The position numbers and the translations under genes were made by a program. This document shows, in pieces, positions 1-64,000 of a stretch of DNA of 64,000 nt (position 1 is the stretch's first letter; every line of letters begins with the position of its first letter). This DNA is from Cytidiella melzeri. Lineage: Eukaryota > Basidiomycota > Agaricomycetes > Polyporales > Irpicaceae. Location of the stretch: positions 1-64,000 of the forward strand of contig JABYQR010000182.1 in NCBI GenBank assembly GCA_022592445.1, read 5' to 3'. Below the pieces are notes generated by a model. The model had not been told where the DNA came from, searched no databases, and saw only the letters and a program-made list of their open reading frames with translations.

Positions 1-1190
1 AAGTGATTGAACTCGCGTTCAACATGGTGCTTGATTTTGCGTTGAGTAGGGATAGACGCAGAAATTTTTTTGATGTAATCCCACGTTGCGAATGGGCCCA
101 GTACTGCGAAAATAACCTTGTGGCTCTCACATCAACAATATGTGCGAATTGGTAAAGGGATACTCACCTTGATATCCCGAATGTTGTGCTCTTGAACCAT
201 ATCGAATGCAAGAAATCCATTCTCAAGCCCGGTGGTGTTTGCAAGCCAGCAGAATCTCATAATAAAAGATCTAAGACGTGTCAGACAGGAACGTGATAGG
301 TTAAAGGAAAACGCACCTGAGATCTGCCGGCCATTCGCGCCACAGCCCCTGCATGAGTTCCAATATCTCTTGAGCATACTTGTGACTGCCGCCTCCGTGG
401 AATCGAAAGAGGAGACGGGGAAGGAGATACTCCATACGGCCTACGTCGCCAGTCTTCATGCAGTCGTCCAAGTCAAGGTAATCGAGCGTGTCCCGGTTAA
501 ACTGTACACTGACGTCGAAGAGGTCATCTTGCTGGGCGCGAGACTTCCCAGCCTCTCTGAGCTCAACAAGGGCCTCTGTAGAGGCATAGCGGTCCACAAT
601 CTGCTTCGCCAGCTGACGGAGTTGTGCTGGCATACGTTCTCGGAGCTCTGCTAGATCTTCAACACCTGCGGCAACTGACCAGACATCGCGGAACCGCGCC
701 TCAGCCGTATGCTTCAGCGCATCGCGAAACGAATAATGGAAGTTACCTAGAGTTGAGTAATGGGTCAGTACAAGCAGTTGGAAGCAGATAACGACTTGCC
801 CTGCACAGACGTTGTGTTCAGGCCCTTGCGCTTCATGTTCTCGAAGGCGTGCTTCAGCCCAAGATTCTCACTTGACCCGAGATACTGTTTGTGCATAGAG
901 AACTCCTGCGCGATCTGAGCGTGGAACCAACCAAAGATTTCGAAGAAGCGTTCGAAACGTTGAACAAAGTTCATGTCGAATGTGCGGTCCTTCTTGATGC
1001 TGCGAATACGAACAGTCGTGAGTTGATCTCCGATCCAGACAAGAAGCCGACTCAGGGCTGGTTCCTGAGTTCCCTTGTCGCCGCTGAGAGAGAGCTGCCG
1101 TAGCCACTCCTCCAAAACCTGCCGGTTGCCTTCCTGAGACGCCTCCTCCATGTGTACCGTGTCCAGCATATACTGAACAGTTGCGTGCTC
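1..1190 (-). pseudogene. DUF6589-type gene, 3' part (split by retrotransposon, cut by window edge)
   Basis: This is the downstream half of a DUF6589-type protein gene. Coding blocks on the minus strand are at about 765-1190 (ending at the motif SVQG before an intron), 301-755, 170-270 and 1-128, separated by short introns. The reading matches the intact-length paralogue at 12504-15261 block by block: IGDQLTTVRIR, FGWFHAQIAQE, ARFRDVW, LPRLLFRFHGG, CWLANT, FDMVQEHNIRDIK and GPFATWDYIKKISASIP are all shared. The last block runs off the left edge, so the stop is not seen. The gene is broken at 1190 by the gypsy element and resumes at 9548. Biochemical function is unknown. The family call rests on recognition of these motifs and is an inference. 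Confidence 0.6.
1186..1190. repeat. Target-site duplication, left copy (TGCTC)
   Basis: The five bases TGCTC directly precede the 5' LTR and are repeated directly after the 3' LTR at 9548-9552. A 5-base duplication is normal for Ty3/gypsy integrases and shows that the two LTRs belong to one insertion. Confidence 0.95.
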
Positions 1191-1915
1191 TGTCACAGAT
1201 TTTCAATGTTTCTACAAGACTTGCCTTACCAGGCAACGGTATTACTGGGAATATTTAAGCGCTTGTCAAGCGCTTATCCAGCGCTTATCCGGCGTCTATT
1301 TAGGCGCTTATCCAGCGCTTATCTGGCGCTTATCAGGCGCCTATTCCGGCGCTTATTCTCAGTGCCTATCAATTGATGCGCTGATGCGCCTTCTGTCTCT
1401 GATGCGCTGATGCGCTCCTTTCCTTATCTGGGTATCACATGATAGAACTCTCTGGAACATTGTGGAACATGCTGGAACTATGATGTCATAGTATAGAACA
1501 TTCCATTAGATGATGTCATAGTTCTTAGAACCTTCTGGAAAAGTCTAGCCTTGTCTTAGAACAAGCTAGAACAAGTCTAGCCTTGGAGCTGGGTCATGGG
1601 GTCAGGTCATGGGGACAATTGCTATTGGTTGATTATTGAAGTGGCACCACTAGGGCATAGGGCATGCTTAGTAAGGTAGATTACTTCGCTTACTCATGTA
1701 GGTATTAGGGGTCTTAAGGTAGTACCTGGGGTCCTCCCCTTCATGTATATATAGAGGCACTCCTGAGGGCATATCCCCTCAGTCTTATCCACTCTGTTGA
1801 ACCAGGACTACTCAGTACCCACCAGTACTTCGCTCACCACCACTCTAACTCTCTATTACACACTATCTCCCCAAGTTTATCAACTTATCTGGTAAGTAGT
1901 AACCTTACTGTTACA
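1191..1915 (+). repeat. 5' LTR of gypsy element
   Basis: The LTR is 725 bases, begins TGTCACAG and ends CTGTTACA. It is near-identical to 8824-9547. The U3 portion holds a run of imperfect repeats of the type AGCGCTTATC or GGCGCTTATC (about 1257-1350), then repeated short blocks around TCTAGCCTTG and CTGGGTCATGGGGTC, and a TATA box. Confidence 0.95.
1746..1790 (+). promoter_or_regulatory. LTR promoter: TATA box and predicted transcript start
   Basis: TATATATA at 1746-1753 is followed about 30 bases later by CAGTCTTATCC (1780-1790). That 11-mer is the exact reverse complement of the primer site at 1919-1929, which predicts transcription to start at or next to 1780. The same arrangement is present in the 3' LTR. 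Confidence 0.7.
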
Positions 1916-1918
1916 TTT

Positions 1919-1929
1919 GGATAAGACTG
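1919..1929 (+). other. Primer-binding site, self-priming (Tf1/sushi type)
   Basis: GGATAAGACTG lies three bases after the 5' LTR. It does not start with the TGG expected for a tRNA 3' end at the LTR border. It is perfectly complementary over 11 bases to the LTR segment about 30 bases downstream of the TATA box. In Tf1 and related elements the first 11 bases of the RNA fold back on the primer site and are cut to give the primer. Confidence 0.75.
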
Positions 1930-2495
1930 CCCCTACTCCCTCACGTCTCTGGACGTGCTGGAGGTTTCTTTCCCTTTCTTCTAGGTCTTGTGCCTGTGCG
2001 TGGGCCCCTTTACAAACCCTCTAGACATAGAGGTAGCCGGACCATAGGCTTTAAGTGGTAGTCATGTCTAGGCTTTGCCTTGATGTGCACAACTTGAATC
2101 ACCCTCTCGCCCGACGCTCCTAGAGCTGATCAGAGCAGGGGTTGGCATTATGCCAACATGATGAAAGTGTGCCTCCCCACAGGCGATAGTGGAGTCTGGT
2201 GTCAGACAGCTCGTTATAAGAGCTAGACAACAGGACTAGAAACCCATGAGTGCCTAGGCACGTAGACGGGTAACTTGTTCTGGCCGGACTTAGGGTCAGT
2301 GTAATACTGATCCGCCAACCATTTGCCGCATGGGTGGAACCATGACGGAGATCCTTACACCACCGGACCTGGAGAGAGAGTCCAGGCCGACGCCGGCACT
2401 ACCCCACGCACACACAGGACCTCTCCTTTATGGAGATTTTGTTCCGCACACCACTGAGCTGACAAGCTCATCACACTTTGTCACACACAGTCACC
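1930..2495. other. Leader of gypsy element, no supported gene
   Basis: About 570 bases of untranslated leader between the primer site and the first ORF. Only a short reading frame (ATG at 2330, 65 codons) is present, with no recognisable protein. I see no other feature. Confidence 0.6.
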
Positions 2496-3160
2496 ATGCC
2501 TCTCTCCCGCTTCATCGCTGCTAGGTCTGGCCGCAAGGCCCCCTACTCTGTCCCTGTCCGCAACGAAGTCACTGGACTTCAAGAACGCCTCTCAGTCTCC
2601 AAGGAGACTCTTGACAAGTTCAAGGATGCTGGCAAGCCTCGCCGGCTTAAGTATCCCGACAACAAGCCTCTCATCAAGAGGATCGACCTCGAGGAGCAGG
2701 CTCGCACCACCATTGAGCATGAGGAGAACCAGGATCGTATGAGACAGGTCTCTCACCTCATGTCTCAACTCAGCCTTCTCGACCGCATCGAGAAGCAGGA
2801 GAAGGAAAAGGCTGAAAAGCTTACCCTTCTCCAGCGTATTGAGGAGCGCAATCAACGCGCTTACATTCCCACTCCCACTCCGCTCCCCGCTTCTCTACAC
2901 TTCCGTAAGACGAAGCTTATACTTCGTCAACAGGAATTCAACCAATGGTCACGGCAGCTTGCCAACGGCTTGAGCCTGTGCTCAAGAAGTTGGACGCATC
3001 TTTCGCGAGTGGTGGGCAATCTTCTAGCCACCAGATCAACACTCGTCGAGAAAAAGCACAGCTGCTGATCGGTCGTGTCTTCATGATCGAACAATGGTTC
3101 AAGGAGAATCACACGGACAAGATGTCGAATAGGGAATGGAGGATGCTAAAAAGGACTTGA
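2496..3160 (+). pseudogene. Accessory ORF upstream of gag (one frameshift)
   Basis: The start is the ATG at 2496 in a good context (CACCATGCC). The frame runs to about 2946, where it must shift by -1 at a GG run to continue as the frame that ends at 3160. The joined product would be about 220 residues: a basic N-terminus, a charged coiled-coil-like middle (IEHEENQDRMRQ, IEKQEKEKAEKL) and a basic C-terminus. I do not recognise a family. It lies on the same strand as gag, 285 bases upstream, in a place where most gypsy elements have no gene. It could be a structural or RNA-binding accessory protein, but nothing in it decides this. Confidence 0.5.
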
Positions 3161-3444
3161 AGAGTTTAGGCAGGATTAGTTTTGTAGACATACATCGGAG
3201 ATGGGGTTACATACTAGAATTGCTAGAAGGGCTGTTCGACATGAACGCCTTTGTATATGCGGAAATGGAATAAAATGTATGGGCTGACAAGCCTCATTTT
3301 ATTTGGTGACAACTTCCTGAAAAGGATTTAATGTGTGAAAACAACTCTGACAAGAGTTCAATGTGTGAAAAGTGGTGTTTTCTCTTCTTCTTATACTAGA
3401 AATAGTATTTCGCTTATCCTTTGCTAACTAAGAAATTAGAAGCA
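3161..3444. other. Spacer between accessory ORF and gag
   Basis: AT-rich, non-coding. Two near-copies of GTTCAATGTGTGAAAA or TTTAATGTGTGAAAA occur at about 3330-3372. No function is inferred. Confidence 0.4.
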
Positions 3445-6400
3445 ATGGCCTCTCAATCCAACGCCGGATCCAACGCTGCCCCCGCTGCTGCTTCCAACCT
3501 CACCCACTCTGTTCCTTTCGGCAAAATTACGCCGATTGTCTACAACCCTTCAGTTGAGAACTTTGAGCAGCATATCTTCCACAACCTAAACACGGCCCAA
3601 AGGGCTTTTACTCGTACGGTTGAAGGTGGAGCAACTGCTGCCATCGTCCACAATATGATGAATCAAATGGTTCTTATCTGGAACAACCAGCTGTCCCTCC
3701 TGGAGGATAACCTCCAGGAATACGTCGATAAGGTCGCTCAAGACCTATATTCGCAGTCCGCTGCTGACACCCAAGTCCAGCGGATGGACACTGACCTGGA
3801 TATGGTCAAAACAACGATCACAAACGTGGTCAACCAGATCAACCAGCTTCCCTTGTCTCAAGGACAAGGAGGATCCTCGCGCCAGCCCAAGATTGGCGAA
3901 CCCCCGGAGTTCAACGGCACTGACGGCAAGGTCAAGTTCAACGAGTGGTTGAACAAGATCTCTCTGTGGCTTGTCCACGAGAACGTTGCTACTGACAGGC
4001 AACGTATTGCCGTCGCGATGAACCGGCTCTCAGGCGCGGCGGCTCAATACATGGAGCCGTGGATCAAGAAGCTGACGAAGGGTCAGACAATCGGAACGTG
4101 GGAAGAGTTCGAAAATGAGCTCAAGGTACAATACGGTCAACGGGACGACAAGGAGGGCGCTCGAAAGGAGCTTAACGCCTTGTTCAACAATACAGATTTG
4201 GCACACAAGAACTTCGTCAAGTATGCGGAACGCTTCCGTACGCTTGGCAGGCTTTCTGGATATGAGGACGACTTGCTAATTCACAAGCTCAAGCACGTCA
4301 TCGAGAAGGACATGTGGCTTGTCATGATCGGGAAAGATGAAAATCAAATTCCGACAACTTGGCCGCAGTTCCTCGACCTCTTGCTCGACATCCACAAGAA
4401 GGTCTATCCTGAGAAAGCACAAGGCCAGATCTTCGCGAAGGAAAAGGATACGTCCACGCCTATGGAGGTGGACGCAGCGGACAAAAGAAGAAGAAGAATG
4501 AGAAGCGGAACAAGGGCAAAGGCAAGGAGGTAAATTCGACTGAAAAGTCGGAGAAGTTCTGCCACATCCACAAGTCGAAAGGACATAACACGGATGAGTG
4601 CAACCTCAACGGCCTCAAGAAGAAGCCTGATGACAAGAAGAAGGATGGGAAGAAGGATGGAAAGTCTTCGGCGCCGAAGAAGATTCGGGCAGCAGATGCC
4701 GAGGACTCAGGATCGGACAGCGAGGCCGAAGCCCCTAAGGCTTCGTCGTCAAAAACAAAAAACGTAAATACCGCGCGCCTAGAGTTGGCGGCTCACATAG
4801 AGGAGGTTCCAACCGAAGATGATGAACCTTCGACTCCTCACCCGTCCCCTGACAAGGGTAAAGGGAAAAAGCCGACCAAGGGCAAGGATTTTTTCCGAAG
4901 CGTCATGTGACTCCCTGCGAACATGAAAGCTTAGGCCCTGATACCCTCGATCTTTGTACCGTAGATACTGTCAAAAATGTAGCGCGTTCAAAGAATTCAT
5001 TTTTTCTACCGGTTACAATTTGGGTATATGGAAAGAAAGTGCAGGTCGAAGCTCTGGTAGATTCAGGAGCCACAACCACGTTCATCAGTAAGTCAGTGGT
5101 TGAAAGTAACAATCTGGTAACAAATCAACTGGCATCACCGTTTAACGTCATCAACGTCGACGGTACTCCCAATAAAGATGGTCAAATCACTCACTCAGTA
5201 CGTGCATACCTAGAAATAGGTTCGCACCGAGCAAGACAACACATGCTCGTCACTGATCTCGGTAGTAAACAAATGATTATCGGGATGACCTTCTTACGCC
5301 GCCACAATCCGGAGATAGATTGGGCAAATGGCGAGTGGAGATTTACCAGATGTCCTGAACTCTGTGCCCCAAGAGCTCGTAAAAACATCACTGTAACTCA
5401 AGAAGAGATCGATGAACTTGAGTTACCTAAGGGACGTTCGGTGTCAGACAACCTGGACGGAATAGGAAATGTCGACCCGGACAACCCTCACATCCACTGG
5501 ATCGACTTAGACGATCCAGAAGACCAAGAAATAGCGGAAATAATCGCTGAACTTTCTGGAAAGGAAGATGAGGGCTTTGAAGACGGCTTTGACGAACAGG
5601 AGTCCGTCAATTGGAAGCCATTAGTACCGAAATATCTTTGGGAATTTGGTGAGTCTTTTCAAAGAAAAAATCAGAGCGCATGCCGTTACGCAAACCGTAC
5701 GATCACGCGATCGAATTTGAGGAAGGTGCCTCCCTTCCCAAAGCGGCTAAACTATACCCGCTGTCTCCAATGGAAAAGAATTCTCTAGATCAATGGATGA
5801 AGAGGAACTCCGAAAAGGTTACATCCGCAAATCGAAAAGTCCAATTGCAGCACCTGTGTTCTTCGTCAAGAAGAAAGATGGCTCGTTGCGCCTTGTGCAA
5901 GACTACCGAAAACTGAACGACATCACGGTGAAAAACCGGTACCCCATACCTCGCATCAACGATTTAATCAATTCGTTAAGCAAGGCTAAGGTCTTCTCAA
6001 AGATTGATCTTAGATGGGGATACAATAACGTTCGCATCCGAAAGGGTGACGAATGGAAGACGGCGTTCATCACACACCGTGGCTTTTCGAAGCCAAGGTG
6101 ATGTATTTCGGTTTCAGCAACGCACCTGCGACGTTCCAAGCCATGATGAATGAAATTCTGAGTGATTTGATCTTAGAAGGACATGTCATGGTGTATCTCG
6201 ACGACATCCTCATCTTCACTGAAGACAAGAAGGAAAACCGTCGTATCACACAGGAAGTGCTCAAGCGTCTACGCGAGAACGATCTATTTGCCAAACCGGA
6301 AAAATGCTTTTTTGAAAAAGATCGCATTGAGTACCTAGGCATGATCATTTCTCACGGACATATCGAGATGGATCCAGCCAAACTCACCGGAGTTACTGAG

Positions 6401-8587
6401 TGGCCGCGACCTGAAAAGGTTAAGCAAGTCCAAGCCTTCTTAGGCTTCGCCAATTTCTATCGGCGTTTCATCAAGGACTTTGCTAAACATGCGAAACCGC
6501 TCACTATTCTTACAAAGAAGGACCAACCCTGGATCTGGAAAGATGCTCAGGAACAGGCCTTCCAAAGTCTGAAACAGGCTTTTACGTCAGCACCCATTCT
6601 GAGGATACCAGATGACGAAAACCCTTTCCGTCTGGAAACAGACGCTAGCGACTTTGCTACAGGAGCGGTACTATCACAACTGGACCCAGCTGACAAGCTG
6701 TGGCATCCAGTAGCCTTCTACTCTAAATCACTCAACGTCCATGAACGTAATTATGAGATATACGATAAAGAGTTGTTGGCTATTATCCGCGCCCTGGAAG
6801 AGTATCGTCAACATCTGGAGGGACATCCGATTACCGTAGAAATATGGTCGGATCACCAAAACCTGACATATTTCAGGAATGCCCAGAAGCTGACTCGGAG
6901 ACAAGCGCGATGGGCGTTATACCTCACGCGATTTAATTTCGTGCTCCGGCACAAACCCGGAAGACCATGCTTACCGCAGATCCTCTGTCCAGGAGGCCAG
7001 ATCATGAAGAGGGGGTAAATTCCGATAACGAGGACAAAATTCTCCTTAAACCCGAGTTTTTTGCCATCTCTGCTATCGAAAACTCTCATGACTCGCCTAT
7101 CAACGATGATGAAATCCTAAGACGGGTCAAGGAAGCACTCATGAACGACGAAGTTACCAAGGACTATCAGCAGTTACTTAACTCTGGTCCTAGGGAGTTC
7201 AAGAAATCACTAGAGGAATGGAATTTTGAGAACGGATTACTCCTATACCGTGGAAAAGTCTACATCCCCAAAGATCAGAAATTAGATCTGAGACGCCAAA
7301 TCATCCAGATGCATCACGATCTACCTTCTGCCGGACATCCTGGCAGATGGAAAACGTACGAACTGATCTCGAGAAACTACTGGTGGCCAGGTTTAACCAC
7401 TGATGTCAAGAAATACGTGACAGGCTGTGACACATGTCACGGATGAAGACTCGTCCGCAACAGCCTTATGGACCACTCATCCCTAATCCGGTTCCGGCCG
7501 AACCATGGGATATCATGACTGTCGACTTGATTACTCAGTTACCGGAGTCTGATGGCTTCAATGCTATCTGCGTAGTCGTAGACCGCCTCACTAAAAGGGC
7601 GCACTTCTTCCCTATTGTAAACGAGTTCTCGGCAAAAGATCTTGCAGCTCTACTCTATGAGAGAGTCTGGACCCTTCACGGGTTACCTTTGCAAATCATT
7701 TCCGACCGAGGTCCACAATTCGCAGCAGATTTATTCCAGGAATGGTGTAAAATGCTAGGGATAGAATCTACAATGACTACTGCATATCATCCGCAGACTG
7801 ATGGTCAAACTGAACGAGTTAATCAAACCTCGAACAGTACCTGCGTTGTTACGTTGATCAACTACATGACGACTGGGCTAGACTGCTCAGTTCGGCTGAG
7901 TTCGCATACAACAATGCAGCGCACGAGGGAACTAAGCACTCGCCTTTCTACCTCGAATACGGCAGACACCCTAGAGCTGGTCCAACGCTCACTAAGGACC
8001 TGAAAAGGTCTGACATGAATGACATCATGTGGAACCGCTTGCAAGCTCAAGAGCATGCTAAAGCGGCGTTACAACTTGCGGCTGAACGCATGAAGTGGTA
8101 CTATGACAAGCACGTCCAGAAGGTCCCCTTCAACGAAGGCGATCAGGTCATGCTAGATCTGAGAGACTACCAAAAATCTGGACATAAGCTGTCAGCCAAG
8201 TACTACGGCCCATTCAAGATTGCTGAAAAGCTCTCGCCGGTCACATTCAGACTGGAATGGCCCGAACGTTCACCAAGGATACACCCTGTATTCCATGCAA
8301 GCAAGTTGGTACCGTATAACGAACCTGAATTCGAAGGCCAAAAGCTGGAGATGCCTCCGCCAGATATCATCGACGGAGAAGAAGAATACGAAGTCGAGAA
8401 GATTCTCAAGTCAAGACGTACAGGTCGTGCCAAAAAGCTTCAGTATTACATACGCTGGAAAGGCTACGGACCGAACGACGACACGTGGGAACCTGTAGAA
8501 AACATCACGCACGCTCAAGAAGCGATCAAGAAATTCTACGACGATCATCCCCGAGCTATTCGCTCAGCTACGATTTACTGTGTATAA
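3445..8587 (+). pseudogene. gag-pol polyprotein, broken by eight -1 frameshifts
   Basis: Gag starts at ATG 3445. It has a retrotransposon-gag domain (NEWLNKISLWL, then WEEFENELKVQYG) and a C-H-H-C zinc-like motif (CHIHKSKGHNTDEC, about 4560-4603). Protease has DSGA at 5060-5071. Reverse transcriptase has VQDYRKLN and the catalytic YLDD at 6194-6205. RNase H starts at LETDASDFATGAVL (about 6635). Integrase has an HHCC zinc finger (about 7310-7437) and a DDE core (VDLIT, SDRGPQF, TERVNQ; about 7520-7820). A GPF/Y-like module and a chromodomain (YEVEKIL, YIRWKGYG, DDTWEP; about 8385-8560) close the protein. Codon phase steps 1,0,2,1,0,2,1,0,2 along the gene, which means eight single-base losses and few or no nonsense changes. 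The undamaged product would be a single polyprotein of about 1,715 residues, as in Tf1-like elements. Confidence 0.9.
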
Positions 8588-8808
8588 GTCACGAACAACA
8601 CACCAAGGATCATCCACGATCCAATGACGCAACCGAGGAGGGTACGGACTAGACTACCATCAGCCAATGAGGTGTGAACCCCGTCAGGGGCGTCGGTAGA
8701 AGCCGCTAGAGTCACTCGGAACTGCTTAGGCACCCTCTTGACAATGGTGAAAAAGTGGACTCAATGACCAAGGTGTTCGTTCAAAACTCTTTGCACGGAG
8801 TTCAAAGC
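8588..8808. other. 3' untranslated part of gypsy element
   Basis: Non-coding stretch between the pol stop and the polypurine tract; nothing else recognised. Confidence 0.5.
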
Positions 8809-8820
8809 AAGAAGGGGGGG
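8809..8820 (+). other. Polypurine tract
   Basis: AAGAAGGGGGGG ends four bases before the 3' LTR (followed by TAA, then TGTCAC). This is the expected primer site for plus-strand DNA synthesis. Confidence 0.9.
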
Positions 8821-8823
8821 TAA

Positions 8824-9547
8824 TGTCACAGATTTTCAATGTTTCTACAAGACTTGCCTTACCAGGCAACGGTATTATTGGGAATATTTAAGCGCTTGTC
8901 AAGCGCTTATCCAGCGCTTATCCGGCGTCTATTTAGGCGCTTATCCAGCGCTTATCTGGCGCTTATCAGGCGCCTATTCCGGCGCTTATTCTCAGTGCCT
9001 ATCAATTGATGCGCTGATGCGCCTCTGTCTCTGATGCGCTGATGCGCTCCTTTCCTTATCTGGGTATCACATGATAGAACTCTCTGGAACATTGTGGAAC
9101 ATGCTGGAACTATGATGTCATAGTATAGAACATTCCATTAGATGATGTCATAGTTCTTAGAACCTTCTGGAAAAGTCTAGCCTTGTCTTAGAACAAGCTA
9201 GAACAAGTCTAGCCTTGGAGCTGGGTCATGGGGTCAGGTCATGGGGACAATTGCTATTGGTTGATTATTGAAGTGGCACCACTAGGGCATAGGGCATGCT
9301 TAGTAAGGTAGATTACTTCGCTTACTCATGTAGGTATTAGGGGTCTTAAGGTAGTACCTGGGGTCCTCCCCTTCATGTATATATAGAGGCACTCCTGAGG
9401 GCATATCCCCTCAGTCTTATCCACTCTGTTGAACCAGGACTACTCAGTACCCACCAGTACTTCGCTCACCACCACTCTAACTCTCTATTACACACTATCT
9501 CCCCAAGTTTATCAACTTATCTGGTGAGTAGTAACCTTACTGTTACA
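8824..9547 (+). repeat. 3' LTR of gypsy element
   Basis: The LTR is 724 bases. Against the 5' LTR it shows two substitutions (ATTACTGG/ATTATTGG and GGTAAGTAG/GGTGAGTAG) and one lost T (CCTTCTG/CCTCTG). Confidence 0.95.
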
Positions 9548-9552
9548 TGCTC
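9548..9552. repeat. Target-site duplication, right copy (TGCTC)
   Basis: Direct copy of 1186-1190, immediately after the 3' LTR. Confidence 0.95.
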
Positions 9553-10915
9553 CTGACCGACAGGGAGCTGGTAAACAGGAGCAGGGCGATCAAAGGCGGA
9601 ATGGTTCTTGTACTCCCAGTCTGCAAACGCGGGTGCTTGGAGAAGCAGCTGCATTACCATGTATATTCGCTGCTCATAGAGACGAGGGCCATACTCGTTC
9701 GCTTTGTGGAAGATGTCGAGGGCAGTCAATGGATTGGTACACTCACGAGTGCGTTGTTCCATGTACGCGACACGATCTGGTGGCTTTACCGACGCGTCCT
9801 TGACAATGTATATTGTCCCAGCAGTGCTGCTATCGAAGTGGGATTGTTTGTTCATGCGTTGCTCGTAGATCCTGAACGCGAGGTTGAGGTTATCATGGCC
9901 GCCAAAGAATATGTGTTTCAGGACGTCGTCCAGCATACGACGACGGTTGGACTCGGAGATGCGTTCGATGCCGGTGTACACCCACTTCTGACTCATGGTA
10001 AGTCCGAAGAGGTGTGTCGTGTCATTCGCTTTGGCCGCGAGTCCAGAAGCCTTCAGATAGATGCTAAGCAGCTTTTGGTAGCGGCAGCGGTTGTGCGAGC
10101 GTCCGTAGTGTAGCATCGATCCGATCATAAATATGCGCTATGAACAGATATTAGCACAATATGACAGTGCGAGCCGGGGGACTTACTGCACTGTGGTCCT
10201 TGTATTTGTTCCTCTTCTCCTGGAGTGGCGTGCACGAGAGGGAATGCATCAGCTTCCAGAACGTGGGCTGTGCGGCTTGCATCTTTGGGATGTCGTCCTT
10301 GAGCCTGATGGAAAGGAGATGCTCTTCAGATAGCTCCTTCTGTGGCGAGCGCAGCTGGGGGGCGAATAGGCGCATCTCGCGGTTGATACGCGCCGTGACG
10401 TTGTTCAGTGCCCAGGCGTCCATGGCAGCTCTTGCGGCACGAGTGCGGACGCCCCTTTGGTGAGGGCGCGGCGGCTTATACCACCGGTTCAAGATACCGG
10501 GCAATTGCTCGCTATGCATCAGCGCGGTTCGTGCGTACCTATTAATTATCAGGTTAGAGAGGCCCGAGAATGTGTCAGAAACTTACCTGATGGTGCCCTC
10601 AATACTCGTCTCCGCTGCGGGGATCTCTAAGTTCCAGCTGAGATAGTGTAGGAATGTGGTGGTGTCCATCTGAACGTCAGCCATGAACTTGATGATGTTA
10701 ACGAGCTTTTGTGCGATGACCAGGTCGGGCATGGTCTTCAAGTGGTTCATGAACAAGGTTGTTCGACCTAGCGGTCCTGTCTTGCTCGTGGACCAAATGT
10801 CAACGCGCAGCTGCTCTTCGGCCGACAAGGGGTCATCTTCATCCTCGTGGCGTTCATCGTCGTCGTCGTCGAGTTCCTCGTGGTCTTCGTCATCTTGAAC
10901 ATGAACGGGTGGCAT
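9548..10915 (-). pseudogene. DUF6589-type gene, 5' part (split by retrotransposon)
   Basis: This is the upstream half of the interrupted gene. The likely start is ATG at 10915 (MPPVHVQDDED), followed by an acidic stretch rich in D and E. Coding blocks are 10915 to about 10586, about 10535 to 10190, and about 10130 to 9548. The third block carries GLTMSQKWVY, FGGHDNLNLAF and QSHFDSSTAGTIYIV, all shared with the paralogue at 12504-15261. The protein is cut after QLPVGQEH by the gypsy insertion and resumes at 1190. Two intron positions differ from the paralogue: this copy has no intron after the LGRT block but has one before YARTALMH. Divergently oriented to the second copy, 1.6 kb away. Confidence 0.6.
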
Positions 10916-11422
10916 GCTGGAAGCACAGCAAGAGCGTGGAGAGTAGGCAATGGACTGAAAACAAAACAAGAAGTGTCAGACGCGCCGAGTGATGAGACAA
11001 CGCTGCCGACTTGCTACTCACAATGTTGCCCTTTCGCGTGTACCGTAGGTGTCAAGCGCGCCGCGAAGAGGGCAGAATGTTGGGAATGAAAACAAGTACG
11101 GTGGGGGGGGGGACGTTGGAGGCGATACGGGGGACAAGCACGTTGGAGGCGATACGGGGGACGAGCACGTCGTAGTGGCCGTCGACTGCAGCTTCACATG
11201 TGCGGGAAATCGGACGGGAGAGCGTTTACTCAAAGTTTTTAGATTAGATTACAAGGCCTTCAATTGATCTAAACGCTCGCTGACTTCAGGCCATCCACGG
11301 CACGTGCTAATGACCCACATCCCCCTCTACGAAGCACACCAGACCCTCAAGCCTGCGGCCTGTACTGTCTTTTTCGCACTCCGCGGCTTGATTAGGAAGG
11401 AGCCCTGGCGACGTCTGCTTGA

Positions 11423-11431
11423 GGGTCTGGG
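11423..11431. repeat. 9-base direct repeat, left (GGGTCTGGG)
   Basis: It lies immediately outside the left inverted repeat and is identical to 18378-18386 immediately outside the right one. It fits a target-site duplication. The caution is that GTCTGGG is also part of the inverted-repeat end motif. Confidence 0.55.
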
Positions 11432-11550
11432 TAGTCTCGTTCCCAGACGCCCTGGTTCACCTTCTAAAACAGGCAGGAGACAGCAAGAAACGAGACAAAG
11501 AAGAGAACCAGGACGTCTGGTGATATCGGACGGGCGCTCGTAGGTCACTC
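11432..11550 (+). repeat. Left 119-base inverted repeat
   Basis: It begins TAGTCTCGTTCCCAGACG and ends CGGGCGCTCGTAGGTCACTC. An internal hairpin pairs CCAGACGCCCTGGTTC (about 11443-11458) with GAACCAGGACGTCTGG (about 11505-11520). Confidence 0.85.
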
Positions 11551-11689
11551 TCGGCACGCCGCGGCATCTCGTTTCCAAGTCGAAGATCTGTTGGGTGCCT
11601 GGCGTTTAACTATAGATTACCGACAATGTGCCAGCGCACTGTCGGTCGCTATTGCTCTCTCTACCACGGCCAACGCTACGATTACAACC

Positions 11690-11880
11690 ACCGCCCTGTA
11701 CACCCTGTCGCAGCGGAGCATCTGCTGCGACGAGTTGTACAACCCCTTTGTGCGCAACCACGGCCACCACTACGACTACAGCCACCGCCCTGTACACCCT
11801 ATCGCAGCGGAGTATCTGCTGCGACGAGTTGTACAACCCCTTTGTGCGCAACCACGGCCACCACTACGACTACAACCACT
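11690..11880 (+). repeat. 94-base tandem repeat, about two copies
   Basis: CCGCCCTGTACACCCT recurs at 11691 and 11785, and AACCCCTTTGTGCGCAACC recurs with the same 94-base spacing. A shortened third copy follows, then a run of CCACGACCACGACC-like triplets. The period is not a multiple of three, so the open frames here are a by-product of the repeat and not one repeated peptide. Confidence 0.8.
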
Positions 11881-12503
11881 TTGTGCGCGACCACGGCCAC
11901 GACCACGACCACAACTACCACCCTTCGTGCTCTCGCTAGCAGAGCATCTGCTGCGCTGAGTTGCTAGACAGCCAGCAAACCTTTTTCCTCTGTGCCACCA
12001 CCCTTCACACTCTCGCCGGCAGAGCTTCTGCTAGTGATGAGCTGTACGACCTCCTTGTGCACAATCACCACCACCATGACGTCTACGGCCCTTTTCTCCC
12101 AGCCTTTCGACCGGCTCAGCTTGCGCAGCACTCACGGGGCACACTCACCGCAAGATGCATCGTCTTCTCAAACATCCGCGCAGCAGGCTTCGTCCCTCTC
12201 ACCTATTCATCACCTGAGGCACAGGATGTCAGCTGCACTGCAAGCGCAGGACCTCGCCGCACACATCTTGCTCTGAAGAGTCTTAACTCATCTCGCCCTC
12301 CGCCAATTCCCCCTTCACTCATTCACTCATTCCGAGCTTCATTCACCTGTCCTCTTCCCATTGTGCCGATGTTTTTCCTCCCCATACAATTTCTGCACTT
12401 CCGCCTCAATCATGTATCTACCTTGAAGGTTTACAATAGTAACTCCGCTGTTTCTCCCACTCAAGTAGCATGAGCCTGACCGCAAAACCTGGAGCAACTC
12501 ACA

Positions 12504-15261
12504 ATGGAGCCGCTTTACATGGACGATCTCGACACGGATGACGACGAACGATACGCAGACGAACTTGATCCGCCCTCGCAAGCTGAACAAGTTCAGATAG
12601 ACGAACAGGTACGACGTCCTGGCGGGATACTCGGACGCACTCTGCGTCTGAGTAATATTTTAAGACGATTGCCAGGTATGTCGCATTCAGTTTTCGCATC
12701 ATAGATGTCGCACTTACCTTTTAAACGTCTGTAGAAGACGAGATTGCTCGGCGCATTGCCACCATCATCGAACAGATGGAGGCACTTGATTTTGACGTTG
12801 CTAATTTCATGTGGTACATGAGCTGGTCGTCTCAGGCAGTCACTAGGCACCCCCGGATTCAGTACGCGCGAACCGCGTTTCTGCATTGTGACGAGTTCCC
12901 TCACATGCTTCAGAAGTGGAGGGATGGCCGCCGAGGAGCTGGTACCAAGGCTGCCCGTGATACCCTCGACTCCTGGTCTATCAACAACGTCGAGCTGCTG
13001 ATGAATCGGGAGATGCGACAGCTGGCACCGTACCTACGTTCTCCGCAGAATGAGCTCACGGAAGAGAGCCTGCTATCCATCAAGCTCACCGACCTTGCCG
13101 CGCAGATTCAGACCATTGCACCAATCTCATATTGAATCTTACACCCGCTTTCGTCCACTCCGAAGCAGCTCTCTCGACGCAGTACAAAGGATCATCTTGC
13201 GGTATGTCTCGCTTGTTTCGTCTGCGGATCCGATCTGTCACTTATCTCATATGTTGTCTCAGCCCATCACGATGATGATCTGTGTGTCGCAGTATGGACG
13301 CTCGAGCCACCGCTGTAAACTCCAGAAGTTTAACAGCGTATACTTCAAGGCATGCGGATTGGCTGCACGGGCTAACGACACCACTCACTTGTACGGACTT
13401 ACGATGTCCCAGAAGTGGGTTTACAGTGCGCTTGAAAAGCTCTCAGAGGTTGCTCACAATTCCATGCTTCGGGACATCGTACTGTACCCATGGTTTGGCG
13501 GCCATGACAATCTTAACCTCGCGTTCAAGGTTTACGAGCAACGCATCGCCAACCAGTCTCATTTCGACAGTGGGACCGCCGCTACTGTCTACATCATCAA
13601 GCACCCTAATGTTACCGCTCCCAGTCGTCTAGCCTATCAAAAGCAGCGCGCGTTAGGTGTGCAACGTCCCATCAACAGCGCGGATATCATTCTCATGGAC
13701 GCCAAGGCCACCCTCAGCAATCGACAATTCGAGATTCATACCATCCTTCGGTTCCTAATCGACTCGCCCGCCTTTGACAGGTCCACCTGGCCACATAACG
13801 AGAGCCCAGCCCTATTGGGCCCTCAGCCAGTCACTCAGCTGCCGACTGGTGACGCGCATGTCCTGTGTCAATATATGCTTGACACGGTGCACATTGAGGA
13901 GGCCTCACAGGACGGCAACCGCCAATGTCTCGAGGAATGGATGAAGCAAACGGGGATCAGTGGTGACCGGGCTCGTCAGGAGCCCGCTCGCGACCGACTC
14001 GTTGTCTGGGTTGGTGATCAGCTCACCACGGTACGTATTCGAGCTCTCAAGAAGGACCGAAGCCTGGACGATTCATTCGTCCAGCGTTTCGAGCAGTTTC
14101 TTGAGATGTTTGGATGGTTCCATGCTCAGATCGCCGAGGAGCACTCAATACACCGCCAATATCACACGACAAGCAAAGCGTTTGGCCTCAAGTCCGCATT
14201 TGAAACCTTGAAGCGCAAAGGCCTCAACTCGCCATCTGTACAAGGTATGTCAATGTCTCTCACACATGATCTCATTGCTAACGTTGTGATAGGAAATTTT
14301 CATCATACTATGCAGGAGGCCCTAAGACACACCGCGGAGGCACGGTTCCGAGACCTTTGGCTTGTTGTCGGCCGGGTCAAAGATCTCACGCAGCTTCGTC
14401 GCCGTACTCCCCAGCAGCTTATCAACCTCGCTGCAAAAATTCACGACAGCTATGCGACAACGCAGGCACTCTCCGAGATGAAGCAGAAGCCGCGTGAGGA
14501 TCAGGACGATGTGCTCTACCAGAGCATTCAATTCTGTCGGGACATCCTCAACTACATCAGTCTCGACGACGCCATCAAGATGGGGGATGTTGGTCGTTTA
14601 GAGAACCTCATCCCTCGACTGTTCTTCCGGTTCAATGGTGGCACGAGTAGCAACTACGCTATTGAGCTCCTGGAACTTTTGCAAGGAATGCTGCGCGAGT
14701 GGCCTGCGGAGTTAAGGTTTGTCTCATATCATGATACTCACCTTGTTACTGATCAATGTCTCAGGGCATTCATGACGCGCTATTGCTGGCTTGCCAACAC
14801 GAGCGGTCGTCCGGGTTGTTTCCTGGCATTTGACATGGTACAAGAACACAACATACGGGACATCAAGGTATGTTTGACTCAGGTTTTTGGATCTCACCGT
14901 CTAATGCATTTGATCGTGACAGCATATCTTTGCAGTTCACGGGCCTTTCTCTAGCTGGGAATACATCAAGAAAATCTCGGCTTCCATCCCAACCCAGCGC
15001 AAGATTAAAGATCACGTCGAAGAGAACTTCAATCATTTCCGTCGCGGCAAATCCCACACCACCCCGGAATATGAGAAGGATGTTGTTGCCCTTCAGAAGG
15101 TCTATCACGAAGGTGATGCCCATGTATACACTGCGGGTCGACACCTGGAATCAAAGCTTCCTGACTATGTACTGATGGGTAGCGAAGCTACTCGCATCGA
15201 CACCACAATTTTGCGGTGGTGGCAGAAGAGAGTCCTCGAGAAGTCAATTAGGGATGAATGA
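12504..15261 (+). pseudogene. DUF6589-type protein gene, full length with one in-frame stop
   Basis: Six exons with GT-AG borders: 12504-12675, 12735-13201, 13263-14244, 14293-14716, 14765-14867 and 14923-15261. Phases agree throughout and give 828 codons. The N-terminus is acidic. Central motifs are LTMSQKWVY, FGGHDNLNLAFKVYEQR, WVGDQLTTVRIR, FGWFHAQIAEEHSIH, ARFRDLWLV and LIPRLFFRFNGG. The C-terminus has FDMVQEHNIRDIK and WEYIKKISASIPTQ. Codon 191 is TGA (13133-13135) where the minus-strand paralogue has TGG (Trp). No intron can remove it. Translation could restart downstream, or the gene is dead. It converges with the RecQ gene, 228 bases away. Molecular function is unknown. The GDQLT and GWFH motifs are conserved in both copies and may mark an active site, which is speculation. 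Confidence 0.65.
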
Positions 15262-15489
15262 CCATGTGTATTCAAATTATCTGTCTATTACATCCATTTT
15301 ATACGCTTGTACGGACGCTCTGTCATGGGAGGCTCAAGGTCGAGAGTGAGACGCGAAGACGAGGCAGTTGGCATGGGACCGGTAGTAGATCGAGTGCGAG
15401 GCTGAGGCGTTTGAGGAATTTCAGGTACATCAGAGAGGTCCGAAGCTGGAACAACTGCAGAGCCAGACAATTGGGAAGACAAAAGCCAT

Positions 15490-18045
15490 TCAGAGGACAG
15501 GCAAGGCGGCAGGCTGAGATCGATCAATAACGAATTTCTTCGAGGAAGGGTTATACTGCTGAATGGTGCCCGGTCGCGGTATAGGAGGGAGTCCTCTCTC
15601 TTCACGGTCCTCATCGCGGGAAACTTGTCGAGAGACATTGTACGCTTGAGTGTACGCAAGTGTCCCTGAGACATTAGTCAAGCTCCGTTCCTCAGCATTG
15701 AGAGCCTTCTTAACCTCATTCAGCTGCGCAAATTCTTCGTCCATTTGAGTAAGATGCCACAGTAAGCTCCCGCTCATAGATTCGCACAGATGCCAATCTG
15801 GCAGGGCAGTCCTCAAGTCTTCCTCGGTCTTGATTCGAGCTTCAGTTGCCAAGAGAGATATCATGCGGTCGGGGAGCAAGCTTTCGGGGCCAAAGACCGA
15901 GTATCGGAAGTGTAGCAACCAGTAGTCAGCCCGCCACGCACGAAGAGACTTCAAAGCATGGCTCAGGCGGCTGTTCCATCGTTTCCCAGCGTTATTGGAG
16001 TAGATCGGCTGCGGAGGAGCTTGTACCAAAGGTCTTGTGGTAATCCGTCGGACAAGGTCGAGAGTTTCAGTCTCAAGAAGAGTCATGGGACGTTCCTGGC
16101 TAGTGACAAGCTTGCGAATGCAATTGTCGCAGCATGCCTCGATATCTGATATGCAAATGGTGAGTATTGATATTACTTTGATCTCGTACATACCTTTGTC
16201 ACAAGGGGGATTGTCGAAATGCTTGTCAGTGATTTCTCGTCGACAATCTTCATACTGTGTGAACAAGCGCATATGCTCCTCTACATTCTTACGATGCTGA
16301 AGCTCTGTATCCTCTTCTTCAGTGTCATTCTTCTTTGTGCAGCTATCCGCTGGTGCCTGAGCGTGTTCCTGATCCTGGCAATCTGCATCTGCGCGTTCCT
16401 GTTCATCAGTGCCTTGCGCGTCAAACACGTCCATCTCCTCGGGCTCGACCTTGATTGAAATCTCCTCGCTGTCTTTGTCTGCCTTCTTCTTTCCCTTCCC
16501 TAGTAAGCGGGTCTTGCGTTTCATCATTTGGAAGACTGACGACTCTGCAAGAAGAATAGCTACGGCAGGCTCGCCATCCCGACCAGCCCTTCCGGCATGC
16601 TGACTCCATTCATTGAGATTGGTAGGTATCATGTATTGCACTACCCAGCGTAGATCAGGTATGTCGAGTCCCTGTGATACTCACGCTCAGCTCAAGCTTC
16701 CGGCTAGATATGTAGACTCACCATACCAGCCACCTCTGTGGCGAAGAGAGTCCTAATCTTACCAGCACGGAAGTCACGCATGACTCGCGCTTTAGTCTCC
16801 GGATCACGAGGAGAGTATATAAACTCCATCTGGTCCCGGTACGGTGAGTCCTCTGGTAGCTTGTTGCGCAGATAAAGATACGCTTTTCGGGCAAGATCTT
16901 TCTTGTTGAAATAGACAATTGCACGCTCGAGATCTTCTCCTTTGCGTGCACGATCCAGGAGAAAATCTAATGATTCAAGATCATTCTCGCCCCCCTTCAT
17001 CCGGCACACGACAGGTGTAATATTCGCGCGATCGTTTCCAAGGTTCAAGACGAAGGATCCCTTACGCGAGAATGATAAGGTATTCATCACAGACTCTAGC
17101 ATGTCCGGAGGCAAGGTAGCTGACGCGATCATGATAGGCTTGGATGTTAAGAATGTTCGCGCCTTCTCCACTTCGAGGAAGGCTGTTCGGAAACTATCCC
17201 CCCACTCGGCAACACAATGGGCCTCATCCAGAATAGTGCCAAGAAATTCCTTGGTCCATTCAGCATTCCGTATCATCTGCGAGAACTTCGGGTGCTTGAA
17301 GACCATCTCGGGTGATGTCACAATGACACGGAAATTGCCAGCTTGTAGCTGCTGCTCATACGTCCAGGTGAGTTGGAACCGGCTCAATTGATGCATAACA
17401 TACTTTTTCTAGATCACTGTTCCATGTCTCTCCATTCACGGCCAGCGCGGGGTATCCCATCTCGTTGAAACGTGCAGCCTATCAGGTACAGTAAGTGCAC
17501 CAATCCTCATTGACGTGTGTCTCACACAAATGTCACCCATCAGGGAGACTTACCTGGTCTTTCTCGAGCTCGTTAAGTGGAGATAGGATCAGAATCTTTG
17601 ATGTCTTGGTCTCATCTGCTGCCAATGCAGCGGCGAAGGCCATAGTTTTGCCGGAGCCAGTCGCAGACACCAGAGCCGAATCCAACCCCAGAGCAAAAGC
17701 CTCCCCGACATCTCCCTGATAATAGCAGAGAATCTTCCCATGGGTACGTGCTTGTATTTCGTCCTGCATGAACTGGCGAGTCTTCGCCCATGAGTACTGC
17801 CGGTCTTTGTTCTTTCTAGCTACCTCCCGGGCTTGCTGAAGGATCCGGTAAGATTCTGCATGCAGGGGAGTCTCCGGTGCAAGCGGCTGAATACGAGCAA
17901 TGACCGCAGCATCAGGCTCATCTGGGGATGGCTTATTACGCGTCGGATGCGGAGGGGGACGAGCGGGAGCCTTGTTCTTCTGTGTATTACTCTGATTAAT
18001 AGACTTCTTTTTCTTCTGGGGCGGTATGGTCGATTTGTGGGGCAT
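15490..18045 (-). CDS. RecQ-family ATP-dependent DNA helicase
   Basis: Five exons on the minus strand: 18045-17554, 17478-17404, 17351-16722, 16671-16194 and 16145-15490. They join in frame to 776 residues. It unwinds DNA 3'-5' using ATP if it behaves like its family. Walker A is SATGSGKTMAF in the first exon, the RecQ-type motif II is LDEAHCVAEWGDSFR, motif V-like VAGMGLDIPD is restored across an intron, and motif VI is QHAGRAGRDG. The RecQ zinc-binding pattern follows (CRREI, CDK, ACCDNC) with its last part joined across the fourth intron. A long lysine-rich acidic insert (about 16300-16560) splits the C-terminal region, and no HRDC domain is seen. The start at 18045 precedes a basic, lysine- and proline-rich tail. 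It is not a housekeeping Sgs1 (too short) and lies inside the candidate element. Confidence 0.88.
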
Positions 18046-18258
18046 TTTTGGAAGTATAAAGTGACTGAATATTGTATTGAGTGCTTAGGATATGTATTAT
18101 GAAGTTTCTAGTGGCTATATGCGAGGGGGACACGAGAGAGGACAAGGAAACATATGTCGACGCGACGCGACCACAGACCACTTGCAGCAGACGCGCACAG
18201 ATTAGATTGGGCGTCTCGCTAGATATCTCGTCGTGACGTAGAAAGTTCTTTGATGGGG

Positions 18259-18377
18259 GAGTGACCTACGAGCGCCCGCCCAAATACACCAGACGTCTAG
18301 GCTTCTTTCCTTGTCTCCTGTCTTGCTGTCTCCTGCCTCGTTAGGAAAGTCTGCCTAGACGTCTGGGACCGAGACTA
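18259..18377 (-). repeat. Right 119-base inverted repeat
   Basis: Inverted partner of 11432-11550, equal in length with no gaps. Its internal hairpin uses CTAGG/CCTAG where the left copy uses CCTGG/CCAGG, so the paired bases have changed together. Confidence 0.85.
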
Positions 18378-18386
18378 GGGTCTGGG
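18378..18386. repeat. 9-base direct repeat, right (GGGTCTGGG)
   Basis: Identical to 11423-11431 and directly outside the right inverted repeat. Confidence 0.55.
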
Positions 18387-18529
18387 TACGAGACTAAAAA
18401 TCGGTTTCGCATCAAACAGTGTCCAAAAACAGAAGGAGTTCTATTTTAGGTACGAGCGTCAGCCTCTTCCCTGAGCGTAGCGAGGTTGTGTCCCATAACG
18501 TCTGGGAACGAGACTACCACTTCACCATA

Positions 18530-19261
18530 CTGTGCTGTGGGGTCCTTTGCAAATAAATCGGCATGAGACAGATTGTAAAATACACAGGTACTCAAATACT
18601 TACTCAAAAATCACAGTTTTTTGACTGTTCAGTAGAATAGCATCTGATGTATGTTTTCCGGAGGTTTTCTAGACGAAAAGATGAGTTGAACGAGGGACGG
18701 CACGTTGCCGTCGTCGAGAGTCATGTTTTGCAAAAGTCCCTGCTCTTTCCGTCACAGATTGATAGGATTGTCACGCGGCAAATTGAAGCACCGCTCGGCA
18801 TAGTGTGTAGCGCTCTACGACGTCTGGTGCGTATGCACCGCTAGATTCTCGGATCAGAGCGGAGTTCAAGCTCTCGTCGCTCTGTTTGTACTCTTCGTCA
18901 CGCAGATGCAAAACTTCCCCGTCCCAAGCACACCCGTGTCCCAAGCACTCGATCGAAACTCACTGACACGGAGCAATGCTATTCAAGAAACCTGTCCAGA
19001 ATTTTCGAGCTGACCGCCCGACAGCATCTTTGGGATCTGGTTGGATCTGGTCAGATATAGGCCTAAGAGATGGCCCAAACCACGCCGGTAACTCTCGGTA
19101 GGCTGCGTCCCTCCTTCAAATATTACAAAAAGTACATGTATATTCATGAAGTGAATAGCTGCATATACCGAAACTTTTACCGGTACGCAAACTGTTGTGT
19201 GAGTGAGTCTGGGGGAGGATTTGCAAAAGTCCCCGCATTTGCAAAGGACCCCACAGCACAG
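18530..19261. mobile_element. Small non-autonomous TIR element (MITE-like), TA flanked
   Basis: CTGTGCTGTGGGGTCCTTTG plus CAAAT (18530-18554) recurs as a perfect 25-base reverse complement at 19237-19261. The dinucleotide TA flanks both ends (18528-18529 and 19262-19263). The 732-base interior has no coding capacity and repeats the subterminal motif TTGCAAAAGTCCC (about 18728 and 19221). The TA flank suggests a Tc1/mariner-like or related transposase acting in trans. Confidence 0.65.
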
Positions 19262-19959
19262 TATCCTCGAGGGTGTCATCTGGATACACTCCAAAGTACG
19301 CAATTGCTATTGTTCCGGCCCCTGACCAGAACCAGGTGCTGATCCCCGCTCACAGAAATTACATCCACGCCTCCTCCTCCCTCACGCAGCATAGTGCGAG
19401 ACTACACACTATAAGAGGGGGCCCTATAACGGCATTTTGCTGTTAGTCAGTCCTCGTAGAGAAGCAGCGTCAATCCGATTCGCACAATTCTAGACTGAGG
19501 TTGGGTAGAGGGGCAGCCTGTGTGACCATTATGGTGCACGTCAATCATGGCCTCTGAGGCAAGAAACGAGGTGTGAGCGAAACACATTCAGGGTCAAGGA
19601 ATATGATGAAAGATTAGCGGTATGCCTGGCATGGTCAGGTGTAGCAATCTGAGGACGTGTTGGTAGCAAGCAGCGCGTTCCAGAGAAGCGTGAGTGTGGC
19701 ACATTGCTACATGCACGAAGAAGACTCGAACGGGTTCCCAGCCTGACGCCACCAGCTCTCCGCAAGCGGAGTGTGCACATCCAAATCTAAAAGATCCCAG
19801 CTGTATAAAAACAAAGGCAGCAGTCGTCCAAAGAGCCCATCACACACCTCTCCAGCAACCTCTGTCCTACGCCCGTCTTCCTCTCTCCCCTCCCCATACC
19901 TTAGGATTCAACAGGCATCAGCTAAACTCTTCCCTTCTACCATCCTATCCCTCGAAACC

Positions 19960-20938
19960 ATGGCATACCCTGTGTATGACACTTACAACCAACAGCAAGT
20001 TGGCTTCCCCATAAGCCGCCGCGCATCCATGTACAGCCAACACCCAAACGATATGATTTATGACAGCGCACCCATGGCGGGCGGAGTCTACGGTGACGTA
20101 AGAGCCATCCCTCTTTGTTCTCCTGTATGGTATCAAAGCTCATATCCCAATGAAACAGCCTGCGTACCCGCAACCCTCATATCCTATCTACGCACCCTCA
20201 CGTCAAGTCAGCCAATACAACGGCCGAGGTGAGTTTGCTAGTAGCCGGCTATCATCAGTCCATGGACCGACACATCGCACTTGCTATAGCATACGACGAG
20301 TTCGAGGGTCGGGATGCCTACTATGACGAGACCGCCAACTACTCGACGCCTTGGACACCAGGCCTGTCTCGACGTAGACGTCACTCGTCTGTCTCCCAGC
20401 GTGCCCGCCCACAGCTCGATAGTTACAGACGTCTGAGCAGCACGGTCATCAAGTTCAGACGCAAGGGTGGGTTCCGCTCGGGAGTTACGCTGGGCGAGGC
20501 GATGTCGAGTGTCAGGCTATCGGGGAACGATTCTTACACGTTCCACGACTTGAATGTCGACTCGAGGGGGCGGATTATCTTGAAGATTCGGGTACGTCCT
20601 GTCTCTTCCTTCCCGACGTGATTAGGCTGAGCTAAACATGTTGCTCAATGAACAGTGGTCTGGATATTCCTCAATGACTTACGAGATCCCCGTAGACGGG
20701 TATGAGGGCCGCGTTCAGTTGACCACCCTCGCGCGCAGGATTGCGCGTGCATGCGTTCACTTCCTTCAGGTAAGCGCATGTTTTCTGACTTCTTGCTGCG
20801 GCACATAGTCTCACGGACGGCGTACTTCTTCTTTGCGTGCAGGCAAACATGATTCCTATCTCGTGGGACCGAGTGATTCTCTATCACCTCGAGGAGACCA
20901 CTGTCGGAGTGTGGCAACCTGTGCTCTCTACAAGCTGA
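19960..20938 (+). CDS. Conserved fungal protein of unknown function
   Basis: Five exons (19960-20097, 20159-20228, 20290-20591, 20656-20769, 20843-20938) with consistent phases encode about 239 residues. The first 100 or so residues are rich in Tyr, Pro, Gln and Ser (MAYPVYDTYNQQQ) and look disordered. The rest is a compact conserved region that includes FRSGVTLGEAMSSVRLSGND, FHDLNVDSRGRIILKIRWSGY, RRIARACVHFLQ and ISWDRVILYHLEE. I know this type as a small domain of unknown function (DUF6741-like) in mushroom-forming fungi, but I am not sure of the family number. No signal peptide or membrane segment is present. The tryptophan-ended C-terminus (VGVWQPVLSTS) is followed directly by the stop. 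Confidence 0.7.
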
Positions 20939-22818
20939 ATTATCCTATTGTCGGATCCATGAAATTCCGTCAGGTAGTCCTGATGCCTCCAGCTCTCAAA
21001 ACGCGCAATAGGGTCTTTTCATACATCTGCATGCTTTCAACAGCTCCTCGCTATGCAGGTTCATGGCACACACGCATAACTTATCCATATACCCACAAAC
21101 CCTCGCATGCTTTGCAAACTCACTTTTTAACTCTCGTTGCCTGTCGACTTGTACCATAGTCATCGTTGTCAACATCTTGTACAATTAGTGGTATTTATTG
21201 CTAGTAGAACCAACACAAATTTATGCGTTGGTGATGGTATATGTACAACGTCCGTCCATGCGATCCAACAATACAACAGTTATCCTGTCCTTGGACTCCT
21301 GTATCGTACATTACTTCTCTTGTCCCTGCGGCAAGTCTAGTACCTGGCTTTGCGACCGAAAGCATGGGTGCGCGTCGCCCGTCTCTCCCTCTGCCTCGCT
21401 TTGCGAGGAGTGCTGTGAATACCAAGCGCACGCTTGATCCTGGTCATGATGGGGACGTGAGCTTCGCGACCGCGACCCTTTGAAAGCGAGGCGCTTTCAG
21501 TACCATAGTCCTATGCGTGAAGAGTGACAATGAGATGCATACCATAGCTTTGAGCTCATGCTCTGCGTGTTTGCGACCTTGTCGCGTGGTGTTTGGGTTA
21601 GCAAGTGCTGCCTCTGCAGAAAGCGAAAGCATCCGTTAGGCTCGTCGATTGGAATGTGATCGATCGTGTGACGTACTGTAGCCTCCGGCGACACGGTCGG
21701 GGTCTTTGCGCATGAAGCGCGACCTGCTGGTGGTTGTGCGTGGCGAGCGACGGCTTCCGAACAAGGGCATGTTCGGTGGTTATATAAACTATGAAGTGGT
21801 TTGGAGTGGGTGTGGGTGTGTGTGAGGACGAAAACGATGGTGTGAGAACTGACCCGCCAGTCTTATAAGCATTTCAGGCCATCAGGCACCAGAGCATGAA
21901 CCGGTCATTGCTGTGGAGCAGGGGATGGATACGAAATTCACAGCAAAGTATAAACCTCGGAGGGACGTCGTCGTTCGCACATTCTGTGGAGCAACAACCG
22001 CTTGGCAGGGCCAACTGAAAGTACTGCGGTAACAGTAAACTCGCGCCGCCGGCCGTAGGACTGATCGTTTGTGCTCTCGGACCTTCTCATGCAAAGCCGG
22101 GATGGGATCCATGTAAGTTCTTGACTTGCGCATCCATACACATTGGTCTGGGCAGCTTTATATTCGAAATCCAGCATCAATTAATCATGTGCTCCACTTG
22201 CAATATCACTGAAGATCTAGCGTCAGCTTTGTGCGTTTCAACGCCAACAAAAGTCTCACCAGCGTGCCAGTCACTCATACTGCAAAGCCAGTAATGATTA
22301 ATGATTGACCAGAGGCCAGTGCTGTAGCCCTACAATCGTTCATGAGCTACTCATGGTCACGGTCCACCGCCACCGACAGTATCCTGTCATGTTGATTCAT
22401 GCTAGTGTGAGCGTACATCCTACTCGGCAAAGAAGACAGACGTATGTTGAAAGGAGTGATTGAATCGACAAGACCGCAATGAGAAATCCGTTCACATCCA
22501 AGGAGAAAGTTGACAGAAAAGCATGAGTACAAATAGTACTCGCACAATAGTAGATAATATAGAAATCCGCTTTACCGTGACGAGCTCAAAGGCACCATGC
22601 CTTTGTGTTGGTCCGTCAACACTAGAAAGCATCTAGTGAACCTACTCCAAGCATGCTGGCAACAGACGTACCATGTAGTATCTCCCTCAATCAGTACACG
22701 TGTGCTCGTTGGACTCACCATTTCACCCTCATCGCCGTAAATCATGTTGACAAGTTCATCCGTGCATCTGTCTAATTCTCGACGAGTGAATGACATGTTT
22801 CTTGCGGCATGTAAGCTT
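20939..22818. other. Gene-free stretch of 1.9 kb
   Basis: It lies between two 3' ends or flanks with no credible protein. A TATATAAA-like box occurs at about 21782 and a short perfect hairpin (TGAAAGC/GCTTTCA) at about 21481-21499. It might hold an unrecognised non-coding transcript, but nothing more can be supported. Confidence 0.4.
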
Positions 22819-23546
22819 TTATCTAGCTCGTGCTTGTACCCGCGGGTCTCCCCGTTCCTGTCTCTTTCTCAGTTTCTCTTGTCGTTTGCTAGTAGGCTGA
22901 TTAGCTTCAGGACCTTCTGGTGTCGCCGTGGCTGTGGAGCGGCCCAACACAAACGGTGATATAACAGAGCCCCATAATTTGAAGCAGGCGTATCCGGGAA
23001 TCTGGTGTCACTCGTGAGTGTTGTGAAAGACGAAAGAATCACCGCAAAACTCACAACCAAGTAGAACCACCATACCCATGCCCCAAACGCACCACTCCCG
23101 ACCTGGCATGCCCCTGCATAGTAGTAATGTCAAAGGCATGCTCGTTTCCAAAGAAAGGCATACGCACATGTGATGTATACGACGTCGAAGCACCATTCGA
23201 TAATTCCTGGCATTGCAAGGTCTTCGCCAGCGGAAATCAACGTTCCGGTCGTTGGGTCGTGCCGGGGCGAGCCAATTCTCTCAAGGTACCGTGATAGGAA
23301 GATTGAAGGGATGAGAGAGAGCATGTATATCCAGAACCCGAACGTCTTGGGAGACAGAGACCCTCGCCGGAGCAACACTCGTAAGACGAGAGCTACCACG
23401 CCTGAGATTAATGTGCCAAGGCGGAGGTTTTTGATAGTACTCGCATTCTGCGAAGCTGCAGAAGGGGGCGCTTGAATTCGAGAAATTTGTGCAGACTTTA
23501 GGCCAAATGTTGGCTTACCTACTCGCTTTGCAGAAGCGTTTGCCAT
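22819..23546 (-). CDS. SND2: SND2/TMEM208-family ER targeting protein
   Basis: Three exons (23546-23168, 23113-23055, 23001-22819) join in phase and give about 206 residues. Snd2 acts in the SRP-independent route that brings membrane proteins to the endoplasmic reticulum. Family hallmarks are the start MANASAKR, the first membrane segment LGTLISGVVALVLRVLL, SLIPSIFLSRYLERIG, RHDPTTGTLISAGEDLAMPG, IIEWCFDVVYITWACQ (the Trp is restored by splicing), VWWFYLVIPGYACFKLWG and a basic C-terminal tail (SKRQEKLRKRQERGD). Hydrophobic segments fit three membrane passes. It is divergent from the Myb gene at 23678, with 131 bases between the two starts. Confidence 0.88.
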
Positions 23547-23677
23547 GATGGTGAATTATCAGTTGTGTGGTGGTCGTAGTCGTGGTCGCAGCCAGAAACT
23601 ATGTGTGTCGCTGGCTCTGCAGGGTCGTTAACATCAGGCGCTCAACCATGTCGCGCGCTTGAACGTGAACTCACTCA

Positions 23678-26466
23678 ATGGCGTCCGTGTTCGACTTCAA
23701 ACTTCCCGCCATGGCCTCCTCGTCAATGACTCAGGACACCTTCAAAGAACTGAGCCATAAAGTGGTTCAGGCGAATAAAGACCATCAGTACGCTCTCAAG
23801 GTCTACACAGAACGGCTGCAGGCTGAACTCGAGACTGTAGATAAATTGCTGGTGAGCGGGGGTCAACCTGTAGATCGCGCTATCACTCACGTACGCTACG
23901 CAGGCTACCGCTGAACTCCCGGAAGACGAAATTGATCTTGAAGCTGGCGGCTCCATCGTCATACCAGAAGCTATCAAGGCAGTAGGTCCGGTGCAGTATG
24001 GCATAACGTTCGAGGTAAGGATCATGCTCGTCCGATATACTGTACATCGACGTGCGAAGTTTAGGACACCCCCTTTGCGGCTGATGCTGCGAGGCGAATG
24101 TGTTATCTTAAATCCACCGTGATACACCCCAGTACGCTCAGACACCTTCACCTGTAGTACAGTACAGCATCAAAGCTAATGCTTCAATGCACAGTGAAAA
24201 CTCCAGAGTTGGAGGCACTGTCAGATGCAGTCCGGTCAGAGAATCACCGTTTGTTTGCGCTCGATGCTCAGAGAAGGTAATTTTCCTTCTATCGTACTGT
24301 GAGCTTCGCATACTCAGTTGTAACGCCCCTCTCAGAGGTCAGCAGCCGTTCGTGGCGCTAGACCAACATCCTCGTGGCTTCCTTGAAATCAACAAGGTCG
24401 GCTTGGATTGGGGTCGTATTGCGTCGAAAGTATGAAGGACAATCCGACAATCTTCGCTGTGTGGTGCTCATGTTCTCCAGGTTTCTGGCGCAGGGGTCAA
24501 CTACATGCATCGAACGGCACAAGAATGTGAACTACGCTGGCTGGGAGATAGACATCCAGGTTTCAATCACACCGAGTGGTCAAAGGAAGAGATAGCACGG
24601 GTGGTAGCACTGGTGGGGGATGCTAAGGAAGGAGAAGTGGATTGGGTGGACATTGCTGCGAAGCTAGACGTATGTAAGGTGATGACTTGTTCCGCAGGGA
24701 GGTTCATGCTGACGTCTCTCCTGACCTAGACAAAGCGTACACCTATTGATTGTATGCGACACGCTATACAGCGCAAAGCTCACGTCTGGACCCCTGAAGC
24801 AGACATGCGTCTATTAGACGCCGTTAAAATATATGGAACGGAAAGTTGGGCACAAGGTCCGCTTTCCATAACCCTTATTTGTATAGGAATACTCATAGTG
24901 GTGCTCACAGTTGCACGACAAGTATCGGAAGACGCTACATCTGCTCAATGCCAAAACCGGTATTTGCGTACCCTCGACCCAGGCATTAAACGTGCTCCAT
25001 GGTCAACGGAAGACGACGCGTTGCTCCGAAAAGCTGTCGACGTATTTGGGCGATCTTGGATGGATATATGTACCTGGGTCCCAGGACGAAACAACGAGCA
25101 GTGTCGCGAGCGTTGGCAGGAGATTGAGAAGCTTAGTGAAATGAATATTTGGACAGCAGAACAGGATCAAGCCTTGCTGGACGCGTACGAAAGTGTCGGA
25201 GGATCCAGGTGGAAAGATATTAGTAAGATAATGGGGCGAACGACGGGGGTGGTAAGCTTTCTACCGACTTTACTATGAGTTACCACTCAATGATGATGGG
25301 TAGTGCCGGCACCGATATCAACTCTTAACGAAACGTAAGAACAAGCAGGACGTTCAATCGTCTGTTCGTTCCTCCAGACCGTCAGATGTAGAAGAGGAGC
25401 CTGTTGCAGGACCATCAAAGCCTCGTACGAGCGCAGCTAGGCGTCGAAGAGCGAAGCTCCATGCAGAGCTGATAGGATTGGCAGAAGGTCGTCCCCAATC
25501 GGCGGAGAGCGAGGTTCATAAGCCGAGACCGAAACCGCGTGCTCGCGGAAAACGTACAGCACTCGAATCGGAGCAGCAGTCTCGTGTAGTCAACGATGCG
25601 GGGACTATCAACTCGCCAATTGTCCAGCAAGCTGCGGAGGAAGAAGCGGCTCAAGGTATTGAACCGGCTACTGTTCCAGTAGCATGTCCTCCGCAAGGCA
25701 ATTCTATGGCAGAATCCGAGACGTACGCGCCTGATACGACAAAACCTTCAGAATCTTTGCCTAAGCCACCGCAACGCGGTCGTGGGCGTCCACGAAAGAA
25801 TCTTCTTCCGCAGCCAGGTGTCGAAACATTCTCACCAGATGCGACGAATACAACAGAGCATCTCTCTGCGCTGCCGAAACGCGGTCGTGGACGTCCGCCA
25901 AAGAACGCACCTTCTCAGCCAGAAGGCGGAGATGAACCTGCGACAAAGAAACGACGTATCACTGCAAACCCACCAGATCAGGGAACAGTGAATATAGGGC
26001 ACGATGCATCGCTAGGTGGTGCTGCCCTTGCTACTGAGGTAGGCTGCTTCTGACGGCGATTGCCGATGTTTCAGCATCTCTAACGTCTCAACTACAGGCA
26101 GAGAGTTCCGCTGTACAACCCATGTCTAGGGCTCCAGATGCACCCTCAGTCGCAGACAATACCACTCATCAAAAACCTAGCAGGCCTGGGAAGGCTCCCT
26201 CAAGGAAGCCAAACGCGAGAGGCCGCAAGGCTGCCCACAACATTGCCACCTCTGCTAGGGAAACATCAGGTCAGGGATTGGTCGTCAGCGATGACCACGG
26301 TCAGTTACTACCTCCTGCGGCGACCGCTGAGAATGCCAATCTGGACCCTCATACGGATGGAGACAAAGCTCAAGGCAGAGAGGAAACCATGCGTAGCGGA
26401 AATAGCTCAAAGGCTTCCAACAAACAGTTGCGGCGTTCGGCCAGAGTGCATGTACGGACAGCGTGA
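23678..26466 (+). CDS. SNAPC4-like protein with 4.5 Myb repeats and AT-hooks
   Basis: A multi-exon gene. The N-terminal region includes LSHKVVQANKDHQYALKVYT, then an acidic segment. The Myb part has a half repeat (RTAQECELRWLGDRHPGFN), then TEWSKEEIARVV, HVWTPEADMRLLDAV, APWSTEDDALLRKAV and IWTAEQDQALLDAY. That 4.5-repeat layout is typical of SNAP190, the DNA-binding subunit that reads snRNA gene promoters. The C-terminal third is basic and has two AT-hook-like motifs (RGRGRPRKN at about 25785 and RGRGRPPKN at about 25885). Most exon joins are clear, for example SK|VSGAG after 24429 and WAQ|VARQ across 24860-24911. The exon between about 24015 and 24195 could not be settled. The stop is at 26464-26466. 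Other SANT/Myb regulators are possible, but the half repeat favours SNAPC4. Confidence 0.75.
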
Positions 26467-27064
26467 TATATGCGCGTATGCGGTTGATTGTGAAAGTAAT
26501 GACCACACTCGTGTCAATAGGTGCAAAGCTAGTAACCCGCCATTTCTTGAAGCGCATTTGGGCAACAGTATGCTTACGCACGATAGCAGTACGACTTCAT
26601 AGATTGTATCCGTCAGATATTCATTCTGTTGTCTACCTGTGGCTGCGTGTGTGTCAAGCTTTTTCAAGACAACCTCCCAGACCAGCACCACCTGCACTAC
26701 GTTGGATATATGGTTATTCCCTGTTCTCTCAATAAACAACCTAACTCCAGCATGTCGCATTCGCTGAGCCTGTCTGTCAGCAACCAGACTGCTGTGCATA
26801 AAGTAATCTTCGATACCTGCCTATTTGAGAAGGAATGTCAATATGTATACACGTGGTAGCAACGCGACTCTCTATGCCAGTAGTTGAGACTCGACTTTGA
26901 CTCGTGTATCATTATTGACCCAACGTGCAGTGTTTTCAAGGCTCTCTCAACTTGAACTTATCCTACACTTGGACAAACGCTGGCTGCCAGGAAAACCAGG
27001 CTACCAGTAGAAGCTCTTATCCGCCATAACTGCACAGCTATCTGCGGCTGCTTAAGTTGGCAAG
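26467..27064. other. Intergenic stretch
   Basis: No credible gene; presumably holds the terminator of the Myb gene and the promoter of the next one. Confidence 0.5.
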
Positions 27065-29081
27065 ATGGCCAAGGGCAAACTAAAGAGCGGCGGGAGGCCT
27101 ATGTACGACGATGACCCAGGGTGTAAGTATGTTGTCGTTGAGAACCCCTGGCCATATTGTGGTTCGGCTGCAAGCAGAAACGAGAGTTACTTTAGACATG
27201 TTGGCGCATGGTTATGGTATGCGTCTAACAAGACCCTCCTGCCTGATGAACTGTTCTATGTCAGCACGGTGCGTATTCGCTGTTTTGGTGGGTGTGCGCG
27301 TGCGTACACGGCTCGATGCTCACTGTCGTATCGTGCAACATCCCTTTCCCTTCGCGCAGAAGAACGAGGTCGTAGTGAAGTACGCGCAACATCTGGATAT
27401 CACGGCCCTATTGGGGAAACATGACTGGCGACAGTTCAGTCTGAAGGATAATCCAGCTGAAAACGGGTACTCCACATACATTTTCGAGTTTAACTACGGG
27501 ACAAAAGGGCATCCCGATGAACGTATGTCCGATAGTTTTCGAGAACATTGCGCGGGCCCGGGATTCACCTTTCCTTGCTCTAGATCAATGGGCCAGCCAG
27601 GCTTTCGAAGACTTCAGTCAGGATGCAAAGCTGCAGCGAGGGGCACTGCCTGTTCGACAACCGTATCCTCGTCCTGTATGGGCTGATTGTCGAGACAGGC
27701 TGAGATCTTGCAGGGATCTTGCATTGCCTATGCCAACGGACATACCCAAGCCAGTATTGCCTCCGTCGGAACCTGTGTCTGCGGTGAGAGCCGTTATCCG
27801 AGAACTAGCCTTCCATACATGCTGACGACATGCATCTGAGCAGCAACCGGAATTTACGTCTATATACTCTGGGCTTGCCGGTCGTATCCCCGAGAGACCA
27901 GAGCAGCCTGCTGCACTTACACGTGAAGGACCTTCAGATGGCTCAAATCGTTCAGGTACGGCAATCAGGTATGTTCAATAGGAGGCTGAGCATTCTAATA
28001 TGTATAGGTCAATTATACACAGGCAAACTTGAGTCAGAAGACGAAGGTGAGTGAAGACGCATCTGAACGCTCATGGAAAGCGCGTCATCTAGACGCACTC
28101 CCGTGTTTGTAGAGGCCGCAGCTTTGCGAGCACTGAAAAGAGAGCCGAGGGATGAGGAACTCCCACGTGTCAAGCAGGAATCGGGCTTAGGTACGAAGCT
28201 TGGTAAAGTCCAAGCGACTTGTTGACCTTGTTTATTGGTTAGCTGTCAAATCTGAGCCATATCAAGAACCATCTCCGGAAGTACAGGCCAGTTACGACGC
28301 ATGGAGAAAATCCAGGGAAACGCACAGCGCAGAAGTCAAACAAGAGCCTGCTTATCAGGGACAGAGCTCCGTCAAAGCTGAGCCTTCTTGTAGGTTTCTC
28401 TCTCCCTCCTTTCGCCATCTATAATAAACTGTTCTCGTAGCCAACGAACCTTCCGAACAGATGCTTAGGCTGCATGCCGAGTATGAAAGAAGCCGTTCTG
28501 CTGTTTCGTCGGCAGGCCAACGCGAAGCATCGCGGCTCAAATGTGAGTGATATCAAAATTTCACAGAATATCGGTGACTCAACGATATTCATGCGCAGGT
28601 GATGCATCGCTGCGTGTCAAGCAGGAGCATTTCGCTGCGACACAGCTGTCAGATCTTGTTCGACGCTCTGGAGAATTGCCGGTCAAAGCAGAGCTGACGG
28701 GTACGCATTTCGCTACGACAGGGTGTCTTTACACTGATGTGTTCACCCTCAGAACTCCAACTTACATCGAGACCGGAAGGTCAGTCAAATCCCCACCGCT
28801 TGTCATTGCTGCCGCTTTAACGTCCTCATAATTACACAGAGCGCAACAAAGTCACTGATCCTCGTCGAAGAGATAATGCGACAGGTGAATTTTCGTCAAA
28901 TCACTGGAACAATACTAGGTTTCTTACTGCTGAAAGCATCCATATCCGCAGGTCGATCGTTTATCGTGAAGAGAGAAAGCGACACTGATGACAAAGGTGG
29001 ACTATGTCGCCGTGCTATCGTGTGCTAAAGCTCATCTCATTGTGCTTTGCAGATCATGCAAAGAGGGTCAAGACCGAATGA
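27065..29081 (+). CDS. Uncharacterised protein with an array of SUMO-consensus motifs
   Basis: About a dozen small exons joined in phase, starting MAKGKLKSGG and ending RVKTE-stop (29079-29081). The N-terminal half contains PWPYCGS, HVGAWLWYASNKTLLPDELF, VKYAQHLDITALLGKHDWR and HQWASQAFEDFSQD; the last is joined over an intron at about 27523-27583. I do not recognise a family. The C-terminal half is low-complexity. It carries nine copies of a hydrophobic-Lys-x-Glu motif: LKREP, VKQES, VKSEP, VKQEP, VKAEP, VKQEH, VKAEL, VKRES and VKTE. All the introns I could define there are in phase 1, so exons could be duplicated or skipped without changing the frame. It converges with LYS12, leaving 196 bases between stops. 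A nuclear, sumoylated role is an inference from the motif alone. Confidence 0.65.
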
Positions 29082-29277
29082 GATTCGAGTAGTGTGTCAA
29101 CAAACTAACCAATCTATAAGAAGAGCAGCAGCAGAAGCGACATGTATATTTGGACCTAAAGCAATATAGTTGGTCCTTTTGCGGGGACGCATGAGTGGAC
29201 AATGGCTCCTTGGGTCTGTCGTTCTCGGAGAATCGTCTCCATTTGCGTCAGTCTCGATACCGGTCAGATCCATCAAT

Positions 29278-30803
<1,526 letters not shown>

Positions 30804-30919
30804 CTTCGCAGGTCGTGAAGTATACAATACTTGCCAGTGGCCCTGTGCCGCCAGGTGTTGCGCCAGTTTTGCTCAAGATGATTGTGCATCCTTGATGACA
30901 TTTTATGTTTTGTTTGTAT

Positions 30920-31013
30920 GGCAAGATGGCCGAGCGGTCTAAGGCGCTACGTTCAGGTCTTTGAACCACCTTCGTAGTCCGAAAGGGCGTGGGTTCGAAT
31001 CCCACTCTTGTCA
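30920..31013 (+). tRNA. tRNA-Leu(CAG) with a 14-base intron
   Basis: The acceptor arms GGCAAGA and TCTTGTC pair fully with one G-T. D-arm region TGGCCGAGCGGTCTAAGGC and anticodon stem CTACG/CGTAG are present. The loop is TTCAGG, then an intron of about 14 bases after position 37, then T. A long variable arm typical of Leu and a T-arm GTGGG/CCCAC with loop TTCGAAT follow. Box B (GGTTCGAAT) is perfect. It stands 117 bases from the LYS12 start, divergent. Confidence 0.93.
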
Positions 31014-31507
31014 ACTTCATGTCTCAAAGTCAAATTTTTGCTGACGATTTCGATTCGAACACGCGACAACCACGCAATCACATGCTCTGCCAAGTGGTCG
31101 CATTTCAACCGCCTTTGGGAAAGTCTCAGCTTTGGATCCTTTCACGTACAAATATCAAGATTATTGACTGGATGAAATGCTAAGCAAGAGTTCAGTGTGG
31201 AAAGCATTGCGGTAAACTCCGTTTGAAAAGCTTAGAAAAGACAAAAATACTGCTCTAGTGACTAGTCCGTGTTTGTGCATCAAACACTGGTGTCCAATTC
31301 GAACGGAAATTGAGTCAATTGGTAGTAGCTGCTGTGTCCCTGCGATGAGGTGGATTTGAACGGCTTAGCAACTGAGCATAGGGTGGCGTTACCTGATCCT
31401 GTGCGACGCAACTCTTAAAAGGCTGAGCCAAGAGCTGCGAGTGATATGTAATCCACTGCTGAATAGCGATAAAGCTTCGCAAAACGAGTGAGACGCAAGG
31501 AAATTCA
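31014..31507. other. Intergenic stretch
   Basis: No supported gene. A T-rich patch just after the tRNA would serve as a Pol III terminator (CAAATTTTTGC at about 31030-31040). Confidence 0.5.
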
Positions 31508-32568
31508 TCAAACTGCGTCATCTTTGGTCAGGACTTCTAGGAGGTCGCGAGCGCGCAGCTCCTTTGCGATTGGCTGGAAGGAAACCTTCATGCTAGTCCG
31601 CAATTCTTCCTCCGGCGCGGTTTCACCAGAATCTACGGTGGACAGTTCGAGCGGTTCCAACTGTCCTGCAATCAAGTTGCGGCATGTCTGAATGAGTGCC
31701 TGCATATTATTGAGCGGTCGCTGAAGTCAGGAGGGTACAGTCAAAATTTACCTCACGAGCTCCTCCTTGTACGCCGGACAGGTACCGGTTTACTAGAGGG
31801 ACGTAGTCCGTAGGTATCTGGACGGTGTCAATTGTCGAATCATGTTTCGGTCTAATCTCTACTTCTACTCACGGCTTCATCAGAAAATGCGTTCCGTATG
31901 AGCCAGTTTTGGCGAGCTTTGTTGAATTTCCAGCTTGAGGGTTCATCAACCTGGGTGTAGGCGTACAAAAGAGCTACGGAGCAGTAAGGAAGGTTGAGTG
32001 TTATAATTATCTGCACCCACATACCTTTAGTAGCCTGCTCAGACAGCGACTCGTCGCTTGACGGGTCCTTCAAGCCGTGAGCTGCACGTTGTCGCCTTTT
32101 CTTCTTCTTCTTCTGCTCCTTTGCGTGTCCCTCCTCAGAACGCTCAACTGTCTGCGGTTCGTGCTTGTGTCTATTGCGCTTCTTCTTTGCCTCTTCAGCT
32201 TCGCCAGATTGATGTGCTGGTTCTGTATCTGCGGTCACTAGTACTCCCTCATCTTCACTGGCAGACCGTTTCCTCTTCTTCTTGCGCTGCCCAACGTCCT
32301 CTGTAGCAGTCTGCGATTCATCTTCAACACGCCCCTTCAACTCTTTACGTTTCGTCGACTTGTCTGCCAATACTTTTACAGTACCACCATCTTCCTTTCT
32401 CTGATAATCATGTTTCTTCTGCTCCCTTTTTTCTTCATTTCCCGTGACCCCTTCCTCTGCTGGTTCGTTGTCTTTGCTGACTTCCTTGCCTTTCCTCGAT
32501 TTCTTTATCCTGGCCGGCTTCTCTGCTACAGCGTCAGGTGGTTCCAAAGCGACGAGCGTGGCGACCAT
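31508..32568 (-). CDS. WKF-domain protein (C7orf50-like), likely nucleolar
   Basis: The start at 32568 gives MVATLVALEPPD. The first 200 residues are very basic and acidic in turn (KKSRKGKEV, QRKKKRKRSASEDEG, KEQKKKKKRRQRAA), with several nuclear or nucleolar localisation signals. The WKF domain follows: PSSWKFNKARQNWLIRNAFS, then VPLVNRYLSGVQGGARE, then ALIQTCRNLIAGQ after a short intron. The C-terminus is PIAKELRARDLLEVLTKDDAV. The family is conserved from fungi to humans, and the human protein has been linked to ribosome biogenesis. The 195-base interval to the ARL1 start on the other strand is a probable shared promoter. Confidence 0.8.
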
Positions 32569-32763
32569 GGCGAATAAAAAAGCGAAGGTGGTGGACGAGG
32601 TTGAAGGGAACAGACACGCCTCCAATCACAAAATCTGCGATCTCGCGTGCCACGGGGACAAGTCCAGCGTCAGCTTACTCTCGAGACGTCCTCTACCCGC
32701 TACACTCATCATCTCGTCCCTCAATCCATTTTCTTTGCTTCCTGGCTTTCTTGCGGTTCACTC

Positions 32764-33659
32764 ATGGGTCTCTCATTGTCTTCGCTGTACAACTCACTCA
32801 CGTCGCTTGTGCGCTGGAGTAAAGAGCAGGATGTCCGGATATTGATGCTCGGTCTCGATGCAGCGGGAAAGGTGCGTCGCTTTATGGTGTCTGCTGCAGA
32901 TCACATGAACTAAACGTCGCTTTGTAGACGACGATACTGTACAGACTACAGGTAGGAAAGGTCTTGCTTGCAAGGGAACACTAGCTCAACTTCACACCCA
33001 CACCCAGATCGGCGAAGTCGTTTCCACCATTCCTAGTACGCCTTAGTATACTCTCCATTTTTTTAAAGGCAGGGCACTGATTGTCTGCTCGCTAGCCATT
33101 GGATTCAATGTAGAAACAGTAGAGGTGGGTATAATGGACTGGCCTGCCCTTGAGGGAACCTTCTAAACCTGTCTCTGTCCTTTAGTACAAGAATATCAAG
33201 TTCCAAGTGTGGGATATCGGTGGACAGTCGAGTATAAGGTACGCTTTATATACCCTCTTACACTGTGTATGCTGACACCATGATACAGACCATACTGGCG
33301 CTGCTACTTCCCGAACTCCTCTGCCATCATCTATGTCATTGACTCATGTGATAGAGATCGACTATCGACGTCGCGCACAGAGTTACTCACCATGTTGTCG
33401 GAAGATGAGCTCGCAGGAGTTCCGTTACTTGTGTTTTGCAACAAACAAGATGTCAAAGGTGCTTTGCGACCCGAAGAGATTAGCGAGAAACTCGGAATAG
33501 CCGGAGGTGAGAAGGGACGTGACTGGAGTGTCAGAGGCAGTTGTGCGATCAAGGGTGAAGGTTTGGAAGAGGGCCTTGACTGGTACGTCGGTCATAATAT
33601 CACGTATTCGCAACTTACCTTTCACCTACAGGTTGGTAAATGCGATACAAAAGAAATAG
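32764..33659 (+). CDS. ARL1: Arf-like GTPase Arl1
   Basis: A small GTPase of the trans-Golgi network. It begins MGLSLSSLYNSL, with Gly2 available for myristoylation. P-loop GLDAAGKT is split by an intron after K. The effector part TIPTIGFNVETVEYKNIKFQ, switch II WDIGGQSSIRPYWRCYF, base-binding NKQD and SCAIKGEGLEEGLDWLVNAI are all present. The last four match Arl1 better than Arf1. At least seven exons, several very short (TTILYRLQ, IGEVVSTIPT), join in phase. The stop TAG is at 33657-33659. It converges with CDT2. Confidence 0.92.
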
Positions 33660-33885
33660 CGGCCGGATGCCTACTCTTAGGCTTCTTGTCGATATTTAAT
33701 GCATCATACGTACTTCCTCGGAACATTATACTAGCTGCACACGCGCTGATTGTACATCACCTAATTGCTCACCTTTCAACATCCAGTCTTCGGTCCCGAC
33801 CTTGGGAGACTGCGTCCGCCGAGAAAAGTTTCCCTTCAGGTTGATCGAGCACACGCCGGAATGACGTCTCTACTAGAGTATATCC

Positions 33886-35688
33886 TCACCGTTGTTGTTC
33901 TCTTGCCCAGCTCCAGCTCCAAGCCATTTCATCTGGCTCGGCCTCACATTTCCTGCAAGTCTCTAGATCTGGTCTCCAAATCCTCACTGTCCCATCATCG
34001 GCGCAGGTGGCCAACTGACCAGGTGCCCAATCCACAGCACCGACCTCTCCTTTCTGTCCGCTCAGCTCAATTCCTCTCCCACGCATATCACCATACAACG
34101 ACGGCTGTACTCGCGCCCTATCGGAACTTGACACGTCGAATACATAGGCACGGCCATCTCGCGCACCGCCGCTCGCGAGCCACTGTCCGCACGGCGACAT
34201 GGCCAAACGGACGTAGAACGAGTTCGTCCTCATATTCTCGTAGCCATAGGACCACGCGTCCGTGTTGGTATCGGTTGTCCATCCGGAGAGCGGTTCCAAT
34301 GTTGTCGCGTCGTACGTATGTATCCGGGAGTCACTGGACAATGCAAAAAGCAGGCCTGCTGTGATGCCTGTGCCAGATGTCATGCTCGTAATGCCCCGAG
34401 CTCTTCGTGTTCCTCTAGACAGCGTCGGGTCCTCACTAGACATTTCTACAGGCGACGAGATTGACCTGATATTGCATCCTTGGGGGGTCGAGCGACGCCT
34501 CGTGTCAAGATACCTGAGGTCCCATTTTCGCAAAATCCTGCAGCATAGTCAGCATATCATCCAGAAAGCTTTACAGAGTCTGCTGGCACGCACCCGTCAT
34601 AAGACCCGCTGCTGACCAGACCATACCGGTTATGTCCAGAGAAAAGCAGACTGGTCACGCCTCTCGCAGGCGGCGCAGTCATCTTGCCCTTCCTTGATAT
34701 GGTCTTTTTGCCTGTTTCATGTGCTTTTGCCACTACCATCACCGGTTTTGGACCCCAGCAGCCAACTTCCGCTCGCACATCCCATACACAGATCATTCCG
34801 TCTCTACTGCCCGAGCAGAACACATTTCCATCTCTCGTAGGGTCCCAAGTAACACATTTAACAGTATTTTTGTGATGCTTCATTTGCGATATAGGTGTGA
34901 CTCCGGCTCGTGAGACGTTGGTGATGCAGAGGGAATGGTCGGCGGAGACTGTTGCCAGCTGTGTGTCGCTGGGAGACCATTGTACATCGAATACGCCATT
35001 GGTGTGCGGCTGGAATGTACAACGTTGTGGTTCTAGAACAAAGTCGATTCTCAAAGCAAGCATTGTGAGCATGAAAGTACGCACCAACATCATGCTCTTG
35101 GCGCTTGGAGGTGTTAAATATGTGCACTACGCCTTCCTCCGTCGCCACAGCTAGCAAAGAGTCCTCTCCCCGTTTGGAGCCATGTGAATATGAGCATGCG
35201 TATGGCGGACTCATATAGGACGCATTGCTCATTGAATGCAGGTTGAACACGTCTGACCTGTTCGAGGAGACAAAGGATTGAAGTATCGATCGCGTAGAGT
35301 CTACCAAGATGTGCAAGAACTCAGCGCGAGGTACTGTTGGGGGAGCATTGAAGGACCTACACGAAGGTAAGCGTGACACACGGCTAGGCCCCGCTGTCCT
35401 CCTAGCATTCAGTATTTCGAAAGTGGTGAGGTTGCGTGGCTTTCTGGGGACCACGAACGCATCCTCTTCGTCACTGGAGTCTTCCTCCTCCTCCTTTTCC
35501 TCGTCGACACGAAAGATGTCTTCTGTGTGTACTTTGACGCGTTTTCGCACGGAAACTCCATCCGTCGTCTCGCTCAGTAGACGTTTTCGCTCAGACGAAG
35601 ACACTAGAGTGCTATAGATGAGGTCTCTTTCGCCATGAGCATCTGCATTAGTTTTGTTGAGGAGAACAGGGCGTGTTGGTGAAGACAT
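33886..35688 (-). CDS. CDT2: WD40 substrate receptor of CRL4 ubiquitin ligase (Cdt2/DTL)
   Basis: Cdt2 brings PCNA-bound proteins to the Cul4-Ddb1 ligase during S phase. The start at 35688 gives MSSPTRPVLLNK. A basic and acidic N-terminal extension follows, then WD repeats: LLAVATEEGVVHIFNTS, HTNGVFDVQWSPSDTQLATV, HHKNTVKCVTWDPTRDGNVFC, GSRDGMICVWDVR, RGVTSLLFSGHNRYGLVSSG, ILRKWDLRYLDTRR, FYVRLAMSPCGQWLASGG and AVDWAPGQLATCADDGTVRIW. The order of blades and the KWDLR motif of the DTL family support the call. It ends shortly after the last blade, so no long PIP-box tail like the human one is present. Introns fall near 35050-35110 and 34510-34610. Confidence 0.75.
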
Positions 35689-36035
35689 GGTAGTGGGCAG
35701 CTGCATGGGAGCAAAAATACGCGTTCAAGTTGCCACTTGAATTGGTACCAGGCGACCGAGGAACGGCGCTTGTAAACGAGAACGGCACGTGAGCGCGTTC
35801 TCGCGTCAAAAGCAACGACGTCAGATTGTCGAAAGGTAAGTGTGACCGTTATGTAGCAGACCTCCAGTACAGCAACTAACGCGACATGCATTTGTGTGTC
35901 AAATCTGAACAACAACTCCATATTCATTTCACTTTCCATTTGTGCGATGGGTAGTAACTCGAACAACAAAAGAGACCGTAACACAATGAACAACACAAGC
36001 TGACATACAGAGTCAGAGGCTTTGCAGATTCCACT
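35689..36035. other. Intergenic stretch, CDT2 promoter side
   Basis: 346 bases between the CDT2 start and HEM1 stop; nothing specific recognised. Confidence 0.4.
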
Positions 36036-38232
36036 TCAAGCAGAGGCCATGACGGGAGTAGGAGAGTGTTGCGTCGGAGCAACAGCCATATCCAAACGGG
36101 TCTGCGTTGGCTTGATGTCGGCGACAGGCACAGAAGCGCTAGGAGCGCCGACGAACGGACCAAGGAGATCATTGAACTTGCTCCTCGTGATGTTCACTGC
36201 CCTCTGATCGACGAACCTCTTTTCACCACTCCTCAACGTCTTCGGTGCCGTACCGTCTGTCAGACCAACCTGATCGTCTGTCCAGATGGGCTTAACCTCC
36301 TCAGGATTGGGCATACCAACGTTAGCGTGTCCGCCAAGCTTTGCCCAGTCCTTTGTACGCTTGATACCGAGCTCGGTGAATGTTTCGTCGACGGCGGTAG
36401 CGAGACGAGCAATCTGCTCGATGGTGTGGCCTGGAGTCACTGTGAAGCGAAGGCGTTCCTCGCCGCGAGCGACGGTTGGATAGTTGATGGCCTGGACGTA
36501 GATGTTGTACCTGGAAAGCAAATTGTCGGAGGCGAGCTTAGTGAGACCAGCATCACCAACGAGGACAGGAACAATGTGTGAGGGGCCAGGGATGACGGGA
36601 ATATCCAATGCCTCGAAGCGGTTCTTCAAGTCACGGACATTGAGCTGCTTGAGCTGACGGTCACCGTTATACTCGCGTTGGTAAGAGATACTGGCACGAG
36701 CACCGGCAACGTTGACTGGCGGAAGCGAGGTCGTGAAGATGAAGCCGGAAGCGTATGACCTGACCATATCAACCATGTCCGTTGAGCCTGCAATGTAGCC
36801 GCCGACAGCACCGTAAGCTTTTCCAAGAGTGCCTGTCCAAGACAAACGAAGGTTAGCCTCTGACGCAATGCAGATCTTGCAACAAAAGAGCTGACCGGAG
36901 ATGATGTCAACCCGATCCATGACCGATCCCTTGATAGGCTCTGGGTTCTTTCCAGCAGCCTTCTGCGCATCCCAGTCGAGATGTTCAGCGACGCCTGCAC
37001 CGTGAGGTCCGTACAGACCAACGGCGTGCACCTCGTCGAGGAAGGTGAGCGCACCGTACTTCTCTGCGAGATCACATATCTCGGAGATTGGACCTATACT
37101 CCCGCACATAGAGTAGACGCTCTCGAAAGCAATGATTTTCGGCGTCTCCTTCGGGTACTGGGCGAGCTTCGTTTCGAGGTCCTCCAAGTCGTTGTGCTTG
37201 AAAATGACCCGCTTTGCACCAGAGTGGCGCATACCGACGATCATAGACGCGTGGTTCATCGAGTCAGAGAAGTAGACGCAGCCAGGCAGCTTCGAGCCCA
37301 GCGTCGTGAGGGTAGCGTCGTTGGCAACATAGCAGGACGAGAACACGAGTGCTGCTGGCTTGCGGTGAAGCTGGGAGAGCTCTTCCTCCAGGGCAAGGTG
37401 CATCCCTGTGTTGCCGGCAATGTTTCGAGTGCCGCCAGCACCGTGACCATAGCTGTCGAGGGTTCGGCTAGAGGCGGAGATAAATAACACGTCGTCAGCG
37501 CCAAGCGCACAAAAGGTTTCTCATGAACGAAAGTAGGACATACTGCATCGTCTCAAGAACGACAGGGTTGTTACCCATGCCAAGATAGTCATTCGCACAC
37601 CATACTTCTACTTCGTTCTTCGGGTTCCCAGTGTGGGCGACGGGGAACTTCTCCGCCTTGCGGTTGATGTTGGTAAAGTAGCGGTACGACGCGTCCTTGT
37701 GTTTCGCCTCGAGCTCGTCCTCGTAGAACTTTTCGTAGTTGAACCCGCCCGGAACGGGTGCCTTCTTCGCGCTCTCCGGGGAGGCAGTCTTGCTAGCAGC
37801 GGCATGGAAGGGACAACCAGCAGCAGCAGCTGTTGCAGTGGACGTGGACGGCTGCGTGGGATGTCCCTTGGGGAGCTTAGCCTTAACCTTGGCTAGCTCT
37901 TCGGCGACGCGAGCGGCAGCAATGGCCTTGGAGGCGTGCGGGCACTTTTGGATGTCACCGGAGTTGACGTCGGCTGAGATGCCCTTTTGCTCGTGAATCT
38001 TTTGCACTTCTGCGGTGCCAGCAACACTCGCGTAGTTGGCGACAATCTGACCGGAGCGAAGCTGAAGGGCGGGGCCCATGATAGGGCACGCGGTTGCCTT
38101 CACCGTGAGCTTCGACAGCGAGGGGTAGCGCGGTGACGCCTTTGTGCACAGCGTGCGGAGAGTCTGCGACTTTGTGCGGGAGAGGTATGGGCACGCGGCC
38201 TTAAACTTTGTGATCGAAGAGAGCTTGTCCAT
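36036..38232 (-). CDS. HEM1: 5-aminolevulinate synthase, mitochondrial
   Basis: It condenses glycine with succinyl-CoA to 5-aminolevulinate, the first step of heme synthesis in mitochondria, using PLP. The start at 38232 gives [20 protein letters not shown]. The leader region carries four Cys-Pro heme-regulatory-like motifs (ACPYL, ACPIM, KCPHA, GCPFH), so feedback by heme on import or stability is likely. The catalytic part has [69 protein letters not shown] and the PLP-lysine region [14 protein letters not shown], which is joined across a 65-base intron at about 36835-36895. A first intron interrupts the gene at about 37470-37550. A long C-terminal extension follows. Length fits fungal HEM1. 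Confidence 0.95.
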
Positions 38233-38534
38233 CGCTGTGTAGGACGACGACGACGGTGCTCTGCACGGCGAGGACGAGAGTATGCGTTGGGGGTAAATTC
38301 GTAGGACGGGATTGGGTGTCCTCTTATGGGAACCCCTGATATAAGAAGCGCGTGACATTGATTGTATTTTTGTAACCAGAGTATTGATTTGTTTTTCACG
38401 CGCTCCGATTGGCTAGTCCCCGCTGTGTGCGCGGGTTCGGAGACTCGGATGACCGACTACACCCGCATCTGTCGCCTGCAATGGCTTTGGTGTGCTCACT
38501 CGCTCTATTGCAAGCAGTCTACTGTACAGCAAGT
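38233..38534. other. Intergenic stretch, HEM1 promoter
   Basis: 302 bases upstream of HEM1; pyrimidine- and GC-rich, no motif identified. Confidence 0.4.
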
Positions 38535-40532
38535 TCACGCCGTCCCCCTCAGCAGGCCTATGCAGCTCTCCAGCACGTCCACAGCAATATCCACCTCCTC
38601 TCGCGAGATATTGAGGCTGGGAATGATTCTCACAGCGTCACTACCCGCTGTCAAAACCAACAACCCGCGCTCCCTCGCCATTCCCACCATCTTTGCCGGG
38701 TAGTCCTGATTCCTGAATCCTAGTCCAAGAATGAGTCCACGTCCCCGCACCTCTGGCTCAAGGATCTCAGGGAACCATTTCGGCAGATGGGACAGCCTGC
38801 TGTGCAAGTACGAGCTTGTGTCCGTCATATTGGCGACGAATAAGGGCTTGGATACCCGTGACAATACGTGGAAGCCTAGGGCGCATGCGACAGGCGAGCC
38901 GCCAAACGTCGTACCGTGCGTGCCTGCATAAACCATACCATTATCGTACAACACTGAGCATTGTCAATGAACAACTATTCATGACTCACCGACTGTCATT
39001 ACTTCTGCGATGCTGTCACGCATAAGCACCGCACCGACAGGGAATCCGTTCGCGAGCGGTTTAGCCATGGTCACCACATCAGGATGACAATCAGGTGGTA
39101 AAGATGAATGAGCCCATATTTTGCCTGTCCGATAAAGTCCACACTACGTGCAGGATCGGTGTGAAACGTTCTGAATCAGCATTCGCCCTATATCCCACTA
39201 ACCGAATGATCAAAGCCGGCATACTTACCTGCACTTCATCATAGATTAGCACTGCCCCAATCTCGTCGCATCGTTTGCGGACCGCTCTCAAAAACTCTTC
39301 AGAGGCAGCAAAAATACCCCCTTCGCCCTGGATAGGCTCCAAAATGACCGCGCATGTATTTTCGCCAACCAATTCTTCAACATCCTCGACGGCATTCAAT
39401 TTGCCCACCTTGACACCAGGGATCAGCGGTGCAAAGGGCTTTTGGTATTTCGGGTTCGACGTCACACTGAGCGCTCCCATCGACCTGCCATGAAATGCGT
39501 TTTCAAAGCATACAATTTCATACTTGTCTGCAGAAGCGTCGTCCCAGGCCTTCCCGGTCCTTTGGGCCCATTTTGCTTTCCCCACCTTCCTGGCGATTTT
39601 CAAAGCTCCCTCGTTCGCCTCCGTGCCAGAGTTTGCGAAGAAAACCTTCGCACCACTGCCAGGCGCAGACGTTGAACCGGGTTCCCAGCCTAGACCGCCA
39701 TCCCGCTGCGTGAGAGTGACGAGCAGCTCGGCAAGCTTGCCACTCCATTGGTGGTGGAAGAGATTACTGGAGTGTAGAAGCTTGCCAGCTTCAGTTGTCA
39801 TAACCTATGTGCCCACAATCTGTTGTTAGTATTACACAGACCCAAGCGCACGGCAACCAGTCGAAGAGTGAGAGTTTGTCAACGTGTAGATCACTCCAAA
39901 GAGGTGAATATCGGTACACAGTGGACTGTGCGCAACCCCTCGCCACGGAATTGGTTCAGCATAATTCTCACCTCTGCGAGAGCGAGAACTGGTGAGAGCA
40001 TATGCTCCGCCACACAGGTCTCGCACGGGAGGTACCATGACACGCATTATCGTGTGTTCCCTTGGCTCAAATCCAGCAACAATGATCCTCAAACGACAGG
40101 ATAGAAATAGACAGAAACATGGATACTCACCTTGACGAACTCATCATCTGCGTGTCCTAGGGCATTCACAGCGATGCCAGCACAAAAATCCAGATACTTG
40201 TTCCCGTCCGTGTCCCAAACGTAAGCACCCTTGCCATGACTCAACACAAAGTTGGGGCGAGCGTACACCGGGAGGAGGTACGTGTTCGATTTTTCGATGA
40301 ACGGTGCGGCAGAGATGGATGGTGAGGAAGGGGCAGGGTGTGTGAGAGCCGTATAGCGTGTCGACGGCGCAGACTATGCAAGACACGAACGCTTTAGCGA
40401 TAGCCGTGTTGTACACCGTATGAGTTGTATATAAAGTACCTGAGCAGTGCTGGAGATCTGCCTACGCTGCAAGCTTTCCTTTGGTCGTCCAGCGAGAGCC
40501 CTATGGGCTAACCTAGTGATGAATTGCGACAT
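38535..40532 (-). CDS. ARG8: Acetylornithine aminotransferase, mitochondrial
   Basis: It transaminates N-acetylglutamate semialdehyde to acetylornithine in arginine synthesis, in mitochondria, with PLP. The start at 40532 gives MSQFITRLAHRALAGRPKES, an import leader. Later exons give TYLLPVYARPNFVLSHGKGAYVWD (split here by position), HSSNLFHHQWSGKLAELLV, FFANSGTEANEGALKIARK, FENAFHGRSMGALSVT, AVILEPIQGEGG, VLIYDEVQ and, after introns, TMAKPLANGFPVGAVLM with the PLP lysine and MHGTTFGGSPVACALG. The C-terminal domain ends SDAVRIIPSLNISREEVDIA. These motifs separate it from ornithine aminotransferase. Intron positions are at about 39800-40135 (more than one), 39100-39230 and 38935-38990. Confidence 0.9.
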
Positions 40533-40949
40533 GTGGTCTTTTAATGTTTATGGCTTGATCTCTGCGAGTGAAGATTAACAGTCTGGTCTGCAGGTTCGAA
40601 TGGAGTATAGCGTCCAACGCTCCCTGTTATTGTTGTCCGTCACTAATCCAAGCCAAAGGGGCAACGAGAAAGAGAGAGAGAGAGCCAGTGGTAGTCGAGT
40701 CATGATCGTGGCTCATTCCTTCAAGTTTTTCATGGCGCTAAGTAATACTACGCGGCAAGAGCCTCCGCCAAACATCCGCACTTGAAGCCGCTGTAGTGTG
40801 TTTTGTTCAAGAAAAGCAAATCGCTTTCACCATGACGAGGAGAGCATTGTAATTAAAAACGGCGCTGACACAAGCACAGTAACACAAAAAGCTAACAATT
40901 GAGAAGCGCGAGATCAATATGTCAAAGCGCAACGGCGATTATCGAGCAC
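40533..40949. other. Intergenic stretch
   Basis: No gene; a short GA repeat (about 40668-40682) is the only notable feature. Confidence 0.5.
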
Positions 40950-42249
40950 CTAGTCCCTGCTTCGGCTGCGACTTGCACTGGACCTACTGCTGACTGACAT
41001 GGAAGAGTCGGACGCAGAGGACCTCGAACGAGAACGGGAGCGATCCCGCCGAGATCCGCGACGAGGAGAGGGCGATCGCGAATCCCGACCGCCGCGTCCA
41101 CCTCGTGTGCGTGATCGTGAAGGAGACCTGGAAGGAGACCGGAGGCGTTCTCTTCCAAGGTCGCTCGTGTGCCTCGGGTAAGGAGGTGGTGACCTTGACA
41201 CACCTCTCGCGGCGCGCGAAGGAGGTTCGACCGAGCCTGAGCGACGATACCTGGGAGGTGGCGAAGGAGAGCGCGAAGTGAAACGACGTCGCATACGTGC
41301 AGGTGGCGATGGCGAACGAGAATGCCTGCGCCTTCTTCCAGCCTGAACAGGAGACGGAGAGCGCGAGTGAGGTGGTCCGCGTGGTTCGCGGTCTGATTCG
41401 CTGTCCCGTTCTCGTGCAGGAGGAGGTCCTCGACGAGGAGGGCTTCTGCTGCGTCTGTCGCGGTAATCTATACCCCTGTCCCGATCGCGACCGGTTGGCG
41501 GCGGTGGCGGTGGCATACGCTGCGTCTCTCTACCGCCCTCTTTCCTCCTCCTGTCCTCCTCACGCCGTCTTAACCTCTCCCTTTCCTTTCGCTCAGATTC
41601 CCATTTCTCCTTCTGTGCCTGCATCTTTGCACGCTCCTCATCCCTCTGCCTGTCCCTTTCCTCTCGCTCCGCGTTTCGCCGCTGCTTGATCTCCTCCTGT
41701 TTCTCCCTATCGAAAGCCTCCCCTTCAGTGTAGTCACTACGCGTCCCAAGTGCCCTCGCCATTTTGCTCAATTCCTCCTTTTTTGCGGCAGCCAAGCCGT
41801 GTCTATCGGAAGGCCTCAGACTTCGTACGTCGGGAGCCATGGCTGCCAGGTTGGCAAGAAGCTTCGCACGCAGCGCACTCACTTCCTCCTCAATCTTGTC
41901 TTCGTCTACACTGAGGTAGATTGTGCATATATCAGAAGATAGCCTATTGTCAACTGTGACGTGACTCATACCCTTTGTCTTCGAGTTCGAGTTGCAGCTC
42001 CAAGCACTTCACCTCCACTTTTCGTTTCTTCTCGTGTTCAAGAATAGCAGCATCTGGTTCTCTGTGCTTTGGAGGAGCAGCGTCCCAAGCAGCTGCCCGA
42101 TCTGCGGCAGGCTCATGATTGCGCAGGACGGACATGTTGCGAACAACGTAGCCATTGGTGCCACTGCCAGAGGTTCAGTTGAGGCTTAAGAGCAGAGAGT
42201 TGACTAATCACCTTCCTCGAGGAGTCGTCAGGCCTATTCCGTTGTACAT
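40950..42249 (-). CDS. CWC21: Pre-mRNA splicing factor, cwf21 domain with long RS tail
   Basis: Cwc21 is a small spliceosome protein that contacts Prp8 and Snu114 at the catalytic centre. The start at 42249 gives the family signature [19 protein letters not shown], joined over one intron (about 42166-42215), then RNMSVLRN. The cwf21 domain follows ([17 protein letters not shown], then [16 protein letters not shown] across a second intron near 41910-41970). A highly charged helix ([20 protein letters not shown]) leads into an Arg-Ser-rich tail of about 180 residues with many RSPSP and RSRS repeats. Yeast Cwc21 lacks that tail, while human SRRM2 has a huge one, so this protein is an intermediate form. 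The stop is at 40950. Confidence 0.9.
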
Positions 42250-42490
42250 TGTGGAGTGTCAAAGGAGGAAGTGTCAAGGTTGCAGCACGAAAATGAGTGG
42301 CGTTGTGCTTGCCCAAAGACAGAGTTCACATCACGTGAACATCGCATCAGTTTCCTTTCAAGGCAGACGTCGGGACATTGTGGCGTCAAAACGTGAACGG
42401 AACGGACATCCTGAGGCCGGTAGCGTACTTCGTGAAAATAGCATACAAAATTCCACCAAGCGAATATTCATCGAGTGCATCAAATCCATG

Positions 42491-43571
42491 CTATGACCCT
42501 ACCTTCCACCTTTTCCTCTTGTAGTTAGTAACCTCCCAATTCACCACCGCGCCCAGTATTTCCCCATCGCCATTATCTTCTGGTGTATCCTCCGTGCTTT
42601 CGAGCAAATGTTTGAGGGATTCCTGAACGAGACTTGACGTCTTCAGTTTCTTCTCGAGCGAAGGAAGAGCTGCTTTCTTCGGCGGCGCTATCTGTGCATT
42701 CATTAGTCGACGGCTGACTGCAATGATTGTGAAACGTACTGGGGTGCGCAGATACGTATGTTTTGGAGGTAAAGGGGGCAGGTGGTGTGGATGCAAACGG
42801 AGGGTGGCAGGGATCACGGGAGGCACTCCCTCGTCGTCGGACGAAAGTAAATCAGGCGACGGTGAACGAGAAGGAGGAGGTACTAGCTGAGCTGCAATCT
42901 CTATTTCGTCTGCATAGTCTAACAAGCACGAGTCAGTGAAACACGTCCAACGCGACATAGTCGAGGAAGGCCACTGCGGAAAGAACGACTCTTACCTCGC
43001 TTCCTTTTTCGCGACGCGACTACTACTCGATGTAAGTCGTTTGTATGGTAGCCGACTTGCTCACATCCCAGCATAAGGTCCGTCACGATAGGTTTTGCGC
43101 GGTTGGCCAGATTCGAACAGTCATGTGCATGTTGGAAAATCTGGCTCAAGACTGCAGAACGTATGGATTGTGTCCATGCACCACACTTGAGCAAAGCTTG
43201 TTGCAAGTGCTAATGCAACGCGACCGCCACTCACATGTTACGACCTCCGTCTCTAGCCTCTGCATGGCCAGTGGGTGAGCAGCCTCAAAGCCTGCTCCTT
43301 GCAGCTCAAACGAGATCAGTCTTCTCAAAGCCCGACATGCGACGCCTGGAGTCATGTCTGACACCTCTGGTGCGGTACTCTGCTCTGGCGGCGGTGACTG
43401 CGACTTGAGAGGTACATTATTGGATTGGTACGACGTGCCATAGTACGGTGGCTGAGGCTGGGAATAGGGCACAGAGTACTGCGCGGGCGTGGGCGGCGAA
43501 GGGACATATGGCTGTTGCTGAGGAGTGTACGAAGCCGAGTACGACTGTCCTGCCGCGTGCCCCGTCGACAT
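42491..43571 (-). CDS. TAF8: TFIID subunit TAF8
   Basis: Taf8 pairs with Taf10 through its histone fold in the TFIID general transcription factor. The start at 43571 gives MSTGHAAGQSYSASYTPQQQ; a Tyr-, Pro- and Gln-rich N-terminus follows. The histone fold includes ACRALRRLISFELQGAGFEA, then QRLETEVV, HAHDCSNLANRAKPIVTDL and EQVGYHTNDL. The C-terminal TAF8 signature LPPLPPKHTYLRTP, the segment for import and TAF2 contact, is present at about 42740-42790. The tail ends NYKRKRWKVGS. At least four introns. An ATG at 43659 is open upstream, but its reading is poorly conserved in character, so I prefer 43571. It is divergent from FMN1 with 225 bases between starts. Confidence 0.85.
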
Positions 43572-43796
43572 CGCAGTGGCGAGCGGTGAGCTGAGAAGCG
43601 CCCAGATTGGATTCTACCCTGGGCCTGGCATCAAGCGCCCATTTGCTGTGATCAGTCATGGTCCTTAGTCTGTCTTATGCGATCCAAGTCGGCCCCGTAG
43701 CCATAGCTCAACTCTCTCTTTCTCTCTTTCTCAACACACCCCTGGGACACCATATCCTGTCCTCCTTTCCACTGAGCCCATCCGCTCTGCTTCCAG

Positions 43797-44592
43797 ATGA
43801 CAGTCACTAAACAGCTCGTAGAAACCGCAGCCGAGGCAGCTCTACACGACCGTCCTCCCGCGCCGATCTCAAAGGGCGACGCTCGAGCACAGAGGCCTGA
43901 AATAACTGGTCCTGATTCACCTGAGGCTCCTTTCCCAATCATCCTCTCCGGTGCTGTGCAGCGCGGTTTTGGGAGAGGAGGGAAGGACCTGGGGTGTCCT
44001 ACAGGTGTGTACTCGTCGTTATCTTATCGCCGCCAAGGTGCTCACAGGAGCGATGTACGGGGCGTTTGCAGCGAATCTTCCCAACGAGTCGCTCCCTGCA
44101 ATGAGCTCAGTGACACAGACAGGCGTATACTATGGCTACGCGCAAGTAACACCGACAATGGACGGAGAAACAACCCTCCGCGACGAAGATGGTCGCGTCC
44201 ACCCTATGGTGATGAGCCTCGGCTGGAATCCGTTCTACAAAAACAAGCAATTGACTGCAGTGGGTAGCAGCTCTCGCTATCAGAGCTGTGTAGAATCTCA
44301 AAGTTTTGCGCGCAGGAAATCCATGTCATGCATGATTTCCAGAAAGACTTTTACGGACACAATTTGAGAGCTATAGTCCTTGGCTATATACGCCCTGAGC
44401 TAGATTATGTATCAAGAGGTACGATTGTCAGGCCTTTCTTGACGTCCTGCCGCTCATCGTTGTGACCTTACGTAGAGGCGTTGATCGAAGATATCGAAAT
44501 GGACAAGAGGGTTGCACTTAACTGCCTCGCTCGACCGGAATATGAGAAGTATAAACAAGACAGTGTATTCGCAGGACAACCAAAACTGTAGC
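43797..44592 (+). CDS. FMN1: Riboflavin kinase
   Basis: It phosphorylates riboflavin to FMN. The start at 43797 gives [15 protein letters not shown]. The flavokinase fold begins [20 protein letters not shown], with the ATP-binding GCPTANLP restored across an intron (about 44005-44070). [46 protein letters not shown] and [12 protein letters not shown] follow, with introns at about 44257-44316 and 44420-44475. The protein ends [15 protein letters not shown]. It is a stand-alone kinase with no FAD synthase part, as usual in fungi. Confidence 0.93.
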
Positions 44593-45283
44593 ATAGAATT
44601 TCAAGTTGTCGAAATGCACGGCCTCAGAGGGGAATAAGTACGCTAATGAGTGCATTCACTAGAGCTGTGCTCTTGCAATGGCAAGATGGTCGAGCAGTCC
44701 AAGGCGCTACGTTCGGGTCTCTTTCGTATGTAGTTCGAACAATCCGGGCGTGGGTACGAAACTTACTCTTGTTATTCGTCGGCGTGGAAGCTACATTGAT
44801 TTGCAGAATCATGACACTTTTCCCCCAACCGACGTCAGTCTCAGGCCAAGCCAACACCTCTTCACAGCCTGAAATGACTTCCATGTTTTCCAAGTTCATT
44901 GGATCCCCCATCGGTTTCTGCAAGACACAGAGAGCCAGCCTCGCAGAGATCGAGCCGTTGCAGACTACATCCTCCTTACATAACGGCAGGTCGATACTTG
45001 CTCTACAAAATCCGTATGCGGTCGGCAACACAAATCTGGACTCACAAACATCGGAATATCCTTCGGGCGAGTGGTGGCACTGAATAACGGTCTTGTATTA
45101 GGTAACAGACACATGAGGGTAGAATTAGCCGCGATACATCCATATATAATGCGAAGAGAAAATCGTGGATGCAAATGTTGAAAGCCAAAAAACGTCTCTG
45201 CGTGGGTCTCCAATCTATTCAAGGCTAAAATCGCGGGTTCTTAATTGATATTCTCTGCGATACTGCTCTGGCCGTCTAAACTC
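44593..45283. other. Intergenic stretch with tRNA relic
   Basis: Apart from the decayed tRNA-Leu copy at 44680-44774 there is no supported feature. Open frames here have no recognisable product. Confidence 0.55.
44680..44774 (+). pseudogene. tRNA-Leu pseudogene
   Basis: Strong similarity to the tRNA-Leu(CAG) gene at 30920-31013, including the same intron position and most of the A box (TGGTCGAGCAGTCCAAGG). The T-loop is changed from TTCGAAT to TACGAAA, the T stem is weakened, and the anticodon reads CGG. Box B is lost, so transcription by Pol III is not expected. Confidence 0.75.
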
Positions 45284-46816
45284 TTAAAAGTCACGATTCA
45301 GCTCTTTGATGAGGAGGTCGTTCATCGCTTTAGGGTTGTCAAGATATACTGCAAGGGAAAGTGAGTATATCTGGCAAAATTGACGGTTGACCGGATCACT
45401 CACCATGGTGCCCAGCATGGGGAACGATGTACATCCTGCCCTTGCCGTTTCCTGCCAGCCGCAAGTTTTCGACTGACGCCGCACCACCGTCGGGATCCAT
45501 CCAATCCTGGTCGCCATCTGCATCCGCGTGTCAGTGTGGCCTTTCGAAAGAGTACACCGGTTCACTTACAAACAAAGGTCACAGGAACCTTCACCTCGTG
45601 GATGCGATCCACAAGCGGCCTACGTGCGTGAGCTCCCGGAGCGAGAATATGTGCTATGAGATCGTCAGCTAGAGTGCACTGCAGGGAACGAGGACTACTC
45701 ACATATGCAATACTCCCCAGATCCCTTTGCGAGGGTGATGTTTAGAATGTACTCATGCATCGCCTTGGTATCCTCCATATCTAACCCAATGAATCGTCGG
45801 CTGGAGTACCTTCCGACGAGTAGAGGTGCCCATAGCCCAGCCGTGCGCACCAATTGGAATGGGCTCCAGCCCTCTTCCCAAAGATACGTAACAAGTTTCC
45901 TCGACCTACTCTCCTTCTGCCGCTCTTCCTTTTGATCAGAACGCAACGATTCCACTTTCTTTCGCGTCGCCGGTTCAGCTTTGTCGCCGCTGGCAGTGTT
46001 CGGAGTATCCACTAGCTCTCTACTTGGCACAGTGGTGTTGTTGGGATCTCGCGGGATGCCCGCCGGGCTTAACAAAATCAACTTGCTCACCCTTGTCGGA
46101 TACCGCAGCGCGTACACGACGCTCAGATACCCGCCCAAAGAATGGCCAACGAGCGTCATCTTCTCCAATCCCATCTTCTGCCGCCAATCTTCTAACGAAT
46201 CCACAAAAAATGATTCTGCTTCATGCAGACGACCATCGATATCGCCTCGTTTCGCCTTGATCGTGAATGGCACGCGTGCAGAACGTCCCATGCCTAGCCA
46301 GTCGACGGCGTACACGGTGCTGTATCGGCTACCAGCCCACTGTCCGAGTGCCGCAAGATTCTGGAAGAAGAAGCCGATTCCTGCACCATATCCATGTAGC
46401 AAGACTGCCGGCGGAGGTGCCGTCGCAGATGGTTGAGTGGATGCAATCGTGAGTGTGTTGAGGTATTGTTTCGGGTTGCTCAGCTCCACCTTGGTACTGT
46501 GCGCCACTACTGGATATTCATCGACTGAAGAAGACGGTGAGCCCGAAGGACGATAGTATGGCAGCTTTCTGAGGAAACACTTAGTAAGAGAGACGAATGA
46601 GGAGCTCGGAAGTGGCGTACCGCAGTAATCTCTCTTCAGCAGCTGCACTTTCTTTATCGCCGGCGGACCACCTGAGACACTTTGAGCCTCTCTGAAAGGA
46701 TGGTAGGGTAACGGTAAGAGGACTCACCAGCTCTTTACACTTGCAACAAACGTTGCTGGAATATCCTTTGCTGGAGGCAAGGGTAAGGGCATGGCATCTG
46801 AGATAATATCTGACAT
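45284..46816 (-). CDS. Alpha/beta hydrolase of the ABHD4/5 - Cld1/Ict1 type
   Basis: Members are lipid hydrolases or acyltransferases acting on phospholipids; yeast relatives include the cardiolipin deacylase Cld1. The start at 46816 gives MSDIISDAMPLPLPPAKD. An intron joins to SWWSAGDKESAAAEERLLRK, then LPYYRPSG. The oxyanion region is LLHGYGAGIGFFFQNL, with AVDWLGMGRSAR, the nucleophile elbow VGHSLGGYLSV, the acid region VTFVYGDQDWMD and the His motif HAGHHVYLDNPKAMND. The H-x4-D motif of this family is present (HVYLDNP). A charged insert (EERQKESRSRK) lies in the cap. Substrate cannot be told from sequence. Confidence 0.82.
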
Positions 46817-47231
46817 GGTTGGAGGTATGAACCGGGCAGCAGGCCTGAGACGGAGGATTCGAAGAGCTATGGCGAAACGATGGTGGGTGTGTAAGGAATA
46901 AAAGTGTTTTGTGGGAGGTGGTGGAGGTTTAAGTACAAAAGCTCATAGCCACTGCTGCTTTGGCCACTGCTGCTTTGGCCTGCGGTGCCGCGTGCCGTGG
47001 CTGAACGTCAAGGTCTGCGATGACACATTCATGCTGACTCGTATTGTATGCACGTCCTCAACTGTAGCAGCAATTATTGTGTAGATATAAAAATTGTACA
47101 AAACAGTGACTATCGATCGTGAACCGAGTCTCCTAAATAGCAAAGTACTTTTGCAAAAAAGCTACAAGCATCGTCAACACGAGACACGGTGCAAAGTCCA
47201 TGCAGACACTTACAATAACGACGACCTTGCG
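46817..47231. other. Intergenic stretch with 16-base tandem duplication
   Basis: GGCCACTGCTGCTTT is repeated twice at about 46946-46978. No gene. Confidence 0.5.
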
Positions 47232-47948
47232 CTACACTCGTCTCACCTTCTTGGCCCTAACACCACCAATCTTTATCGGTGTCTTGTCCGTCAACCTCAC
47301 CACCAACGGTCGAAGCGCATCCCCCTCAGTCCCCATGAATGCCTGCTTCACCGCATCTCTCCCTTTACCGAACCCACTCACAAACACATGTAGCTTCATC
47401 TTGGGATCCTTCGGCAGTATCCCCTCCTGTATCGTCTTGAACATCTTGACAGCACACTGATGCGCCGCCTCGTGCGTCGACCGGTTCACATGCTTGAACC
47501 CACACGCCCCGCCAGTGTGTGTTCGTATTGGGTCCCCGTTCGGCCTCGTGAAGGTGATGATGATGTTATTCCTCGTCGTCTTCACATACATTCGGTACAG
47601 CTGCCTTGTTTCCAGTCGCGTCTCCGCCGCCTCCTCATTCCCCGCCTCCATTTCGCCCTGCTGCCGCTGGTCTCGAATAAAGTTCGGCTGAGGCGGGTTC
47701 GGTTTCGGATACCCACCTGGCGGTGCAGTGGGTGGCAAGTCTTCTGGTTCATGTGCCGAGACACCAGTGATCGCGTCAAATATCGAGTCTGCGAATGAAG
47801 TCGATTTCACAGAGTTGGGACGAGCCGGAGAAGGCTGCGAAGGCCTCGCTGAACGGGTCGTGGACGAAGAGAATTGTGCGACTGTGGCACAAAAGCGAGG
47901 CTTGGCCGAGCAAAGCTGCGGTATTCGCAGATGAGCTAGCAGAGACAT
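47232..47948 (-). CDS. Mitochondrial small-subunit ribosomal protein uS11m
   Basis: A single exon of about 238 residues. The start at 47948 gives MSLLAHLRIPQLCSAKPRFC, a mitochondrial leader. A linker rich in Pro, Ser and acidic residues follows, then the S11 fold: YRMYVKTTRNNIIITFTRPN, GDPIRTHTGGACGFKH, EAAHQCAVKMFKTIQE, LHVFVSGFGKGRDAVKQAF and DKTPIKIGGVRAKKVRRV. The last motif is the conserved S11 C-terminus that reaches the decoding site. The length fits the yeast mitochondrial protein (Mrps18) and not bacterial S11. It is divergent from QCR9 with 231 bases between starts. Confidence 0.9.
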   Translation of the reverse strand: MSLLAHLRIPQLCSAKPRFCATVAQFSSSTTRSARPSQPSPARPNSVKSTSFADSIFDAITGVSAHEPEDLPPTAPPGGYPKPNPPQPNFIRDQRQQGEMEAGNEEAAETRLETRQLYRMYVKTTRNNIIITFTRPNGDPIRTHTGGACGFKHVNRSTHEAAHQCAVKMFKTIQEGILPKDPKMKLHVFVSGFGKGRDAVKQAFMGTEGDALRPLVVRLTDKTPIKIGGVRAKKVRRV

Positions 47949-48179
47949 GACTGGACTGGTCACAACGGCGAATCCTCGCAACTTCCAGCCGCGTTTGAGT
48001 GTCAACGTCCGAGTCCAAGGTGCAGTAAAGTGTGTTATGCCTTGTCAGTGACCACGACTGTTGGCAGGCGCGTCAAATGAGTTATTTAAACTCCGCCTGC
48101 TTTTCGTTGCGGAACGGGCGACTTCAACGCGTACAACAGCGACCACCACCATAATTCTACGCCTCTCATAAACGCAGCC

Positions 48180-48566
48180 ATGAGCGTATGTATACATTTG
48201 AACCTTCCACATCATACGTGCATAACTCACTTCAGCGCAGCTGGCAAACACCTTTTACAACGTCTTCGTAAAGCGTAACAGTGAGCACCCATTCCCTGCC
48301 ACCAACCCTCGCCGTACCGTGCACCTAACCGTCACAACATAGGTGTCTACGTGACCAGCATCTTTGCCGGCGCGTTCGCCTTTGGAATCGGATTTGACGT
48401 CGGTGTCACATCGTTCTGGGACAAGTGGAACCAGGGAGTGCGTATCACCCATCTCTCACCGTAACAAATTGTCCCCTCGATAGACTAACCGACGGAAATG
48501 CCATGTTTCCAGAAACAATGGAAGGACATCCGTGCGAAATACGTCGAGTCTGCGTCCGAGGATTAG
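48180..48566 (+). CDS. QCR9: Cytochrome bc1 complex subunit 9
   Basis: Four exons (48180-48185, 48241-48280, 48343-48437, 48513-48566) join in phase to 64 residues; the first exon codes only Met-Ser. The product is a single-span subunit of respiratory complex III in the inner mitochondrial membrane. The sequence runs MSLANTFYNVFVKRNSVYV, then the membrane helix TSIFAGAFAFGIGFDVG and the conserved end FWDKWNQGKQWKDIRAKY. Length and composition match yeast Qcr9 and animal UQCR10. Confidence 0.92.
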
Positions 48567-49209
48567 AGAGTAGTGCAGATGTTGCAATAAAGCACTTCAT
48601 ATAGACGACTTTTCAGTCTCAGTCCGTGGCCAGAAAGGGCCGCTCGGAAGCCTTGCAAAGCAGCGAAATGAAGACGTCTATCAGTTCAAACTGGCGAAAG
48701 TCTCCCGTCCGTCAGACTTTCAGCCATTCGCTCTGTGTCTCACAACTTTGACTCTACAACGGATTGCTCACTCGTCCCTGAACTATAAGCACAGTACAGA
48801 GTCACGCGATGCATTGGAGGCTATGTACAATGTCAAGTTCGGCACGAACTTCTTTGTGCGCGGAGCGTTGTATGTAACGGAAACGAGCAGCTTTAAGGGG
48901 TTGATGCAGATAAGACTGTGAGATCAAGAAACCGACATGAATCGAAAGGGAATGCGAGTACGTCATGATGCATGAGGTATGAGCATGAACAATAGTGATT
49001 GCGAGGGTTGATAGAGACAAGACAGAGAGTATGAGATGATGATATTGAAAATAGACTGAGGTATGCGAAGAAGATAATAGGGACTAGAACGGAGGGAAGA
49101 CGAGTATGAGTATGATATATTAATGCAACAAAAAAAAACTGATGTTGTGCAGACGTCGTTGAGGAAAAAGTGCGGAAAGGAGAAGCCAGAGTGCAAGAGC
49201 AGTTTCGGC
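48567..49209. other. Intergenic stretch between convergent 3' ends
   Basis: No supported gene. AT-rich toward the KCS1 stop, with an A run (AACAAAAAAAAACT at about 49127-49140). Confidence 0.5.
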
Positions 49210-52200
49210 CTACGTTGAGATGTTGCCAAGGTCGACGTTGTCCTCTCCTATAGCAAAAATCTCGCGAAAGATCTCCTTTCCCTGAACAGATAACGGAGGG
49301 AGCTGCTCTTCATGTCCAAGCGATATGTGGTCTCTCCCAGCCTTGATACGCCGCAGCCGCTCCTCATTCCAAATTTTCTCCAAGCTCTCCGACAGGTTCA
49401 TCAAGCCGAACAAGAAGCCGCGGTCAGGCTCGTCAGGATAATGAGGAGGGAACCGCGCGTATATCAAACCCGTCTCAGGGTCCACTTCCGCCTGGTATCC
49501 CTTTCCACTCGAAACCTCCTCCGTGTCAATGCGGCTGACATATGGAGGGCACGGCAGCCAATCGTGTCCCGTCGTCGTATGCGCAAAATCGACGAGACGT
49601 ATCTGAAGCTCCCCTCGCTTCCTCCTCCTACTGCACCGGTTAGCAACAGGACCCACAAGCAAATCCTCACTGCGCGCACGTCGCAGCAGCCCTGTGCGAG
49701 TGGCGTTCTTAGTCGCCTCGCCCGACGCGCGGTTGTCCATCTGACGCTCGAGCGACTCCCCACGCTTGCTGCGCGAGGACGGATTGTCCAAGCTGGTCGC
49801 GTGAAACGCCTCTTGGACCTCTCTGTCTCCATCGTAAATCATGAGGAGACTGCACCCGTAAAACCGGAAGCCCTTCAGTCTGTAAATGATGCGCGCGAGA
49901 GCATAGAGTTTGCGAAGGATGACTGGAATTTGGTAAACGAGCAAACGCTCGCCGTCGTGCAGGAAAGATGCGAGGACGGACGGAAAATCGTCCTTCCGTA
50001 CCTCACGGCCCTTGTACTTGTCCTGAGAGATGTATGATTGCGTGACATTATTCCAGACCTGAAGGAAAAGAAGAACAGCAAATGTCAGATTGTGACGGCA
50101 ATTGATATCCAACAGCAAGCTATTCCTTATACGAACACGGATAGACAGCCATGACAAGGGTGGACACATCATACAGAATTAGAATCGCCATGTATGAAAG
50201 GGCTACGCAAGCCGTTCGAATCCGCGATAGCACACAACACAAGCACACACTTACCTGCATGCCGCAAATTCTAACCCCCAAACTCCGGCTCGTCGTCCTA
50301 TCGCATTTCTTTCGCTGGCTCTTCTTCTTCATCGGCGTCGCGTCCATTCCATACTGTCGAGTACCCATTTTCAAGTCCAGAACGCACGAATGTTTCAAAC
50401 GTCCGGTGAGGTCCTCCATCAGGATGAAGTGGTTCTGACGTGCCGCGGAGCTTTCTAGCGACGTCCCGTCACCCGTCAGGGCTGACGAGTGCTCAGTGGC
50501 CATATGCGGCTGCATCAACACCGGAAACGAGGTGTGTTGAGCAGGAGGAGAAGGCGACTTGTGTCGATGACACCGTGATACGAACGACGAGCTCTGGACG
50601 TTACTGGAGTCGTACTTCCTCGATGGCTCTTGTTCGTCGTTATTGTCGAAATCCTCGAACGGGAAAATGTCCGACGGCTGGGCATCAAAATGCTCCTCGC
50701 TGCGAGTCCGTCGAAGACTCTGGCTCAAGGACAAGCCCTCCTCCAATCGCAACCGCTCGATCTGGCTAAGCTTCTTCCTGCTACGTCTCCTGTGCACAAC
50801 GCTGTCGCCCCTCCCAATATCAGCTTCAACATCGGCCATCTCGCCATCGTCCTCCGCCCGAGTGCTACTATGGCGTCTCCTAACAATACGGCGCAGCAGC
50901 GTACTGAAAACGTGGTCCTTGAACTTCGTATTGACGGTGGTGGATCCAGTACCTCCACACCAGCTCAACGACGTGGATGCAGGCAGCGGGGAGCCTAGTG
51001 CCGCCGTAGTTGCTGTGTCAGAAGCCAAAGAGCGTAGCGGGGGGCGAGGGGACGGAGTTTTTGCGACGTCCTCCGACAGGAGCGAATGCATTGCCCGAGG
51101 AGATGCTTTAGGAGTGTTTGCTGGCGTAGGCGCATCGAAGTTCACGTCCTGCACACGGGCCAGTGGACTCTTGACCTCGTGCAATTCACGTAAGCTCCCC
51201 GGTGCACTGAAAGATGCGGCGCGGTCTGCGCTGCCAGACAATGCGAGGTCCGGACTGGAAGCAGTGTATCCATTGAGATGATGATGTCTCCGTAGATGGC
51301 GATTGACAAAATTGGGGCTGTGGTTGTTCGTACCTGCCGCAGACTGTGAAAGCGCGCGTCCGCGACTGGCCCTGAGCATCCACTCAGGAATGATGTGCCT
51401 GTTCCTGTCGAGAACCACCTCCGGCATTTCTGCTTCATCATTGTCAGTGTCGCCGCCCGCGCCTTCTTCGTCGTCGCCGGGAACGGCTCCATTGTCGACT
51501 GCGTAGCCCGGCAGCGCGTCGGATGCCGACTTCGGCAGACGAGGGCGACGAAGGTGGCCAAGCTGGCACCTCTCTGAGAAGGACCCTGGCTGAACAGTGA
51601 CGCCACGCGGAACTCGCCGATACGTGACAAGCATGACTCCCAAATACCGTGGTATAAAGTCAAGCAGGGGCGGTGCCTCCCTTTCCACGGCCTCGTAAAA
51701 AAGGTTCTCTCGCGACACGAGAGGCTACGGGAGATTCGGTTAGCACAACCATCGTTCAACTTGAGAATTCAAGCTCACTTTACAAACTGCGCTTTTAGTG
51801 AATTTATAAATCGCGCTATGACCTCCTACCTGATTCTTGAACGGACGGAGAGGTATATGTGGTAAACTCTCTTGCGATAAGTTAAGAGTCCACTCAGGTA
51901 CATGATGCTGACTGCCAATTTGTAGAGCACGGTCCTCATGCTCAAGCTCAGCACGACGAAATGGCGACAACATACCCCTGCCGGCATGATGCTCGTCCTC
52001 ATCGCTGGGATGGCGAACAAGAGGCTGTGGCGCCGGACTAGTCCGTGAGGGGGAAAGTGGGAAAGGGGTTGATGCAGAAGTGGTAGAAGTAGTGGTTGTG
52101 ACAGAAGCGGTCTCCCACGCAGACTCTTCGTCTTCTTCTTCGTCACTAGACCATGGCGACAAGACAGAGGAAGATGGAACAACGGAGGAAAAAACAAAAG

Positions 52201-53392
52201 GTGGCTGACCAGGGAGGGATTGCGGCAAGGAAGTCGGCGAATGATGCGAGGCTGAGGGCTGTTGGATTGCGGGGGGAGGTATTTCGTGTTCAGGTGAACG
52301 GATGAATACAGCACTGGGAAGTATGGGCGTAATATCGGGCTGATCATGTGGAGTTGAGGTAGGACGATGCATAGAGGAGCGGGAGCGGCGATGAGGCGAA
52401 GCGGGTACCGCATGGCTTGATAAATCCTGCAGAGTGGCCACCGATGAAGACGACGTTACAGAATCCGGGGAGCCAACCTGAGGGTCATCGACTCTATCCT
52501 CTGGCCAGAAGAAAGGTCGCTCTCGTGGCCTGCCTCGTCCATCTTGGTCGGCTGCTATGGAGTTACGCCACTGAACCAAATTGTGCTTCACCGAGTCTCG
52601 CACGGACGGCCGACGTTCCGACTTTCTTCTCCGGCACTCAATCTCTCTTGTCGAACATGCGGAGCTTGCACTTTCCCTCGTCCTCACTCTCTCCAGTGCC
52701 GTAGTGCTCTTCTCCCTCCTCACCGCCACTGCTTCACGATCTGGCCATTCTGAACGCTTGACAAACTCGAACTCTGGTTCTTCAACATCTTCAAGCTGGT
52801 GCGAAGAGCTAGAGGCGTGGTGAGAATTAAAGGGATTAGAGGTGGAATCGAAAGAGCTAGGCTCCTCAGATACCGGCGTTGTCACGGTCTCCTTGAAGAG
52901 ATCAAGTGAAGCGGCAACCTTGCGACCGATACCAGAAGATGTCGGAGGTATTGAGTGAGTTGTCCACTTTGCGGGCCTGTTTGAGGAGGAGGAGGAAGCA
53001 GAGGAGGAAGCGGAGGAAGAGCGCCGTGACAGGGGCCGGTTAGAGCCAGTAGACTTTGAATGGACCGAATCGCCTAGTACAGTGCGCGAGGATGGCAGGG
53101 TGAGGGCTCTGTCAGACTTTGCACGCACGGCCGAATTGCGATGTGCAGTAGGTGAGCGTCGACCGGTCTTTGTGTCGGTGACGGACCGGTCACAATCTGA
53201 GTCATGAAAGATGGTGGACCATCGAGGGCTAACTCTGTGCGAGGCTGCGCGAGAAGCAGAAGGTCGAGAGGGCGAAGGCTTGCGCCTCGAAGACTCGAGC
53301 GAGAAGCGGGAAGTCGTTGCGGTTGAAATCGAGGTCGATGGCGAGCAGGAGAATGTGAGTTCGTTGGGGGAACTGGCTGTGCGAGGTCCCAT
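49210..53392 (-). CDS. KCS1: Inositol hexakisphosphate kinase
   Basis: It makes inositol pyrophosphates from IP6 and IP5. The start at 53392 gives [15 protein letters not shown]; an upstream in-frame ATG at 53569 is less likely. A disordered N-terminus of over 500 residues, rich in Ser, Pro and Arg, precedes the kinase. The kinase starts [20 protein letters not shown], then (after an intron at about 51729-51783) [20 protein letters not shown] and [12 protein letters not shown] disordered insert of about 300 residues follows, then [20 protein letters not shown] with the catalytic P-x3-D-x-K-x-G variant [19 protein letters not shown] and RLVDFAHTT. Introns flank [12 protein letters not shown] (about 50060-50280). 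The two long disordered blocks are typical of fungal Kcs1. Confidence 0.92.
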
Positions 53393-55048
53393 CAACTTTA
53401 TGGCAAGTGAAGGGATAGACGGGCGAAGAGACGGAGGATGAGCGGGTGTTTGTGCGGTGGAGGGACAGGAAAGGAGGGAACTGACCTTGGTACAGGGATG
53501 ATATAAGTTGTTCGTCTTGATATAAGACTCAAGCAACGTTGCTGCAGATCCTAGAAGTATGGCCAGCAACTGAATATAATATTTCTTGTCTCCAAACGCA
53601 GAGCTTCAGAGTTGGTGGGGAGGAAGAGAGTTGCAAGTCGTCGCAGGTGAGCAGAAAACCTATCCGCCCGTGACGATAGAGGAAACAAAGCACGTGGGTC
53701 CCCCATGGCCAGACGGCTGACAAAGCATTCTTGCCCCGCCAAGCATCCCGACGCGCTCGACGTCCTTCCAGCACACACACGTTCTACTCTATCCATACAA
53801 GTGCCCAGCTCGACACTGCGTCCGCCGTCGACCATAGGTTTATCTGCAAAGCGCGGCATATGGCGCTCCTGGGCACTAGGGACCACAACCGAGGCACGCA
53901 CGTTTGCCCTCGTTGTGCTCAGCTGCCACTGGTCGGTCGTGTCTGGCGGCATGTCTCCCATCTTACATACCACACCACACAGTCCAATCCTCGTCTGCGT
54001 CGTGGCCAATGTAGTCCTCTCGCCGCCTCCTTTGCGTGATCACCCCCCGCGCAGGTGCGTATCTTCGTATCGCCTCACTCTGTCTGATCCAGCGTACGGC
54101 AACGCATGTTCGTCCCATTCCAATGCCAAACAATTACAGCACTTGCTGCTGGTTTGAATTCAAGGTCGTCAACCACCAATAACATTTCACGCGGCGTTCA
54201 TCTGGCGAGGTAATCATACCGTCACCTGAGAGTCATCGTCCACGTTCCTTACGCCATTCGCCATCCCTCGATCAAGGAACTTGCCGCCGCAGCGCATATA
54301 TCCTCCGCCATGACATGAACGTGTACGCCCTCAGCAACGTCCTCGACGACGCCGGATCTACGGCCCCATCTGCCTCAAGCTTATCAGCTGCTGCAGAAAG
54401 TCCAACCTCGTGTTGCTCATTCCCGAAGACTGCCCGCGGTTCGGCCTTCTCCCCGCAGCTCGCCGTTATCATCCACCCTTTCTCAAACATGTGGCATATC
54501 GCCAAAAAACCGGATCTGACTCGGTTTGATCATCTGTCAAACCTGTAGATGCCCTGAAGCAACTGTCCACATTGTACCTTTCTGTCCAGACCTTGCATCC
54601 ATTGAGGGTATCTCTGTCTGAAACTGGGCTTTCTCATTGAGAGTGTAACTTGCAAGATGACTCATGACAAAATGAGACTGAGCCTAGGCCTGTATGGTGC
54701 AGTCTAGAACATTCCAAAATAGCTCACATGATCAGCTAATCAGACCAAATAAGGCTAGACTGATCAAAATTTGATATCAATGTGTGAAACTAGTAGAGAT
54801 AGGGGTGGGAACTTACTTCATTATTTGCACAGAACAAATACTGATGCCTATATATGGTGCTCAATGGAACAATTGTTCCATAACCTCCTTACTTCTTGCC
54901 CCCATCTCCTCAGAGAACATTTGGGCAAGTCTTAATTTACTTTTTCAACATCATACAATAACAGCTTGTTCAATTCAGCACAAGTACTGAGGCTCTAGAC
55001 TACCTACATACCCTTTCCTTCCCCCGTTTTAAACCGTTTATTGTTACA
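53393..55048. other. Intergenic stretch, KCS1 promoter and start of AT-rich island
   Basis: 53393-54519 is GC-rich, CpG-rich and non-coding as far as I can see. From about 54520 the composition changes abruptly to AT-rich and CpG-poor. A TATA-like box (CTATATATGG, about 54847-54856) stands 200 bases before the next start codon. Confidence 0.55.
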
Positions 55049-55660
55049 ATGTCTGTTGTCATTGCTGCACAATCAAACAAACGGCCAGAACAGGATGTTA
55101 CACCTGTAGTGCCCTTTGTTGATCAACAGTCATTGGTAACATCTCTGAAGGCACTGCCACCAAGCAACATGAACATTGTCAACAATGTTCATCAAGAGAA
55201 CCTTGAAACCAGGAAACTATCCACAGACAACAATGAATGTGAGTACATCATAGTCAGTAAAAGTCATTTGAACAATGCTCACAAATCTGTAGCTTCAAAT
55301 ACACCATCAAATTCCAACACATGGACAATTTCCAAGAATCTACAGGAACAAACAAGCACATTGTTGAAACAATGTAAACACAAACTTTTCCTACTGCCAG
55401 AAATTCTTTCTCAACAAGCATCTTCCTCAACAGTGTCAATCACAACTCTGTCCACATCTTTCAACAGTCCTGTAAGTAGTCAAGCTCTCTGCAACAATAG
55501 TACCACTGCTACAGCTACACTTCAGTATGCAGTGAAGGTGCCCTCACCACTTGGCCCTTATGCACATTCTCCAAGCTCAAGTTTGAGTTCTATGCATGCA
55601 CCAAAGCCAAGATCACCTTTGTTCATCTCTACCTTGCTGCGTGCAGCAAATCAAACCGAG
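54520..55660. mobile_element. AT-rich, CpG-poor island with an 11-base inverted repeat at its edges
   Basis: CTCGGTTTGAT (54520-54530) and ATCAAACCGAG (55650-55660) mark the two points where base composition changes. Inside I count only a handful of CpG, while both flanks are CpG-rich. CpG loss is a mark of old methylated repeats in basidiomycetes. No direct duplication was found next to the ends, so transposon origin is an inference. Confidence 0.4.
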
Positions 55661-57082
55661 GCGCGCTTCCAACAAGCTACAATCAATCGACACCCACGCC
55701 ACGCGACAGTACTAGGAGGTCGAAGACAACACCGCTACACGCCTTACCGGAAACCATTTCCGGCGAGCTATGTTCCGGCGGCTGCGGCCCCTTTTCCTTC
55801 CCGTTTCGAGAGATCCGCCGAGCTTACCAGAGGAGGTCCCCGTATACCCTATCTTCCCAGAGACCAGCAAGAGATCATTGTACGCGGGTTCGTCAAGCGC
55901 ATACATCCAGCTGCAGCGCAGCTGCCTCAGGCGTGTCATACCCCGACGCTCACGCAGTCTGCGTCCATTCCTCAGACACCACAACACCAGAAACAATCTC
56001 CAGTCGATCAGGTGCGCGCCACCGCCGGCAAAGACGCAACTTTGCAAGTCCTCGAGGAGCGCGACGGCAGAGTTCAGTCTGGTCGTGTCCCAGATTTCGA
56101 GCCTGATCTCTTCCAGTTTGAACTGCAATACCCATGTGAAGACGAAGGGAACGTAGCCGAGGACGACGGGTCGGCGTGCACGGCTCGCAAGCGTCAAGTC
56201 TTCACTGATCTTTTCCCACCTTCGCCGCCCTCGATCCAAGCGCTTTCGAGATCACCATCACCGTCGACCAGCGACGAGGGCTATGAGGGGTCTGGGACAG
56301 ATGGTTCTGAGACGGAGGTGGACGAGCTCGTGTACGAACAGATGGACGACACTCACCAAGTCCCTGCTTACAGACAACGAGTCCCAATACCACCACCCGT
56401 AGCGCGCGACTCGCCACCACCTCTCCCACTCGAGGCCCCCGCTTTTTCTCAGCAGCTCGTTCCATCTCCCATCCCTCACCAAACGCCACCCTCTGTACTC
56501 ATTCCTCAGACCCAGAGGGACCATTTGGTCGCCGCGCCGTCTGCACCTGATAAGTCTACCAACTGGGCGTTCACAGAGCGGAAACTCGGGTCCGAGCGTA
56601 GAGTGAGGCAGAAATTGAACCACAGCAAAGGATCAAGCAAGAAAGCAAGCGACTCAAGGCACTTTCGTCGTGAAACGGGAGCCAAGTCGTTACCGATGAC
56701 CACCAAGGGCGACCCAATATCGCGCAGGCTCTTGGCGGAATGGAGCAAAGAGATCCAAACGTGGTACAAACTCGGAAAAAGCCTCGAAGTCTGCAACAGG
56801 CCAGAGGATCGCGCCGTCTTGAAGAAACGGTACGAAAGAGCCTTGGGAATGGCCTTTAGGGTCGACAACGAGAACAGCATGTCGTGTGGCGTCAAGAATA
56901 TGGACTGGACGACTCCCGGAGCCGGACAGTTTGCCAAGTTCTTGTACAAAGCGAAGGACTACGCTGTCGATGAGAGGTGGGGGTCACAAGCGGTCGCATT
57001 GAAGAAGCTCATCGAGGGATACTGGGAGCAAGTCAAGAGCAGGTTGAAGATAGCGGAGGGAGAGCGAAGGAGGGCGGTGTAA
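55049..57082 (+). CDS. Uncharacterised 677-residue protein, chimeric composition
   Basis: A single exon from ATG 55049 to TAA 57082. Residues 1 to about 200 come from AT-rich, CpG-poor DNA and are rich in Asn, Ser, Thr and Gln (for example SNMNIVNNVHQENLETRK). Residues 205 to about 480 come from GC-rich DNA and are disordered, with Pro, Ser and acidic runs (PSPPSIQALSRSPSPSTSD). The C-terminal 130 residues look folded and charged: RRLLAEWSKEIQTWYKLGKS, AVLKKRYERALGMAFRVDNE, MDWTTPGAGQFAKFLYKAKD and VALKKLIEGYWEQVKSRLKI. I do not recognise the domain. The original start may lie downstream of the composition break, in which case the N-terminal third is either transposon-derived coding sequence or fortuitously open. 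Confidence 0.6.
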   Translation: MSVVIAAQSNKRPEQDVTPVVPFVDQQSLVTSLKALPPSNMNIVNNVHQENLETRKLSTDNNECEYIIVSKSHLNNAHKSVASNTPSNSNTWTISKNLQEQTSTLLKQCKHKLFLLPEILSQQASSSTVSITTLSTSFNSPVSSQALCNNSTTATATLQYAVKVPSPLGPYAHSPSSSLSSMHAPKPRSPLFISTLLRAANQTEARFQQATINRHPRHATVLGGRRQHRYTPYRKPFPASYVPAAAAPFPSRFERSAELTRGGPRIPYLPRDQQEIIVRGFVKRIHPAAAQLPQACHTPTLTQSASIPQTPQHQKQSPVDQVRATAGKDATLQVLEERDGRVQSGRVPDFEPDLFQFELQYPCEDEGNVAEDDGSACTARKRQVFTDLFPPSPPSIQALSRSPSPSTSDEGYEGSGTDGSETEVDELVYEQMDDTHQVPAYRQRVPIPPPVARDSPPPLPLEAPAFSQQLVPSPIPHQTPPSVLIPQTQRDHLVAAPSAPDKSTNWAFTERKLGSERRVRQKLNHSKGSSKKASDSRHFRRETGAKSLPMTTKGDPISRRLLAEWSKEIQTWYKLGKSLEVCNRPEDRAVLKKRYERALGMAFRVDNENSMSCGVKNMDWTTPGAGQFAKFLYKAKDYAVDERWGSQAVALKKLIEGYWEQVKSRLKIAEGERRRAV

Positions 57083-57607
57083 TAGGAAAAGACGCGGCGA
57101 AGCGCCGAATTCGTAGCTACGGATCGTTTTGACGCTGGTTTGTTTCAACCGTTGCACCGCGTTCCAAATTGGGAAGGTTTCATTGTTCTGTTCGTCTTAC
57201 GCTATACCAGTAAAACCAGAGTAGCTGGATATCGCATCCCTGTAATTGTATTAGTTGCTCAGACCGCCTAGGGCTTCGCATCAATAGTACCACTCAAAAC
57301 GGTCTCGGTTTCCAATTTCCAGTTGTCAATACTATTCATCGTATGCCTCATGCCATATGTTGTCTTATGCCTGACTAGCCATAACATCGAAGTAGCGACA
57401 GAATGACAGAAGTGCCCGTGCAAAATTGCAATCAGACGCTACTTTACCATGCCGGAAACAATATCAGACTAACGAGATCTATGCAAGTAACAACGACAGC
57501 CATGCATACTCATCTGCCTGCAACTGATGATCCACATGAGTAAAAACCCCATCAGTACTAGGCTTGTTATCGTCGGACTGTCAACATACATTGAGACAAT
57601 GTGCTTC
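57083..57607. other. Intergenic stretch between convergent genes
   Basis: No supported feature. Confidence 0.5.
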
Positions 57608-58433
57608 TTATAATTCCCTCCGCTCTCCAGGCTTGACCGCATCTGGGCTGCTCGGCGCCGGATGTTGCATGAGCTTATGCTCTATCCATTCGAACGCAAA
57701 ATCCGTCACATGCTCAACAGGCTTGTCAAAAAGGTACGGCAATACCGGGACGATGGCAAGGCCAGTCACAGTTGGCCCCCAGGTCTTCAAACGGGGATTT
57801 TGCACGTTGGTGAATGCCTTCTTAGCTTGCTTGACAGCGGTATGAATCGTGAACGCAGGTAAAGCCCTGTAAGAAAGAGAGTAGTAACAGTATGAGCATC
57901 ATAATCAAGAGAAACGGAGGCATTGAGACATACATAGACGCCACCGACTGGAATACAGCACGCTTGACTGCTACCATGCCCACTCGCGTTGGCTCAGAGA
58001 AGTTCGCGGCCTCTAGAGGTGTTGGGCGTTGCCGATATGCCTTGTACGACTCATAGCCAACATCTCTGTCACACGCAAGCACCACACACTCCGTGTATCA
58101 ACATGGGGTTATAGAAGAGAGCACGCATGGGCTCACCCGCCAAGATACATCCACGAAATCCCGTACGCCGCTGTGACAATTGCAGGTGGGACGACCGGCC
58201 TGAACGCCTCACCAACATCACTAGTCTACGTGTCAATTCGTCTCTGTGCACAATAGAAGATGCCTGAAACGAAGACGTACGTATGCGATGTATCTGGTTC
58301 CTGCCCGCAACGCTGTCCTCAATCGAGCACCATACGCCATGTAACGAACGTCGGAATCTGTGCTGTCCACATTGTGATCCGCGAGTTCCTTGACGGTATC
58401 CGTCGCTTTTTGTACTGTTGTGGTTTCTGGCAT
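57608..58433 (-). CDS. MTP18: Mitochondrial fission process protein 1 (MTP18)
   Basis: MTP18 is an inner-membrane protein that promotes mitochondrial fission. The start at 58433 gives MPETTTVQKATDTVKELADH. Spliced blocks give VRYMAYGARLRTALRAGTRY, then TSDVGEAFRPVVPPAIVTAA and YGISWMYLGG (one membrane segment), VGMVAVKRAVFQSVASM, ALPAFTIHTAVKQAKKAF and LKTWGPTVTGLAIVPVLPYL, ending with FDKPVEHVTDFAFEWI. The SDVGEAFRP and TWGPTVTGLAIVP motifs are hallmarks of the family. Introns fall at about 58206-58280, 58065-58135 and 57860-57935. Confidence 0.88.
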
Positions 58434-59019
58434 CGTCGACGCTGCTGTTCAAGCTCGCTCACGGTGGAAGGCAAAGAAACAGGACTTAAGATATGCTCAA
58501 AGGATGGTGGTGGGACAATATGCCATCAAAGCGGCTCGGAGAGGTGCGGAAGTTGTTGCTGTGTCACCTTCGTTGAGTCATTACTCGAAAGTCGGACGAG
58601 TCCAAAATTCAAACGTCAAATTCTCAAAGCTGATGCTTCACGCTCGAGCTGCAAGTCCAGAAAGAGTATTACTGTCTGGTTTTGTAAAATAGATATATAT
58701 AACACGGTATGTATGAAGTGGATCTATGACTAGCATAACGTATGCGATGATGATAATGATGATGAGAGAATCCTTGTTGACGATGCAAAAAAAACAGAGT
58801 TGAGAAGAGGAGACGAGGTACTACCCTGGACGGATGAGTCGCGGACCAATAGAGCCCGATGGAGGCCACGTACGCCGTGGAATTAGCCACCGAAGTGAAT
58901 GGGAAGGGATGACCTATGTATGCAGGTGACCCACCATAGGGACTGTGCGAAAGGAAGAGTTATTCAAGGGGTCAAATTGTCTATCAGCCAGTTCAGTTTA
59001 TCCAAATTCACATAGCCTA
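58434..59019. other. Intergenic stretch
   Basis: No supported gene; a GATGATGATAATGATGATGA stretch at about 58745-58765 is the only simple repeat. Confidence 0.5.
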
Positions 59020-61103
59020 TCATGACTCCCCAAGGCGCGCTCTCTTCGACACATGTGCGTCCGACCCTTCGTCGTCATCGTCGTCGACAACAATGATAGG
59101 TGAACCCGGGCCCTCCTGTTCAATTGGGGATGGCTGCAGTGACGCCATAGGAGGGTGAGCCGTCGCAGGGACTGTCGTTGGTATCGCAGGTGTGCTCGTC
59201 TGTCCTTCAGAGCCAGGTGTAATACGTATCGGTAGAGGAGTAGTGGTAGAAAGACCATCTCCCGTTGCGATTGGGCGTGAGACTTGAGGAGCACCGCCGC
59301 GCAACTTCTTCACTCGTCCTTTTACACGTCCTCGGCCGCCCTCCGCACGTAGCTTTTCCTTGTAGAAACGCACGATATAGCCTTGAAGAATCTCCAAAGC
59401 CTTCTGGGCGCCAAGACCCTCGAGATCGCGCACTTGCTCTGGCGTAAGGTGCGAGAAAATAGCCGGGTTGAGGATCAGGGAATTTTGGTGCAGCACGATA
59501 GGTTTGACTTCTGCGGGATTACAGGATGAGTCCGGTGAAGACGAAGGAACCGGGCCGATGATTATCGGAAGTCTGACAGAAGGAGGAATAGGGGGTATAG
59601 ACGATGGCGCTTGTGAGGAGGCTGACGCTTGTGGCGGATTGAAGGTTTGTGCCTGATGTGAGCTGGGTTGTACGCTAGAGGTGACGGAATGAGCTGGTGC
59701 AAAGGACGTTAAAGTTGATGTGTGCTGTGACTGCGGTGGATGAGGTATTGCTGCTGGCGTAGGCTCGACTTTGATAGGGATTGTGGTCGTGAGCGGAGGT
59801 GCTGACACGTTCGTGCTGTGGAATTCTCGTTTCACGAGGGGAGCGGAGGTTAGGGGAGGGGGTAAAGGTGTCCCTTTCGGTTCACCTTTCACACTTCGTC
59901 GAAGCGGCGGCCCAAGCAAAGCGGTATCTTTGCCCTTCTTGCTGAAGAGTTTGCCCTCTGCTTGCTTACGGGCATCCTGTTCCTCGAATAGATGCTCGTG
60001 TTGTGGGTCTACGGACCACAACGCGCCCTTCCCTTTCTCATCTGGGCCACGTTCTAACTTCTTGAACGCACGATTGGATGATAGGTTATGCCTAACAGAG
60101 CTCTGAATCATATAGAGAACAAAACACCACATTGAGTCGCATTATACAAACGTATATGATGCATGTCACACACCTCCCAATCTTTTTCAGAATACTTGTA
60201 CCATTCGTGGGTATCTTGAATCCATTGACAGATGTCCTGAAGAGAACCCCGCCCTCCGAGGGCTTTGATTGCACGATAAGAGAGTTGCGCGTACGTATAT
60301 TGCGGCTTTGGTGGCATGTCATCTGGTTGAACGCGAGGCAAAGCATCCGTCGTGTCCGCTTTCTTGCGCTTCTTGTTCGACTTGTTGCGTGAAATCGAGT
60401 TGGTATTAGGTAATGACGGTTCGAGGAGTGGGGGTACTTTCTTCGGTGGCAAGGCTTCATCGACGGCTGCTGCTGGCGGAGAGCAAGGTGGAATGGAGGA
60501 CGGCGGAGATATAGAAGTCACATCCAGAGACGTAATGTCCACTGAAGGGGAGCGACGACGATTCCCTGCGGAGGAATGGGAAGACGGAGAGGGAGAATCT
60601 TCGGGAAGCGCAATGGGAGGCGGGAGGACGAAGTGAAATGTGCGCGACGCAATCTGTATTTGCGACCTAGGGATTGTTTGAGACGGGTTGAGAAACTTTG
60701 AAACAAGAGTGACATACCTATCCCCTAGGGAGACCCTACTTCCGCTTCCCGACCAGACACCATCGACCCAAGCACCGTTCCTCCCAACAACGACAAGAAC
60801 GAACCGCTCCTCCTCTTCATCGTATTCGATTCGTGCGTGAAGCCGCGATACGCTCTTGAGAGGTCCAAGATCGACATCTACTTGAGGATTGTCGGAAGAC
60901 GATGCGGTATTCGATGGGATGCAACGTCGGCCTATGGTGACGTTTAAAGTCTGAAGGTAGTAGGTGAAACTGGGGAAGACAAGGCTGTAGTATGCGCTAA
61001 TCTTGTCAGGAGAGAACTCTTGCATGGCGTCGTCAGCATTGTGAACGACAGAAGCCGCGTTGTTGAGGGTATCCTGGGCGTTGTGGGCGACGGCAGTGGC
61101 CAT
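59020..61103 (-). CDS. FHL1: FHA-forkhead transcription factor, Fhl1-like
   Basis: Fhl1 sits on ribosomal protein gene promoters and responds to nutrient signalling in yeasts. The start at 61103 gives MATAVAHNAQDTLNNAASVV. The FHA domain covers LNVTIGRRCI, KSVSRLHARIEYDEEEERFV and VVGRNGAWVDGVW, continuing after an intron (about 60666-60718). A disordered link is followed by the forkhead domain: PKPQYTYAQLSYRAIKAL, GSLQDICQWIQDTHEWYKYS and, after an intron at about 60108-60190, SSVRHNLSSNRAFKKLERGP. The long C-terminal region is rich in Pro and Ser and ends DDDDDEGSDAHVSKRARLGE. Order FHA then forkhead is specific to Fhl1. Confidence 0.88.
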
Positions 61104-61372
61104 GGTAGTGGTGAGCTCGAAAGCAGCTGTACGGCAGAAATGACTAGAGAGCCATCCGTTTTGGGTCAAGCGGCACGCCGGAACGCCGGGACGCCGGATT
61201 CGGAGCGCCTTATGGTTCGAATTGTGTACCGTCGCATGTTGCACAGCATAGGGAGAACCTGACCCTGCTCGAGCATGACCTGAATGCTATCAATTCCAAG
61301 GTTTCATATGTACACGTAGATGATAATATTCTACAGACTCTCTTAGCCAACCCAGAGCTCAGCACGATCGCC

Positions 61373-64000
61373 TCACCACCTGTTACCGCGACCACGTCCG
61401 CCTCTGCTGGAATCATTACCATATGCTCCCCGTGTGTTACTGTTGTAATGCTGTGGCTGGTGATCGCCGTGGCCGCCATAAACGCCAGAGCTCCCGCCCC
61501 CTCCGTAGCCTTGACCTCTGCCATAGCCTTGGCCTCCCCCGTATGTTGCAGGACCCTGTCCACCCTCATACCCACCGCCGTGCCCACCGACGCCACCTCC
61601 ATATCCACCATATCCTCCTCCTCTTCCTCTCCCACTGCCACCACGGCCGCTGAAGGATTGTCCAACACCACGAGAATCCTCGTAAGAGCTCCCGTAAGAG
61701 TTGTTGTGCGTGTTATTGTTGTTCCTCGGCGGGCCGCCGCGACTACCCCTGCTGCCACCACGATCGTAGCCATATCCATCTTGGCTTCCCCCCCGTCCGC
61801 GACCACCGTAACCAGTCTGCTGGTAGGGCTGATGCTGCGACTGATAGCTCTGGTAATATTGATATGACTGCGCCTGTTGGGGAGGCTGCTGGTATGATGA
61901 GCGGTTTTCCCGTTGGTAGGAATTGTCGTAGCCACTCTGCGATCGCTGCCAGTCGTTGCGCCCATTGTAATCACGGTTCCCGTTCCCGTTTCCGTATCCG
62001 CCTCGCCCGCTATCCTGATAACCACCTCTTCCGCGGCCACGCCCGCTCCGACGAGCGTTCTCGCGATCAGCCTCAGTCAAAACGGGGCGAGGACGTCTGA
62101 CTCCCGGCAAAAGTACGGAGCGATGCGGCGTTACTTGCTTGGGGAAGAAATACAGAGCAGAAAGCGAGCGGTCTCCTTTGATGTCAGGCAAGTCAACCGC
62201 GGCCAGAGGGCAAATGTATGTCGAGCCAGGAACACATTCTGGATTAGGGAGCATGCTACCGCTCATGCCTCGACTGGCTTTTACGTTGATTGGGACTGGC
62301 TGCAACGCATATAAGTGAGAATACGCATATGCATCGGGGACTGGACTGACCTCGTCGTTTTTGCGCTTGCCATAAAGTGCTTCCATTGATGGATACAGAG
62401 GATTCTCCTCCCCAGCGAGGAGCACATCGTTGCCCCATCGGTTTCGCCGTTTCTCTTCATCAGTGAGATTTGTATAACCCGGACCCATCGCGTCCAGAAG
62501 ACGCGTCTCGTCTATGAACGGCAGCAAAGCGACACCTTGCCACGCCATCCGTTTACCATTCATATCTATCTCGAACGTTTCGGGGTAGAAGTCAATTATA
62601 GGAGATTCCGTACTTGTCATCAAGTCATGAAACACAGCGGGAATGTGTTGTCGACTGCAGGGCGAAGGTGTGAAAGACAACTCATGAAGAGACAGAGACG
62701 AGTAACGTACCTTGCGGCTGGAAAAACCCCCATCAATTGCTCGAACGGCTTGAACGGTTCACCAATGTCGAACGTGAGCTGTAGTGGCGGAAGATCTTCA
62801 AAGTCCTTTGCAAATGGCGCAAAGTGGTAGGGATAATACCACTGCCATGAGGGGGTCTGTGATGTGATGTTGGTCAGTCTCAGCAAATTTCCAAAATGAG
62901 ACGAAACACATACGCCTTGATAGTAATAGCTGAGAACCCATGCCATGCCTTCAACATACTTGGTAGTGATCCTGTTAGCGTAACAAACAATGTAAGCGAT
63001 GAACAAATCTTGTTGAACGGCTGAAACGTACTGTTTTCTGAACTCGTGGTCGGCGGGCCCAATGCCGAACTTCTGCGAATAGTAGCGGTCCCTGTAGCCG
63101 GGTTCCCAGAATCTGGCAGAAATTCAGTCAAAGCCCGACAATTGAGCTACGTTAAACTTGCTTAACAGTATCTTCCTGATCCACAGTGCCGTCGGCATTA
63201 ACCTTTAACGCGTAGGAAACTGCTTTATTAGCGTCCGCTGGCGCGTCGTCGTCATCGTCGATATCAGCTTGAAGCTCAATGGTATCTTCAACATCGATGG
63301 CGGCATCCTCTTGCGTGACTTCCTCGTGCTTGCGCTTGACGCCTTGTGGGGACAATTGTACAGCTAGCGTCTCACTGGAATCCACCAACGTAGACTTCTC
63401 CGCGGTCTTTATAGGCAGCCGTTGAGCCTGCGCATCTACGTTCATGGTGTTGCCCAACCCTGAAATATCCGGATCATCCACGTTCGTTGGAGGCTCAACA
63501 GCTGGTGCAGGCACAATGTTAGTCTGCTCTAGGTTTTGTGCAGGTATAGCTGGCGTAGGAGTAGACGTACACGATGAAGCAGACTTCTTCACCGGGGCAA
63601 GTCCAGCAAGCTCAGCTTTCAAGACTTCCGCGGCACTCATGTTCGCCAAACGGATGGCTCGACGATTTGCCACAACATCGTGATTCGAACCGGCAAGAGC
63701 TTGAGCTGCCAAGGGGGCGTTGCGCGCTGTTTCTGCGTCCTTCGCCCCTCCAAGACCGATACTGTCCGCATTGGCGGCGAACGTCCCTGCTATACGAGGC
63801 GGTTCGGTCAGTCCTAGGGAAGCCGCGGGCCCAAAGTGTCCATTGGCGAGGTGCTCTCTCTCAATCTTCCGACGCTTCGCGTTCTGGTCCTGACGTTCTT
63901 CCGCTACATATGTGGATCTCAGCTCGCCATGGATAATATCTCTTTCTTAGACACCAGACACACCTTCACGCCTGCGCCGGAAGATCTCATCTTCGCGCTT
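61373..64000 (-). CDS. RAT1: Nuclear 5'-3' exoribonuclease Rat1/Xrn2, C-terminal part (runs off right edge)
   Basis: Rat1 degrades uncapped nuclear RNA, processes rRNA and drives torpedo termination of Pol II. The N-terminal catalytic half lies outside the window. Visible blocks are [12 protein letters not shown] and QNAKRRK at the right edge, the linker with [20 protein letters not shown], a disordered acidic stretch, then [56 protein letters not shown] and, after introns, [20 protein letters not shown] and [12 protein letters not shown]. The C-terminal tail of about 200 residues is an RGG and Tyr-Gln rich low-complexity region ending GGRGRGNRW. The [12 protein letters not shown] linker and the nuclear character favour Rat1 over Xrn1. 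Confidence 0.92.

Follow-up and report, generated by a model that had tools for sequence, protein, structure and literature searches.

Two convergent genes between matched inverted repeats

The window (the whole 64,000-nucleotide stretch of Cytidiella melzeri DNA that was analysed, on contig C93 of 88,911 bases) carries an element of 6,946 bases in which two genes lie between terminal inverted repeats (Table 1). The repeats, of 119 nt each, align without a gap; 93 of the 119 positions (78%) are identical, as are 17 of the outer 18 bases and all of the inner 20. An exact 9-base direct repeat stands immediately outside the two outer ends, and when flank lengths of 4 to 14 bases were compared in register, a match was obtained at 9 bases only. 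An earlier note on this DNA had described the repeats with these identities, the direct repeat outside them and a convergent gene pair inside, all of which held on recounting: a DUF6589 gene is encoded on the forward strand and a RecQ-type helicase gene on the reverse strand, both interrupted by short introns as judged by eye, which marks the window as eukaryotic.

The DUF6589 gene matched PF20231 in a Pfam search (E 1.8e-91), and its best database match was a C. melzeri protein, 92% identical across 79% of the query length. The helicase pieces gave a Pfam DEAD match and a Helicase_C match below the cut-off, matched the solved structures of WRN, BLM, RECQ1 and RECQ5 by sequence, and contain the motifs ATGSGKT, DEAH, SATLP and QHAGRAGR. 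The in-frame TGA of the DUF6589 gene is either a nonsense change or part of an unrecognised intron; unlike this site, the regions of the predicted catalytic triad and of the helicase motifs are open frames in the window copy.

Table 1. Coordinates of the element and of the older elements around it in the window
Feature	Position	Strand	Basis
Older reversed element: terminal part and part of its DUF6589 gene	9517-11431	-	ORFs 9517-10128, 10151-10519, 10583-10969
Left target site duplication, GGGTCTGGG	11423-11431		exact match to 18378-18386; one copy in uninterrupted relatives
Left terminal inverted repeat	11432-11550	+	repeat comparison; 17 genome matches
Short tandem array, 94-base and 39-base units	11663-11915	+	between left repeat and DUF6589 gene
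DUF6589 (PF20231) gene, likely transposase; several short introns	12504-15261	+	exon borders and first ATG by eye; PF20231 over 13662-14873
In-frame TGA	13133-13135	+	in conserved N-terminal region; terminates ORF 12776-13135; by eye
Predicted catalytic codons	D 13506, D 14016, E 14844	+	placed from the conserved residues
RecQ-type helicase gene	15490-18045	-	open pieces 17533-18045, 16704-17396, 15490-16641; Pfam, RecQ structures, motifs
Right terminal inverted repeat	18259-18377	-	repeat comparison; 19 genome matches
Right target site duplication	18378-18386		exact match to left copy
Last 10 bases (TACGAGACTA) of older element receiving the window copy	18387-18396	-	joined flanks match uninterrupted ends elsewhere; remainder left of 11431
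End fragment of third related element, terminus 18516	18397-18516	-	end motif 18500-18516

Hairpins as a general feature of the ends were not found in the 12 end stretches folded. The window repeats had folding z scores of -1.55 and -2.74; the sole further stretch below -2 was the left end of an element on C725 (-3.14), the other nine ranging from -1.51 to 1.14, and all six CAG-type end stretches scored above -1. Elsewhere in the window, a 43-base repeat (30918-30960 and 44678-44720, 91% alike) resembles two tRNA genes by eye.

The gene pair recurs across the genome

DUF6589 has named members in many mushroom-forming fungi. In the C. melzeri genome (49.7 Mb, 731 contigs), we found at least 120 PF20231 matches in at least 82 clusters, a lower bound, since 102 of 216 candidates were scored, with same-strand matches within 2.5 kb merged. 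A RecQ exon gave 93 matches in 88 clusters, host RecQ genes possibly included. Among the matches scored, RecQ lay within 8 kb of 61 DUF6589 clusters, and 60 of these 61 pairs were convergent, the sole exception sharing a RecQ gene that was already paired. Both genes showed low dN/dS in one divergent pair.

The end motif TAGTCTCGNNCCCAGAC occurred 162 times in the genome and a second end motif, CAGGCTCCTANCCAGCC, 40 times (control 0 for each), and matched terminal ends were also present in other families. Among the matches listed, which drew on 100 of the 162 TAG-type (TAGTCTCGNNCCCAGAC) places, exact end motifs stood on both sides of 12 of the 60 pairs, on one side of 10 and on neither side of 38. 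For the convergent pairs of a more distant lineage on C720 and C724, outer ends were not found: C720 gave internal inverted repeats only and C724 none. On C713 only a left end was found.

Further copies and short derivatives carry their own duplications

The genome matches of the left and right repeats overlap. The search for further copies of the 119-base repeat, which the earlier note had proposed, returned short derivatives and a second two-ended copy (C545:79063-86736) with its own 9-base duplication, GGATATCTG. Aligned with the window element, this copy reaches 96.8% identity over 4,736 columns and 97.4% over 2,218, and an extra internal stretch makes it about 0.73 kb longer. Its allelic empty site was not found in the assembly, where the joined flanks matched only the two flanks themselves. 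A left end on C97 and a right end on C49 each run off the end of their contig; their flanks share GATTGGTGC, suggesting a single insertion. Only part of their interiors matches the window element, so this is a rearranged or different copy.

Exact 9-base duplications also flank short relatives on C395 (157 bases), C101 (136 bases) and C56 (969 bases, with a nested one of 803). In total, 11 of the 15 two-ended elements (the window element, the C545 copy and nine others) have an exact 9-base duplication, compared with 0 of 210 mismatched flank pairs. In the remaining four, the duplication matches at 8 of 9 bases (C216, 156 bases), is exact at 8 rather than 9 bases (C722:124433-131124, a like element) or is absent (C679 and C401). 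Elements with CAGGCTCCTANCCAGCC-type ends or a close variant (C712, C75 and C92) have 9-base duplications too. Among the matches listed, 20 facing pairs of same-type ends are separated by under 3 kb, as expected of short derivatives.

We weighed these data against KolobokH, the other lineage of RecQ-bearing transposons in fungi. Kolobok elements duplicate TTAA, whereas the duplications here are 9 bases of varied sequence, which already disfavours this identification. In addition, KolobokH has RecQ downstream of the transposase domain, according to the passage that describes it in fungi (PMC9587614), while the genes are separate and convergent here. We thus regard a KolobokH element as very unlikely.

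The window element is inserted into the end of an older relative

The end motif GTCTGGGNNCGAGACTA has four matches in the window, all free of mismatches (up to two were permitted), against 0.11 expected from shuffles. The two copies beyond those of the element itself lie where the earlier note had placed them, and the note had seen in them a rival explanation, a cluster of short dispersed repeats. We joined the window flanks with a single GGGTCTGGG and used them as an empty-site query, the junction part being query positions 1 to 102 with the junction after base 92. Uninterrupted matches were found on C274, C132 and C49 (100%) and on C141 (99%), and at 90 to 95% on nine more contigs (C667, C173, C124, C352, C115, C112, C168, C158 and C159). 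Since a DUF6589 cluster lies within a few kilobases on C274, C132, C49, C667, C173, C352, C168 and C158, these paralogous sites represent termini of a further family of this kind, and the window element was therefore inserted into a reversed, older relative, 10 bases in from its terminus.

The fragments of this relative include an ORF (9517-10128) whose PF20231 match stays below threshold (17.8 bits against a cut-off of 27), and its DUF6589 gene probably continues at 6-1253, where a PF20231 match exceeds the threshold. The intervening LTR retrotransposon (1191-9323), with a Gypsy-like pol by ORF reading and direct repeats of about 500 bases (1191-1691 and 8824-9323) that are 100% alike, probably interrupts that gene. 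On the right, positions 18397-18463 of the third element's end fragment match sites that lie next to other end motifs and RecQ genes. The nested ends of older relatives thus explain the extra end motifs, and the rival raised in the earlier note is resolved. Four motif copies within about 7 kb might still suggest that short dispersed repeats had gathered by chance around two host genes, but the independent second copy flanked by a duplication of its own, the uninterrupted paralogous sites and the 60 convergent pairs refute this, and we give it practically no credence. What the earlier note had proposed, a mobile element whose borders are the 119-base repeats and whose insertion duplicated 9 target bases, is upheld by the copies, the derivatives and the paralogous empty sites.

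A second insertion into a related end was seen at C56:65986-66954, where a short relative has received the 803-base element within its end, with the duplication GTTCCCAGA. A preference for ends as targets was not supported, the pattern TAGTCTCGN{0,30}TAGTCTCG giving four genome matches and its reversed control also four. Just to the right of the nested ends in the window lies a 28-base perfect inverted repeat (18527-18554 and 19237-19264), with shorter related copies at 18726 and 19219.

The DUF6589 protein resembles DDE transposases in its predicted fold

The earlier note had called for a comparison of the predicted DUF6589 fold with RNase H-like transposases. For a homologue of 838 aa we used a structure prediction (pLDDT 87), and the top 28 of the 50 structural matches listed were DDE transposases or RAG1, with Hermes, the P element transposase and RAG1 among them. 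In a Foldseek search of the PDB, an unrelated particle ranked first and transposases followed at E values of 0.01 and worse, and a sequence search against solved structures gave a single match that was not meaningful (E 0.73). By its model, DUF6589 resembles an RNase H-like DDE transposase, and it is very probably the transposase of the element. The putative catalytic residues are D305, D477 and E721, all conserved, the glutamate being chosen for its late position in the core and not by superposition; D636 (49/49) and D651 (48/49) are further conserved acidic residues.

The known hAT (Hermes) and P element enzymes have an RNase H-like core with a helical insertion, as predicted for DUF6589, with 6 to 7% identity over the aligned residues. 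Both make 8-base duplications, and neither is known to carry RecQ. Mutator-like elements (MULEs) make duplications of about 9 bases, as the window element does, and ISCth4, an IS256-type enzyme, was among the structural matches. A MULE that had acquired a RecQ gene nevertheless appears most unlikely: Hermes and the P element aligned with higher Z scores than ISCth4, the ORF gave no Pfam domain other than DUF6589, MULE included, at E values up to 0.1, and the convergent pair recurs in 60 places.

In the likely mechanism, the transposase would bind both ends and join them by strand transfer to target DNA at positions 9 bases apart, and gap filling by host repair would yield the 9-base duplication. 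The helicase probably opens the duplex, either at the element's ends or where these are joined to the target. We infer cut-and-paste transposition rather than copying.

Probable placement in the Academ superfamily and comparison with known systems

The window element is very probably an AcademH-type DNA transposon of the Academ superfamily, with 119-base repeats, a DDE transposase and a separate, convergent RecQ helicase gene. AcademH reportedly goes back to Kojima (2020, Mobile DNA 11:15). We file the element as a new AcademH family, placed by helicase, duplication size and host as described, because published passages give AcademH 9-10 base duplications (PMC10045372), record it in Basidiomycota (PMC10799480) and credit the RecQ helicase of Academ to Kapitonov et al. 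(PMC3627910). A further passage names DEAD and recQ domains in fungal Academ copies (PMC6416283). The earlier note had known of no described element with the pair of DUF6589 and RecQ. That the pairing is new is not supported, since RecQ is already in print for Academ (PMC3627910, PMC6416283) and for fungal KolobokH (PMC9587614), and 9-10 bp duplications for AcademH (PMC10045372).

It is improbable that the element belongs to a separate, undescribed superfamily, in which Academ would have a transposase other than DUF6589, with RecQ and the 9-base duplication gained in parallel. In its favour, in the literature searched, which did not include the paper defining AcademH, the term DUF6589 was absent and PF20231 occurred only in a physics paper; DUF6589 is related to Academ by description rather than by a reference Academ sequence; and at least one further lineage of transposons, KolobokH, has acquired RecQ (in the passage of PMC9587614). 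Against this, RecQ, a 9-10 base duplication and Basidiomycota together make up the AcademH combination as the passages describe it. We are equally doubtful that DUF6589 forms a lineage apart from the published Academ enzymes, with the dozens of convergent DUF6589/RecQ units constituting a new superfamily and RecQ its fixed, co-evolving partner. Under the AcademH-type placement, the link between PF20231 and Academ may be unstated in the literature searched, the defining paper apart.

A Pfam family of so far unknown function, with at least 82 clusters in this genome, would thereby acquire a likely transposase function. The DUF6589 and RecQ genes of such elements can pass as host genes in fungal annotations, as a passage on fungal Academ copies, often annotated in this way, already notes (PMC6416283). 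With its short derivatives and uninterrupted sites, this well-delimited multi-copy system lends itself to asking what use RecQ is to a transposon.

Compared by description, AcademH resembles the window element in adding a helicase to its transposase, in its duplications of 9-10 bases and in its occurrence in Basidiomycota, and we found no difference, the transposase sequence aside. Academ in general likewise encodes a RecQ helicase in the passages cited, and putative non-autonomous Academ insertions are described as widespread in the mushroom Marasmius oreades in a passage of PMC8290104. AcademX differs in its duplications of 3-4 bases, a difference that the passage links to nuclease as opposed to helicase (PMC10045372). 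AcademH has been called low-copy in a passage of PMC10799480, in contrast to the many DUF6589 clusters of the C. melzeri genome.
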